Shown here piece after piece: positions 1-50,212 of a stretch of 50,212 nt of DNA. A model generated the notes under the pieces. The model was not told where the DNA came from, ran no database searches, and worked only from the letters and a program-made list of their open reading frames with translations. The stretch lies in contig JANQHK010000107.1 in the NCBI GenBank assembly GCA_028282685.1, positions 1 to 50,212 of the forward strand, written 5' to 3'. Numbering within the stretch: position 1 is the first letter of the stretch; every line of letters starts with the position of its first letter. Position numbers and translations under genes: made by a program. The DNA is from Phycisphaeraceae bacterium (GTDB taxonomy: Bacteria; Planctomycetota; Phycisphaerae; Phycisphaerales; Zrk34).

Positions 1-1363
<1,363 letters not shown>

Positions 1364-1478
1364 CCATCGACCCAGGGCCGATGGACGACCGATGCGTGGT
1401 GAGGGCATCGATCACAACAACCAAGCCACCACACTTCACCTCAGAACGCGAGTATCTTCGCGACAATTCATTTTCACT

Positions 1479-1490
1479 TGTCAAAGAGCC
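1479..1490 (-). promoter_or_regulatory. boxA-like antitermination element in the 23S leader
   Basis: The minus strand reads GGCTCTTTGACA, close to the rRNA boxA consensus TGCTCTTTAACA that recruits NusB/S10 antitermination complexes. It lies about 115 nt before the 23S 5' end and about 30 nt after the predicted transcription start. This is the expected place for a boxA in a 23S operon transcribed by itself. Confidence 0.7.
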
Positions 1491-1499
1491 CTATTTCCT

Positions 1500-1520
1500 C
1501 TCGCGCCAAATTGGCGCGAG
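1500..1520 (-). promoter_or_regulatory. perfect 10-bp palindrome at the predicted 23S transcription start
   Basis: CTCGCGCCAA and TTGGCGCGAG are separated by one base, which gives a perfect inverted repeat. It begins about 6-7 nt after the -10 hexamer, so it would form the first 21 nt of the rRNA transcript or act as a protein-binding operator over the start site. No T-tract follows on either strand, so it is not a terminator. Which role it plays cannot be told from sequence. Confidence 0.55.
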
Positions 1521-1526
1521 CCGAAA

Positions 1527-1554
1527 ATCTTAACGGTCACACCGGCCCTGTCAA
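1527..1554 (-). promoter_or_regulatory. sigma70-type promoter for the 23S rRNA operon
   Basis: On the minus strand a perfect -35 TTGACA (1554-1549), a 16-bp spacer and -10 TAAGAT (1532-1527) lie about 165 nt before 23S. An A/T-rich stretch (about 1567-1590), like an UP element, precedes the -35. A near-consensus promoter immediately before 23S, with no 16S gene upstream, indicates independent transcription of this rRNA gene. Confidence 0.8.
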
Positions 1555-1603
1555 CCTCAAAAACGCCGGTTTGTAAAAAATTCTTTCTCTATCTTCACGC
1601 CGT

Positions 1604-1640
1604 TCAAACAAACAGGGCCGACGGCTCAGCCGCGGCCCTG
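1604..1640 (-). terminator. Rho-independent terminator upstream of the 23S promoter
   Basis: On the minus strand CAGGGCCG pairs with CGGCCCTG (positions 1640-1633 and 1620-1613). A second inner GC-rich pairing extends the stem, and the run TTTGTTTG follows. The hairpin lies between an upstream promoter (1734-1761) and the 23S promoter (1527-1554), so it would end the short transcript rather than the rRNA. Confidence 0.65.
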
Positions 1641-1727
1641 TGGGAATCCGCATCCGTAGCCAGTCAACTCAACTTGGTTTGTCGTTCACCTTTCGGTTCA
1701 AGATGGCCAAGTCTCCTGTTGAGGTAG
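1604..1727 (-). ncRNA. candidate small RNA of about 120 nt
   Basis: This stretch lies between a near-consensus promoter (TTGACG, 16 bp, TAGAAT) and an intrinsic terminator on the same strand, and has no convincing coding frame. The predicted RNA contains a GAAA-capped hairpin (ACC-GAAA-GGT) inside ACTTGG/CCAAGT pairing. A competing CTCAAC/GTTGAG pairing overlaps that stem, and the terminator hairpin follows. It resembles no RNA family that I recognise (not 6S, SRP RNA, tmRNA or RNase P RNA). It could be a free small RNA or an attenuated leader of the rRNA operon. The function is unknown. Confidence 0.4.
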
Positions 1728-1733
1728 TTCTAC
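1641..1733. other. rest of the non-coding gap between 23S rRNA and tRNA-Ser
   Basis: The 633 bp from 1364 to 1996 contain no protein gene. They hold, in minus-strand order from tRNA to 23S, repeat copy A, a sigma70-type promoter, the candidate small RNA with its terminator, the 23S promoter, the start-site palindrome and the boxA-like site. Between 1762 and 1914 I see nothing else. An apparent open frame at 1818-2321 runs across the tRNA and is not credible. Confidence 0.6.
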
Positions 1734-1761
1734 ATTCTACCGACCACCGCCTCTGCGTCAA
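1734..1761 (-). promoter_or_regulatory. second minus-strand sigma70-type promoter upstream of 23S
   Basis: TTGACG (1761-1756), a 16-bp spacer and TAGAAT (1739-1734) match the sigma70 consensus well. Transcription would begin near 1727 and meet the terminator at 1604-1640. It could be a distal rRNA promoter whose transcripts are attenuated, or the promoter of a small RNA. Confidence 0.6.
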
Positions 1762-1914
1762 GGGGCGTTTCGGATAGCAACGTTCATATCGGCACGGACG
1801 CCTCAAGCCGTTAGAGATTGGACCCCCCCGTGGATTTTCTAACAATTGACGATGTTATCGGCAGGAGGATTGGGAAGGGACGGAGGGCCAAAGGGACGGA
1901 GGGAGATATCCCCA

Positions 1915-1956
1915 CCGTGAACGGCGGGGCTTGGACCGGTTTTTTCAAAACCGGCT
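1915..1956 (+). repeat. 42-bp repeat, copy A
   Basis: Copy A matches copy B at 2243-2284 in 39 of 42 positions and lies on the other side of the tRNA-Ser gene. It holds two small inverted repeats: a CCG..CGG stem that, with the preceding CCCC, pairs to CGGCGGGG, and CCGGTTTT/AAAACCGG. The first 19 bases, CCGTGAACGGCGGGGCTTG, recur exactly in inverse orientation at 48016-48034. It has no coding content and may be a dispersed palindromic element or a weak terminator. Confidence 0.65.
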
Positions 1957-1996
1957 ATGTGAAAGTCCGCACCGAGACAGTGCGGCTATGTGGGAA

Positions 1997-2083
1997 CGGT
2001 GGGAGTGGGATTCGAACCCACGGAGACCCGAAGGCCTCACCGGTTTTCAAGACCGGCGCATTCAACCGCTCTGCCATCCCACC
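1997..2083 (-). tRNA. tRNA-Ser (anticodon UGA)
   Basis: The 87-nt minus-strand sequence has an acceptor stem GGTGGGA/TCCCACC, the anticodon loop CTTGAAA with TGA, the T-arm GGGTTCGAATCCC and a long variable arm as expected for serine tRNA. The discriminator base is G and CCA is not encoded. It reads UCN serine codons. A plausible promoter lies about 45 nt upstream. Confidence 0.97.
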
Positions 2084-2126
2084 GAGTGCGTTTAATCAAG
2101 ATCGGCCGAGCGCGTCGCTCGACTGC

Positions 2127-2156
2127 ATGATAACCGGTGTTTCAGGGATGGGCCAA
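2127..2156 (-). promoter_or_regulatory. likely promoter of tRNA-Ser
   Basis: On the minus strand TTGGCC (2156-2151), an 18-bp spacer and TATCAT (2132-2127) lie about 45 nt before the tRNA. The -10 has one mismatch to consensus and the -35 is moderate. Confidence 0.45.
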
Positions 2157-2242
2157 GATAGCCCCGATTATGGTCCCATGCTTTGGCCGTGCCCCAACGG
2201 GCACGCTCTCAACATTGGGTTTATGAAATATCCCCGCCCCGG

Positions 2243-2284
2243 CCGTGCACGGCGGGGCTTGGACCGGTTTGTTCAAAACCGACT
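2243..2284 (+). repeat. 42-bp repeat, copy B
   Basis: Near-identical to copy A at 1915-1956, with three mismatches, in the same orientation. It lies just after the mlaD stop codon on the minus strand. Its two hairpins could terminate that transcript, although no clear U-tract follows. Confidence 0.65.
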
Positions 2285-2298
2285 GTTTGGGGAAAGGT

Positions 2299-3654
2299 TT
2301 ACTGGTCTTCCAGTTCGCTGAGGGCCTGCCAGAACTTCTTTTCCGCCTCGGTATATTTGGAGAAGGTGTCGTTGAGGTTCTGGATCATGACCTGGACGTT
2401 TTCGTTGTCGGGATCGATCTGGTCGCCGTGACGGTCCATGAGGGTGCGCAGGGATTCGGCGATGTTGTCAAGGGTGCCGGCGGCGAGGGCGAAGCTGCGC
2501 GCCGCATCGTAGATGTTGTCGGTGTTCAGCTCTTTCTCATCGGGCTTGTAGAGCAGACGCCACGGAGAACGGCGGATTTCGATCGACGCCAGCTTGAGTT
2601 GATCGCTGACCAGGCGGGCGTTAGCCAAAGTGCGTTCGAGAACCGGCCGCTGCGAGGTCAGCAAGGTTTTGACGTTGCTGGTCGCGTGCTTGACATCGTC
2701 CATGGCGGTGTTGGCCTTATCGAGAGCCGATTCAATCTTGGCCAGGTACGTCTGCCTGACCTTATCGGTGATGTCGGCAATATCCTTCGCGGCTTTTTTC
2801 AGATTGGCCAACAGGTCTTTGAAGACATCCTTGTCGCCGGCGACGCCGCCCGAGAGCGCTGCGGTGACGGCCTGTATGTCGGCCGAGGCCCGCCCGAGCT
2901 TGGGCAGAAGTTGTCGGACGGCATCGGGATCCTGGTCCACGCCGGAAACCAGCACCCCCATGATCCTGCGGATGTCGGATGTGGAGGTGGCGAGGTTGTC
3001 GACGGTATCGCGCAACGGGCCTTTCTCATCCCCGCGAAATTGCGCCGAAACGTGGGAGAGGTTGGCGATCAGCGAGGCCAGTTGACCGGGCTCCATGCCG
3101 CGGACCTGGCCGGTGATGGCTTTGACGTCGTCGATGATGGCGCGGATCTGTTCTTTCTGCTTGGCGCCGATGCCGAGGTCTTTGATGGCGCTGGCGGTGA
3201 GGTGGGAGCCGGCAATTTCGCCGTCCAGAATTTCACCGGGCTGGTAGGCCCAATCCTCTCCGATTTTCCGCCCCGGTCCGCCGTCGCTGCCGAAGGACTG
3301 GATGTTGAGTTTGGTATTGCTGCCGAGGGGCGGCTGCTTGAGCTGGATGGCGGCGTTGTCGTAGAGCTTGTATTTCTCCGGCAGGGTGAAGGTGGCGATT
3401 TGGTGCGTGACCACGCCATCGGTTTCGACATCGCGAATCGCGATGACCTGTCCGGAAGGCACATCGCCGACCGTCACCGGCGCACCGACCTGCAACCCGC
3501 GCAGGCCGTCGCTGATGTGATAGCTCACCCGGACCTTCTGCATGGGCGTGAACCACCGGTCGGTGTTGGAGATGAAGATCACCAATGCGAAGGCGAGGAT
3601 CAAACCAAACAGTACGAACAAGCCGGCTCGAAGGTCGTTACGTTCTCGACTCAT
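2299..3654 (-). CDS. mlaD: MlaD-type MCE-domain lipid transport protein
   Basis: A 451-residue protein. One N-terminal membrane helix (about residues 10-30, GLFVLFGLILAFALVIFI) is followed by an MCE domain (about 38-120, with VSYHISDGLRGLQVGAPVTV) and a long, mostly helical periplasmic tail. Proteins of this family are the membrane-anchored periplasmic substrate-binding part of ABC systems that move phospholipids between the inner and outer membrane. The start is the ATG at 3654, preceded by AAAGGAAC; longer in-frame starts have no good Shine-Dalgarno site. The tail is far longer than in the 180-residue E. coli MlaD and resembles the longer MCE proteins of other phyla. It is 25 bp downstream of the ATPase gene, so the two are co-transcribed. 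No permease or MlaC/B gene adjoins it. Confidence 0.88.
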   Translation of the reverse strand: MSRERNDLRAGLFVLFGLILAFALVIFISNTDRWFTPMQKVRVSYHISDGLRGLQVGAPVTVGDVPSGQVIAIRDVETDGVVTHQIATFTLPEKYKLYDNAAIQLKQPPLGSNTKLNIQSFGSDGGPGRKIGEDWAYQPGEILDGEIAGSHLTASAIKDLGIGAKQKEQIRAIIDDVKAITGQVRGMEPGQLASLIANLSHVSAQFRGDEKGPLRDTVDNLATSTSDIRRIMGVLVSGVDQDPDAVRQLLPKLGRASADIQAVTAALSGGVAGDKDVFKDLLANLKKAAKDIADITDKVRQTYLAKIESALDKANTAMDDVKHATSNVKTLLTSQRPVLERTLANARLVSDQLKLASIEIRRSPWRLLYKPDEKELNTDNIYDAARSFALAAGTLDNIAESLRTLMDRHGDQIDPDNENVQVMIQNLNDTFSKYTEAEKKFWQALSELEDQ

Positions 3655-3679
3655 GCCCGTTCCTTTTTTAAGAGGATGG

Positions 3680-4555
3680 TCATCGCGTGGCCACCACACT
3701 GGGGCCGTGATCGGGAGGCGGCCCGGGACCTCCAAGCAAGTCCTCGGCGTAATTGGTGGTCAGTTTTCGCTGGGTGATCGGTCCCTGCGCGTCGCCGCGG
3801 AGGAACTGGCGGATCAGGGCCATGTCTTCATCGAGTTCCCCGGTGCTGTCGCGGACCTGCTCGAACCACTCGCGGCTTTCCACGGCGAGCACCCGGCCCT
3901 TGTCGAGCATGACCATCCGGTCGGCAATGGTGAAAGCGGAATCCATTTCGTGGGTGACGACCATGCTGGTGACGCCAAGCTTCTTGGACAGGTCGACCAT
4001 GAGCTGATCGATCTCGGCACTGGTCACCGGATCGAGCCCGGCGCTGGGTTCATCGTAGAAGAGGATTTGCGGATCGAGGGCGAGCGCGCGCGCCAGCCCG
4101 GCGCGTTTTTTCATGCCGCCGGAGATTTGAGACGGATATTTGTCAGCATGCTCTCGCAGGCCGACGAGTTCAAGTTTGATTTTCACCATGATGTCGATGG
4201 TGTTGGGATCGAGGGTGGTGTGCTCCTGCAAAGGCAGGGCAAGGTTTTCGGCGACGGTCATGGAATTGAACAGCGCGCCGCTCTGGAAGAGGATGCCGAA
4301 TTTGCGCCGGATATCGTTAAGCTGGGGCTCTTCCATGGCAGTGACTTCGTGGCCCCAGAGCCGGATGGAACCGGAATCGGGTCGGAACGAACCGATGATC
4401 ATGCGCAGCAGCGTGCTCTTGCCGCAGCCGGAGCCGCCCATGACGACCACGGTCTGGCCTGGCTGAACGTCGAAGGTCACGCCATTGAGCACGACGCGTC
4501 CGCCGAAGCTCTTGACGACTTCCTTAAGCGAAATGACAGGTTCCTTTTGCGACAT
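3680..4555 (-). CDS. mlaF: MlaF-type ABC transporter ATPase
   Basis: A 291-residue ABC ATPase with Walker A GGSGCGKST (about 40-48), the signature ISGGMKKRAGLARAL, Walker B ILFYDEPSAGLDP and the H-loop VVTHEMD. The SGGM(K/R)KR signature and the closing EWF region are typical of the Mla/Ttg2A family, which powers phospholipid transport through an MlaE permease. The C-terminal tail of about 35 residues after QFLRGDAQGPI is longer than usual. The ATG at 4555 is the family start; upstream codons in frame look non-coding. It is the first gene of a two-gene minus-strand operon with mlaD, and the partner permease must be encoded elsewhere. Confidence 0.9.
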   Translation of the reverse strand: MSQKEPVISLKEVVKSFGGRVVLNGVTFDVQPGQTVVVMGGSGCGKSTLLRMIIGSFRPDSGSIRLWGHEVTAMEEPQLNDIRRKFGILFQSGALFNSMTVAENLALPLQEHTTLDPNTIDIMVKIKLELVGLREHADKYPSQISGGMKKRAGLARALALDPQILFYDEPSAGLDPVTSAEIDQLMVDLSKKLGVTSMVVTHEMDSAFTIADRMVMLDKGRVLAVESREWFEQVRDSTGELDEDMALIRQFLRGDAQGPITQRKLTTNYAEDLLGGPGPPPDHGPSVVATR

Positions 4556-4582
4556 GGCGCATGATTCATCCCTGAGGTGGAC

Positions 4583-4612
4583 ATAATAGACACAAAACGC
4601 ACCGGGGGGCAA
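4583..4612 (-). promoter_or_regulatory. possible promoter of mlaF-mlaD
   Basis: On the minus strand TTGCCC, an 18-bp spacer and TATTAT lie 28 bp before the mlaF start codon in the divergent gap to the dehydrogenase gene. The match is moderate. Confidence 0.4.
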
Positions 4613-4706
4613 CGACGGCAGCGTCCGGAATCGGGCCACTTGCATGGATGGGGGCGGTCCTGTCCAATATTGCCCTTGACCAGACCTGCGCTAAGGAGTC
4701 GAAGCA

Positions 4707-5675
4707 ATGCGCATTCTGCTGACCACCACAAGCTACCAGGACACCCCCGGCGCCCACCACGACCTGCTGAATGGGAGCGGATTGGAGATCGTGCGGGCCC
4801 GCGGCCCCCTGTCCGAATCGGACATGCTGGAACTGATCTCTGAGCAAGGCCCGTTCGAGGGGACCCTGAACGGCGACGACGCCTTTACGCCCAAGGTCAT
4901 TGACGCTCTGCTGCCGCAGTGCCGGTGCCTGAGCAAGTACGGTATCGGGCTGGATAAGATCGATGTCGCCCACTGCACGTCCAAGCGACTGCCGGTGCTG
5001 TTCACGCCGGGCGTCAACCACACGACCGTGGCCGAGCATGCCGTGGGGCTGATGGTGGCGGTGGCCAAGCATTTCTGGCTGCATACGTCACACGTCAAGC
5101 AGGGCCGATGGACGCGGCAGACCGGCAAGGAACTGATGGGCAAAACGCTGGGCGTGCTGGGGATGGGACGGATCGGTAAGGAAGTGATCGTGCGCGCTGC
5201 GGCGTTCGGGATGAAAACAATCGCGTTTGATATGTTCTGGGACGATGCGTTCGCCGCCGAGCATGGCGTGGAGCGGGCGGACAGTCCCCAAGCCGTCCTG
5301 CAAAGGGCCGAGGTGCTCAGTCTCCACCTGCCGATGAACGAGCAGACCACCGGTTACCTGAACAGCGAGCGGATTGCCCTGATGCCGGATGGTGCGATCG
5401 TGGTGAACACCGCGCGGGGGGGACTGATTGACGAAGCCGCCGTGGCCGAGTCGTGCCGATCGGGCAAACTCTATGGATACGGCACGGATGTGCTGGATGC
5501 CGAGCCGATCGAAGCGCCGCATCCGTTTAAGGAGATCGACAACATCATCATCACCCCGCACGTGGGCAGCCGGACGTTTGAATCGGTCGAACGGCAGGCG
5601 CTGCGCGCGACGAATAATCTGATCAATTTCCTCAACGGCAATGAGGATTACATCCAAGCCAACGAGCTTGAATAA
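4707..5675 (+). CDS. D-isomer-specific 2-hydroxyacid dehydrogenase (SerA-like)
   Basis: A 322-residue NAD-dependent 2-hydroxyacid dehydrogenase. It has the Rossmann loop GVLGMGRIG (about 151-159), the catalytic Arg in NTARGGLID, Glu in DVLDAEP and His in ITPHVGS, which form the family triad. The substrate could be 3-phosphoglycerate, glycerate, glyoxylate or another 2-oxoacid. It lacks the C-terminal ACT domain of regulated SerA proteins, so a serine-biosynthesis role is not certain. The start has a strong AAGGAG at 4693-4698. It is followed after 25 bp by gnd, so the two are probably co-transcribed. Confidence 0.88.
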   Translation: MRILLTTTSYQDTPGAHHDLLNGSGLEIVRARGPLSESDMLELISEQGPFEGTLNGDDAFTPKVIDALLPQCRCLSKYGIGLDKIDVAHCTSKRLPVLFTPGVNHTTVAEHAVGLMVAVAKHFWLHTSHVKQGRWTRQTGKELMGKTLGVLGMGRIGKEVIVRAAAFGMKTIAFDMFWDDAFAAEHGVERADSPQAVLQRAEVLSLHLPMNEQTTGYLNSERIALMPDGAIVVNTARGGLIDEAAVAESCRSGKLYGYGTDVLDAEPIEAPHPFKEIDNIIITPHVGSRTFESVERQALRATNNLINFLNGNEDYIQANELE

Positions 5676-5700
5676 ACCAAGCTGAACAGGAAGGTGTACC

Positions 5701-7224
5701 ATGAACGACCGCACGACCACCTCCGACATCGGCCTCATCGGCCTGGCCGTGATGGGGCAGAACCTGGTGCTGAACATGGCCGACCACGGTTTCACGGTGT
5801 CGGTCTACAACCGCACCACCAGCAAAATGGAAGATTTCATCGCGCGCTGCCAAGCGGGGGAACCATCCGCCGAGCGCGTGATCGGGCATGCCGATCTGGG
5901 CGCGTTTGTGCGCTCGATCAAGCGGCCGCGAAAGATCGTCTTCCTGGTCAAGGCGGGCGCGGGAACCGACGCGGCCATCGCGGGCTGCCTGCCTCACCTG
6001 GAATCGGGCGACATCATCATCGACGGCGGCAACGCCAACTGGAACGACACCATCCGCCGCGAGAAAGAACTCCGCGCAAAGGGATTCGAGTTCATCGGCT
6101 CGGGTGTGTCCGGCGGTGAGCTGGGGGCGCGGTTCGGCCCGTCACTGATGCCCGGTGGATCGAAGAAGGCATGGAAATCTCTCGAACCGATCTGGCGTGC
6201 GATCGCCGCGAAGGTCGATCCGAAAACCGGCGAGCCCCTCGAAGATTACGCTCCCGGAAAACCCATCACCAAGGGCGAACCCTGCACCGCACACATCGGC
6301 GCCGGCGGCGCGGGCCATTACGTCAAAATGGTCCACAACGGCATCGAGTACATCGATATGCAGCTCATCTGCGAAGCGTACATGCTGATGAAGACGCTGC
6401 TGGGAATGAAGCCGGACAAGATGAGCAAGGTCTTTGAGGACTGGAATGCCGGCGATCTCGATTCCTACCTGATCCAGATCACCGCGGACATCCTGCAACA
6501 GCGCGACCCGGCGCGGCCGAAGAAGTTTCTGGTCGATTCCGTACTGGATACCGCAGGGCAGAAAGGCACGGGCAAGTGGACATCGGTCAGCGCGCTGGAC
6601 CTGGGCATCCCGGCCAACGCCATTGCCGAAGCGGTGTTCGCCCGATGCCTCAGCGCGTTGAAGGAAGAGCGCGTGGCCGCATCGAAGAAACTGAAAGGCC
6701 CGAAAGACCTGAAAGAAATCCGCGGCAAGAAGCAACTGATCGAGTCGATCCACTCCGCCCTTTATTGCTCGAAAATCTGCGCCTACGCGCAGGGCTTCCA
6801 GCTCATGGCCGAGGCGCAGAAGGAGTACGACTGGAAGCTGGACTTCGGCGCCATCGCGCAGATCTGGCGAGGCGGGTGCATCATTCGCGCCCGTTTTCTG
6901 CAGAAGATCACCGAGGCGTACGCCGCCGATGCGGAACTGCCGAACCTGATGCTGGCCCCCTATTTCCGCAAGGCGCTGCACAAGGGACAGGATGCCTGGC
7001 GGAAGGTGGTCTCGCTGGCGGTGCGTCATGGCGTACCCGTGCCAGCGTTCGGCAGTGCCCTGGCCTACTACGATGGCTACCGCACCGCGGTGCTTCCGGC
7101 CAACCTCCTCCAGGCCCAGCGCGATTACTTCGGCGCCCACACCTACGAGCGCACCGATGAGCCGCGCGGCAAGTACTTCCACGTGGACTGGCCGGAAAAA
7201 GATCGACCGCAACTGGAGATGTAA
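5701..7224 (+). CDS. gnd: 6-phosphogluconate dehydrogenase, decarboxylating
   Basis: A 507-residue enzyme of the oxidative pentose phosphate pathway that converts 6-phosphogluconate to ribulose 5-phosphate with CO2 and NADPH. Seen: nucleotide loop [15 protein letters not shown] after beta-2, substrate motif [16 protein letters not shown], the catalytic-Lys region [15 protein letters not shown] and [13 protein letters not shown]. The length is slightly above the usual 470-480. AGGAAGGTG precedes the ATG. An intrinsic terminator follows at 7264-7287. Confidence 0.96.
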
Positions 7225-7263
7225 TCCATATCTCTCGCGTCATTATTCCTCAGTACTCCAAGC

Positions 7264-7287
7264 CCCGGCCTTCAAACCGGGTTTTTT
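7264..7287 (+). terminator. Rho-independent terminator after gnd
   Basis: CCCGG (7264-7268) and CCGGG (7277-7281) flank an 8-nt loop and are followed by six T. A further T-run lies at about 7294-7299. It ends the dehydrogenase-gnd unit before the lipoprotein genes. Confidence 0.75.
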
Positions 7288-7354
7288 ACAAGGTTTTTTA
7301 TTGGTGACGAACTGACGTACCATGAAAACGTCTAATATTGCGAAGGAGCTGCCC

Positions 7355-7981
7355 ATGAAGGTGATCCTCTGTACTGCGGTCGGATTGTCCCTGGCTCTCG
7401 TGTCGTGTCATGCTGAGGGGCGCACCCGCGCATGGCAGAAGAACGAGGAGCCGGCCAAGCAGATTAAGTTCCAGGGGCGCGTTTCAGAACCCAGCCCACT
7501 GACCGCCGCGCTCTCCGTCGAGCAGACCACTTACAACTTGCGCAACGACCTGTTCGGAAAAACCAAGAAGGACCTCAAGGGTCCCAACCAACCCAAGCCC
7601 CCCGCGGTGAAGCTGGAGTTGACCATCACCAACACCAGCGCAAAGCCGATCACGTTGATGCGCGGCGCCGATGCCGAGCAATTGATCTTCGAGCTCACCG
7701 GACCCGGCGCAGTCTCCGTGCCCGCAAAAATCGCGATGACGATGGAGTACCGCCTGGGTAAGCCCACGAAGATCGTGCCGGGAGAATCGTTCACGATCGC
7801 CATCGGCCGACTATCCTTCGGCAAGCGCGGCATCAGCCGTTATGCTTACTGGACTCGACCCGGCGATTACACCCTGACCGTAACCTACCGGGGAGCCGCC
7901 CCCAAACCAAACGGTACGGCGCACCAGACACAACGCGTTACCGCCATCGCCCCGCCGGTCCGCCTGAGAGCGATCCAATGA
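7355..7981 (+). CDS. predicted lipoprotein sharing a domain with the next gene
   Basis: A 208-residue exported protein of unrecognised family. The N-terminus MKVILCTAVGLSLALVSC is a lipoprotein signal with lipobox LVSC (Cys 18). The ATG at 7355 is preceded by AAGGAG; an upstream ATG at 7322 lacks one. The region from about residue 75 to 185 contains LMRGADAEQ, ELTGPGAVSVPA and RYAYWTRPGDYTLTVTYRG. These closely match the C-terminal third of the next protein (LMRGSDKEQ, ELTGPGAIDAPA, QYAYWTRPGKYKLKVTYRG). It is probably a beta-rich domain, possibly immunoglobulin-like. The stop overlaps the next start by four bases (ATGA), so the pair is translationally coupled. Function unknown. Confidence 0.72.
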   Translation: MKVILCTAVGLSLALVSCHAEGRTRAWQKNEEPAKQIKFQGRVSEPSPLTAALSVEQTTYNLRNDLFGKTKKDLKGPNQPKPPAVKLELTITNTSAKPITLMRGADAEQLIFELTGPGAVSVPAKIAMTMEYRLGKPTKIVPGESFTIAIGRLSFGKRGISRYAYWTRPGDYTLTVTYRGAAPKPNGTAHQTQRVTAIAPPVRLRAIQ

Positions 7982-9300
7982 TTGCCAACCCTCCTATCCG
8001 TATGAAAGAGCGCATTGTGAAACGGTTCGTGATCCCGATCTTGATGTCGTTCCTGTTGCTGACGGGCGGGCCTGCCTACGCGGCGATCTGCAAGAAATGC
8101 CAGAGTCTGTTTCGTCTTCCCGCCAAGGGCACGTGCAGCGAATGCAACGCCGCCACCGCCAGCAAGTCCCTCAAACTTTGCCCGTCCTGCTCAAAGAAAA
8201 ACGGCCGATGCGAAAACTGCGGCGAACTGCTGGTCAGCAAAGCCGAGGCCGAGCGCCAGACCGCACTGCAAGCCGAGAAGCAGGCCGCAGAAAAACAGGC
8301 GAAGTACAAGCAGGGCAGCCCCTTCCTCGGCGCGCTGGCCATGACCGCCGCGCAGACGGAGGCCTTTTCCAAGTGGCAGGCCGGTTTCAGCGAACCGCCC
8401 GGCGTGGAACAGACCGCCCAATTCATGCAGGAGCATCTCGATCCGGCGCGGCTCGCCCTGTTCCGCGTGTTCGCCGAATACGGCATGCCCACGCTCGACC
8501 AGGTGCTCTCCGGTCCCGTCCTGCTCGATGATGCCGCCGACGGCTGCACCGTGCAGGTCAATCCCGGTCAATTCGTCGTGTGCAACCTGCCGGCCTCGGG
8601 AGCTTCGCAATGGCAGCCAACGATGCTGCGTGGCAAGGGTTTGATCACCTACACACGACAAACCTTCGCCAATCCCGATCCCGCACCCGGAGAACCCGAC
8701 GACATCTTCGTCATGATCCTCAAGGTCACCTCCCCCGGAACCGCGCTGGTGCAACTGCGCAGCGACCAGCCCTGGAATGCCGACGAGCCGGTCCGTCAGA
8801 TCGGATATACGCTCGACGCCGAACCGACCGACAGGCCATTGGCCCTGCTGTCGATGCCCAGCCGGGTCTTCAAGCTGCACCCGGACCTGAAAGGAAAAAC
8901 GCAGGAGCAGTTGACGGCAGACCCGCAGCCCGACCCCCCCACCGTCGATTTCACTTTACGCATCCTCAATCGCAGCGATCAGCCCTTTGAACTGATGCGC
9001 GGCTCCGACAAAGAACAGATCAAAATCGAACTGACCGGCCCCGGTGCAATCGATGCTCCGGCCTATGTGAAAATGTCCCGCGAGATTCGCCAAGGCAAGC
9101 CCTTCACGCTCAAGCCCGGCAAATGGTTGAGCCTGCCGATCAAGCGGTTATCGCACGGCTTGCGCGGCGTCAGTCAATACGCCTACTGGACCCGGCCCGG
9201 CAAGTACAAACTCAAGGTCACCTACCGGGGCATCCAGCCGGGCGCCGACAAAACCTTCACGCTCGAATGCCTGCCGGTCTACCTGCACGTGGTGGAGTGA
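7978..9300 (+). CDS. exported protein with four CxxC motifs and a domain shared with the preceding lipoprotein
   Basis: A 440-residue protein. A signal peptide (MKERIVKRFVIPILMSFLLL.. ending PAYA) is followed by two zinc-ribbon-like units (CKKC, CSEC, CPSC, CENC, about residues 36-85), an Ala/Glu/Lys/Gln-rich coiled segment and a middle region of unknown fold. The C-terminal domain (about 325-435) is homologous to the preceding lipoprotein. Translation may start at 7978, where ATGA couples it to the upstream gene, or at the ATG at 8002, which gives a better signal peptide. Zinc ribbons on an exported protein are unusual; the cysteines could bind metal or form disulfides. No function can be assigned. 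Confidence 0.7.
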   Translation: MIANPPIRMKERIVKRFVIPILMSFLLLTGGPAYAAICKKCQSLFRLPAKGTCSECNAATASKSLKLCPSCSKKNGRCENCGELLVSKAEAERQTALQAEKQAAEKQAKYKQGSPFLGALAMTAAQTEAFSKWQAGFSEPPGVEQTAQFMQEHLDPARLALFRVFAEYGMPTLDQVLSGPVLLDDAADGCTVQVNPGQFVVCNLPASGASQWQPTMLRGKGLITYTRQTFANPDPAPGEPDDIFVMILKVTSPGTALVQLRSDQPWNADEPVRQIGYTLDAEPTDRPLALLSMPSRVFKLHPDLKGKTQEQLTADPQPDPPTVDFTLRILNRSDQPFELMRGSDKEQIKIELTGPGAIDAPAYVKMSREIRQGKPFTLKPGKWLSLPIKRLSHGLRGVSQYAYWTRPGKYKLKVTYRGIQPGADKTFTLECLPVYLHVVE

Positions 9301-9385
9301 AATACGGTCCATGCCCGTGTTGTGATCGCCCATGGAGATCGGTATCATTGCCATCCCTCCCCCCCATCGACTCACGGGATACGCC

Positions 9386-10474
9386 ATGGCAACGACTTAT
9401 CTGATGCCGGTCGAAATGCACAACGCTCTGGTCAGCGCGGCATACCGGGCGCGCGGTTTTACCGCCGAGGAAGCCGACGCCGGGGCACGCTTCTGCGAAC
9501 TGGCGGCCTGGCACGGCATAAAAACCCACAATGCCATCAAGGCGCTGCACCTCGATGAACTGTTCGGCTCCAAAGCCGGCGGGTGCGTCCCCGGAGCCGA
9601 AATCGAAAAACTGCCCAGCCCCTACAAGGCCGTGCAACGCTGGAACGCCAACCGCAAGCTCGGCCAGGCGGTGGCCTTCGAGGCGATGGATGCGGCCTGC
9701 GCAATGGCCGATGAGTTCGGCGTGGGGATCGTCACGGTCGACCAGGCGTTTCATTACCTGTGGGGAGGCGGTTATGTGATCGACGCCGCCAAACGCGGTT
9801 ACCTCGCCTACACCTGCTGCACCGCCGCGCTGGCGGAAGTGGTCCCGTTCATGGGCAAGACACCCACACTGGGAACCAATCCGCACAGCTGGGGCTTTCC
9901 CACCACCGATGCGGTGGGCTTTCCGATCTGCATCGACTGGGCCACGAGCACCGTGGCGATGGGGCGCGTGCAGCAACTCAAGCGGGAAGACCAGCCCCTG
10001 CCTCCGGGCGCAGCCGTCGACGCCGAGGGCAACGAAACGACCGACCCGGCCCAGGTCGCCGCGCTGAAAACCTTCGGCGCGCACAAGGGCTACGGCCTGG
10101 CGTTGATCAACGAGTTGTACGCCGCTTATACAGGCGGGTCGCTGCCGACGCTGCGCAGCCGTTGGGGCAACGGACCGGATGACGAAAAATACACCCCCCA
10201 CTTCTTCTTCCAGGCGATCCGCCCTGAAGCGCTGACCTGCGACTTCGCGCAAGGCCGCGACCAGCCGCAGAACATCAAGGCCGTCCTGGATGATATCCGG
10301 CGCGAAGGCAATGCGGATTGCCTGTTGCCGGGCCAGATCGAAGCACGCAACGCAGCGCAAAGCCAGAAGCACGGCGGGTTACTGTTTACCGGGGCCGAGG
10401 TCGCCGAGTTCGAGCACATCGCCGCCGAAGCCGGCCAGACGCTCGATCGAACCGACCTGAAAACCATTGAGTAA
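9386..10474 (+). CDS. Ldh family NAD(P)-dependent oxidoreductase (malate/L-lactate dehydrogenase type)
   Basis: A 362-residue member of the type-2 malate/L-lactate dehydrogenase family (COG2055), which is unrelated to Rossmann-fold lactate dehydrogenases. Characteristic segments are RARGFTAEEAD near the N-terminus, the catalytic His in AWHGIKTHNA, GKTPTLGTNPHSWGFPT for cofactor binding, and GAHKGYGLALINEL. Family members reduce 2-oxoacids such as pyruvate, oxaloacetate, ureidoglycolate precursors or delta1-piperideine-2-carboxylate; the substrate cannot be told here. ATG 9386 is chosen because the family begins close to this point and a GGGA lies upstream. A longer form from 9332 is possible. 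Confidence 0.85.
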   Translation: MATTYLMPVEMHNALVSAAYRARGFTAEEADAGARFCELAAWHGIKTHNAIKALHLDELFGSKAGGCVPGAEIEKLPSPYKAVQRWNANRKLGQAVAFEAMDAACAMADEFGVGIVTVDQAFHYLWGGGYVIDAAKRGYLAYTCCTAALAEVVPFMGKTPTLGTNPHSWGFPTTDAVGFPICIDWATSTVAMGRVQQLKREDQPLPPGAAVDAEGNETTDPAQVAALKTFGAHKGYGLALINELYAAYTGGSLPTLRSRWGNGPDDEKYTPHFFFQAIRPEALTCDFAQGRDQPQNIKAVLDDIRREGNADCLLPGQIEARNAAQSQKHGGLLFTGAEVAEFEHIAAEAGQTLDRTDLKTIE

Positions 10475-10524
10475 CCGGCAGACACGGTGACGCATTAATC
10501 TGTGTTTCGTGAGGCACCCGTGTC

Positions 10525-10554
10525 TTTGTGCCTGTGGGTATGTCGCGATACAAT
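10525..10554 (+). promoter_or_regulatory. possible promoter of the HEAT-repeat gene
   Basis: TTGTGC (10526-10531), a 17-bp spacer and TACAAT (10549-10554) lie about 60 bp before the start codon at 10617, in a 142-bp gap. The match to consensus is moderate. Confidence 0.4.
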
Positions 10555-10616
10555 CGGGTCTTGTTGGGGGCACAGCAACAGGAAATGGCTGACTTCTTAT
10601 CCTGAAAGGGGCGTAA

Positions 10617-12215
10617 ATGGTTAGTACAGGTATTTTCGGATTCGTCGGGCTATTCCCTTTGTTCGTCATGGGGGGCGGCGATCTGCTCGACCAAATCCCC
10701 GTGGAGGTCTACTGGCAACAGCGCGGCGTGACCGTCAGCCATGACGCCATGGTCGGCTTCCTGTCCGCGGACACCGAGCAGGCAGACGTTTCAACGCTGA
10801 TCCAAAAACTTGGCGACACGAGCTTCGAGGTGCGTTCCCAGGCCGCCGCCCAACTCCAGGCGTTGGGGCAAAAGGCCGAGAATGCCCTGCGCAAGGCCAC
10901 CGAATCGGATGATGCGGAAATCCGCCTGCGCGCCGGCGAGCTGCTGCAAAAACTGGAAAGCAACACGCAGCAGGGCCGCATCGATCGCCTGATGGCCATA
11001 CGGACACTGGGAGAAATGAAAGACAAAAGCGCCTTGCCCGCGCTGGAAAAACTGGTCGCATCGCAACGTCTTTTTGAAGCCGACTACGCGCGCCGCGCCA
11101 TTGCGCAGATCAAGGATGATCCGATACCCGCGGTGAAAGCCGATTCCACCCTGCTGAAAAAGCACCTGTGGATGCTCCCGAAGGAATGCGGATACGTGGC
11201 GCAAGCTGATTTGTCGCGGACTCCGCCGACGCGCATCGAGGATATATTCAAAATTTTTTCCGATGCGATCGGGCCGGACGAATCCAATCGAATGCGTCAG
11301 GAGATGCACGAGGTCCTGTTGGAAGCCGTTGGGCAAATCGGGAATATGCGTCTCCGGACAGCCACCATCGGCGTGGCGGAAAAGGTCGACAGCCACAACG
11401 GCTTTGTCGTCGCCATCCTGACAGGCCGGTACGATAAACAAACCGTGGAAGTCCTCATCACCGAAGAGTTGGGTGATGCAGACGAGGAGAGCGATTCGGT
11501 CAGACCGTCAGGGATTGCGGACGTCACGATTTACCAGCCGCAAAGCGACATGGCCTTTATTCCCGTCAGCAACGAGCTGTTTGTCGCCATCGCCGCCCCG
11601 GATGATGACCAGCTCCCCATCGAAGCCGTCGTTCATGCCCTGAAAACAGGCAAAGGCACTTTGGATCAGAACACCGCCATGGCGGAACTGATTCGGCAGG
11701 CCGACACCACCAAGCCGATCTGGGGCGCGTCGTGCCTGACCGATCATCTGTGGAAGACGATCGGCATGGATCGCACGTTGATGCCTATCGGCACCATCCA
11801 GGACCTGCATTATTCCATGGACCTCGGCGCAGACAAAAGCCGGTTCAAGGCGGTCGGGCGCGGCAGCGAGCCAGCCAATGTCGAAGCGTCGGGCGCGATG
11901 GTCAAGGCCTGGGCCCGGGTGGGCTCAGGAGCCCTGAAGGAATTGCCCGCGGATGAAGACATCCCTCCGGCATTGCAGGAAAAACTGAACAATATCACCC
12001 GGTTTCTCGATGGCATCGAGTACAAAGCCGAAGATACGACGTTAACCGTCACCGCTGCATACGAAGGCAACCTGTTGCAGGACATGGCGACGCTTCCAGC
12101 CTTGTGGTTCATGCAATTCAGTCGAGAGATGAAAGCGGCGCCCGCGCCGCCCCAGCCACAGCAGGCCGTGCCCGTGCAACCGGTTCCACGTCAGGCCGTT
12201 CCTGCACAACCGTAG
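10617..12215 (+). CDS. uncharacterised HEAT-repeat protein
   Basis: A 532-residue protein that I do not recognise as a named family. The N-terminal 20 residues are hydrophobic (GIFGFVGLFPLFVMGGG) and may be a signal or anchor. Residues about 58-170 form helical HEAT-type repeats (LIQKLGDTSFEVRSQAAAQL, ALRKATESDDAEIRLRAGEL, RTLGEMKDKSALPALEKLV). The remaining 350 residues are alpha/beta without a recognisable motif, and the end is Pro/Gln/Val-rich (QQAVPVQPVPRQAVP). A strong AAAGGGG precedes the ATG. The gene stands alone between two promoters. HEAT repeats usually mediate protein contacts, so a scaffold or inspection role at the envelope is possible but not shown. Confidence 0.72.
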   Translation: MVSTGIFGFVGLFPLFVMGGGDLLDQIPVEVYWQQRGVTVSHDAMVGFLSADTEQADVSTLIQKLGDTSFEVRSQAAAQLQALGQKAENALRKATESDDAEIRLRAGELLQKLESNTQQGRIDRLMAIRTLGEMKDKSALPALEKLVASQRLFEADYARRAIAQIKDDPIPAVKADSTLLKKHLWMLPKECGYVAQADLSRTPPTRIEDIFKIFSDAIGPDESNRMRQEMHEVLLEAVGQIGNMRLRTATIGVAEKVDSHNGFVVAILTGRYDKQTVEVLITEELGDADEESDSVRPSGIADVTIYQPQSDMAFIPVSNELFVAIAAPDDDQLPIEAVVHALKTGKGTLDQNTAMAELIRQADTTKPIWGASCLTDHLWKTIGMDRTLMPIGTIQDLHYSMDLGADKSRFKAVGRGSEPANVEASGAMVKAWARVGSGALKELPADEDIPPALQEKLNNITRFLDGIEYKAEDTTLTVTAAYEGNLLQDMATLPALWFMQFSREMKAAPAPPQPQQAVPVQPVPRQAVPAQP

Positions 12216-12263
12216 AGAAATCCAGCCAGTCAGCTACTCGTCATACATCTGCCTGGCGGTATC

Positions 12264-12291
12264 TTTACACGTACTCGTCCTGCGTTATAAT
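12264..12291 (+). promoter_or_regulatory. promoter of the KdgK-type kinase gene
   Basis: TTTACA (12264-12269), a 16-bp spacer and a perfect TATAAT (12286-12291) lie 47 bp before the ATG at 12339. The gene therefore appears to be transcribed independently. Confidence 0.7.
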
Positions 12292-12338
12292 TCACCTACT
12301 TTCCGTTAACCACAATCGACTTTCCCGGAGTTTTTCCC

Positions 12339-13430
12339 ATGGCGCTCGATATTAAATTGGCCGAATCCTGCGAACTCGACCTGCTCTGCCTGGGCGAATG
12401 CATGGTCCGACTCAGCCCCGTCGGGCACGGCCGGATCGAGTTCGCCAACACGATGGACGTGTGGGTCGGCGGCGGAGAATACAACGTCGCCTATGCCCTG
12501 GCGCGATACGGCATGCGCTGCGGGTGGGTCGGGGCGCTGGTGGACAATCCCGTCGGACGCATCGTCCTCAACCACGCGCGCGGCGCGGGGCTGGATACCA
12601 CGCACATCGTCATGCAGCCCTACGACGGCGTGGGACGCGCAGCACGCATCGGACTGAACTTCACCGAAGTCGGCGTCGGACCGCGCGCATCCGTCACCCT
12701 GTACGACCGCGGCCACTCCGCCACCAGCCAGATGAAGCCCGGCGATGTCGACTGGAAACAAATCTTCAGCGAGCGCGGCGTCCGTTGGCTGCACACCGGG
12801 GGAATCTACACCTGTCTCAGCGAATCCACCCGCGCCGTCGCCGCCGAAGCGCTCCAGGCGGCGCACGAAGCGGGGACCGTCGTCAGTTACGATCTGAACT
12901 TCCGTTCCAAGCTCTGGTCGAGCAGAGAAGCCATCCAAACCACCCGCCCGCTCGTCCAGTACATCGACTGCCTGATCGGCAACGAGGAAGACTTCCAGAA
13001 AGTGCTGGGTTACGAAGTCGAAGGGGCGGACAAAAACCTCAAGGAACTGCCCATCGAGAATTACAAGAAGATGGTGCGGCAGGTCGCCGGGGATTATCCC
13101 AATCTCAAGGTGATCGGCACGACGCTGCGCGAAGTGGTCTCGGCCAGCGTGAACAACTGGTCCGCCATTCTCTACTGGGCTGAGAACGACACCTTCTACC
13201 AGGGCCCGCAATTCAACGGCCTGACCTTGGAAGACCGCGTCGGCGGCGGAGACGGCTTCGCCAGCGGATTCGTCTACGGCTTCCTGCAGGGCAAAGACCC
13301 GCAAACCGCCGTGGATTGGGGCACCGCACACGGCGCCCTGTTGCAGTCGACGCGCGGCGACACCAGCCAGGTCACGCTCGATGAGTTCATGCGTGTGGCC
13401 GGCGGCGGCAGCGCTCGCATCGTACGGTAA
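12339..13430 (+). CDS. kdgK: PfkB-family sugar kinase, probably 2-dehydro-3-deoxygluconokinase
   Basis: A 363-residue ribokinase-fold kinase. The N-terminal LLCLGECMVRLSP and GGGEYNVAYALARYG form the PfkB-1-like sugar-binding segment. YDLNFRSKLW is typical of KDG kinases. DRVGGGDGFASGFVYG holds the catalytic Asp and anion hole of the PfkB-2 signature. The reaction would be phosphorylation of 2-keto-3-deoxygluconate to KDPG from uronate or pectin breakdown. No KDPG aldolase or uronate genes adjoin it, so the substrate is inferred from sequence resemblance only and other ketosugar kinases remain possible. Confidence 0.83.
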   Translation: MALDIKLAESCELDLLCLGECMVRLSPVGHGRIEFANTMDVWVGGGEYNVAYALARYGMRCGWVGALVDNPVGRIVLNHARGAGLDTTHIVMQPYDGVGRAARIGLNFTEVGVGPRASVTLYDRGHSATSQMKPGDVDWKQIFSERGVRWLHTGGIYTCLSESTRAVAAEALQAAHEAGTVVSYDLNFRSKLWSSREAIQTTRPLVQYIDCLIGNEEDFQKVLGYEVEGADKNLKELPIENYKKMVRQVAGDYPNLKVIGTTLREVVSASVNNWSAILYWAENDTFYQGPQFNGLTLEDRVGGGDGFASGFVYGFLQGKDPQTAVDWGTAHGALLQSTRGDTSQVTLDEFMRVAGGGSARIVR

Positions 13431-13441
13431 GACCTACAATC

Positions 13442-13918
13442 TCAACGCACCGTCTTATCCAAACGATCCGTCGGCTTCCAATCGTCCGGCAGGTCGGAGG
13501 AATGGTCGTGGACGACTTTCCATCGGCCGTCGATGCGCTTCATGAGCAGCGTGAACAGGCCGGTGTGGTAGGCGCCGTTCTTTTCGTAGTTGTGAAATCT
13601 GCCGAAGACCAGCGCGGCATCGTCGGCCAGCACAGTCACATCGAGATCGGAAAACTCCAGCCGGGACTTGGCGATGCTCTTTCCGTAGCGGTCGTACACA
13701 GTCTGCCAGCCGAGCGTAATGCCCTTGGGATGGGCGAAGCGCAGCGTGTCGGACCGGTGGAACGGCGCCATGAAACCGTCGAGATCGTTGTCGGTCCAGG
13801 CCCGGGCCTGCCGCTCAAGCGTCTGGGTGATGTCGATGACCTGCCCGCTGGAGCAAACGGCGGTTTTCTGACAAGCGAGCAGAAACAGGGGCAGAGTCAG
13901 CACGATTGCGATCTTCAT
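13442..13918 (-). CDS. small lipoprotein with an NTF2/SnoaL-like (DUF4440-type) domain
   Basis: A 158-residue protein. The signal MKIAIVLTLPLFLLAC ends in lipobox LLAC (Cys 16). The mature part has the NTF2-like pattern: an N-terminal helix (ITQTLERQARAWTDNDLDGF), a cone-shaped beta region and the closing strand RIDGRWKVVHDHSS. The fold is shared by many small-molecule-binding and enzymatic proteins, and no catalytic residues identify a reaction. It is convergent with the kinase gene (11 bp apart) and is followed upstream by tRNA-Gly on the same strand. Confidence 0.78.
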   Translation of the reverse strand: MKIAIVLTLPLFLLACQKTAVCSSGQVIDITQTLERQARAWTDNDLDGFMAPFHRSDTLRFAHPKGITLGWQTVYDRYGKSIAKSRLEFSDLDVTVLADDAALVFGRFHNYEKNGAYHTGLFTLLMKRIDGRWKVVHDHSSDLPDDWKPTDRLDKTVR

Positions 13919-13993
13919 TTCACATCCTCGATCAGAAGGTGAGTGTTGCCCCTATGATAACGCCCCGCACCGTAGCGCGAGGCGTTGCAAGAA

Positions 13994-14065
13994 AGCGGGT
14001 GATGGGATTTGAACCCACGACATTCACGTTGGCAACGTGACGCTCTACCACTGAGCTACACCCGC
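13994..14065 (-). tRNA. tRNA-Gly (anticodon GCC)
   Basis: The 72-nt minus-strand sequence has an acceptor stem GCGGGTG/CACCCGC, a D-arm with TAGCTCAGTGGTAGAGC, an anticodon loop TTGCCAA (GCC) and a T-arm GGGTTCAAATCCC. The discriminator is U and CCA is not encoded. It reads GGC and GGU codons. Confidence 0.97.
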
Positions 14066-14213
14066 GTGGCAAGCTCTGTATTTTAATGGATCGGGCGGAA
14101 CTGGCAAGGGCTGAAGTCCGCGGCCGGAGCGGGGGGCGGTGCGGCTGCGGGACGCTTGAAAGATCGTCATGGCCGCCCTACTCTTGGCGACTCACCGATG
14201 CCGGAGCGATACG

Positions 14214-14480
14214 ATGGGCTATACCGTGACCGATTTCGAGCCGACGCCGAATCCCAACGCCAGAAAAGCCAATCTGGATCGGCCGATCTGCGACGCGACG
14301 CGCAGCTATTTCCGAGCTGAGCAGGCGGCGGACGACCCTGTGGCCTCGGCCTTGTTCGCCATCGAAGGCGTGGCAGGCGTCATGCTGTTGGGCGGTTTTG
14401 TCACGATCACCAAGACGCCGGACGCCGACTGGCCCGCCATACAGCAGCATGTGGCCGAAGTGCTTGCGACCGCCCCCTGA
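14214..14480 (+). CDS. Nfu/NifU N-terminal-domain protein
   Basis: An 88-residue protein made almost entirely of the Nfu N-terminal domain, recognised by FEPTPNPNARKANLD, ALFAIEGVAGVMLLGGFVTITK and the closing helix WPAIQQHVAEVL. In iron-sulfur scaffold proteins this domain precedes a CxxC NifU C-terminal domain, which is absent here, so no cluster ligands are present. Stand-alone versions are common in several phyla; the role is unclear. ATG 14214 follows GGAG (14202-14205); an upstream ATG at 14169 would add non-conserved residues. It is 15 bp upstream of manA and probably in one operon. Confidence 0.8.
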   Translation: MGYTVTDFEPTPNPNARKANLDRPICDATRSYFRAEQAADDPVASALFAIEGVAGVMLLGGFVTITKTPDADWPAIQQHVAEVLATAP

Positions 14481-14495
14481 CCATTCGGAGTAGCG

Positions 14496-15527
14496 ATGCC
14501 TCTTTACCCGTTGAAGTTTGAACCGATCTACAAAGAAAAAGTCTGGGGCGGGCGATCCCTGGAAAAGCTGGGACGCGCGCTGCCGGCGGACCGGGCAATC
14601 GGCGAATCGTGGGAACTGGTCGACCTCGCGACCACATCGGCCAGCGGCGGCGGAGGCGGCGCAGAGCACAGCATCATCACCAACGGCCCGCTCGCCGGTA
14701 AAACCATCAGCGATGTGATTGCCGCGCACGGAACTGAGTTGCTGGGGCGATTGCCGCTGTCGGATTCGAGCGGCTTTCCCCTGCTGGTCAAGTACCTCGA
14801 TGCCAACGAGCATCTTTCCGTGCAGGTCCATCCCAACGAAGCATACGCCGCTGCCCATGCCGATGCGTTTCTCAAATCCGAAGCGTGGTATATCGTCGAT
14901 GCCGAACCGGGTGCGGTGATTTACAAAGGCGTGCGGAACGGAGTTACGGCAGAGCAGTTCCGCGCGGCTATCGAAAACAACACCGTGGAAGACCTGGTCA
15001 TCGCCGTGCCGGTCGAACCGGGGCAGATGCACTACCTGCCCAGTGGAACGTGCCACGCGCTGGGCGCGGGGATTCTCGTGGCGGAGGTGCAAACGCCCAG
15101 CGACACCACGTTCCGCGTTTACGACTGGGGACGGACCGAACGTGAATTGCATGTCGAGCAAGCGCTGCAATGTATTCACTTCGGCCCGGCGGATACGGCC
15201 GAGTTTGAGCCGAATACGGTGATCGAGAGCACACAGACCACCGTCACGCGGCTGGTGCGCTGCGAGCATTTCATTGTGGAGAAAACCGAAGCGGCGGCAG
15301 GATACACCGCGGCATGTCCAATCAACGACGTGCGTGTGTGGATGGTGCTGGCCGGCCGGGGCGAACTGCACTGCGAACATGAAACCGAGTCGGCAACGCC
15401 GTTCGGACCGGGCGATACGTTGCTGCTGGCTCCGGCGCTGGACGAGCCGCGCGTGACGGTCGATGAGCAGGCAACCTGGCTGGAGATCAGCTTTCCAGCG
15501 GCGCGCGGAGACGATGTGATTGCGTAA
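14496..15527 (+). CDS. manA: mannose-6-phosphate isomerase, class I
   Basis: A 343-residue cupin-fold isomerase interconverting mannose 6-phosphate and fructose 6-phosphate. Diagnostic segments are FEPIYKEKVWGGRSL at the start, ANEHLSVQVHPNE with two zinc ligands, and the active-site run YLPSGTCHALGAGILVAEVQ followed by SDTTFRVYDWGR. The length matches the short Bacillus-type ManA enzymes. It supplies mannose precursors for surface polysaccharide or feeds mannose into glycolysis. A Gly-rich loop (SASGGGGGAE) inserted at about residue 50 is an oddity of this copy. Confidence 0.93.
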   Translation: MPLYPLKFEPIYKEKVWGGRSLEKLGRALPADRAIGESWELVDLATTSASGGGGGAEHSIITNGPLAGKTISDVIAAHGTELLGRLPLSDSSGFPLLVKYLDANEHLSVQVHPNEAYAAAHADAFLKSEAWYIVDAEPGAVIYKGVRNGVTAEQFRAAIENNTVEDLVIAVPVEPGQMHYLPSGTCHALGAGILVAEVQTPSDTTFRVYDWGRTERELHVEQALQCIHFGPADTAEFEPNTVIESTQTTVTRLVRCEHFIVEKTEAAAGYTAACPINDVRVWMVLAGRGELHCEHETESATPFGPGDTLLLAPALDEPRVTVDEQATWLEISFPAARGDDVIA

Positions 15528-15610
15528 CGAATCCCCCGGAAAAATCCTTGGTTTTTGAAAAAGCACGAATCAATGTCACATTGCAGACTCCTTTCGTAAA
15601 TTGTTCACAG

Positions 15611-15639
15611 TTCGTATCATGATCGGCGGCTAATATAAG
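15611..15639 (+). promoter_or_regulatory. possible promoter of the M29 aminopeptidase gene
   Basis: TTCGTA, a 17-bp spacer and TATAAG (15634-15639) lie about 76 bp before the TTG start at 15716, in a 188-bp gap. The -35 is weak. Confidence 0.35.
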
Positions 15640-15715
15640 CCCAAGCGGTTCCATGGGTATCGGCTTGCTCCGACCCGACCCCACAAAACAACCCAAGCAG
15701 CACAAGGAGTTAATT

Positions 15716-16885
15716 TTGCGAGATTCACGACTGGAAAAACTGGCAGCGGTTCTGGTGAATTATTCGACACAGGTCAAACCGGGGCAGTTGGTGCGGATCA
15801 TGGGCCCGCCGATTGCTCAGCCGGCACTGGAGGCGGTGTATGAACAGGTGCTTCGTGCCGGGGCACACCCGCTGCTGCGTATGACCCCGCCGGGCTTCGA
15901 TGAGATTTTTTACGATCTGGCCAACGAAGAGCAGTTGAAATACGTCTCGCCGCTTGCGGTAGCGGAATGGGAGCAGATCGACGCCACCATCGCCATCCGC
16001 TCCGCGTCCAACACCAAGGCCCTGAGTGGGGCGGATCCGAAGAAACAGGCCCTGGCCTCAGCGGCGCGAAAGCCGATATCGAAAATATTCATGGAACGAT
16101 CCGCCGCGGTTGAAGAACCCGACAAAGACCCCGGCGTCAAGCCTCTGCGGTGGGTGGTGACCATCTTCCCTTCCGATGCGCATGCGCAGGATGCGATGAT
16201 GTCGTTACGGGATTACGAAGAGTTTTTCTTCACCGCCGGCCACTTGGACAAGGACGATCCGGTAGCTGAGTGGCGCAAGCTTGCTGAATCGCAGAAGCTG
16301 GTGGCCGACTACCTCAACGGAAAAAAAGAAATCCATTTCACCAACGACGCCGGGACCGACCTGACCGTCAATGTCGAGGGCATGCGCTGGCTCAGCAGCG
16401 CCGGCGAATGCAACTTCCCGGACGGCGAGGTCTTCACCGGGCCGAACCTCAAAGCCGCGGATGGCGGGATCAACGGCGTGGTGCACTATTCCTTCCCCGC
16501 GGTGCACCAGGGACGCGAAATCAACGACATCGTGCTGACATTCGAGGGCGGAAAAGTCGTCGATGCCAAGGCGTCAAGCAACGAGGACTTCCTCAACGAG
16601 ATGCTCGACCAGGATGCCGGAGCGCGGTACGGCGGCGAAATCGCCCTCGGCACCAATTACCAGATCACCCGGTACACCAAGAACACGCTGTTCGACGAGA
16701 AGATCGGCGGCACGTTCCACCTGGCCGTCGGAGCGGGGTATCCCGAAACGGGCAATACGAACGAATCCGGCCTGCACTGGGACATGATGTGCGACATGCG
16801 CCCCGGCGGAACGGTCACCGTGGACGACGAAGTGATCAGCAAAGACGGCAAGTTCGTGTTCGACGGCTGGCCGGGCAACGGGTGA
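15716..16885 (+). CDS. M29-family aminopeptidase, TTG start
   Basis: A 389-residue metallo-aminopeptidase related to Thermus aminopeptidase T and Staphylococcus AmpS. It opens with RDSRLEKLAAVLVNYSTQVKPGQ, the family N-terminus (quoted as a landmark around residues 2-24), and has the metal-binding regions NFPDGEVFTGP, HLAVGAGYPETG and LHWDMMCDMR. Translation very probably starts at TTG 15716: AAGGAG sits at 15704-15709, six bases before it, and the family start coincides. The in-frame ATG at 15653 adds an unconserved Pro/Lys/Gln-rich stretch and has no ribosome site. The enzyme removes N-terminal residues from peptides in the cytoplasm. Confidence 0.9.
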   Translation: MRDSRLEKLAAVLVNYSTQVKPGQLVRIMGPPIAQPALEAVYEQVLRAGAHPLLRMTPPGFDEIFYDLANEEQLKYVSPLAVAEWEQIDATIAIRSASNTKALSGADPKKQALASAARKPISKIFMERSAAVEEPDKDPGVKPLRWVVTIFPSDAHAQDAMMSLRDYEEFFFTAGHLDKDDPVAEWRKLAESQKLVADYLNGKKEIHFTNDAGTDLTVNVEGMRWLSSAGECNFPDGEVFTGPNLKAADGGINGVVHYSFPAVHQGREINDIVLTFEGGKVVDAKASSNEDFLNEMLDQDAGARYGGEIALGTNYQITRYTKNTLFDEKIGGTFHLAVGAGYPETGNTNESGLHWDMMCDMRPGGTVTVDDEVISKDGKFVFDGWPGNG

Positions 16886-17004
16886 CGCGCCCTGCCGGTT
16901 GAAAAAACTCACTAGTTATTTGAAAAAACCTGCATTCGTACGTCTGTAAGGGGGGGATGGTCCCCGTCTGTATTCACTCAATACGCTTCAGCAGGAGAAC
17001 CTTC

Positions 17005-18450
17005 ATGAATCGCCGCACCCTGATGGTGGCCTGGGGTCTGGCCTGGGCGGGTTTGTGGATATCGTCTGTTTCAGCCGCCCCACCGGTTCAAGATCGCAAG
17101 CCCTACGAACAGCAATTGAACAAAACCATAGCATTCCAGATAGACACGCCGTTGTACAAAGCGGTTCAGAAACTGGGCGGCCTGGCTGGATTACGGATTC
17201 GCCTGGACGGCGAAACCATGGAATCGGCCGGACACACCGATGTCAAAATCGAGGAAAAGCAAATCAGCGTCTTCAACGCACTTGAGACCGTTTGCGTTGA
17301 ATCCGATTTGCGGCTCGATTGGCATTTTATCGATGGCGAAGTGGTCATTGCCATGCGGGACAAAATCGCCAAGTCGGGCATGGTCCACAAGGTTTACGAT
17401 GCCCGCCTGCTCCTCATACAGCCGCGCAACTACCGCGCGACCGATTACGGGCTGAAGACAAATATTTTCGATGACACCGCCGGGGTATGCATCTTTGCTG
17501 ACATTTCAGAGCCGGACGAAGAGGCCGAACTTACCAAAAAAGGAAGCCAACTTGCGGACGCGATTCGGAATCACATTGAGCCGGAAGGCTGGCTTGCCAA
17601 TGGTGGTCTGTCGCAACGCATTTCCTGTGACAAAGGCCTGCTTCTGGTTTACGCCTCTCCCCAGATTCATAAACAGGTTGCCGCTTTTCTTGATGAATAC
17701 CACAAGACGCAGTGCAAGATGATCGCACTGGATATGCGACTGGTGGCAGCGCCGCGTCAGGATGTGGAAAAATTGCTGAGCCAGTCGTCCACCGCCCCGG
17801 TGCTCAACGCCGAAGCCGCCGATCGTTTTGTCGCCATGCTAACCAAACAACAGGACAAGGGCTGGGGCATTGCACAAATTCGGCAACTCTGTACGAACCG
17901 CCAACAGATTGCCATAACCGTGGGTGAAGAAAAGACGATCGTTTCCGATCTCGAACCGGTTGGGACGAACTCGGCCATGAGCTTCGATCCCGAAATCGAT
18001 GTGCTGTTGCGTGGGGCAACGGTTCAGATCCGCCCCCACGCCAGCCAAAACAACCAAAGCATCTACGTGCAATTGTCGACGATGCTCACCGCGCCTCGTC
18101 TGGAACGCACGGCGGCAATCTCCACTCCTGTGGGCGAACCGGTCCAGGCAATCCGAGCGGGCGGATATATCAATGGCAAGATCGATAAGGAAACCGGGAA
18201 ACTGAAAGACGCCTACAACAACACCACGGGAACCCTGCAAACGGATCCCAGTGGTGGAAGCGTTGCCTCCATCAATCAGCCGGACAACGAGATTCTGACC
18301 TTTCAGAGCGACATCACACTCCCGGATCGCGGGGCCGCAGTGCTCTCGTGTTCAACGGAATTACTGAACAAGCTGTGCCCCGGAATTCAACTCGACAACG
18401 CCAGCGAGTTGGTCCTGTTCATTCGGGCCAAAGTGGTGGAGGTGAAATAA
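17005..18450 (+). CDS. exported protein with secretin N-domain-like regions
   Basis: A 481-residue protein with a signal peptide (MNRRTLMVAWGLAWAGLWIS, cleavage after VSA). The ATG at 17005 is preceded by AGGAGA. Residues about 40-115 resemble an STN/secretin short N-domain (TPLYKAVQKLGGLAGLRIRL, VKIEEKQISVFNALETV). Residues about 180-240 look like a secretin N1-type unit (GLLLVYASPQIHKQVAAFLD). A C-terminal region ends with ITLPDRGAAVLSCS, similar to the VPDGGTVLLGG strand of secretins. It is too short to contain a full secretin barrel and no other secretion genes adjoin it. It may be a periplasmic relative of type II/III secretion components; the function is unknown. Confidence 0.68.
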   Translation: MNRRTLMVAWGLAWAGLWISSVSAAPPVQDRKPYEQQLNKTIAFQIDTPLYKAVQKLGGLAGLRIRLDGETMESAGHTDVKIEEKQISVFNALETVCVESDLRLDWHFIDGEVVIAMRDKIAKSGMVHKVYDARLLLIQPRNYRATDYGLKTNIFDDTAGVCIFADISEPDEEAELTKKGSQLADAIRNHIEPEGWLANGGLSQRISCDKGLLLVYASPQIHKQVAAFLDEYHKTQCKMIALDMRLVAAPRQDVEKLLSQSSTAPVLNAEAADRFVAMLTKQQDKGWGIAQIRQLCTNRQQIAITVGEEKTIVSDLEPVGTNSAMSFDPEIDVLLRGATVQIRPHASQNNQSIYVQLSTMLTAPRLERTAAISTPVGEPVQAIRAGGYINGKIDKETGKLKDAYNNTTGTLQTDPSGGSVASINQPDNEILTFQSDITLPDRGAAVLSCSTELLNKLCPGIQLDNASELVLFIRAKVVEVK

Positions 18451-18489
18451 GCGTTTCGGGCAGTGCCGCCATCGCCCAGGGAAGAGAAG

Positions 18490-18798
18490 TTACGTCTTGG
18501 CGCGATCGATGATGCGTGCCACGGCGCGGCCGAGCTTGGCGGCGCACTCGCTGACGGCCTCGTAGATATCGCCGGCGGCAGCTTCGACGGCCAGCGGTTG
18601 CTTTCCGGCCAGGCGGACTTCCATGGTGCAGCGTTTGTCATCGGGCCCGCGACGTTTCTGCTTGTCATCGCGCAGATGCACTTCCACGCGCGTGATGCGC
18701 TGAGCGGAAAGATTCAGTTCCTTGACCAATTGCTGTTCGACATGTTCGGACAAAGCCGGACTGCTGTTGATATCACCAAAATTAATCTGCACCTGCAT
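18490..18798 (-). CDS. hpf: ribosome hibernation promoting factor, short form (HPF/RaiA family)
   Basis: A 102-residue protein beginning MQVQINFGDINSSPALSEHV and containing RVEVHLRDDKQ, CTMEVRLAGKQPLAVEAAA and DIYEAVSECAAKLGRAVARI. This is the beta-alpha-beta-beta-beta-alpha domain of HPF/YfiA proteins. It binds the 30S decoding region and silences ribosomes in stationary phase. It lacks the long-form dimerisation domain. ATG 18798 is preceded by GAGGATG; an upstream frame to 18879 runs through a large hairpin and is unlikely. It follows rplQ by 112 bp on the same strand, so it may be co-expressed with the ribosomal operon. Confidence 0.88.
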   Translation of the reverse strand: MQVQINFGDINSSPALSEHVEQQLVKELNLSAQRITRVEVHLRDDKQKRRGPDDKRCTMEVRLAGKQPLAVEAAAGDIYEAVSECAAKLGRAVARIIDRAKT

Positions 18799-18839
18799 GG
18801 CGGCATCCTCACACAGAATCGGGCTGGTATCGATACGCC

Positions 18840-18886
18840 AACGACCGCGCGCCGGTTCGAGAGTCTCGCACCCGCGCACGGTCGTT
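18840..18886 (-). promoter_or_regulatory. long stem-loop between rplQ and hpf
   Basis: AACGACCG and CGGTCGTT bracket a 47-nt stem with GCGC/GCGC and further CGAG/CTCG-type pairing. Only three internal mismatches are seen before a 3-nt loop. No U-tract follows on either strand, so it may be an RNA-processing or transcript-stabilising site, or a Rho-independent pause, separating the operon from hpf. Confidence 0.55.
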
Positions 18887-18910
18887 TGGTGTGTTCATTT
18901 CAGTCGTGGC

Positions 18911-19633
18911 TCAATCGGCTTTTTTTTCGTCTTCTTCAACGGGCGATTGTTCCTCGGCGGCTGCGTCGTCGGTAGATTCGACCGGCGGCGCTGCGTCCTG
19001 CACTTCGGCGGCGGTTTCTCCGGCCGTCTCGGCGGCCTGCGCAGGCACCTGCTCGGTATCCGCTTCGGCTTCGGCCTCGGTTTCCACTTCAGCGACAGGC
19101 GTTTCCTCTTCGACGTCGCCCTTGCGGAGTTTGGCGGCGTAAGCGGTGCGGTTGTCCTGCATGCGGCGGCGGCGGGAGAACTTGCCCTTGACCGACGGGC
19201 CTTCCTCTTCGCCGACCAGTTGCAGAATCACCAGCGCTCCCCCGTCACCGATGCGGCGCCTGGCGAGTTTGATGATGCGGGTGTATCCGCCGGGCCGATC
19301 GGCAAAGCGCGGGCCCACCTCGTCGAAGAGTTTCTGGATGAGGGTCTTTTCGCGGCCGTCGTCATGCTCTTCGAAGATCGGGTCGCCGCTCTGCTTGTCG
19401 GTCACGGCCAAACGACGATCGTTGAGAATCGACAGGGCGCGCCGGCGCGCCGGCAGATCCCCCTGGCGCGCCAGGGTAATCAGCTTCTCGACCATGGGCT
19501 GGACGGCCTTGGCCTTGGGCAGCGTGGTGGTGATCTGGCCGTGCTGGATCACGCCGGCGGCGAGATTGCGGAACATCGCGGTGCGATGCTCGGTATCGCG
19601 ACCCAGTTTGTATCCGGAGATGCGGTGTCTCAT
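18911..19633 (-). CDS. rplQ: 50S ribosomal protein L17 with acidic C-terminal tail
   Basis: A 240-residue protein. Residues 1-120 are canonical L17 (MRHRISGYKLGRDTEHRTAM, NLAAGVIQHGQITTTLPKAK). The core extends to about residue 173, and the last 67 residues are almost entirely Glu, Ala, Asp, Thr, Val and Pro. E. coli L17 is 127 residues. ATG 19633 follows AGGAGG. L17 lies near the peptide exit tunnel. The tail has no recognisable fold. It is the last ribosomal gene of the operon, 76 bp after rpoA. Confidence 0.96.
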   Translation of the reverse strand: MRHRISGYKLGRDTEHRTAMFRNLAAGVIQHGQITTTLPKAKAVQPMVEKLITLARQGDLPARRRALSILNDRRLAVTDKQSGDPIFEEHDDGREKTLIQKLFDEVGPRFADRPGGYTRIIKLARRRIGDGGALVILQLVGEEEGPSVKGKFSRRRRMQDNRTAYAAKLRKGDVEEETPVAEVETEAEAEADTEQVPAQAAETAGETAAEVQDAAPPVESTDDAAAEEQSPVEEDEKKAD

Positions 19634-19709
19634 GGCGGTTTCCTCCTGCACGATCAACGCCGGGCTTTCCGTGCGTCGCAGGTGCAGAGCCGGTCAATCG
19701 GCCGGGTAC

Positions 19710-20831
19710 TTAATTCGGTTCCTCGGGTTCTTTGGTCGGTTCGGGCTCGGTGTCGATGCCCTCGAACCCTGCCGTCATTTCGTCTTGTTCATCCTCCCCC
19801 TCTTCGCCTTCCTCGCCCTTCTCGATGACGACCGGCTCGAACTCCACGCCTTCCGGCATGGCCATGCCTAACGCCAGGCCCATGTCCTCCAGCTTCCGCT
19901 TGACTTCCTTGAGGGAGGTCTTGCCGAAGGCCCGCATGGTCAGCAGTTCGGATTCGGTCAGCGAAGCCAGTTGGCCCACATGCTGCACGTTGGAGGCCTC
20001 GAGGCAGTTGCTCGCCCGGACCGACAGTTCCAGATCCTCCATGGGCAGTTGCAGCTTTTCGATCAGCTCCTCATCGATCGCGACGGAGGCCTTGGCCGCT
20101 TCGGTGATCTGCTCGGCTCCGAGTTCGTGGTAGAGCACGAAAGGATTGAGGTGCTTGCGGAGCACTTTGGCCGCCTCAATCATCGCCATCTCCGGCGAGA
20201 CGGCGCCATTGGTCCAGACTTCCAGGGTGAGTTTGTCGTAGTTGGTTTTCTGGCCCACGCGGGTGTCTTCCACCTTGTAGCGCACGCGCAGGACGGGCGA
20301 GAAAATCGCGTCGACATGAATCCAGCCCACTTCCTGCTCTTCCTCGCGCTCCATGAGTTCCGAGGCGGGGACGTATCCCCGACCGCGCTCGACGAGAAAC
20401 TCCACGTCGAAATCGATCGATTCGGTCAGGTTGCAGATCACCAAGTCCTTGTTGAGGATGGTGATGGAGGTGTCGGCCTCGATCAGATCGGCCGTGACCT
20501 CACCGGGACCGGCGGCACTGAGGGTCATGGTCTTGGGTTCGTCGCTGTCCATCGCGACAACCAGATTTTTAATGTTGAGGATGATGTCTGTGGCATCTTC
20601 CTGCACACCGGTCAGCGAACTGAACTCGTGCTCGGCGTTGGCGATGCGAACCTTGGTGACGGCGGCGCCTTCGATGGTCGAAAGCAGCACGCGTCGCAGG
20701 GAGTTACCGACGGTGGTTCCCAAGCCGCGCTCGAAGGGCTCGACGACGAACTGGCCGTAGTAGTCGGTGTTGAGTTCGGGATCGGACAGAACGCGCGAGG
20801 GCAGTTCAAGGCCTCTCCATCGAATACGCAT
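19710..20831 (-). CDS. rpoA: DNA-directed RNA polymerase subunit alpha
   Basis: A 373-residue alpha subunit. The N-terminal dimerisation domain has GRGLGTTVGNSLRRVLLSTI-type sequence (here FERGLGTTVGNSLRRVLLST) and TDIILNIKNL. The C-terminal domain (about 265-320) has LELSVRASNCLEASNV and LLTMRAFGKTSLKEVKRKL, which contact UP elements and activators. A tail of about 50 residues after residue 324 is Glu/Gly/Asp/Pro-rich and absent from the 329-residue E. coli subunit. AGGAG precedes the ATG. rpsD, usual just upstream, is missing; a 114-bp gap with a CGCCGG/CCGGCG hairpin stands in its place. Confidence 0.98.
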   Translation of the reverse strand: MRIRWRGLELPSRVLSDPELNTDYYGQFVVEPFERGLGTTVGNSLRRVLLSTIEGAAVTKVRIANAEHEFSSLTGVQEDATDIILNIKNLVVAMDSDEPKTMTLSAAGPGEVTADLIEADTSITILNKDLVICNLTESIDFDVEFLVERGRGYVPASELMEREEEQEVGWIHVDAIFSPVLRVRYKVEDTRVGQKTNYDKLTLEVWTNGAVSPEMAMIEAAKVLRKHLNPFVLYHELGAEQITEAAKASVAIDEELIEKLQLPMEDLELSVRASNCLEASNVQHVGQLASLTESELLTMRAFGKTSLKEVKRKLEDMGLALGMAMPEGVEFEPVVIEKGEEGEEGEDEQDEMTAGFEGIDTEPEPTKEPEEPN

Positions 20832-20945
20832 GGCGGAATCTCCTGGGCAGCGCAGCCGGTTGTGGCTTTTCGCCCGCGGTATCGGTGACCTGTCGCCGGC
20901 TGCCGGCGGCGGCGGTCCCTTCTTCGCGCGGGTCGGTTGGGTGCG

Positions 20946-21323
20946 TTAGACGCGTCGTTTCTTGCGGGCTCGACATCCGTTGTGCGGAATCGGCGTGTTG
21001 TCCTGCACGGCGGTGATTTTCAGTCCCGCCGACTGCAACGAGGTCACGGCGGATTCGCGGCCGGGGCCCGGGCCCTTGATCCGCACTTCCACTTCACTCA
21101 TGCCCATCTTGCGGACCTTGGAGGCGGCGGATTCGGCGGCGCGTCCGGCGGCGAAAGGGGTGCTCTTGCGCGCGCCCTTGAAACCCACCGTTCCGGCCGA
21201 TTCCCACGCCAGGGTTTCGCCGTTGGTGTCGGTGATGGTGACCTGCGTGTTGTTGAACGTGGCTTTGATGTGGGCGATGCCCTTGACCACGTGCCGTCGG
21301 ATTTTCTTGCTGCGTTTGGCCAT
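20946..21323 (-). CDS. rpsK: 30S ribosomal protein S11
   Basis: A 125-residue S11 with [18 protein letters not shown] and [18 protein letters not shown], ending in [13 protein letters not shown]. It lies on the 30S platform near the mRNA exit channel. GAGGAG precedes the ATG. It sits between rpsM and rpoA. Confidence 0.98.
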
Positions 21324-21413
21324 TGTTCTCCTCGAAGCTGCGGTCGCGACCGCCGGGGTCGCTCACTTCGTCGGTGCGGTCGCACGTGCGGTCCGCATGG
21401 GTTTGCTTTTGCT

Positions 21414-21794
21414 TTAGTGCCCCTTGACGCCCTTCTTGCCGGCGACGGTTTTCTTCTTGCCCTTGCGGGTGCGCGCGTTGGTCTGGGTGCGCTGGCCGCG
21501 CACGGGCAGGCCGCGCCGGTGGCGATCGCCGCGGTAGCACCGCGTGTCGCGCAGCCGGGCAATGTCCTGGCTGACCTGCCGGCGCAGGGCGCCCTCGACG
21601 ACGTAGTTGTTTTCGAGGATGTGCGCGATGCTGGCCAGCTCGTCTTCGGTCAGTTTGTTGGCCCGGACGCCGGGCTCGATGTTCGCTTCGCGGCAGATGT
21701 CGTCGGCGAACTTGGGACCGATACCGAAGATGTAACGCAGAGCGATACGGATCGGCTTGCTGTCCGGGATGTCCACACCTGAGATACGGGGCAT
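21414..21794 (-). CDS. rpsM: 30S ribosomal protein S13
   Basis: A 126-residue S13 (MPRISGVDIPDSKPIRIALR, helix-two-turn-helix YIFGIG, and the basic C-terminus RGLPVRGQRTQTNARTRKG). It belongs to the 30S head and contacts the 50S and the P-site tRNA. GGAG lies seven bases before the ATG. Confidence 0.98.
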   Translation of the reverse strand: MPRISGVDIPDSKPIRIALRYIFGIGPKFADDICREANIEPGVRANKLTEDELASIAHILENNYVVEGALRRQVSQDIARLRDTRCYRGDRHRRGLPVRGQRTQTNARTRKGKKKTVAGKKGVKGH

Positions 21795-21809
21795 AACGGG
21801 TCTCCGGGA

Positions 21810-21923
21810 TTATCCTTGTCGCTGCTTGTGCTTGGGGTTGGTGCAGATGACGCGCACCACGCCCTTGCGACGGATGATCTTGCAATTCTCACAAATGCGT
21901 TTGACGCTGGATCGAACTTTCAT
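21810..21923 (-). CDS. rpmJ: 50S ribosomal protein L36
   Basis: A 37-residue protein, [20 protein letters not shown], continuing to NPKHKQRQG. The zinc-binding set CxxC (11, 14), Cys 27 and His 32 is intact, so it is the zinc-binding form. GAGG precedes the ATG and the gene lies 8 bp after infA, as in most bacteria. Confidence 0.96.
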
Positions 21924-21931
21924 GACAAACC

Positions 21932-22147
21932 TCAGTGGCGGTAAGTGATGCGTCCCTTGTTCAAATCGTACGGGCTGATCTCCACGGAGACCCTGTCTCC
22001 GGGCACGATCTTGATGTAGTGCATGCGCATCTTTCCAGCCAGGTGGGCCAGGACCTCGTGACCGTTTTCCAGTCGCACCTTGAACATGGCGTTCGGCAGC
22101 GCGTCGGTCACCTCGGCCTCCACCTGGATCTTGTCTTCTTTGGCCAT
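21932..22147 (-). CDS. infA: translation initiation factor IF-1
   Basis: A 71-residue OB-fold protein, [20 protein letters not shown] through [10 protein letters not shown]. It occupies the A site of the 30S subunit during initiation. Its position between map and rpmJ is standard. Confidence 0.98.
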
Positions 22148-22190
22148 ATGTCGCCCGGTGGTTGCCGGGCCTCCACGTTCGTATATCCGT

Positions 22191-22970
22191 TCACGTGCCG
22201 TCGGTCAGCACTTCGCAGCCGTTGTCGGTCACGGCGATCGTATGCTCGTAATGCGCGGCGGGCCGGCGGTCGGTCGTCACCACCGTCCACCCGTCTTCCA
22301 GCACCTTCACCTGTTCCGAGCCCATGCAGCACATCGGCTCCACGGCCAGAACCAGTCCCGGCGCCAGCTCAATGTCACGCGCCAGCAAGTCGTGGCTGAC
22401 GAAGTTCGGAACCTTCGGTTCCTCGTGCATCGAGCGGCCGATGCCGTGTCCGACGAAGTCCTTGACGACGCCGAACCCGGCCTTGACGGCGTAACCTTCC
22501 ATCAACCGAGCCACTTGCGACCACTTTCGTCCGGGCCGAATGTTCTGCCGGGCGATTTCGAGCACGTGCTCGGTCGTCTGGCAGAGCTTTCGGATCGCCG
22601 GTTCGACGTCGCCGACCAGGACGGTGGTGGCCGAGTCGCCGCACCAGCCATCGAGCCGGCAGCCGAAGTCGATGCTCACGATGTCGCCGTCGCGGATGAC
22701 CCGCGATCCCGGGATGCCGTGCACCACCTCCTCGTTGATGGAGACGCACGTGCAGGCCGGGAATCCTTCGCCCGGTTGATACGTGGGGTAGTTCTTAAAC
22801 AACCCCACGGCGCCGGTTTCATCGAGGACGGCCTGGGCCTGGGCGTCAACCTGCTCGGTCGTGGCGCCTGCCCGGCATGCCGCGGTGCACCGACGCAACG
22901 CTTCCCGCACAATTCGTCCGGACCGTCGCATCTGTTCGATCTGCTCACGATTCTTCAAGCTGATCGCCAT
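22191..22970 (-). CDS. map: methionine aminopeptidase type I
   Basis: A 259-residue enzyme that removes the initiator Met from nascent proteins. The five metal ligands are in [18 protein letters not shown] (two Asp), [12 protein letters not shown] (His), LAVEPMCC (Glu) and AHYEHT (Glu). The substrate-binding His is in [12 protein letters not shown] 22970 matches the family start ([20 protein letters not shown]). A longer GTG-started form from 23066 is possible but has no ribosome site. It follows secY directly; adk, which often separates the two, is absent. Confidence 0.95.
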
Positions 22971-23078
22971 CGCGTGGACCGGTTCGGCGTCTGTCGTGCT
23001 GGTTCCGTCCGATCCGCCGAAAATCGGGAAACCCAAAATTGTAACACCTCGGGGCAATTCCGCCACCGGCGGTGGGAT

Positions 23079-24458
23079 TTATCCGCCATGGGCTCCGCGA
23101 ATCCGCGGTCCCTTGCCTCCCTTACCGCTACTGAGAAAACCCGAGTAATTCCGCATCAACAGCTGCGCTTCGATCCGCTGGACGAAATCCAGGCAGACGC
23201 TGACCGTAATCAGCAGGCCCGTACCACCCAGGAACGCCGAAACAAAGAACGGAATCCCCGCCCAGTTGGAAACCAGCGTGGGAATCACCGCAATCACCGC
23301 CAGAAAGCCGGCACCGACGTAGGTGATCCGTTCCATGACCTTTTCAAGATGTTCCGCGGTGCGCGGCCCAGGACGCAGGCCCGGAATGAACGAACCGTGA
23401 TCCCGCAGTTGCGTGCTCATCTCCTTCGGCTGGAACTGAACGGTCGTCCAGAAGTAGGCGAAGAAGTAGATCATGACCACGTAGACCAGGGTGTAGAGAT
23501 AGCCGCCCTGATTCTTACCCAGTTCGTTGTTGAGGAAGTTGAAGATGTCGGCAAAGAAGCCTTCCTTGTTCTGAAAGCGACCGGCCAAAGCGCCGAAGAT
23601 CATGGTGGGCAGCATCATCAGTGAACTGGCAAAGATGATGGGCATCACGCCGCCGTGGTTGACGCGCAGCGGCAGGTAACTGCGCTGTCCGCCGTAGACA
23701 CGACGACCGCGTGTGTGTTTGGCCTGCTGCACGGGAATGCGCCGCTGGCCCTGGGTGATCAACACCGAGCCGCCGACCACGAGAATGAACCCGCCCACCA
23801 GAAGAAGCAATTTCATCGGCCCAATCGTGGCGAATTCCTTGCCAACCCACAGTGCCGCGTCGTCCATGCGCGCCAGAATGCCGGCGGTGATGATCAACGA
23901 AGCGCCGTTGCCGATGCCGTATTTATCAATCTGTTCGCCCAGCCACATCATGAAGACGGTGCCGGCGGTCATGCCGGTAACGCCCGACAACCAGAAGAGC
24001 ATGGAGCCGCTGTAGTCGGGATAGACCCACTGCTGGCTCTCAAGGAAACTCATCCAGAACGCGGCCTGGATCACGCACAGACCCACGGTGGCGTAGCGGA
24101 TGTATTCCTGAAACTTCTGCCGCCCGGCCGGATCCTGCTGAAGTTTTTTTAGCTTATCGCTGACCGTTCCGAGCAACTGGAAGATAATCGCGGCGGAGAT
24201 GTAAGGCATGATGCCCAGGCCGAACAGCGTGGACTGGCTGAACGAACCGCCGGTAAAGATGGAAATATAGTCGAGCATGGCGCCAAAGACGGACTGCTCT
24301 TCGGCGGCTTTTTTCGCGGCATCGGCCATCGTCGCCTGGTCCACGCCCATCAGCGGAATCCAGAAGCCGATGCGATAGATCACCAGGATGAAGATGGTGA
24401 ACAGCAACCGCTTGCGCAGCTCGGGAATTTTGAAGATGTTGAAAAACGCCTGAAGCAT
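23079..24458 (-). CDS. secY: preprotein translocase subunit SecY
   Basis: A 459-residue polytopic membrane protein with ten predicted helices. Landmarks are the N-terminal LRKRLLFTIFILVIYRIGF, the plug/lateral-gate region GIMPYISAAIIFQLL, the cytoplasmic loop QGQRRIPVQQAKHTRGRRVY and GSFIPGLRPGPRTAEHLEKV. ATG 24458 follows AGGGG at six bases; a GTG just before it is less likely. It forms the protein-conducting channel with SecE and SecG, neither of which is in the window. Confidence 0.97.
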   Translation of the reverse strand: MLQAFFNIFKIPELRKRLLFTIFILVIYRIGFWIPLMGVDQATMADAAKKAAEEQSVFGAMLDYISIFTGGSFSQSTLFGLGIMPYISAAIIFQLLGTVSDKLKKLQQDPAGRQKFQEYIRYATVGLCVIQAAFWMSFLESQQWVYPDYSGSMLFWLSGVTGMTAGTVFMMWLGEQIDKYGIGNGASLIITAGILARMDDAALWVGKEFATIGPMKLLLLVGGFILVVGGSVLITQGQRRIPVQQAKHTRGRRVYGGQRSYLPLRVNHGGVMPIIFASSLMMLPTMIFGALAGRFQNKEGFFADIFNFLNNELGKNQGGYLYTLVYVVMIYFFAYFWTTVQFQPKEMSTQLRDHGSFIPGLRPGPRTAEHLEKVMERITYVGAGFLAVIAVIPTLVSNWAGIPFFVSAFLGGTGLLITVSVCLDFVQRIEAQLLMRNYSGFLSSGKGGKGPRIRGAHGG

Positions 24459-24470
24459 CACAAACCCCTG

Positions 24471-25181
24471 TTAACCGGCATCGTCCGATTTTTCCTCGGT
24501 TTCGGCCGGGGTATTGGTTTCATCCTTTTCGCCGGCCTTGGGTTCCTCTTCAGCTGGAGCCATCGCCTCGGCCTCGGGTTGCTGTTCCTCGGCTACGGCT
24601 TCCGCCTTGGCTTTGGTCTTTTTCTCCGGCTCGGTTTTCACTTCGGCCTTGGCTTTATCCTTGGCCGACTTCCGGGAAGGTTTCTCCTTCGCGGCCTTGG
24701 TCGTCTTGCCGTTCTCGTCAGACGGCTGCAGCGCAGTGACCGAGCCACCCGCGGCTTCGATTTTCTTCTTTGCCGATCCGGAAAACTTCTCCACGGTGAC
24801 GGTCAGTTTCTTGGTCAACTCGCCCTCGCCGAGAATCTTAATGGGATCGTCCTTGTGGCGAAGCAGTCCAACTTTGAGCAGGGATTCGCGATCGACGGTA
24901 TCGCCATCGGCAAAGCGCTGCTCAAGCGCACGGAGGTTGACTATGTTGTAGTTGGTACGGAAGCGCACGTTGGAAAAACCGCGTTTGGGAATGCGACGGA
25001 AGTACGGGGTCTGGCCGCCTTCGTAGAGCGCGTTGATCGAACCGGTGAAGCCCGCCCGGGAACCGGCACCCTTGTGTCCGCGTCCGGCGGTTTTTCCGGC
25101 GCCCGAACCGGGGCCGCGGCCGATGCGCTTGCGCGCCTTGTGCTTGCCGACCAACTTCGTGATTTCATGAATCATTGCCAT
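24471..25181 (-). CDS. rplO: 50S ribosomal protein L15 with charged C-terminal tail
   Basis: A 236-residue protein. The core (1-155) is L15: KRIGRGPGSGAGKTAGRGHKG, GFTGSINALYEGGQTPYFRR, and the closing KKKIEAAGGSVTAL. About 80 further residues are Lys/Ala/Glu-rich, shifting from basic (KEKPSRKSAKDKAKAEVK) to acidic. E. coli L15 is 144 residues. rpmD (L30), normally just upstream, is absent; the 84-bp gap to rpsE holds no gene. Confidence 0.96.
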   Translation of the reverse strand: MAMIHEITKLVGKHKARKRIGRGPGSGAGKTAGRGHKGAGSRAGFTGSINALYEGGQTPYFRRIPKRGFSNVRFRTNYNIVNLRALEQRFADGDTVDRESLLKVGLLRHKDDPIKILGEGELTKKLTVTVEKFSGSAKKKIEAAGGSVTALQPSDENGKTTKAAKEKPSRKSAKDKAKAEVKTEPEKKTKAKAEAVAEEQQPEAEAMAPAEEEPKAGEKDETNTPAETEEKSDDAG

Positions 25182-25265
25182 GGTCTATTCCACTCCGGCC
25201 GCTGGCCAGTCGTCGGCGTCGGCCGTCCGGCATCGACCCCGCGGATCGATGCATGGGTTGGGTGT

Positions 25266-26060
25266 TCAGTCCTTCGCGGTTTCCCCGCTCGCATCGGTCT
25301 CGCCGGCCGGTGTGTCGGAGGTTTTGGGCTCGGCGGGAGGAGCCGATTCGCCGGCTTGCGCCTTGGGCTGTGCGGACCCGGGTTTTTCGGCCGCCCTGGG
25401 GCCGCTATCACGTCGGCCTTGCCTCTTGCCGCGTCCCTTGCCGGGACCGCCGCGCCCCCGACCTTTGCCGCCGCGGCCACGATCGCGTTCTTCTTTCGGC
25501 TTGGTGGAGGGTGTTTCCTCACGGATGGTCACGAAAGCGCTGCCCCGCGCCAGCTTTTCATCGACCAGTGTCTCGGGCAATTCGACTTCACGCAGCCGGG
25601 CCACCTCTTCCTTGGACCGCAGGGCGAGCAGGCCCTGCATCGTGGCCTTGCAAAGATTTTTCTGGTTGTTCGAGCCGTAGCTCTTGGTCAGACAGTCGTT
25701 GATTCCGGCCATTTCGAGCACCGCGCGAACGGTGCCGCCGGCGATCACACCGGTACCGGGACTGGCGGGGATCAACCGGACCACCGCCGCACCGAACCGT
25801 CCGGTGACTTCGTGGGGGATGGTGCGCCCCTGCCGGACGATGGTGTGCAGGTTTTTCTTGGCGCTCTTCTGGGCTTTCTCGATGGCGGCGGGAACACCGG
25901 GCGCCTTGCCGTAACCCAGGGCAATCTGTCCGTTGCGATCACCGACGGCGACGAGGGCTCCGAAGCTGAAGCGGCGTCCACCCTTGACGGTGGCGGCGGT
26001 TCGGTAGATGCCGATCGTCGGCGATTCCAGTGATCCGGTTTCTTCGAGCATTTCTGCCAT
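25266..26060 (-). CDS. rpsE: 30S ribosomal protein S5 with RG-rich C-terminal extension
   Basis: A 264-residue protein. Residues 1-180 are S5 (TAATVKGGRRFSFGALVAVG, NLHTIVRQGRTIPHEVTGRF, IPASPGTGVIAGGTVRAVLE). The remaining 84 residues begin with an Arg/Gly-rich block (RGRGGKGRGRGGPGKGRGKR) and continue as a Pro/Ala/Glu/Lys segment. E. coli S5 is 167 residues. RG repeats usually bind RNA, so the extension may contact rRNA or mRNA near the entry site; that is inference. Confidence 0.96.
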   Translation of the reverse strand: MAEMLEETGSLESPTIGIYRTAATVKGGRRFSFGALVAVGDRNGQIALGYGKAPGVPAAIEKAQKSAKKNLHTIVRQGRTIPHEVTGRFGAAVVRLIPASPGTGVIAGGTVRAVLEMAGINDCLTKSYGSNNQKNLCKATMQGLLALRSKEEVARLREVELPETLVDEKLARGSAFVTIREETPSTKPKEERDRGRGGKGRGRGGPGKGRGKRQGRRDSGPRAAEKPGSAQPKAQAGESAPPAEPKTSDTPAGETDASGETAKD

Positions 26061-26099
26061 ATCTGAATCCCATCTGTTGCGGGCGCGAAGGCCTGGGGT

Positions 26100-26450
26100 T
26101 TAGAACTTGAGTCCGGCCTCCCGCGCTGCATCGGCCAACGCCTTGATGCGGCCGTGGTACTTGTATCCGTTGCGATCGAAGCAAACGGCCTGAACGCCGG
26201 CTTTCCTGGCGCTCTCGGCCACGGTTTTCCCGACCTTGGCGGCGGCCTGGATACCGCTGCCGTCGTCTTGCTTGAGGGAATTGGCGGACGCGAGGGTTTT
26301 TCCGAGGACGTCGTTGACCACCTGGGCGTAAATCTGCTTGTTGGAGCGGAAGACGGTCAGCCGGGGCTGATCGGGCGTTCCGAGCAGTTTTTTGCGCAGG
26401 CCGCGTTTGCGGCGGATGCGTCGGGCGGTTTTGAGCTTGTTCTTATCCAT
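26100..26450 (-). CDS. rplR: 50S ribosomal protein L18
   Basis: A 116-residue L18: basic start [31 protein letters not shown], and the 5S-binding end [20 protein letters not shown]. It anchors 5S rRNA in the central protuberance. Order rplF-rplR-rpsE is standard. Confidence 0.97.
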
Positions 26451-26471
26451 CGCAATCGATCCGTATTGAAA

Positions 26472-27017
26472 TTACGCGCCGCCGCTGGCGAACGCCTTAC
26501 CTTCCTTCTTGACCAACACCTCGTCGGCGTACTTGATGCCCTTGTGGTTGTAGGGCTCGGGTATGCGCTGGGAGCGGGTGCGCGCCGCGAACTCGCCGAC
26601 GGCCTGCTTGTCGATGCCTTCGACGCTGATCTTGTTGCCCTGGACATTCACTTCAACGCCCATGGGAATTTCCAGGACGCGCGTGTCGGCGTAGCCGATG
26701 TTGAGCTTGAGCTGCCGTCCCTGGACCTGGGCGTTCCAACCCACGCCGTTGATCTCCAGTTCCTTCTTGTAACCTTGCGTCACGCCGACCACCATGTTCT
26801 GGATCAGCGCGCGGGTCAGGCCGTGGAAGGCACGGGAGGCCTTGGCGTCATTGCGGCGGGTCACCAGGACCTGCTTGTCCTCGACGGCGACTTCGACCTC
26901 GGGGCGGTGGTCCATGGTCAGCGTGCCTTTGGGGCCCTGAACGGTGACGGTGCGCCCGTTGAGGGTGACGTTCACCCCGCCGGGAATGTCGATCGGAGTT
27001 TTACCAATGCGGCTCAT
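26472..27017 (-). CDS. rplF: 50S ribosomal protein L6
   Basis: A 181-residue L6 with two tandem repeats of the family fold. It begins MSRIGKTPIDIPGGVNVTLN and ends with the signature QRIPEPYNHKGIKYADEVL. It lies near the GTPase-associated centre. AAGGATTG precedes the ATG. Confidence 0.98.
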   Translation of the reverse strand: MSRIGKTPIDIPGGVNVTLNGRTVTVQGPKGTLTMDHRPEVEVAVEDKQVLVTRRNDAKASRAFHGLTRALIQNMVVGVTQGYKKELEINGVGWNAQVQGRQLKLNIGYADTRVLEIPMGVEVNVQGNKISVEGIDKQAVGEFAARTRSQRIPEPYNHKGIKYADEVLVKKEGKAFASGGA

Positions 27018-27057
27018 CGTTCAATCCTTCTGGCGGGTCACAGGCCCGCCGGTGGGT

Positions 27058-27456
27058 TTACTCAACGGTGCAGAGCAACTCGCCTCCGACTTTCTGATCG
27101 CGGCACTGCCGATCGGACAGGATGCCGGAACTGGTGGAAACAATGGCGATGCCCAGGCCGGCCATGGGACGGGGCAACTCCTCGACGCCGTTGTAAACAC
27201 GTCGACCGGGCCGGGAGACGCGATCGAGGTGATGAATGATCTGCTCACCGCGCGGACCGTACTTCAGGGCGATTCGCAGTTGGCCCTGTCGGCCGTCGTC
27301 GATCGAATCGAAATCGCTGATGTAGCCCTCGCGTTTAAGGACCTCGGCGATGCCGGTGCAGACCTTGGAGCGCTTGACCACAACGTGGCGGGCGCGGTTG
27401 CGTGCGGCGTTGCGTATCCGCGTGAGCATGTCGGCGATGGGGTCGCTCATGGACAT
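27058..27456 (-). CDS. rpsH: 30S ribosomal protein S8
   Basis: A 132-residue S8 (SDPIADMLTRIRNAARNR, ending GLGIAIVSTSSGILSDRQCR and GGELLCTVE). In many bacteria it represses this operon by binding its own mRNA. Three ATGs are close together. 27456 is chosen because GGAG stands nine bases before it; 27450 is also possible. Confidence 0.97.
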   Translation of the reverse strand: MSMSDPIADMLTRIRNAARNRARHVVVKRSKVCTGIAEVLKREGYISDFDSIDDGRQGQLRIALKYGPRGEQIIHHLDRVSRPGRRVYNGVEELPRPMAGLGIAIVSTSSGILSDRQCRDQKVGGELLCTVE

Positions 27457-27507
27457 TCGTCGTATCTCCATCGGGCCGGGCTGGTGTTCATCCCGGCGCC
27501 GCTGCGG

Positions 27508-27777
27508 TTACCAGCTGGACTTTTTCATCCCGGGAATCTTGCCTTCCAGGGCGAGTTTACGGAGCATGATTCGGCTGATCTTCAACTTGCGGTACACACC
27601 GCGGGTGCGCCCGGTCAGAGCACACATGTTGCGGACGCGCGTGGGGCTGGCGTCGCGCGGCAGGCGCGCCAGGGCCGCATAATCCCCGCTCTTCTTCAAC
27701 TCCTCGCGGAGCTTGCGGTGCTTGTCCACCGTTCGGCGGACGCGATTCATGCGTTCAAAGGTCGATTTACTGGCCAT
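27508..27777 (-). CDS. rpsN: 30S ribosomal protein S14, zinc-free long form
   Basis: An 89-residue S14 with [40 protein letters not shown] and the conserved end [21 protein letters not shown] (as landmark near residues 69-89). It has no paired CxxC motifs, so it is the zinc-independent form. ATG 27777 follows GGAGAA. Confidence 0.97.
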
Positions 27778-27799
27778 GAATGTTCTCCGGCAGTTCCGA

Positions 27800-28369
27800 T
27801 CAGGCCGCCTGCTCCTCGCGCTGGAACGGCATGCCCAACTCCGCCAACACGAACTGCGATTTTTCCGGGTCCGAATTGGCAAAGACGATATTGATGTTCA
27901 TGCCGTGCGCGTACTGCGCTTCGGCCATGTTGATTTCAGGGAAGATGCCCTGCTCGGTGACGCCGAGCGAATAATTGCCGGCCTTGTCGAAGCTGGTGGT
28001 TTTCAGGCCACGGAAGTCCTTGACGCGCGGGATCGCCAGGTGGATCAGACGCTCGAGAAACTCCCACATGCGCTGGCCCCGCAGGGTGACCATGGCGTGA
28101 GTGGGATAGCCCTCGCGCACCTTGAAGTTCGCCACGGACTTGCGCGCCTTGATGATGACCGGCTTCTGGCCGCTGATGGCGGTGAGGTCGGCCAAAACCT
28201 GATCCATCACGTGCGACTTGACCTTGGTGCCGTCCAATTCCTTACCCATGCCGACGTTCAGGACCACCTTTTCCACCTGGGGCAGGGCATGGGGATTGGT
28301 CAGGCCGAACTTCTCGGCGACCTTGGCTTTGATTTGACTGTCGAACTGTTGCTTGAAATTCGGGATCAT
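27800..28369 (-). CDS. rplE: 50S ribosomal protein L5
   Basis: A 189-residue L5 ([56 protein letters not shown]). It binds 5S rRNA and forms an inter-subunit bridge. ATG 28369 is preferred over an upstream TTG at 28381 because it matches the family start. Confidence 0.97.
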
Positions 28370-28411
28370 GTCGAAACCCAACGTTTATCTGGCGGGCACC
28401 GGCCCGGGGGA

Positions 28412-28750
28412 TTACTTTTTCGCCTTTTTCAGGACGCTCAGTTCATCGCCGCCGCGCACGGCCACGCGGACCTTGCTGCCATCGTCACGCCGATCAAACC
28501 GCACGCGTGTGGGCTTGCCGGTCGAGGGGCTGATCGGCTGCACGTTGGAGATGTGGATGGACATCTCGCGGCTGATCCGCCCGCCCTGGGGATTTTTCTG
28601 GGAAGGGCGCACGTGCCTCTGCCGCACGTTGACGCCTTCCACGATCACGCGGCCCTCGTCGGGAATCACTTTGAGCACACGACCGGTTTTGCCGCGGTCG
28701 TTTCCGGCGATGACCTGAACGAGGTCGCCTTGTCTTACGTGTAAAGCCAT
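28412..28750 (-). CDS. rplX: 50S ribosomal protein L24
   Basis: A 112-residue protein with the KOW motif QGDLVQVIAGNDRGKTGRVL near the N-terminus and GRISREMSIHISNV. It starts 50S assembly and lies at the tunnel exit. The 39-bp gap before it contains a 10-bp direct repeat that includes AGGACT. Confidence 0.97.
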   Translation of the reverse strand: MALHVRQGDLVQVIAGNDRGKTGRVLKVIPDEGRVIVEGVNVRQRHVRPSQKNPQGGRISREMSIHISNVQPISPSTGKPTRVRFDRRDDGSKVRVAVRGGDELSVLKKAKK

Positions 28751-28757
28751 GACGATA

Positions 28758-28781
28758 AGTCCTGAGTCTTGAGTCCTGAGT
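28758..28781 (+). repeat. 10-bp direct repeat in the rplN-rplX gap
   Basis: AGTCCTGAGT occurs at 28758-28767 and 28772-28781, four bases apart. On the coding (minus) strand each copy presents AGGACT, so the copy nearer rplX may serve as its ribosome binding site. It looks like a short slippage duplication. Confidence 0.6.
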
Positions 28782-28789
28782 GCGGATCG

Positions 28790-29176
28790 TCAGATGACCT
28801 CCGAGGCCAGGGAGACGATCTTCATGTAATTCTGCTCACGCAGTTCACGGGCGACGGCGCCGAAGATGCGCGTGCCCTTGGGGTTGCCTTCGGGATCGAT
28901 GATGACGACGGCGTTGCGGTCGAAGCGGACGAAGCTGCCATCGGGTCGGCGCGTCGGGTGCTTGGTCCGGACGACGACGGCGGTGCAAATCTGGTGTTCC
29001 TTGACTTCGCCGTTGGGCAGGGCCTTTTTGATGGTGACGATGACGCGATCGCCGACGCCGGCGGATTTACGCGTGAACTTGCCGCTGCCGGTCGAACCGC
29101 CGAGGACGCGGATGATCTGTGCGATCTTGGCGCCGGTGTTGTCGGCCACATCAACTCTGGATTCCTGTTGGATCAT
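28790..29176 (-). CDS. rplN: 50S ribosomal protein L14
   Basis: A 128-residue L14, [20 protein letters not shown], with [15 protein letters not shown] and the closing [20 protein letters not shown]. It lies on the 50S face that contacts the 30S. It follows rpsQ by 19 bp in the standard order. Confidence 0.98.
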
Positions 29177-29195
29177 GACGTTCGCACCTGGCGGT

Positions 29196-29498
29196 TCAGG
29201 CCGGGCCTCCCGGGGCGCGCTCGATCACACGGACCAGCCGCCAGCTCTTGGTTTTGCTGATGGGCCGACAGGGGACGATTTCGACGGTGTCGCCCTGCCG
29301 GGAATCGTTGCTTTCATCGTGCACCTGGAACATCGACCGCTGCTTGATGAACTTGCCATACTTGGGATGCTTGATCTGGTACGTGGCGACGACCTTGCGC
29401 GACTTGTCGCGCTTGTCGGAGACGACCACGCCGACGCGCACGCCCTTGATGGCTTTGCGCTCGGTGGAGGCGGCGGTGGTGGGACCGGGTGTTGTCAT
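29196..29498 (-). CDS. rpsQ: 30S ribosomal protein S17
   Basis: A 100-residue OB-fold protein. The core [40 protein letters not shown] is S17. The N-terminal 18 residues are a Thr/Pro/Ala extension. The start overlaps the rpmC stop by four bases (ATGA), so the two are translationally coupled. Confidence 0.97.
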
Positions 29499-29710
29499 GA
29501 GGATTTACCTTCGGCCTGCTCGGCCAGTTGCCGGGCACGCTGCTCGGTGAGCAGACGGGCAATGTCGCGCCGGGTCTTGGACAGTTGGGTCGGGTCTTCC
29601 AGTTTTTCGGTGACCGCCTGGCTCTTCAGGTCGTACAGATGGCGGCGGAGGCGCTGCACTTCCACGCTCACCTCCTCGTCGCTCAGTTTGTGTGACTCTT
29701 CGGCTTTCAT
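29495..29710 (-). CDS. rpmC: 50S ribosomal protein L29
   Basis: A 71-residue two-helix protein (LSDEEVSVEVQRLRRHLYDL, DPTQLSKTRRDIARLLTEQR) typical of L29, which forms part of the exit-tunnel docking site for SRP and trigger factor. It overlaps rpsQ. Confidence 0.96.
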   Translation of the reverse strand: MKAEESHKLSDEEVSVEVQRLRRHLYDLKSQAVTEKLEDPTQLSKTRRDIARLLTEQRARQLAEQAEGKSS

Positions 29711-29740
29711 CGTGACGGTCCTTTCACTGGCTCGTCGGCC

Positions 29741-30160
29741 TTACATGCCGTGACGGCGTTCGACCAAACGGACGCGGAAGGGCATCTTGTGGGCGATGCG
29801 GTTCAGCGCCTGCTTGGCGATGTTCTGCGGGACGCCGGCAATCTCGTAGAGAATCGTGCCGGGCTTGACCACGGCGGCCCAGTACTCGGTTTCGGCCTTG
29901 CCCTTGCCCATGCGGGTTTCCAGCGGCTTCTTGGAAATCGGCTTGTCGGGGAAGACGCGGATGAAAATCTTGCCCTCGCGGCGGAGGAAGTGCGTGGCGG
30001 CGATACGACCGGCTTCGATCTGCCGCGCCGTCAGCCAGCCGTTCTCCAAACACTGCAATCCGTATTCGCCGAAGGCGACGTAATTGCCCCGCGTGGCGTT
30101 GCGGTTTTTCACGCGACGCATCTGCTTACGATGCTTGACGCGTTTGGGCATAATGGGCAT
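29741..30160 (-). CDS. rplP: 50S ribosomal protein L16
   Basis: A 139-residue L16 (MPIMPKRVKHRKQMRRVKNR, FGEYGLQCLENGWLTARQIE, IRVFPDKPISKKPLETRMGK). It is essential for A-site tRNA positioning. AAGGAG lies eight bases before the ATG at 30160, which decides this start over the ATG at 30151. Confidence 0.98.
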   Translation of the reverse strand: MPIMPKRVKHRKQMRRVKNRNATRGNYVAFGEYGLQCLENGWLTARQIEAGRIAATHFLRREGKIFIRVFPDKPISKKPLETRMGKGKAETEYWAAVVKPGTILYEIAGVPQNIAKQALNRIAHKMPFRVRLVERRHGM

Positions 30161-30205
30161 GGCAACGGCTCCTTACCCGGCTCACGCGGCCGGTTTCATT
30201 TCAAC

Positions 30206-30910
30206 TCAGTGACGACCTCGGGCACGCGGGCGAGCGCCGGCGGCGCGGCTGAACTCTTCGCCTTCGCCGATCTGCTCGTACATGCCCTTGTAAATCCACA
30301 CCTTGATCCCGATCACCCCGTACGTCGTGTTGCTCTCGGTAAAACCGTAATCCACGTTGGCCTGGAGCGTCTGCAGGGGAATCGAACCGAGGCGGATGGT
30401 TTCCTTGCGACCCATGTCGGCTCCGCCCAGCCGGCCGGAAATCTGAATCTTCACTCCCTTGGCGCCAGCGCCCATGGCCGAATCGGCCCGCTGCTTGAGC
30501 ACGCGGCGGAAACCGGCACGCTTCTTGAGCTGTTCGGCGATCGACTCGGCGATCAATTTGGAATCCAGGTCCGGGTCCTTCACTTCCACGATGTTGATCA
30601 CGACCTTTCGGCCGGTCAGTTTCTGCAGGTCGCCGGTCAACTGGTCGACCTCGGCGCCCTTGGGTCCGATGACCAGGCCCGGCCGGGCCGTCCGCAGGAT
30701 CACCTTCAACTCCTCGCGGGTGCGCTCGATGGAGATATCGCTGACGGCGGCGAAGGGCGGCGTGCGGTTCAGTCGCTGGTCGACGAACTTGCGGATCTTC
30801 TGATCCTCCACCAGCAACTCGCCGTAGAGCAACTTGGGCGCGTACCAGCGACTCTTGTGCGCTTCGGTGATGCCGACTCGGAACCCGAATGGATGCGTTT
30901 TCTGGCCCAT
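30206..30910 (-). CDS. rpsC: 30S ribosomal protein S3
   Basis: A 234-residue S3. It has the KH domain with VIGPKGAEVDQLTGDLQKLT (GxxG loop) and the C-terminal domain IQISGRLGGADMGRKETIRL. It shapes the mRNA entry helicase site. The C-terminus is Arg/Ala-rich. The start is 2 bp after the rplV stop. Confidence 0.98.
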   Translation of the reverse strand: MGQKTHPFGFRVGITEAHKSRWYAPKLLYGELLVEDQKIRKFVDQRLNRTPPFAAVSDISIERTREELKVILRTARPGLVIGPKGAEVDQLTGDLQKLTGRKVVINIVEVKDPDLDSKLIAESIAEQLKKRAGFRRVLKQRADSAMGAGAKGVKIQISGRLGGADMGRKETIRLGSIPLQTLQANVDYGFTESNTTYGVIGIKVWIYKGMYEQIGEGEEFSRAAGARPRARGRH

Positions 30911-30912
30911 GC

Positions 30913-31245
30913 TTATCCTTTTTCATCCACGGCCACGACGATGTGGCTGGTGCGTTTGAGGATCGGATGCGCCCGGCCGCGATCTTTGGGCTGCCAGCGC
31001 TTCATGGTCGGGCCCTCGTCGACGCGGGCCTCGGTGACCACCAGGTTGCGGATATCGGCTTCGGCCTGGTCGGCGTCGGCGACGGCGGCGGCCAATGTCT
31101 TGCGGACCATGATCGCAGCGCGCTTGGTCGAAAACTCCAGGGCGGTCATCGCCTCGTCGACCTGCTTGCCGCGGATCATGTCCACCAACAACCGCGCCTT
31201 GCGCGGGCTGATGCGGGCGAACTTGTAGGTACTGGAAAAAGCCAT
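30913..31245 (-). CDS. rplV: 50S ribosomal protein L22
   Basis: A 110-residue L22 (STYKFARISPRKARLLVDMI, ending PILKRTSHIVVAVDEKG). Its hairpin lines the exit tunnel. ATG 31245 is chosen because GGAG stands nine bases before it; an upstream GTG at 31260 would overlap that site. Confidence 0.97.
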   Translation of the reverse strand: MAFSSTYKFARISPRKARLLVDMIRGKQVDEAMTALEFSTKRAAIMVRKTLAAAVADADQAEADIRNLVVTEARVDEGPTMKRWQPKDRGRAHPILKRTSHIVVAVDEKG

Positions 31246-31269
31246 CTGACGTATCTCCACGCGCGGGCG

Positions 31270-31533
31270 TTACTTGTTCTGGCGGTGTCCTCGGAACGTC
31301 CGCGTCGGGCTGAACTCACCCAGTTTGTGTCCGACCATGTCTTCGGTGACGAACACGTCGATGAAGGTCTTGCCGTTGTGGACCTGAAAAGTATGTCCGA
31401 CAAATTCGGGCACGATCGTGCAGGCGCGGGCCCAGGTCTTCAACGGGCGTTTGGCGTTGTTCTCGTTGAGCTGGTCGACCTTGCGGTAGAGCTTCTCGTT
31501 GACGAACGGGCCTTTTTTCAAGCTTCGCGACAT
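31270..31533 (-). CDS. rpsS: 30S ribosomal protein S19
   Basis: An 87-residue S19 ([40 protein letters not shown]). It binds 16S rRNA in the head together with S13. The position between rplB and rplV is standard. Confidence 0.98.
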
Positions 31534-31551
31534 CGTGGGTGTTCCTTGCGG

Positions 31552-32409
31552 TTATTTCGGAGCGAAACCATAACGCACGGTCTTGCGGCGACGGATGATC
31601 CGCTTGGTCGAACTCTTCTTGCGATCGCGGGTGCCGCCGCCCTTGGCCGGGACGCCCGTGGGGCTGACCGGAGCGCGTCCGCCCTTGCTGCGTCCTTCCC
31701 CGCCGCCCAGGGGGTGAGCATGGTGGCTCATCGCCATGCCGCGCACCGTCGGACGGACACCCAGCCAACGTTTGCGGCCGGCCTTGCCGAGCTTCACCAG
31801 ACCGTGGTCGGTGTTGCCGACCTGGCCGATCGTGGCCCGGCACTGCAGGTGGACCTGTCGGATTTCGCCGCTGGGCAGAACCAGCGTGGCCCACTTGCCT
31901 TCCTTGTTGGTCAGGCGGATGGCCGAACCGGCGGAGCGGCCCATCTGCCCGCCGCGACCGGGTTGCAGTTCCACGTTGTGAACCGTCAGGCCGGCGGGAA
32001 TGTGTTTCAGTTGCATGTTGTTGCCGACCTGGGGCTCGGCCTGCTCGCTGGCCGCCACCACCTGCATACCGTCTTTCAGGCCGACCGGGGCGATGATGTA
32101 GTTGCGCTCGCCGTCTTCGTATTCGATCAGTGCGATGTTGCAGGAGCGGTTGGGATCGTACTCGATGCCGATCACGGTGGCGGTCTGATCCAGTCGCCGG
32201 TTGCGCTTGAAATCGATCACGCGGTAGCGGCGTTTGTGTCCACCGCCGCGGTGCCGGCACGTGATGACACCCTTGTTGTTGCGGCCGCCGGTCTTGCTCA
32301 GCGGCTTGAGCAGCGACTTCTCGGGCGTCTTCTTGGTCACCTCGGAGTAGAGGTTGACCGAAGCATTGCGCCGGCCGGGGGTCGTCGGTTTGTATACGCG
32401 TATGGCCAT
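31552..32409 (-). CDS. rplB: 50S ribosomal protein L2
   Basis: A 285-residue L2, starting [20 protein letters not shown], with the peptidyl-transferase-centre motif [20 protein letters not shown]. The His in [13 protein letters not shown] is conserved. It bridges the subunits and is needed for their association. Confidence 0.98.
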
Positions 32410-32431
32410 GGTTCAATCCGTGGTTCGTAGC

Positions 32432-32710
32432 TCAGAACAGATCGATGCGGTCATCGGGATGCAGTTCCACGATCGCTTTTTTCCAGTCCTTGGTTTTCGC
32501 CGGTCCGAAGCGGGTGCGGCGGTACTTGCCCTTGCGGTTGATGGTGGACACGCCGGTCACGCGGACCTTGTACAGCTCCTGCACGGCGCGGCGGATCATT
32601 TCCTTGTTGGCTTCGGTATGGACTTCAAAGTGATACCGGTTGCGCGCGCCCGATTCCCACGTGCTTTTCTCGGTGATCAGCGGCTTGAGAACGATCTGCG
32701 TGGCGTGCAT
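32432..32710 (-). CDS. rplW: 50S ribosomal protein L23
   Basis: A 92-residue L23 (QIVLKPLITEKSTWESGARN, YHFEVHTEANKEMIRRAVQE). It is the main docking site for trigger factor and SRP at the tunnel exit. The start overlaps the rplD stop by one base (TGATG), which indicates translational coupling. Confidence 0.97.
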   Translation of the reverse strand: MHATQIVLKPLITEKSTWESGARNRYHFEVHTEANKEMIRRAVQELYKVRVTGVSTINRKGKYRRTRFGPAKTKDWKKAIVELHPDDRIDLF

Positions 32711-33363
32711 CAGGCGGCCTCCTGCGGTTGACGGCTCGTCGCGGCCAGGCCGTCGAGGTAGTTCTGCAGCACGTCTTTTTCGACCAGTAAAAAACGCCTC
32801 GACAGGAGGTCGTAGGCGTTGATTTGATCGATCTGGATCGTGGTGATATCGGCGATATTTCGGGCCGACATCGTCACGCCCGGTTTGTCCGCTCCGACAG
32901 CCAGCAGACAGGTGCGGTTGATTTTCAGGGCGTGGAGAATCTCGGCGAAACGGGCGGTCTTGGGCTGGTCGATTCCGAAATCGTCGACGACCCGGATCTC
33001 CTGATCCTGAATCTTGCTGAGCAGGGCGTTGCGGTTGGCCAGGCGGCGCATCTTGACGGGCATGGCCTGGCGGAAGTCGCGGGCGCGTTTGGCGAAGGCG
33101 ACGCCGCCGCCCCGCATCACGTTGGTGCGCACGTTACCGCGTCGGGCGCGTCCGGTGCCCTTCTGGCGGTAGAGCTTGCGTGTGGATCCTTCCTTGTCGC
33201 TGCGTCCGCGGTTGGCCGCCGATCCCTGCCGCCGATTGGCGTGGAACATGACGTACGCCTGCTTGAGCAGCGCAGGGCGTACTTCCCCGCCGAGCAGTTG
33301 CTCGTCGAGTTTCATTTTGCCGGACGTCTGTCCGTCCACAGAATATACAGGTATCTCGATCAT
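32710..33363 (-). CDS. rplD: 50S ribosomal protein L4
   Basis: A 217-residue L4 with the long tunnel loop KLYRQKGTGRARRGNVRTNV and MRGGGVAFAKRARDFRQAMP. In E. coli L4 also represses the S10 operon by attenuation. A 152-bp gap separates it from rplC, unusually long for this position, and AGGTGAAC precedes the ATG. Confidence 0.97.
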   Translation of the reverse strand: MIEIPVYSVDGQTSGKMKLDEQLLGGEVRPALLKQAYVMFHANRRQGSAANRGRSDKEGSTRKLYRQKGTGRARRGNVRTNVMRGGGVAFAKRARDFRQAMPVKMRRLANRNALLSKIQDQEIRVVDDFGIDQPKTARFAEILHALKINRTCLLAVGADKPGVTMSARNIADITTIQIDQINAYDLLSRRFLLVEKDVLQNYLDGLAATSRQPQEAA

Positions 33364-33515
33364 GTCTGTTCACCTGTTCCCGGGTTTGGGGAACGTTTCG
33401 CCGCGTGCAGGCCGACCGTATTCACTGCTTCGGCCGCCCTGCTTGCGACTCGGCTGATTGTCCACACGATGCGGACCAACCGAGTTGTCGTGAGCTCGCA
33501 GTTTCACCAACTGAC

Positions 33516-34199
33516 TTACGAACTCTCGGAGGCGATCCTCGCCTTGCTGCGGTAAAGCCGTATGGCCTCCCGTATCTGCACCAGACCCTGCTTGGGGCCG
33601 GGGATCGGGCCCTTGACCAGAATCAGGTGCTTGTCCTTGTCGATCTCGATCACGTCCAGACTACGCAGGGTGACGCGTTCGTCGCCCATGTGCCCGGCCA
33701 TCTTCTTGCCCTTCTTTACACCGCCGGCCTTACCGGCGTTGACGGCGTGGGCGTTGATCGAACCGGCCGAGCGGTGCTTGCGCTCCACGCCGTGGCTGGC
33801 CAGTTGGCCCTTGAAGCCGTGGCGTTTCATCACGCCCTGAAAACCCTTGCCCTTGCTCGTGCCGATCACGTCAACGAACTTCACCGATTCGAACACGTCC
33901 ACATTGAGTTCCTGGCCGAGTTCGTAGTTCTCCAACTCCGACTCGTCGACGCGAAACTCGCGGTGGTGCCGCTTGGCCGTCAGTCCGGCCTGGTGGTCGT
34001 GGCCGATCACCGGGCGGGTCGAACGCCGGGGCTTGATGTCCTCGAAAGCGATCTGCACCGCGGCGTATCCGTCTTTGTCCGGCGTCTTGATCTGGCTGAC
34101 GTAGCAAGGCCCGGCCTGAATCACGGTGACCGGCACCTGCATGTCGCCCCGGTAGACGCGCGTCATTCCCAGTTTTTTGCCAATGAGCGAAGCGGCCAT
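33516..34199 (-). CDS. rplC: 50S ribosomal protein L3
   Basis: A 227-residue L3 (MAASLIGKKLGMTRVYRGDM, GTSKGKGFQGVMKRHGFKG, KKMAGHMGDERVTLRSLDVI). It reaches the peptidyl transferase centre. GGAGG lies eight bases before the ATG. A 134-bp gap with a GGCGG/CCGCC hairpin separates it from rpsJ and could hold a regulatory site. Confidence 0.98.
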   Translation of the reverse strand: MAASLIGKKLGMTRVYRGDMQVPVTVIQAGPCYVSQIKTPDKDGYAAVQIAFEDIKPRRSTRPVIGHDHQAGLTAKRHHREFRVDESELENYELGQELNVDVFESVKFVDVIGTSKGKGFQGVMKRHGFKGQLASHGVERKHRSAGSINAHAVNAGKAGGVKKGKKMAGHMGDERVTLRSLDVIEIDKDKHLILVKGPIPGPKQGLVQIREAIRLYRSKARIASESS

Positions 34200-34333
34200 C
34201 GAATCGAACCTCCCGGGGTGCTGCGTTCTTGCCGTGCAGAGGAACCCTGCCCCGTTTGATTGTTTGCGGGAAATGCCCCGCTGATCACCGGCGGATGGCT
34301 ACCCGCCGTTCTTTCCAGCCGCGCGACTCCGTG

Positions 34334-34642
34334 TCACGCCTTGATCTTCACAAACACGCCCGCCGGGACGACCAGTCGGTTCAAGGCCTCGACGGTCCGT
34401 GCGTTGGGCTCGTAAATGTCGATGATCCGCTTGTGGGTGCGAATCTCAAACTGCTCACGCGATTTTTTGTCGATGTGCGGGCTGCGCAACACCGTGTAAC
34501 GCTCAATCCGAGTCGGCAGCGGAATCGGCCCCGATACCGGGACGTTGGTCCGCTTGGCGTGATCGACAATCTCCTTCGCCGAGGCGTCCAGTGCCTGGTG
34601 ATCGTACGCCTCCATACGAATTCGGATCATGTTCGACGTCAT
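34334..34642 (-). CDS. rpsJ: 30S ribosomal protein S10 (first gene of the operon)
   Basis: A 102-residue S10 ([40 protein letters not shown]). Besides its ribosomal role it is NusE, the partner of NusB in boxA antitermination. ATG 34642 follows AAAGG at seven bases; ATG 34630 is an alternative. tuf and fusA, often upstream, are not here: a promoter and the ferredoxin gene precede it. Confidence 0.98.
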
Positions 34643-34730
34643 CAACTGCCTTTCACACCGTCGCCCCATATCCGGCAGGGAACGGAAACACTATCCCTGT
34701 ACAACCGCTCAATGGGGTCAAAGATCGGCA

Positions 34731-34758
34731 AGTATAAGGGTTTGTTATGACCAGTCAA
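34731..34758 (-). promoter_or_regulatory. promoter of the S10-spc-alpha operon
   Basis: On the minus strand TTGACT (34758-34753), a 16-bp spacer and TATACT (34736-34731) are close to consensus. An A/T-rich stretch (about 34763-34793) resembling an UP element precedes them. The leader to rpsJ would be about 80 nt. This is the only strong promoter seen ahead of the ribosomal genes. Confidence 0.8.
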
Positions 34759-34806
34759 GGCCGGAAAATGGGTTTTTAACCAATTTTTCACAAGACGGGA
34801 ATCGTC

Positions 34807-35076
34807 CTAGGCCTCCCCACTCTCTGCGGTGCGACGATAGGCGGCTCGCTGGGCGGCGTATTCCTGGGGATTCACCGCCAGATCGGGTTCTTCAACGCCA
34901 TCCAGCACCTGCCGGTGAAGATCCTTAATGAAAGGCACGCACCACTGGCAGCCCGTCCCCGCCGAAAGACACTGGCTGATCAGCGAGGCGACCGCAGGCC
35001 TCTCACGGCGGCAGAAGTGGACAATCTTCCGCTTGGAAACCCCGAAACACAGGCAAACCTTGTCATCATCGTGCAT
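34807..35076 (-). CDS. BFD-like [2Fe-2S]-binding protein
   Basis: An 89-residue protein with the four Cys pattern of the bacterioferritin-associated ferredoxin domain: CLC near residue 9-11 (VCLCFGVSKRKIVHFCR) and CQWC after LSAGTG. This domain carries a [2Fe-2S] cluster and in E. coli Bfd releases iron from bacterioferritin. No bacterioferritin gene is adjacent. The C-terminal 30 residues are not conserved. It lies upstream of the ribosomal operon promoter on the same strand and is divergent from the phosphatase gene. Confidence 0.82.
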   Translation of the reverse strand: MHDDDKVCLCFGVSKRKIVHFCRRERPAVASLISQCLSAGTGCQWCVPFIKDLHRQVLDGVEEPDLAVNPQEYAAQRAAYRRTAESGEA

Positions 35077-35126
35077 GTTCCACGTCTCAATTCTGTGATG
35101 CGGATGACCACGTTATAGTAGTCGCC

Positions 35127-35945
35127 ATGACCTCGTTATCCCTTTCTCAGACGTTGCACAAGAGCCAAACCATCGCGCGCCAGGCCGGGGACATGCTGCG
35201 GGGCGCGTTCGCCGGGGGCATGGCCATGGACACCAAGTCGAGCGAAACCGACATGGTGACCGAGTTCGACACGCGGGCGGAAAACCTGATTCTCGAACGT
35301 CTGCGCGCCGATTTTCCTGAGCACGGCATTGTAGCCGAGGAATCCGGCCGAACCGACCGGGCCGATTCGCCCTACCGCTGGTTCATCGATCCGATCGACG
35401 GGACCAACAATTTCGCTCACGGCCTGCCCCACTTCTGCGTCTCCATCGCCCTTTACGAAAATCAAGAACCCCTGGTCGGTGTGATTTACGATCCGATGCG
35501 CGATGAAATGTTTAGTGCCACCGCGGGAGGCGGCGCCCATCTGACCGGACCGGATGGCCAGGCCAAGCCGCTGCGCGTCAGCACCACCAACGCGCTGATC
35601 CGCTCGCTGATTGTCACCGGCTTTCCCTACGACAAACACACCAGCGAGAAGAACAACCTGCCGCAGTTCTGCGCGATGACCAGACGGGTGCGCGGCATTC
35701 GTCGGCTCGGCTCGGCGGCGCTGGATATGGCCTACGTTGCCGCCGGGCGGTTCGATGGTTATTGGGAGTTCAAGTTGAATCCCTGGGACATCGCCGCCGG
35801 CTACCTGCTCGTCACCGAAGCCGGGGGCACGGTCACCACCATCGACGGCAAACCGCTGGACATCGATATGCCAAAACAAGCATTGATCGTTTCCAACGGT
35901 CCGCTGCACGACGAGATGGCCTCGGCGCTGCATTCAATCGCATAG
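35127..35945 (+). CDS. suhB: inositol monophosphatase family protein
   Basis: A 272-residue Mg-dependent, Li-sensitive phosphatase. Metal-binding motifs are VAEESG (Glu), WFIDPIDGTNNFAHG (two Asp with the DGTxNF signature) and NPWDIAAGYLLVTEAGG. Substrates in the family include inositol 1-phosphate and related sugar phosphates; SuhB also acts as an rRNA transcription factor in E. coli, but whether this copy does is unknown. A TTATAG -10-like sequence about ten bases before the ATG hints at a very short leader. Confidence 0.9.
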   Translation: MTSLSLSQTLHKSQTIARQAGDMLRGAFAGGMAMDTKSSETDMVTEFDTRAENLILERLRADFPEHGIVAEESGRTDRADSPYRWFIDPIDGTNNFAHGLPHFCVSIALYENQEPLVGVIYDPMRDEMFSATAGGGAHLTGPDGQAKPLRVSTTNALIRSLIVTGFPYDKHTSEKNNLPQFCAMTRRVRGIRRLGSAALDMAYVAAGRFDGYWEFKLNPWDIAAGYLLVTEAGGTVTTIDGKPLDIDMPKQALIVSNGPLHDEMASALHSIA

Positions 35946-35993
35946 CCGGACCCGAACGAACCGTCGACCGGATGCTTCAAAACCGGCTGCGAG

Positions 35994-36416
<423 letters not shown>

Positions 36417-36481
36417 AGTCGGGCTCCGGTTCGGTTTCCCGGACCCTACACGCCATCGACCTCACAGGGCAAGGCCTGCTG

Positions 36482-37336
36482 ATGAGAAAACGACTCATGT
36501 ACTGGATGACGGTTCTGGTAGTCGTGTATACGGTCTGGCTGGGCCTGGGATGGCTGATCCAGCGGCGTGTGCTGTTTCCACGACATTTCACGGCGATACC
36601 CAAGACTGCGGGGCAACCAGGCACAAACATCCAATGGATTGAATCGGACCGGGCGCGCATCGAGATGTGGTTCATTACCGGCAACGGGGTCGATGCGAAC
36701 CATCCCGGACCGGTCGTTATCTTCGCCCACGGCAACGCGGAGTTGATCCAGCAATCCCTCTGGCTGGATGCGATGTTCTACACCGGCCGAGGCATTTCGG
36801 TCGCGCTGGTCGAGTACCGCGGGTACGGCAATTCGACCGGCACACCCAGCCAGTCGGGGATCACCGCCGATTACACTGTCGCCTATGACCGGATCGCCAA
36901 ACGGGACGATGTCGATCCCAGGCAAATCATTTTTCACGGCCGGTCGCTGGGCGGCGGGGTGGTCTGCTCACTGGCGCGGCATCGCAAGCCGGCGGCGATT
37001 GTGCTGCAATCCACGTTCACCTCCGTCAAGGCCATGGCCGGGCGGTTCGGCATCCCTCCCTTCGCCGTGCGCGATCCGTTCGACAACCGCGCCGTCCTGA
37101 AACAGTACGACGGACCGGTGCTCATCATGCACGGAGAACACGATTCAATCATCCCGGCAAGCCATGGTCAAAAATTGGCTGAAGCGACGCCGAATGCACA
37201 ACTGGAACTGTTCGACAGCGACCACAACGATTTCCCGGTCAATTCCCAGCGTTATTCAGAAGTTTTAATGGAATTTTTCACGCGTCACGGCCTGCTCGAA
37301 AACCCCGAGTCATCGGTTCGGCCATCGGCGCGTTGA
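36482..37336 (+). CDS. membrane-anchored alpha/beta hydrolase
   Basis: A 284-residue protein with an N-terminal membrane helix (YWMTVLVVVYTVWLGLGWLI) and an alpha/beta-hydrolase domain. Seen: oxyanion region VIFAHGNAELIQQS, nucleophile elbow GRSLGGG, catalytic Asp in HGEHDSIIP and His in DSDHNDF. It resembles the YfhR/Bem46-like serine hydrolases; the substrate is unknown. ATG 36482 gives a clean anchor and avoids overlap with the divergent yjbQ gene; an ATG at 36407 is possible. Confidence 0.85.
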   Translation: MRKRLMYWMTVLVVVYTVWLGLGWLIQRRVLFPRHFTAIPKTAGQPGTNIQWIESDRARIEMWFITGNGVDANHPGPVVIFAHGNAELIQQSLWLDAMFYTGRGISVALVEYRGYGNSTGTPSQSGITADYTVAYDRIAKRDDVDPRQIIFHGRSLGGGVVCSLARHRKPAAIVLQSTFTSVKAMAGRFGIPPFAVRDPFDNRAVLKQYDGPVLIMHGEHDSIIPASHGQKLAEATPNAQLELFDSDHNDFPVNSQRYSEVLMEFFTRHGLLENPESSVRPSAR

Positions 37337-37367
37337 CAGCCGCGCTGTTGTCGATTCCGATATCGCA

Positions 37368-38561
37368 ATGCCCAGCAAGCTTCCCTGTATTCTTTTTACC
37401 GCGTTTGAGCCGAGCGGCGATGAGCACGCCGCCCCGGTGATCGCCGAATTGCGCCGCTTGGCGCCGCAGGTGCCGATCTGCGCGCTGGGCGGACCGCGCA
37501 TGGCCGACGCCGGCGCCGAGTTGATCGCGCACACCTGCGGGCGCGGCTCGATGGGGGCCAGCTCCCTGGCGGAGATCGGGCGCCACTTCAAACGCGTGCG
37601 CGTCCTCAAACGCTGGATGGCCGGCCACCAGGTGGCGATACACGTACCGACCGACAGCCCCGCGGCCAACTGGGGCATCATGAAAACGATCAAAAAGCGC
37701 TACGACGGGCGGGACGGACAACCGCCGGCGAAGGTGGTCAACCTCGTGGCGCCGCAGGTCTGGGCGTGGGGTTCGTGGCGTGTGAACAAACTGCGGCGGT
37801 GGTCGGACCTGGTGCTCTGCCTGTTGCCGTTTGAACCGCAATGGTTCGCGCAACACCGCGTCAAAGCACGGTTCATCGGACACCCGCTGTTCGACCAATC
37901 GCTGCCGACCGATGCGCTGGCCTGGGAGGGGATGAACCTTTCGGGCGGCTCGCCGCGCATCGTGCTGCTGCCGGGCTCGCGCCCCTCGGAAATCAAGGAC
38001 AACTGGCCCGATCTGCTGGAAGCGTTCCGCCGACTCAGCGCGGAGATGGATACGACGCAGGGCGTGGTGGTGGCGGTGCACGAGCGCGCGGCAAACAAGC
38101 TGCGCCGGATTGCGGGGGATCGCTGGCCGACCAACCTGAAACTACTGAACAACAACCTGGACGCCGCTCTGCACTGGGGCGATGTCACCCTGGCCGTCTC
38201 CGGCACCGTGACCCTGCACGTGGCGCGGCACGGACTGCCGATGGCGGTGATGTATCACGTGAACCGCTTCAACTGGACGATGCTCGGGCAGTTCATCGTG
38301 CGTGCCCGCACCTTCACCCTGCCCAACCTCATCGCCGCGGGAGCGGTCAATCCCGATCCGGCCGAACACATCGTGCGCGAGTTCATCCCGTACTTCGGTG
38401 ATGTCGACGCGCTGGTCGATGAGATGCGTTCGCTGCTGACCGACAACGACAAGCGAGCGATCCAGATCGAAGCGCTCAAACAAATCATCGCAAAATTCGA
38501 AGGACACAACGCCGGCCTCGAAGCCGCCGAGGCAATCCTGGAAACGATGGAATCACGATAA
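37368..38561 (+). CDS. lpxB: lipid-A-disaccharide synthase (LpxB family)
   Basis: A 397-residue GT-B glycosyltransferase. Family landmarks are EPSGDEHAAPVIAEL (EASGD variant), APQVWAWGSWRVNKLRRW, FIGHPLFDQ, VLLPGSRPSEIK and SGTVTLHVARHGLP. It joins UDP-2,3-diacylglucosamine and lipid X in lipid A synthesis at the inner membrane, which supports an outer membrane. The first motif deviates from EASGD (Pro for Ala), and an insertion around KRYDGRDGQPPAK separates two motifs, so it is a divergent member. No other lpx gene is in the window. Confidence 0.83.
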   Translation: MPSKLPCILFTAFEPSGDEHAAPVIAELRRLAPQVPICALGGPRMADAGAELIAHTCGRGSMGASSLAEIGRHFKRVRVLKRWMAGHQVAIHVPTDSPAANWGIMKTIKKRYDGRDGQPPAKVVNLVAPQVWAWGSWRVNKLRRWSDLVLCLLPFEPQWFAQHRVKARFIGHPLFDQSLPTDALAWEGMNLSGGSPRIVLLPGSRPSEIKDNWPDLLEAFRRLSAEMDTTQGVVVAVHERAANKLRRIAGDRWPTNLKLLNNNLDAALHWGDVTLAVSGTVTLHVARHGLPMAVMYHVNRFNWTMLGQFIVRARTFTLPNLIAAGAVNPDPAEHIVREFIPYFGDVDALVDEMRSLLTDNDKRAIQIEALKQIIAKFEGHNAGLEAAEAILETMESR

Positions 38562-38570
38562 ACTTTCCAA

Positions 38571-38951
38571 TCAAAGAGGCAGCCAGCCGCTCTTCCACGC
38601 CATCGCAAAAATCCCCAGCAATAACGCCAGCACCAGCACGGCAACGACCGCACGCCACAGCAGCAACTTGATCGGCGAACGGAGTTTGACCAAGTGCTTC
38701 AAATGCCGCTCTGCTTCACGGGCCGCTCTCATGAAGCCGGCGCGATCGTCGATGCGGTTATACTCCGCTTCATGGACGAGCTTATTACGGACGGCGGCGA
38801 TAAAGCGGATTCGCCGGATCAACGATTCGGGCAGCTCCGCCTGAACACTGGAGAGTTTTTCATGCAGTCCCCTGCCGCGCGCATCGAAGCGGCGTTCGAG
38901 GATGGACTCGATCCGCTTGGCGGCGCGCACGGCTCGGTCAAGGTCACTCAC
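38571..38951 (-). CDS. HEPN-like protein with a C-terminal membrane helix
   Basis: A 126-residue protein. Helices from about 5-90 contain RNKLVH at residues 55-60, which fits the R-x4-6-H motif of HEPN domains and resembles DUF4145-type HEPN proteins (IRFIAAVRNKLVHEAEYNR). Residues about 95-118 form a membrane helix (WRAVVAVLVLALLLGIFAM). HEPN proteins are often RNases or scaffolds; the domain here is likely cytoplasmic and membrane-tethered. The start overlaps the cdaR end by eight bases, so it is co-translated with the c-di-AMP operon. No antitoxin partner adjoins it. Function unknown. Confidence 0.68.
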   Translation of the reverse strand: MSDLDRAVRAAKRIESILERRFDARGRGLHEKLSSVQAELPESLIRRIRFIAAVRNKLVHEAEYNRIDDRAGFMRAAREAERHLKHLVKLRSPIKLLLWRAVVAVLVLALLLGIFAMAWKSGWLPL

Positions 38952-40101
38952 CGGTCTTCTGAATCCTGAATTTTACGATGGGGTTGCTGGTGGTCACGCT
39001 AATCGTGGGCGAGACAAACGCAGGCAGCGACGGATCGGCGCCCGCCACCAAGGCGTCCCGGTTCAGCGGGATCGTATGGCGGACGACCACCTGCCCGTTG
39101 TTGACTTCCTGAATTTCAATGTGTGAAACCGGCGCGCTGGTGATGGCGTTGTCCAGATCGTCAGCGGTCAACTCGATTCGTCCCACCACGCGCAGTTTGG
39201 TATCCCCGGCACGCAGTTGATCCACGAGTTGGCGCGGGCCGGTCACGGTGACATCGTTGAGCACGCGGCTGTCCTCGGCAAGCGTCACCTGGTAACGCTG
39301 CAACTCCGATGGCGGAGCCAGCAACCACACGGGCACCACGCCCAGGACATGGGATTCGGTCTGGCTGGCGATGGTGAAGGTGACATCGACCGTATTGGTT
39401 TTCAGTTGGGTGTACTCGGATTGCAAAACCTGGGGGATGGCCAGTTGTGCGTTGACGGTCTGCTTGACGCCGGGCGGCAGTTTCGGCAAATCGACCTGCG
39501 GGACGGTTGCTTCGAGCTTGAATACATCCTGCGCGCTGCTGTATTGCTCGACCAGGGATTGCGGCAGAACCAGGACGACCTGGGGCGGATCGATTTTCAA
39601 GGAGGCCGAATCGATCTGGACACCCTCGGGCCGGAAGACCACGTCCACGTTCTTCTCCACCAGTTGATCGATGCGCACGTTGATGCTCACCGGCTCCACG
39701 GAATCAAGACTGACGCCGAGGTCGGCCAGTCTCGGCCCCGAGCCGCCGCGGGGCGTCAGGGAGGCGCGCTGGAGCAGCGGGCGCAGATCGATCGGACCGA
39801 TGCCGGCGTCGTTCTGCGGAAGGTGGGCCGCTTCGAGTGGAAGTTCGATCACCCCCAAGCCGGCCAGCGTGGCCCGCAATTCACTCAGCCGGGCGCTGTT
39901 GCCGCGCAGTTCCACAGCCACCCTGATCGGTTCGCGGCGATCGGTCGGATCGACCACGGTGGCCTGTCCGATGACATCGGGAAGCCGAACCAGCAATTCG
40001 GCCGATTCCTGTCGCACGTTCTGGGCTTCGGCGTAAAGCCAGATCAGCAGGGTGATCAGCGTGATCAATCCGAGGTTTTGCAGGCGACGGGAGAGTCTCA
40101 T
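38944..40101 (-). CDS. cdaR: YbbR-domain protein, CdaR-like
   Basis: A 385-residue protein with an N-terminal membrane helix (LGLITLITLLIWLYAEAQ) and about four YbbR-type beta repeats. CdaR is the extracytoplasmic regulator of the diadenylate cyclase CdaA in Firmicutes, and the ybbR gene almost always follows cdaA. The start overlaps the cdaA stop by four bases, and the end overlaps the HEPN-like gene by eight. It is probably periplasmic here. Confidence 0.88.
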   Translation of the reverse strand: MRLSRRLQNLGLITLITLLIWLYAEAQNVRQESAELLVRLPDVIGQATVVDPTDRREPIRVAVELRGNSARLSELRATLAGLGVIELPLEAAHLPQNDAGIGPIDLRPLLQRASLTPRGGSGPRLADLGVSLDSVEPVSINVRIDQLVEKNVDVVFRPEGVQIDSASLKIDPPQVVLVLPQSLVEQYSSAQDVFKLEATVPQVDLPKLPPGVKQTVNAQLAIPQVLQSEYTQLKTNTVDVTFTIASQTESHVLGVVPVWLLAPPSELQRYQVTLAEDSRVLNDVTVTGPRQLVDQLRAGDTKLRVVGRIELTADDLDNAITSAPVSHIEIQEVNNGQVVVRHTIPLNRDALVAGADPSLPAFVSPTISVTTSNPIVKFRIQKTGE

Positions 40102-40967
40102 GACGCACCCTCCCCGTTGTCCGACAGGTTTGCGTTGTCGGGTTGCGTTTCGGCTTCGCGCTCCTGCTTGGCCACGGTCTGTAACAGTTCGCGTCGCAAC
40201 ATCGAAGCCAAACCCTCGGGCGAAAGTTTGCGTATCAGTTGACCTCGCTCGGCCAGGGAGATCGCCCCGGTTTCCTCACTGACCACAATCACCAGGGCAT
40301 CGCACTCCTGGCTCAGGCCCATGGCGGCGCGGTGGCGCGCGCCGAGTTCCTGGCTGATCTCGTCGCCCTCGGCCAGGGGAAACTGGACACCGGCCGCGGC
40401 GATCTTGTCGTTGCGCACCACCACGCCCATGTCGTGCAGCGCGCTGCCCGGCCAGAAAATGGACTGGATCAGTTCCGCAGTCACTTCGGCGTTGATCGTG
40501 GTGCCCGACTCGACAATCCCGCCCAGCGGCACATCGCGCTCGATCGCCATGATGGCGCCGATCTTGTTGCGCGACAGATACGCCACGGCGCGCATGATCT
40601 CATCGACGATCGGCCCCACCCGCGCCACCTGCCCACGGAACAACCGGGCTTCACCCAGACGCACCAGCGCCCTGCGCAACTCCGGCTGAAACACCACCAC
40701 CAATGCCAGACCGGCGAAAAACAAGGAATTGCCGTAGAGGAACTTGAGACGTTGAAAGGCCGCGTCATCGCGTCCCAAACCCAGCAGCAGCAGCGTCGCC
40801 AGAATGACCAGCAGCCCAACGCCCTTGAGCATGCGCGCCCCGCGCGTGCCCCGAAGAAAGCGGAAGATCAGCCAGACCACGAACCAGATCAGCGCCAACT
40901 CCAACACAACTTCCACCGGAGAAATCGCGGTGATTCGGGTCAGAAGTTGATCCAGACGTTCCGGCAA
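40098..40967 (-). CDS. cdaA: diadenylate cyclase CdaA (c-di-AMP synthase)
   Basis: A 289-residue protein with three N-terminal membrane helices (about 20-38, 51-64, 81-94) and a DAC domain (about 110-265). RHR (211-213) and ALVIVVSEETGAISLAERGQ are canonical. The motif usually written LHDGA is LHDMG here (Asp 179 kept, Gly and Ala changed), which may affect metal or ATP handling. The enzyme makes c-di-AMP from two ATP, a signal for osmolyte and cell-wall control. The order cdaA-cdaR matches other bacteria; glmM is not adjacent. Confidence 0.92.
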   Translation of the reverse strand: MPERLDQLLTRITAISPVEVVLELALIWFVVWLIFRFLRGTRGARMLKGVGLLVILATLLLLGLGRDDAAFQRLKFLYGNSLFFAGLALVVVFQPELRRALVRLGEARLFRGQVARVGPIVDEIMRAVAYLSRNKIGAIMAIERDVPLGGIVESGTTINAEVTAELIQSIFWPGSALHDMGVVVRNDKIAAAGVQFPLAEGDEISQELGARHRAAMGLSQECDALVIVVSEETGAISLAERGQLIRKLSPEGLASMLRRELLQTVAKQEREAETQPDNANLSDNGEGAS

Positions 40968-41006
40968 GGCACTCTCACACGGCCGTTTCGGGGACCGTTC
41001 CCCTTG

Positions 41007-41036
41007 TTGACAATCAATGAAACGCTTAATTATACG
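41007..41036 (+). promoter_or_regulatory. promoter of the topoisomerase VI operon
   Basis: TTGACA (41007-41012), a 17-18-bp spacer and TTATAC/TATACG (41030-41036) lie about 145 bp before top6B. The overlapping reverse complement TATAAT (41033-41028) could be the -10 of the divergent cdaA promoter, though no good -35 is seen for it. The leader after it contains GGCG-TTGGA-CGCC and a T-run (41106-41112). Confidence 0.6.
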
Positions 41037-41180
41037 TTATCGACCGCCGGCTGGGGCACGGTGAAAAACCGGCGTTGGACGCCGCCGCTTGCTGTGACCG
41101 ATAAGCTTTTTTAGAGTGGCGAAACGTCGGCCGGCCTTGGAATGCCGGCCCGCATGATGTTACCCGCCATGGAAGGCGAC

Positions 41181-43145
41181 ATGACCACCGTGACCGCACC
41201 GCGATCCCGCTCATCCAGAACCCCCTCCAAGCGCAAGTCCGTCGACGCCGCCACACTGGCCCACAACCAGCGCGAAATCTCCGTCAGCGAATTTTTCGCA
41301 AAAAACCGACACCTGCTGGGTTTCGACAATCCCCGCAAGGCCCTGCTAACCAGCATCAAGGAAGCCGTCGACAACGCTCTGGACGCCTGCGAGGAAGCGG
41401 GAATCCTGCCGGAGCTTTTCGTCGGCATCGAGCCGATCAGCGAAACACGGTTCCGCGTGACCGTGCGCGATAACGGGCCGGGCATCGTCAAAGGCCAGGT
41501 CGGCAACATCTTCGGCAAACTGCTGTACGGCTCAAAGTTCCACCGGCTGAAGATGAGCCGCGGCCAGCAGGGCATCGGCATTTCCGCCGCGGGCATGTAC
41601 GGCCTGATGACCACCGGCAAGCCGATGGTCATTCACACCAAGCCCCGGAAGAACAAGCCCTGCCACAAGATCACCGTGGCGATGGACACCCAGAAAAACC
41701 GCCCGGAGATCAAGGACGAAGAAGAGCACCACGCTTTCGAGCATCCGACCGGCACCGAAGTCAATATCGAACTCGAGGCCAAGTACAACCGCGGCAAGCA
41801 GTCCGTGGATGAATTTCTCGAGCAGACCGCCATCGCCAATCCGCATGCGCGCATCATCTACCAGCCCCCCACCGCCTGCCGCACCGCCAACGGCCAGGAC
41901 GATGACGAAAACCTGCCCACACTGATCGATGATTACGAGCACGCACGAAAACTGGCCGACAAGGCCGCCGGCACCGCGACCACACCCGGCGGGACGATCG
42001 TCTACCCGCGCGGCGTCAGCGAACTGCCCGAAGAGCCCAAAGAGATCAAGCCCCATCCCTACGGCATCGAACTGGGCACGCTGATCAAGATGCTCCGGGA
42101 CAACGAGGGCCAATCACTCAACCAGTTCCTCACCGGACAATTCTGCAAGGTCAGCTCGCGGATCGCCCAGGACCTTGCGGAGCAGTCGGGGATGACTTCG
42201 CGCACGCGCGTCACCGGCATCACGCATCACCAGGCCGAGGCGCTGTACAAGGCCATCCAGGAAACGAAACTGCAAAGCCCACCGACCAATTGCCTCTCGC
42301 CGATCGGCACGCGGCAGATCCTCGCGGGCCTGCTCAAGGGGCTCAAGGCCGAGTTTTTCACCGCCACCACGCGCAAACCCACGGTTTACCGCGGCAACCC
42401 GTTCCAGATCGAGGTGGGCATGGCGTACGGCGGCGACCTGCCGGCCGATCAGTTGGGGCGGGTGATCCGCTTCGCCAACCGCGTGCCGTTGCTTTACCAG
42501 CAATCCAGTTGCTGCGCGTACAAGGCGGTGCTGGAGACAACCTGGCGGAACTACGGCTTGCAGCAATCGCGCGGCGCGCTGCCCACCGGACCGCTGGTCG
42601 TGATGATTCACATGGCCAGCGTCTGGGTGCCGTTCACCAGCGAATCGAAGGAAGCGATCGCCGATTACGATGAAATCCGCAAGGAGATCAAGCTGGCGTT
42701 GGGCGAATGCGGGCGGAAGCTGAACACCTACGTCCGTCGCCGTCAGCGCATCAAGCGGGAATCGGAACGCCGCAGCGTCTTTGAAAAATACATCGGCGAG
42801 GTGGTCACCGCGCTCAACGCCATCGACAAATCACTGAAGAAAACCGAGTTGAAGCAGCGGTTTGAAGCGGTCGCCAAGCGCATCACCCTCGAAGCCGACA
42901 CGCAGTTCGATGAAGACGGCAATCCGATCAAGGCCGGCGCCAACGGAAACGGATCGCTGGATCGCGATGAATCGACGGTGATCCTGGGCGAAGGCGAATC
43001 GCCGCCTTCACTCGATACTCCCGCCACCAAAGGCAAACGCAAGACCAAAGCCAAAGGCGGCAGCCGGACGAAGATGGCATCCCAAAAAACCCGCACCAAA
43101 AACCACATCGACGATGACGGGCAATACGAACTCTACGCATCGTGA
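41181..43145 (+). CDS. top6B: DNA topoisomerase VI subunit B
   Basis: A 654-residue GHKL ATPase of type IIB topoisomerase. Residues about 35-230 carry the Bergerat fold: EAVDNALDACEEAG (N box), RDNGPGIVKGQVGNIFGKLL (G1) and SRGQQGIGISAAGMYGLM (G2). HPTGTEVNIEL, an H2TH-like middle region and a transducer domain (QIEVGMAYGGDLP, FANRVPLLYQQSSCC) follow. The last 60 residues are a Lys/Arg/Thr-rich tail. With subunit A it would relax and decatenate DNA using ATP. ATG 41181 follows GGAAGG closely; other ATGs from 41142 are possible. Such enzymes are typical of archaea and plants and rare in bacteria. Confidence 0.94.
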   Translation: MTTVTAPRSRSSRTPSKRKSVDAATLAHNQREISVSEFFAKNRHLLGFDNPRKALLTSIKEAVDNALDACEEAGILPELFVGIEPISETRFRVTVRDNGPGIVKGQVGNIFGKLLYGSKFHRLKMSRGQQGIGISAAGMYGLMTTGKPMVIHTKPRKNKPCHKITVAMDTQKNRPEIKDEEEHHAFEHPTGTEVNIELEAKYNRGKQSVDEFLEQTAIANPHARIIYQPPTACRTANGQDDDENLPTLIDDYEHARKLADKAAGTATTPGGTIVYPRGVSELPEEPKEIKPHPYGIELGTLIKMLRDNEGQSLNQFLTGQFCKVSSRIAQDLAEQSGMTSRTRVTGITHHQAEALYKAIQETKLQSPPTNCLSPIGTRQILAGLLKGLKAEFFTATTRKPTVYRGNPFQIEVGMAYGGDLPADQLGRVIRFANRVPLLYQQSSCCAYKAVLETTWRNYGLQQSRGALPTGPLVVMIHMASVWVPFTSESKEAIADYDEIRKEIKLALGECGRKLNTYVRRRQRIKRESERRSVFEKYIGEVVTALNAIDKSLKKTELKQRFEAVAKRITLEADTQFDEDGNPIKAGANGNGSLDRDESTVILGEGESPPSLDTPATKGKRKTKAKGGSRTKMASQKTRTKNHIDDDGQYELYAS

Positions 43146-43185
43146 TGTTTTACCGCTGCATCCGCGCAGCGCTGCATGACCACCC

Positions 43186-44373
43186 ATGGCCAAGAAAAAA
43201 GTCACCAAGAAGAAAACGGCGAAGAAAGCGCCCACCCGTAAGAAGGTAGTGAAGCGCCGCACCCCCGCCACCAAACGCAAGGACACCGCCACGAAGCTGA
43301 ACGAACTGGCGCACGCCGTGGCCGACCAGGTGGAAGACGGCAAAGACCCCGGCGTGGCCATTCCCACGCGCGCCCTGTCCAACGTCAGCTTCGACCAAAA
43401 AGCCGGACTGATCCGCATGGGCGACAACGCCCAGCGCCGCAGTTTCTTCAATCTCGGCCAGGCCAAGAAGTTCATGCAGACCATGCTGGTGGCTTCCGGA
43501 TCGAACGCGTTGATCCGCCAAGCCAAGACCACCTCCATTCGTGACCTTTTTTATCACTGCAAACACACCATCGCCGGAACCAGGGAAAACACCTTCGATG
43601 AGCAGAGTGAATCCGATCCGATCATCGAAGATTTGGAAGTGACGCTCGGTTCGTTGCGCGAGGAACTGGGCCTGTTCGCCGAACCCAAGGGCGCGATGGT
43701 CGGTCCGATGACCATCGTCGACAACGGCGACGTGATCGACCTGTCCAAGATGGGTTCCGGTGGATGGGCGGTGCCGAGCATCGTGGAAGACCACGTCATC
43801 CAGTTCAAGCGCGGCAGCGCCAAGTTTGTCCTGCTGATCGAAAAAGGCGCGGTCTGGCGGCGGTTCAGCGAAGACCGCTTCTGGGAAAAGCACAAGTGCA
43901 TGATCATCCACGGCGGCGGCCAGCCGCCGCGCGGCGTTCGCCGACTGATCTGGCGGATGCACAACGAACTGAAACTGCCGGTCTACGTGCTGGTCGATAA
44001 CGATCCCTGGGGCTATTACATCTACTCCGTCGTCAAGCAGGGCTCGATCAACCTGGCCTTCGAAAGCCAGCGCATGGCGATCCCCGATGCGCGGTTCATC
44101 GGCATGAGCAGTTACGACATGGAACGGTTCGAGATTCCCAAGGCCGTGACGATCAATCTGAACGATCAGGACATCCGCCGCGCCAGGGAAATCCTCAACT
44201 ACCCGTGGTTCCAGAAAAAGCAGGGCCGAACCTATCCCTGGCGGAACGAAATCAACCACATGCTCAAACTCGGCGTGAAGCTGGAACTGGAAGCGCTGTC
44301 CAACAAGGACTTCAGCTTCATTACCGAGCACTACCTGCCGCGCAAGCTCAAAGACAAGCAGTGGCTGGATTGA
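43186..44373 (+). CDS. top6A: DNA topoisomerase VI subunit A (Spo11-like)
   Basis: A 395-residue DNA-cleaving subunit. The first 35 residues are Lys/Thr-rich (MAKKKVTKKKTAKKAPTRKK). The winged-helix/5Y-CAP domain holds the catalytic Tyr in TTSIRDLFYHCKHT (Tyr 123). The Toprim domain has FVLLIEKGAVW (Glu 219) and LVDNDPWGYYIYSVV (Asp 271, Asp 273) for metal binding. All residues needed for double-strand cleavage are present. It lies 40 bp after top6B in an operon. Confidence 0.95.
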   Translation: MAKKKVTKKKTAKKAPTRKKVVKRRTPATKRKDTATKLNELAHAVADQVEDGKDPGVAIPTRALSNVSFDQKAGLIRMGDNAQRRSFFNLGQAKKFMQTMLVASGSNALIRQAKTTSIRDLFYHCKHTIAGTRENTFDEQSESDPIIEDLEVTLGSLREELGLFAEPKGAMVGPMTIVDNGDVIDLSKMGSGGWAVPSIVEDHVIQFKRGSAKFVLLIEKGAVWRRFSEDRFWEKHKCMIIHGGGQPPRGVRRLIWRMHNELKLPVYVLVDNDPWGYYIYSVVKQGSINLAFESQRMAIPDARFIGMSSYDMERFEIPKAVTINLNDQDIRRAREILNYPWFQKKQGRTYPWRNEINHMLKLGVKLELEALSNKDFSFITEHYLPRKLKDKQWLD

Positions 44374-44381
44374 CCTGCCCA

Positions 44382-44395
44382 CGGCTTCGGAGCCG
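44382..44395 (+). terminator. weak terminator-like hairpin after top6A
   Basis: CGGCT-TCGG-AGCCG with a stable tetraloop lies 9 bp after the top6A stop. It is followed by GCTTTG and an A-run rather than a proper T-tract, so termination is uncertain. Confidence 0.35.
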
Positions 44396-44536
44396 GCTTT
44401 GAAAAAACCTTTCTCCGGCACTCAAGACACCCTTGAGTCCGTCCGATAAGCCCAAAAGCAAAGCGAAATGGGAATTTTTATCGGGTGCGCTATCAATCTG
44501 GTCGAAACCTTGTTTGTCAGCAGCAGGAGAATGACT

Positions 44537-45706
44537 ATGCGTCGCACTTCAAGCGTCATCGCGAGCGTGTTGGTGGTCCTGGCCGTTTCGGGTTGTTCCA
44601 GATTCCAAGCGGAATACCTACCCATCGAACCGGTCCGTCATCAGGCCTCGGTTTCTCCGGTCACCAACGATAACCCGCGTCCGGCCCCGGCATTTGTCAA
44701 CATGGTCAGCGCGGCCGACCCGGGACGGTACGTCGGCACGATGAATCTTTACGGGGAAATGCCCGGTTCGCCGAAAACCATACCCAACGATGCCCTGGAC
44801 AACCTCCAGCAGGTCTCTTTTACGCGAGAAGGGGCTGATTTCGACGCCGACGTGGACCCCACCGGCCAATGGCTGATCTACGCTTCCACGCGCCACCGCC
44901 CCACCTCCGACCTGTACATCAAGCGTGTGGAAGGCACAGCCATCACGCAACTGACCGACGATCCGGCCAACGACACCATGCCCGCCATCAGCCCGAACGG
45001 GAAGCTGGTCGCTTTCTGCTCCGATCGCAGCGGAAGCTGGGACCTGTACATCAAGCCGGTCTCAGGCGGCAAGGCCGTCCAGCTGACCTCCGGCCCCGCG
45101 CAAGATCTGCACCCCAGTTGGTCGCCGGACGGCGGCAAGATCGTCTACAGCTCGCTGGGTGAGCAGTCCGGACAGTGGGAATTGGCGATCATTGATGTGG
45201 CCAACCCGATCAACAAGCAATTCATCGGGTACGGCCTTTTCCCCGAATTCAGCCCGACAGGCAACAAAATCGCCTTTCAACGGGCACGGTTCCGCGGAAC
45301 GCGGTGGTTCAGTCTCTGGACCATTGACTATATTGACGGCGAAGCCAGCCAACCCACAGAGGTCGCCGTTTCGACCAATGCCGCGGTCATCACCCCCACC
45401 TGGTCACCCGACGGCAAGCGGTTGGCATTCGTGACGGTGGTCAACCCCGGCAATGATCCGCGCGTCCGCCCGGATAACTCGAACCTGTGGGTTATCAACG
45501 CCGACGGAACCGGCCGGATCAACCTCACAAACGACCGCTACGTCAATCTCCAGCCCACCTGGGGCCGGAACGGGCGGCTGTATTTCGTGACCAACCGCGG
45601 GGCTGCGGACAACATCTGGGCGACTCGCGTGGACCAGCCCCTTCTGGCCGGCTCGGGGTCCGAAAAAGAACCTGCACAAACACAGGCCATGGTGCCGACA
45701 GAATAG
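44537..45706 (+). CDS. TolB-like beta-propeller lipoprotein
   Basis: A 389-residue protein. A lipoprotein signal (RRTSSVIASVLVVLAVSGC, lipobox VSGC) precedes a six-bladed propeller with repeated PD40 motifs: DVDPTGQWLIYASTR, AISPNGKLVAFCSDRSGSWD, SWSPDGGKIVYSS, EFSPTGNKIAFQ, TWSPDGKRLAFVT and TWGRNGRLYFVTNR. It resembles the propeller of TolB but lacks its N-terminal domain and no tol/pal genes adjoin it. It probably binds an envelope protein or polysaccharide. ATG 44537 follows AGGAG at nine bases; the ATG at 44531 is too close to that site. Confidence 0.83.
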   Translation: MRRTSSVIASVLVVLAVSGCSRFQAEYLPIEPVRHQASVSPVTNDNPRPAPAFVNMVSAADPGRYVGTMNLYGEMPGSPKTIPNDALDNLQQVSFTREGADFDADVDPTGQWLIYASTRHRPTSDLYIKRVEGTAITQLTDDPANDTMPAISPNGKLVAFCSDRSGSWDLYIKPVSGGKAVQLTSGPAQDLHPSWSPDGGKIVYSSLGEQSGQWELAIIDVANPINKQFIGYGLFPEFSPTGNKIAFQRARFRGTRWFSLWTIDYIDGEASQPTEVAVSTNAAVITPTWSPDGKRLAFVTVVNPGNDPRVRPDNSNLWVINADGTGRINLTNDRYVNLQPTWGRNGRLYFVTNRGAADNIWATRVDQPLLAGSGSEKEPAQTQAMVPTE

Positions 45707-45737
45707 ATAGTCGATTTTTTCGACCACCGGTTGTAAT

Positions 45738-45756
45738 TCCCGATGAATTATCGGGA
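45738..45756 (+). promoter_or_regulatory. 7-bp perfect stem-loop between two lipoprotein genes
   Basis: TCCCGAT-GAATT-ATCGGGA forms a hairpin 32 bp after the propeller gene and 50 bp before the next start. There is no T-tract after it (GATAAATC on plus), so it may be an mRNA-stabilising or regulatory structure. Confidence 0.4.
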
Positions 45757-45808
45757 TAAATCAATACAGGGAAAAGATTTACGAACACTGATGGGCGGAG
45801 CTCATCTC

Positions 45809-46615
45809 ATGCGGCAGGACGCCATGACAAGTGAACAGGACATGCCCGGCAGACCGCGATGTCGGTTTGCGTGGACCGCGATGCTGTTGGTGCTGGCCTG
45901 GGCACTGCTCGGATGCGTAAAGGGCGACAGGAAAGTCGAGTTGCCCGATCGCTACGACAGCCCCTACCCGGCACCCAAGCTGTGGGCCGTTGCCCCGCTG
46001 ATCAATCACAGCGGAACGCTGCTGATGGATCCAGCCCGGCTGGCTGACAAACTCACCCAGCAGTGCCAGCAGATCGACGGCATCGAGACCATCCCGGTCA
46101 ACCGCGTTCTCGAGGTGATGGCCGAGAATGACTTCACGGCCATCACCGGCGTGGCGGATGCAATGACGCTGATCGAGGCCCTGAACGTGGACGGCCTGAT
46201 CGTCGGATCGGTGACGGCATGGGATCCCTATGAGCCGCCGAAGATCGGCATGGCGATCCAGTTGTACGCCCGACGGAATCCCAACGGCGGAACCCGTCTG
46301 GACCCACGCCAACTGTCGGCCGCGGCCACCGATCCCAGTGCTTATTCGGTGACCCGCTACCGCCAACCGGTCAATCACGCCGCCGCGTACCTCGATGCGG
46401 GACACGGCGACATACTGAGCCGATTGCAACGCTACGCCAAGGGGCGCAGCGGAGAAGACAGCCCCGCCGGATGGCGACGCTACCTGCTGAGCATGGACCT
46501 GTACAGTGAGTTTGCCAGCCACGAGCTGATGCGACGGTTGTTCAAAGCCGAATGGGAGCGGCTGATGACCGACCGGCCGGCTCAAGCGGCGGCCGACTCA
46601 CAAACCGAACCCTGA
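45809..46615 (+). CDS. lipoprotein with a CsgG/LpoB-like domain
   Basis: A 268-residue protein. The signal RFAWTAMLLVLAWALLGC ends in lipobox LLGC. The mature part (LWAVAPLINHSGTLLMDPAR, GIETIPVNRVLEVMAENDFT, LIEALNVDGLIVGSVTAWDP) has the layout of the periplasmic LpoB/GNA1162/CsgG-type fold. Start 45809 is decided by GGAG eight bases upstream (45797-45800). Such proteins support outer-membrane assembly or activate peptidoglycan enzymes. The specific role is not known. Confidence 0.72.
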   Translation: MRQDAMTSEQDMPGRPRCRFAWTAMLLVLAWALLGCVKGDRKVELPDRYDSPYPAPKLWAVAPLINHSGTLLMDPARLADKLTQQCQQIDGIETIPVNRVLEVMAENDFTAITGVADAMTLIEALNVDGLIVGSVTAWDPYEPPKIGMAIQLYARRNPNGGTRLDPRQLSAAATDPSAYSVTRYRQPVNHAAAYLDAGHGDILSRLQRYAKGRSGEDSPAGWRRYLLSMDLYSEFASHELMRRLFKAEWERLMTDRPAQAAADSQTEP

Positions 46616-46662
46616 TCCCGTCCCGGCGTCCGACCCGTCGCCGAGACGGGCGAGAGACGCCG

Positions 46663-46911
46663 ATGCACCATCCGAACGACGAATCCGAATCGATCCGCCA
46701 GTTGCTGCTGGTCAAGCGCGATCAGCGCTGGGTGTTTCGCTATCGGTCCGGCGAAGAGCAGGACCTGATGCTCCACTTGGCTCGGACCGCGCAAGACCCG
46801 CAGCAGGATTTCGACTGGTTCGACGCCGCCGTGCTCAGTCACCGACTGGGAACTCGCCTCGCCGAGCAGTTGAAGCAGTGGATGGGCGCCAATTGTACTT
46901 CCGGGCGTTAA
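46663..46911 (+). CDS. small protein of unknown function
   Basis: An 82-residue protein, MHHPNDESESIRQLLLVKRD onward, acidic and without signal or membrane helix. Recognisable features are LVKRDQRWVFRYRSGEEQDL, which could be a short beta hairpin, followed by two helices (FDAAVLSHRLGTRLAEQLK). It lies 47 bp after the lipoprotein and 31 bp before xerC in the same direction, so it is probably co-transcribed. No family is recognised; the coding call rests on its position, start context and composition. Confidence 0.6.
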   Translation: MHHPNDESESIRQLLLVKRDQRWVFRYRSGEEQDLMLHLARTAQDPQQDFDWFDAAVLSHRLGTRLAEQLKQWMGANCTSGR

Positions 46912-46942
46912 GCCCCTAACGGCCAGGCCAATGGAGTTTGCC

Positions 46943-47896
46943 ATGATGCAACTACCGCTGATCGACAAGTTTCTGGACTACCTCCGGCTGGAAAGGCATT
47001 TTTCGCCTTATACCGCCCGTTGTTATGGAGCGGACCTTCGTCAGTACGCCGACTACCTGGTCGAGCAGCTGACCGAGCAGAACCAGCCGGCCGAGGCCGA
47101 GGCCGTTTCCGCGAAGGTGCTCGCCGCCGACGCCCTGGCAATCCGCCAGTTCCTGGCGTTTCTCGACGAGTTCGAGTACTCCGCGGCGACAATGGCGCGC
47201 AAGATCGCCACGCTGCGCAGCTTCTACAAGTGGCTGAATCGCCAGTCGCTGGTGTCGACCAATCCGATGCTGCTCATCCGCACGCCCAAACAGGCCAAGC
47301 GCCTGCCCAAGGCGATCAGCGTCGATCAGATCGAAAAGCTCCTGGCCGCCCCGGACGACACCGTCACCTTGGGTGCCCGTGACCGGGCCATCCTCGAAAC
47401 GCTCTACTCGACCGGCATCCGCGTCAGCGAGTTGGTCGATCTGAACCGGGCCGACCTCGACGACATCGGCGAAGCCCTGACCGTCCGCGGCAAGGGCCGC
47501 AAGGAACGCGTCGTGCCGCTGGGCTCGCATGCCCTGGGCGCCATTCGCCATTACATCGAGAAGCTGAGCAACGACCGGCGGTTCAAAGAACTGGGCTCGA
47601 TGGATACCACCGGCGAAATCCCCCTGTTCATCAACAAGTCCGGCGGTCGGCTTTCGGCCCGCTCCGTCCGGCGCAAGCTCGACAAGTACCTTTCGGAAGT
47701 CGGTCTGCCGACGGACATCAGTCCCCATACGCTACGACACAGCTTCGCCACCCACCTGCTGGACAACGGGGCGGACTTGAGGAGTGTGCAGGAATTGCTG
47801 GGCCACCAGTCGTTGAGCACGACGCAGATTTACACGCATCTGACGACGCAGCGGATGCGGCAGTCGTACGACCAGGCCCACCCCCGGGCCTCGTAA
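46943..47896 (+). CDS. xerC: tyrosine recombinase XerC/XerD
   Basis: A 317-residue tyrosine recombinase with an N-terminal SAM-like core-binding domain (HFSPYTARCYGADLRQYADY) and a catalytic domain. Catalytic residues are Arg 160 (TGIRVSEL), Lys 184 (GKGRKER), His 262 and Arg 265 (HTLRHSF), His 288 (LLGHQS) and Tyr 297 (TTQIYTH). The pattern and length fit the chromosome-dimer-resolving Xer enzymes rather than a phage integrase, and no att or mobile genes surround it. ATG 46943 follows GGAG at six bases. XerC and XerD cannot be told apart here. Confidence 0.92.
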   Translation: MMQLPLIDKFLDYLRLERHFSPYTARCYGADLRQYADYLVEQLTEQNQPAEAEAVSAKVLAADALAIRQFLAFLDEFEYSAATMARKIATLRSFYKWLNRQSLVSTNPMLLIRTPKQAKRLPKAISVDQIEKLLAAPDDTVTLGARDRAILETLYSTGIRVSELVDLNRADLDDIGEALTVRGKGRKERVVPLGSHALGAIRHYIEKLSNDRRFKELGSMDTTGEIPLFINKSGGRLSARSVRRKLDKYLSEVGLPTDISPHTLRHSFATHLLDNGADLRSVQELLGHQSLSTTQIYTHLTTQRMRQSYDQAHPRAS

Positions 47897-47956
47897 TACA
47901 GGCCGACCGCCGCTGCGCGTCTGAATCAGTCTCCTTCTCTCTTTCTCTCAGATAAG

Positions 47957-47987
47957 CGGGCCCCCGTGGTGGCGGGCCCGTTTTTTT
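47957..47987 (+). terminator. Rho-independent terminator after xerC
   Basis: CGGGCCC (47957-47963) and GGGCCCG (47974-47980) flank a 10-nt loop, followed by seven T (47981-47987). It ends the plus-strand unit that begins with the lipoproteins. Confidence 0.85.
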
Positions 47988-48015
47988 ATTGCAGATTTCG
48001 GATTGCGGATTGATA

Positions 48016-48039
48016 CAAGCCCCGCCGTTCACGGCGGGG
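48016..48039 (-). repeat. palindromic repeat shared with 1915-1956 (inverse orientation)
   Basis: CCCCGCCG-TTCA-CGGCGGGG is a perfect 8-bp stem. On the minus strand its 19 bases CCGTGAACGGCGGGGCTTG are identical to the start of repeat copy A at 1915. It lies 76 bp past the ftsI stop and could act as a terminator for it, although only TTG follows the stem. Confidence 0.6.
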
Positions 48040-48114
48040 GTTATTCTTCGTTATTCCGCAACAGAAAACACGTGGCGATCTGCGATCGCCCGCTAAACGA
48101 CATCACACATGAAG

Positions 48115-49857
48115 TCACCGTCCCGCGACTTGGCGGGAATCGGGATTCGGCACATCGCAGGGAATGCCGAGGTAGGGAAGCGTGCGTTCGATGATGCGCT
48201 TGGCCACGGGCGCGGCGACGATCCCGCCGTAGTAGCCCGTGTCCGGATCGGGCTGATGGACGACGACGATGACAACGATCTGCGGATTGGCCAGCGGAGC
48301 GCCGCAGATGAAGCTGCCGGTGTAGGTGCGGGGCAGGTAGCCGCGGCGGTCGGGCGCCGGAACCTGGGCCGTGCCCGTCTTGCCGAAAACCTGATAGAGC
48401 TTGCTGTTGGCCTTTCGACCGGTGCCCTCGGCGACGACGCGCCGCATGACATACCGCGTGTGGTCCGCAATAGCCGGGTCGAGCGCGGGACTGTAACGCG
48501 GATTCAGGGCATCGGCGGCGAGGACGGAGGGCTGGACGATCCTGCCGCCGTTGGCGAAGGCGGTGAACGCTCGGGCCATCTGCAACGGCGTGACGGCGAT
48601 TTCCTGTCCCATCGGCACCGACGTCTGGGAATACTTGTTCCATTGGCGCAGCGGATTGACGATGCCCGGTGATTCGCCCGGCAGGCCGCAGGCGGTCTCC
48701 GAGCCGAACCCGAACTTCCGCAGCGCCTCACGCATTCGGCGCGAACCGAGCTTCAGACCGATCTTGCCCATGCCAATGTTGGACGACTTGATCAGCACTT
48801 CGTCCCAGGTGAGCATTCCGTGCGGGCTGGCATCGTGCAGGAGTCGGCCAAAGTCGGTGCGCCAGGCGCCCGAGGTGGTGGTGTCGATGCGATCATTGGG
48901 GTGGGCGACGCCGGCGGCGGTGGCGGCGGCATGGACGAACGGCTTGAAGATCGAGCCGGGCTCGTAGGGGTCGGTCACGCAGCGATTGCGGCGCATAGCA
49001 GGCGGGGTGTTTCCACGATCGTTCGGATCGTAGAACGGCCAGTTGACCATGGCCAGGACCTGCCCGCTGCGCGCATGCAGCACGACTGCTTCCGCCGTTT
49101 TGGGGCTGTGCTTTTCGACCGTCTGGAGCAACTCCTGCTGGGCGATCTGCTGGATCACCAGGTCAATCGACAGCCGCACATCCTCGCCATGGTCCGGGGG
49201 TCTGTAATCGTTTTCATCCACCCACAAAACGCGTCGACTTGCATCGCGCAGGTATCGCAGTCGCCCGGTTTCGCCACGCAGCCGTTGATCGAATGCAAAC
49301 TCCGCGCCATCCATGCCGCGATGTTCGTCGCCCACAAAGCCGACGACCTGCCCTGCGAGATTTCCCGCGGCGTAATGTCGTACCGGGCGCGGATCGAGCG
49401 CTGCGCCACGCAGGTTCAAGTCGCGCACCGCCCGGGCATGCTGTTCCGAGAGCAGCTTGTTGATGACGACATACCGGCGATCGGCGTTCCTCCCGATCCG
49501 CTGATCGATGGCCGCGGGATTGGCGTCGAGCGCATGGGCCAGGTGCGCCGAAAAAACGGAGAAATCTTCGATGATGCCCGGATCGACAAAGAGCTTGTAA
49601 CCGTAGCGGGTGACGGCCAGAGGTCGGCCGCAGCGATCGGCGATGGTGCCGCGTCGCGCGTGCAGGACATTGGAGCTGAATCGCTTGGAGGCCTCGGCGA
49701 CGAGCGGCGGCTGGGGCATCAGGCGGAGCGTCGCCACGCGCACCATCACGCCGACCAATCCCAGCGTACACAACCCCGCAGCAAGGTATGCGACAATCAT
49801 CGTCCGGCGGCGCAGACGCGAGGAATCGTCCACAAGATGCAGCGGGCGATCACTCAT
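48115..49857 (-). CDS. ftsI: division-type peptidoglycan transpeptidase (FtsI/PBP2-class B)
   Basis: A 580-residue class B penicillin-binding protein. A membrane helix (about 20-45) precedes the dimerisation region (RRGTIADRCGRPLAVTRYGY) and the transpeptidase domain with Ser 302 and Lys 305 (PGSIFKPF), SSN (357-359) and KTG (492-494), so all catalytic motifs are intact. FtsI cross-links septal peptidoglycan. It resembles the FtsI group more than elongation PBP2. It overlaps the upstream ftsL-like gene by four bases (ATGA), the usual dcw-cluster arrangement, and its C-terminus lacks PASTA domains. Confidence 0.9.
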   Translation of the reverse strand: MSDRPLHLVDDSSRLRRRTMIVAYLAAGLCTLGLVGVMVRVATLRLMPQPPLVAEASKRFSSNVLHARRGTIADRCGRPLAVTRYGYKLFVDPGIIEDFSVFSAHLAHALDANPAAIDQRIGRNADRRYVVINKLLSEQHARAVRDLNLRGAALDPRPVRHYAAGNLAGQVVGFVGDEHRGMDGAEFAFDQRLRGETGRLRYLRDASRRVLWVDENDYRPPDHGEDVRLSIDLVIQQIAQQELLQTVEKHSPKTAEAVVLHARSGQVLAMVNWPFYDPNDRGNTPPAMRRNRCVTDPYEPGSIFKPFVHAAATAAGVAHPNDRIDTTTSGAWRTDFGRLLHDASPHGMLTWDEVLIKSSNIGMGKIGLKLGSRRMREALRKFGFGSETACGLPGESPGIVNPLRQWNKYSQTSVPMGQEIAVTPLQMARAFTAFANGGRIVQPSVLAADALNPRYSPALDPAIADHTRYVMRRVVAEGTGRKANSKLYQVFGKTGTAQVPAPDRRGYLPRTYTGSFICGAPLANPQIVVIVVVHQPDPDTGYYGGIVAAPVAKRIIERTLPYLGIPCDVPNPDSRQVAGR

Positions 49858-50183
49858 CGGCCGGCCTGACTCGGAAATACAGTGTCGTGGTGAACCAACT
49901 GGCGTCGGCCTTCGCGGCCGATCACCGGAACGGCGGGCTCGAGCACCAGGCGGGCCCTCCCAATGCGCTGTTGCAGTTGCTCGGGGCTGGTCATCTCCGC
50001 AGCGCGGACCTGGGCGCGCCAGATTTGCTGCTGGGTCTGGTGGTAGCGGATGTTGAGTTGAGCCAGCTCATTGGCCAGGGCATTGCGCTGATGACGCCAG
50101 ACCAACAGCGTGGAGCCGAGCGCCACCAAGGCGGCGATGAGCTGGCTCAACTCAACATCCGCTACCACCAGACCCAGCAGCAA
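49854..50183 (-). CDS. FtsL-like division protein, N-terminus unreliable
   Basis: The frame encodes a membrane helix (LIAALVALGSTLLVW), a coiled coil (RHQRNALANELAQLNIRYHQ) and SPEQLQQRIGRARLVLEP. This fits the small FtsL/DivIC-type partners of FtsI, and it precedes ftsI by ATGA overlap. The first 15 or so residues fall in the right arm of a 76-bp inverted repeat that ends at the last base of the window (50137-50212). The apparent start at 50183 is therefore probably artefactual and the true N-terminus is not represented. Confidence 0.6.
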   Translation of the reverse strand: MLLGLVVADVELSQLIAALVALGSTLLVWRHQRNALANELAQLNIRYHQTQQQIWRAQVRAAEMTSPEQLQQRIGRARLVLEPAVPVIGREGRRQLVHHDTVFPSQAGR

Positions 50184-50212
50184 ATCTGGCGCGCCCAGGT
50201 CCGCGCTGCGGA
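49996..50212. repeat. 76-bp perfect inverted repeat at the window end
   Basis: The left arm 49996-50071 and the right arm 50137-50212 are perfect reverse complements, with a 65-bp spacer. The right arm stops exactly at the last base. The left arm encodes the FtsL-like coiled coil, while the right arm is its reverse copy and has no independent coding sense. A fold-back produced during library preparation or graph assembly at a contig end is the simplest reading. Confidence 0.9.

Follow-up and report, generated by a model that had tools for sequence, protein, structure and literature searches.

Parts of two proteins, Orf1 and Orf2, resemble several described families in sequence or in modelled fold. 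The two are encoded by adjacent genes in the window analysed here (the whole stretch of 50,212 nucleotides of contig JANQHK010000107.1, from a Phycisphaeraceae bacterium). One of these families is BsuPI/IPI (PF12690, structure 3isy), in which secreted multi-domain members exist and whose standing as a true inhibitor is disputed, according to the passages available from the source (PMC3901451). Orf1 and Orf2 share a domain that is modelled as an Ig-like beta sandwich of a size similar to that of BsuPI/IPI, but both proteins appear to be exported and joined to other modules. A second one is the chagasin family I42 (PF09394). Residues 177-272 of Orf2, including a PW..DEP tail, align with planctomycete I42 domains, and three of these come after the same zinc ribbon that Orf2 carries; in contrast to that family, Orf2 has lost the NPTTGY loop (aligned as LPASGAS), its RPW reads QPW, and Pfam does not report the domain. 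NPTTGY and RPW are the inhibitory loop motifs of I42. CRIPT (cysteine-rich PDZ-binding protein, PF10235) is eukaryotic and intracellular, and zinc ribbons are as a rule found in the cytoplasm. The planctomycete ribbon aligns to CRIPT (7dvq chain 0) over its last three CxxC pairs, but appears to be extracytoplasmic, mostly has an extra leading CxxC and, in Orf2, stays below the Pfam cut-off. Finally, there are anti-sigma and ECF proteins with extracytoplasmic tails, among which locus L021 carries the shared domain and locus L038 the ribbon outside the membrane, whereas Orf1 and Orf2 have no reported zf-HC2 or sigma domain and no adjoining sigma gene.

The order of the parts (Table 1), that is, lipoprotein and Ig-like domain in Orf1 and signal peptide, ribbon, linker, I42-like stretch and Ig-like domain in Orf2, is well supported, the I42 label excepted. 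Residues of Orf2 are numbered from the ATG at 8002. The upstream ATG, at 7978, overlaps the Orf1 stop in the sequence ATGA, and this overlap is the one sign that translation of the two genes may be coupled. Orf2 looks exported, with a signal that has no twin arginine and appears by eye to be of the Sec type. The neighbours are gnd (named by eye) upstream and a malate/lactate dehydrogenase gene (Ldh_2) on the other side, and the terminator-like stem found 3' of gnd suggests that Orf1 and Orf2 may form a transcription unit of their own. In the region 7000-9500 no Rfam family matched at gathering. The G+C content of both genes (60-62%) lies inside the 54-64% range of the first 20 kb, and 6 of 12 relative loci also have the hydroxyacid dehydrogenase-gnd pair found upstream of Orf1, so that the contig is native to the lineage. 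At these 12 loci, whose flanks reach at most 1.5 kb, there was no match to Orf1 or Orf2 at E<=1e-5, and none of 100 near relatives matched Orf2 at E<=0.001; the two genes look like accessory genes of unknown origin. Elsewhere in the window, positions 16957-18450 (+) encode an exported-looking protein of 497 aa with no Pfam match at E<=0.001. Two adjacent genes at 41142-43145 and 43186-44373 (+) encode the subunits of DNA topoisomerase VI (Topo-VIb_trans, E 2.7e-59; TOP6A-Spo11 Toprim, E 6.5e-60), an enzyme better known from archaea, and they are adjoined by a gene for a lipoprotein-like PD40 beta-propeller protein (44468-45706, +).

Table 1. Features of the Orf1-Orf2 locus, in positions of the window.
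Feature	Positions	Strand	Description and basis
Intrinsic-terminator-like stem and T run, 3' of gnd	7264-7281	+	3 such sites in region against a shuffle mean of 2.4: weak
Orf1	7355-7981	+	208 aa, starts MKVILCTAVGLSLALVSC; lipobox L-V-S-C (by eye), followed by a single copy of the shared domain
Shared Ig-like (IPI-like fold) domain, copy 1, Orf1	about 7484-7975	+	sequence profile, model
Orf2	7978-9300	+	440 aa from ATG 7978, or 432 aa from in-frame ATG 8002
Orf2 signal peptide	8002-8085	+	MKERIVKRFVIPILMSFLLLTGGPAYA/A, end AYA/A; by eye
CRIPT-like zinc-ribbon unit of Orf2	8086-8232	+	four CxxC, at 8089, 8134, 8179 and 8209; profile and PDB matches
Orf2 linker	8233-8529	+	charged, probably helical; by eye and low-confidence single-sequence model
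Degenerate chagasin-like (I42-like) domain of Orf2, residues 177-272	8530-8817	+	custom I42 profile, hhalign; not reported by Pfam
Shared Ig-like domain, copy 2, Orf2	about 8842-9297	+	sequence profile

A sequence-only reading of this DNA had proposed that a lipoprotein and the next exported protein share a domain that is not recognised by known families. The shared domain is confirmed: the two copies are 50% identical over 137 aligned columns, and a search of the genome with Orf1 (E<=10) returned these two places only, the second one at E 5.4e-41; the profile extends, however, over nearer 150 residues than the 110 or so first given. Neither Orf1 nor Orf2 reached the cut-off of any Pfam or NCBIfam family (Orf1 had a weak NCBIfam match to TIGR03769, E 0.014) and PHROGs gave no match at E<=0.1, the shared Ig-like family being absent from these three libraries. 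A two-row profile found the domain in 7 of 392 planctomycete genomes, including its own, and an eight-row profile found the same seven. A DNA-pattern scan of genome contigs gave three loci, two of them apparently L006 and L007 and the third L021, and a further family-wide round yielded only known loci (2 of 5 genomes matched); viral contigs (one profile scan) and plasmids (searched with Orf1) contained no relative. Only in its own genome are there two copies. The six single-copy homologues are exported-looking proteins of 211-235 aa (351 aa in L009), and no CxxC unit was seen in the ORFs read in those genomes. The pair is therefore special to its own genome in the searched set, and the domain itself occurs rarely, at scattered points across the phylum. 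Copy 1 is 25-33% identical to the other homologues (35% to L021 and 27% to L063), against 48% to copy 2 in this comparison, which speaks for a duplication within the lineage. The duplication noted in the sequence-only reading is real, but the two-part system that it was taken to suggest is not supported by the other six genomes. The same reading would have given way to a well-known family for the shared domain together with homologues devoid of CxxC; such homologues are what we found, but no family cut-off was reached.

The surroundings of the domain vary among its carriers. In L021 it follows a zf-HC2 motif (E 1.7e-7) and, by eye, a membrane helix, in an anti-sigma-like protein whose gene overlaps an ECF sigma gene with its start codon (L021:3725-5331), and in L022 a trypsin-like peptidase is encoded by the second gene after the single-domain homologue. 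In L063 a ribbon of three CxxC is joined to an Ig domain of the shared family (hhalign 83.3%, E 8.6e-6), and the CxxC unit is a module of its own, which in this three-CxxC form meets the shared-domain family. The Ig domains of the ribbon proteins L056, L057 and L059 do not match that family (hhalign 8.9%), and neither does the tail of L038 (1.3%). A common family for the shared Ig domain and I42 was not supported (hhalign 0.6%). Neither was the possibility that Orf1 is a truncated Orf2 keeping the last I42-like strand (W..xEEP..QI), as 325 of 5000 shuffles scored at least as high as observed.

A model of the shared domain built from five aligned sequences is a beta sandwich (pLDDT 83.5, pTM 0.78). 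Foldseek placed two E. coli alpha-2-macroglobulin entries first (E 7.1e-4 and 1.7e-3), followed by B. subtilis IPI/BsuPI 3isy (E 2.7e-3), with a poor superposition (TMq 0.28, rmsd 12.6), and by RbmA (E 3.2e-3). By VIA, 113 of 117 residues aligned with IPI (Z 7.1, rmsd 3.7), and the Z values were 8.2 for the N-terminal part of the metalloendopeptidase AsaP1, which we take to be its propeptide, 7.7 for RbmA and 7.3 for Spo0M; many other Ig-like folds, which are common, score alike, and a VIA Z below 8 may reflect only the common arrangement. That a number of these neighbours either inhibit peptidases or form part of one may be regarded as suggestive and no more. In sequence searches of the PDB, Orf1 and Orf2 as single queries found nothing below E 0.39, and the domain profile gave antibody light chains (E 0.08) and IPI (E 0.24), matches too weak to count alone. 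Orf1 scored 11.8-12.8 bits over 21 residues against the BsuPI family (E 0.12-0.24), missing the gathering threshold of 22.9 bits, and PF12690 was found at E<=1e-5 in none of 61 genomes (its own and near relatives).

The four CxxC motifs lie straight after the signal peptide of Orf2, as had been noticed from the sequence, and their description as zinc-ribbon-like agrees with both the profile of the module and its best match in the PDB. This match was CRIPT (7dvq chain 0, E 5.3e-5, over 37 residues that cover the last three CxxC pairs), the next one being the MAT1 RING at E 0.0055. Three carriers of the module pass the Pfam cut-off for Cript of 25.5 bits (L035 with 26.6, L036 with 25.8 and L068 with 26.7), under which Orf2 remains with 16.2-16.3 bits; the best Pfam ribbon for Orf2 is Zn_ribbon_15, with 20.9 bits against a cut-off of 28.9. 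The CxxC motifs of Orf2 are not a chance cluster, because the module profile recurs, with 25 matches in 24 of 392 planctomycete genomes. Exported zinc ribbons had been called uncommon, and so they are, but they are recurrent in this phylum; the parts of the literature under open licence that were available gave no pointer to an exported CRIPT-like ribbon. All four CxxC are present in 18 of the 25 matches, Orf2 included, and the other 7 are without one CxxC or its spacing, among them the serpin protein L031/L064 (CxxxC) and L063. The distance from first to last cysteine is 44 residues in 11 of 12 profile units and 45 in L038; as these 12 units were picked by a loose four-CxxC pattern, their eight invariant cysteines are partly so by construction, which does not hold for the equal spacing. 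From the cysteine spacing and the CRIPT match, the ribbon would be expected to bind zinc.

Judged by eye, 20 of the 25 matches have a signal peptide or lipobox, and in L038 the ribbon follows a membrane helix; L066 and L067 show no sign of export, and L060 and L061 are truncated or hard to assign. In most carriers read, the module either directly follows the signal peptide or lies close to the C-terminus. Its partners include I42 above the Pfam cut-off in L030 (E 1.5e-27), L032 (E 1.7e-8) and L027 (E 1.9e-10), the last two from one genus, and an exported-looking serpin (L031:367-1809, -; E 7.8e-125) preceded by a unit of three CxxC and one CxxxC. Other partners at Pfam level are an M16 peptidase (L025), a hydrolase (L029), an ECF sigma factor that has the ribbon on its extension (L038), ankyrin repeats (L061) and a thioredoxin-like domain (L058). 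The ribbon protein L057 matches BsuPI weakly, with 18.1 bits (E 0.0027) against the cut-off of 22.9, and its relatives L056 and L059 gave none. A search with residues 26-283 of Orf2 matched 72 of 392 planctomycete genomes at E<=0.1, and 19 loci (L025-L043) were read among its matches. Of these, L039 looks like a chance GTPase match, L034 is a fragment of 55 aa, and L028, L037, L042 and L043 do not carry this module, their cysteine pattern being different. In these four exported-looking proteins another N-terminal cysteine-rich stretch precedes, by eye, a TPR-like region and a sulfatase-modifying-like domain, and they may represent another type of exported zinc-ribbon protein; they are also examples of the weak matches that are the only ones to extend into the Orf2 linker. 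The single-sequence model of Orf2 was poor (pLDDT 42.4).

The I42-like domain of Orf2, together with the IPI-like fold and the recurrence of the ribbon on unrelated exported proteins, goes beyond what the sequence-only reading contained. In the search just mentioned, Orf2 matched L033 (E 4e-4) and L030 (as a second match, E 0.0088) across this stretch, and both are I42 according to Pfam. A profile made from four Pfam-recognised I42 domains gave 27.2 bits for residues 177-272 and 23.4 for the whole of Orf2, the best of 2000 shuffles reaching 6.2, and hhalign gave 93.7% (E 1.9e-7), with none of 40 shuffles exceeding 1.3%. L033 was itself found using Orf2 as query, and when it was left out of the profile the values fell to 11.7 bits for the stretch and 7.9 for the whole of Orf2, with 8.2 for the best of 2000 shuffles and 18.5% by hhalign. 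Pfam PF09394 (gathering 27.2 bits) did not report Orf2, in a search whose filters drop most weak matches, and the sole match of this family in the genome is at another place (E 0.34, 12.7 bits). Taking these values together, we consider it quite probable that residues 177-272 are homologous to I42, although the whole-Orf2 score, which drops slightly under the best shuffle once L033 is omitted, lowers this probability a little. Because the NPTTGY loop is lost and RPW is changed, classic I42 inhibition is doubtful, and it is unlikely that Orf2 would inhibit papain-type enzymes in the canonical way. In its own genome, which is 98.5% complete, the papain family C1 (PF00112) had no match at E<=0.01; a C1 target could still come from outside the genome.

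The single most likely function of Orf1 and Orf2, to which we would give a probability of roughly 0.38, is that of an envelope pair which binds, and thus restrains, peptidases through inhibitor-type Ig-like domains. Both proteins would be co-expressed, Orf1 as a lipid-anchored single Ig-like domain and Orf2 as an exported protein in which a CRIPT-like zinc ribbon and a linker precede a diverged chagasin-like domain and the second Ig-like domain, and they would bind proteins, in particular peptidases in or around the envelope, by means of these domains. The zinc ribbon would serve for structure or docking, as a module found on many exported proteins of planctomycetes. We favour peptidase binding because the ribbon is fused to I42 and serpin domains elsewhere, Orf2 has an I42-like domain and the shared domain has an IPI-like fold. 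Such fusions, with a peptidase-inhibitor domain above the Pfam cut-off, make up 4 of the 25 module matches. It speaks against this function that the shared domain or the ribbon is also present on enzymes, ankyrin-repeat proteins, a sigma factor and an anti-sigma-like protein. In fact, it is nearly as likely that the Ig-like domains and the ribbon are generic extracytoplasmic modules for interaction or sensing, in envelope stress or complex assembly, with no inhibition involved and with the I42-like stretch as just another beta sandwich. The anti-sigma-like protein L021, with its shared domain and its overlap with an ECF sigma gene, would be accounted for in this way, as would the sigma factor L038 with its ribbon and the ribbons on hydrolase, M16 peptidase, thioredoxin and ankyrin proteins; moreover, the residues conserved in the shared domain (L, N, G, P and W) look structural. 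Generic modules would nevertheless leave unexplained why the ribbon is joined to bona fide inhibitors, I42 in two genera and a serpin in a third, and no sigma or anti-sigma gene is seen beside Orf1 and Orf2.

We regard it as improbable that the eight cysteines are paired in disulfides or make up a redox centre in an oxidising envelope, which would make Orf2 a redox or structural protein with no zinc site. Sec-type export delivers cysteine-rich chains unfolded, CxxC is also a thiol-redox motif and the ribbon protein L058 has a thioredoxin-like domain, but the CxxC pairs are spaced as in zinc knuckles, CRIPT, whose cysteines are metal ligands, is the closest relative of solved structure, and Pfam reports no thioredoxin-like family for Orf2. 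There is also a slim chance that Orf1 and Orf2 are structural or adhesive matrix proteins which, like RbmA, hold parts of the envelope or matrix together. RbmA is the fourth neighbour by Foldseek and scores above IPI by VIA, and IPI itself is closest to RbmA by DALI, as given in the available passages of PMC3901451; on the other hand, RbmA is one among many Ig-like neighbours of similar Z, neither Pfam nor NCBIfam reports an adhesin family for Orf1 or Orf2, and the locus is a small two-gene unit beside metabolic genes.

The peptidase-binding function could be extended to the module as a whole, although we consider this extension rather speculative. The portable extracytoplasmic CRIPT-type ribbon would be a tag for docking or assembly in the envelope, attached N- or C-terminally to secreted inhibitors, peptidases, hydrolases and sensor proteins, and Orf1 and Orf2 would be a lineage-specific secreted anti-peptidase pair, with Orf2 as a three-domain inhibitor docked through its ribbon and Orf1 as its lipid-anchored partner. 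The pair adds an Ig-like domain family that is new to Pfam, NCBIfam and PHROGs, and the ribbon, as it recurs on exported planctomycete proteins together with peptidase inhibitors and enzymes, would be an unrecognised extracytoplasmic module and would offer a handle on how planctomycetes organise proteolysis in their envelope.
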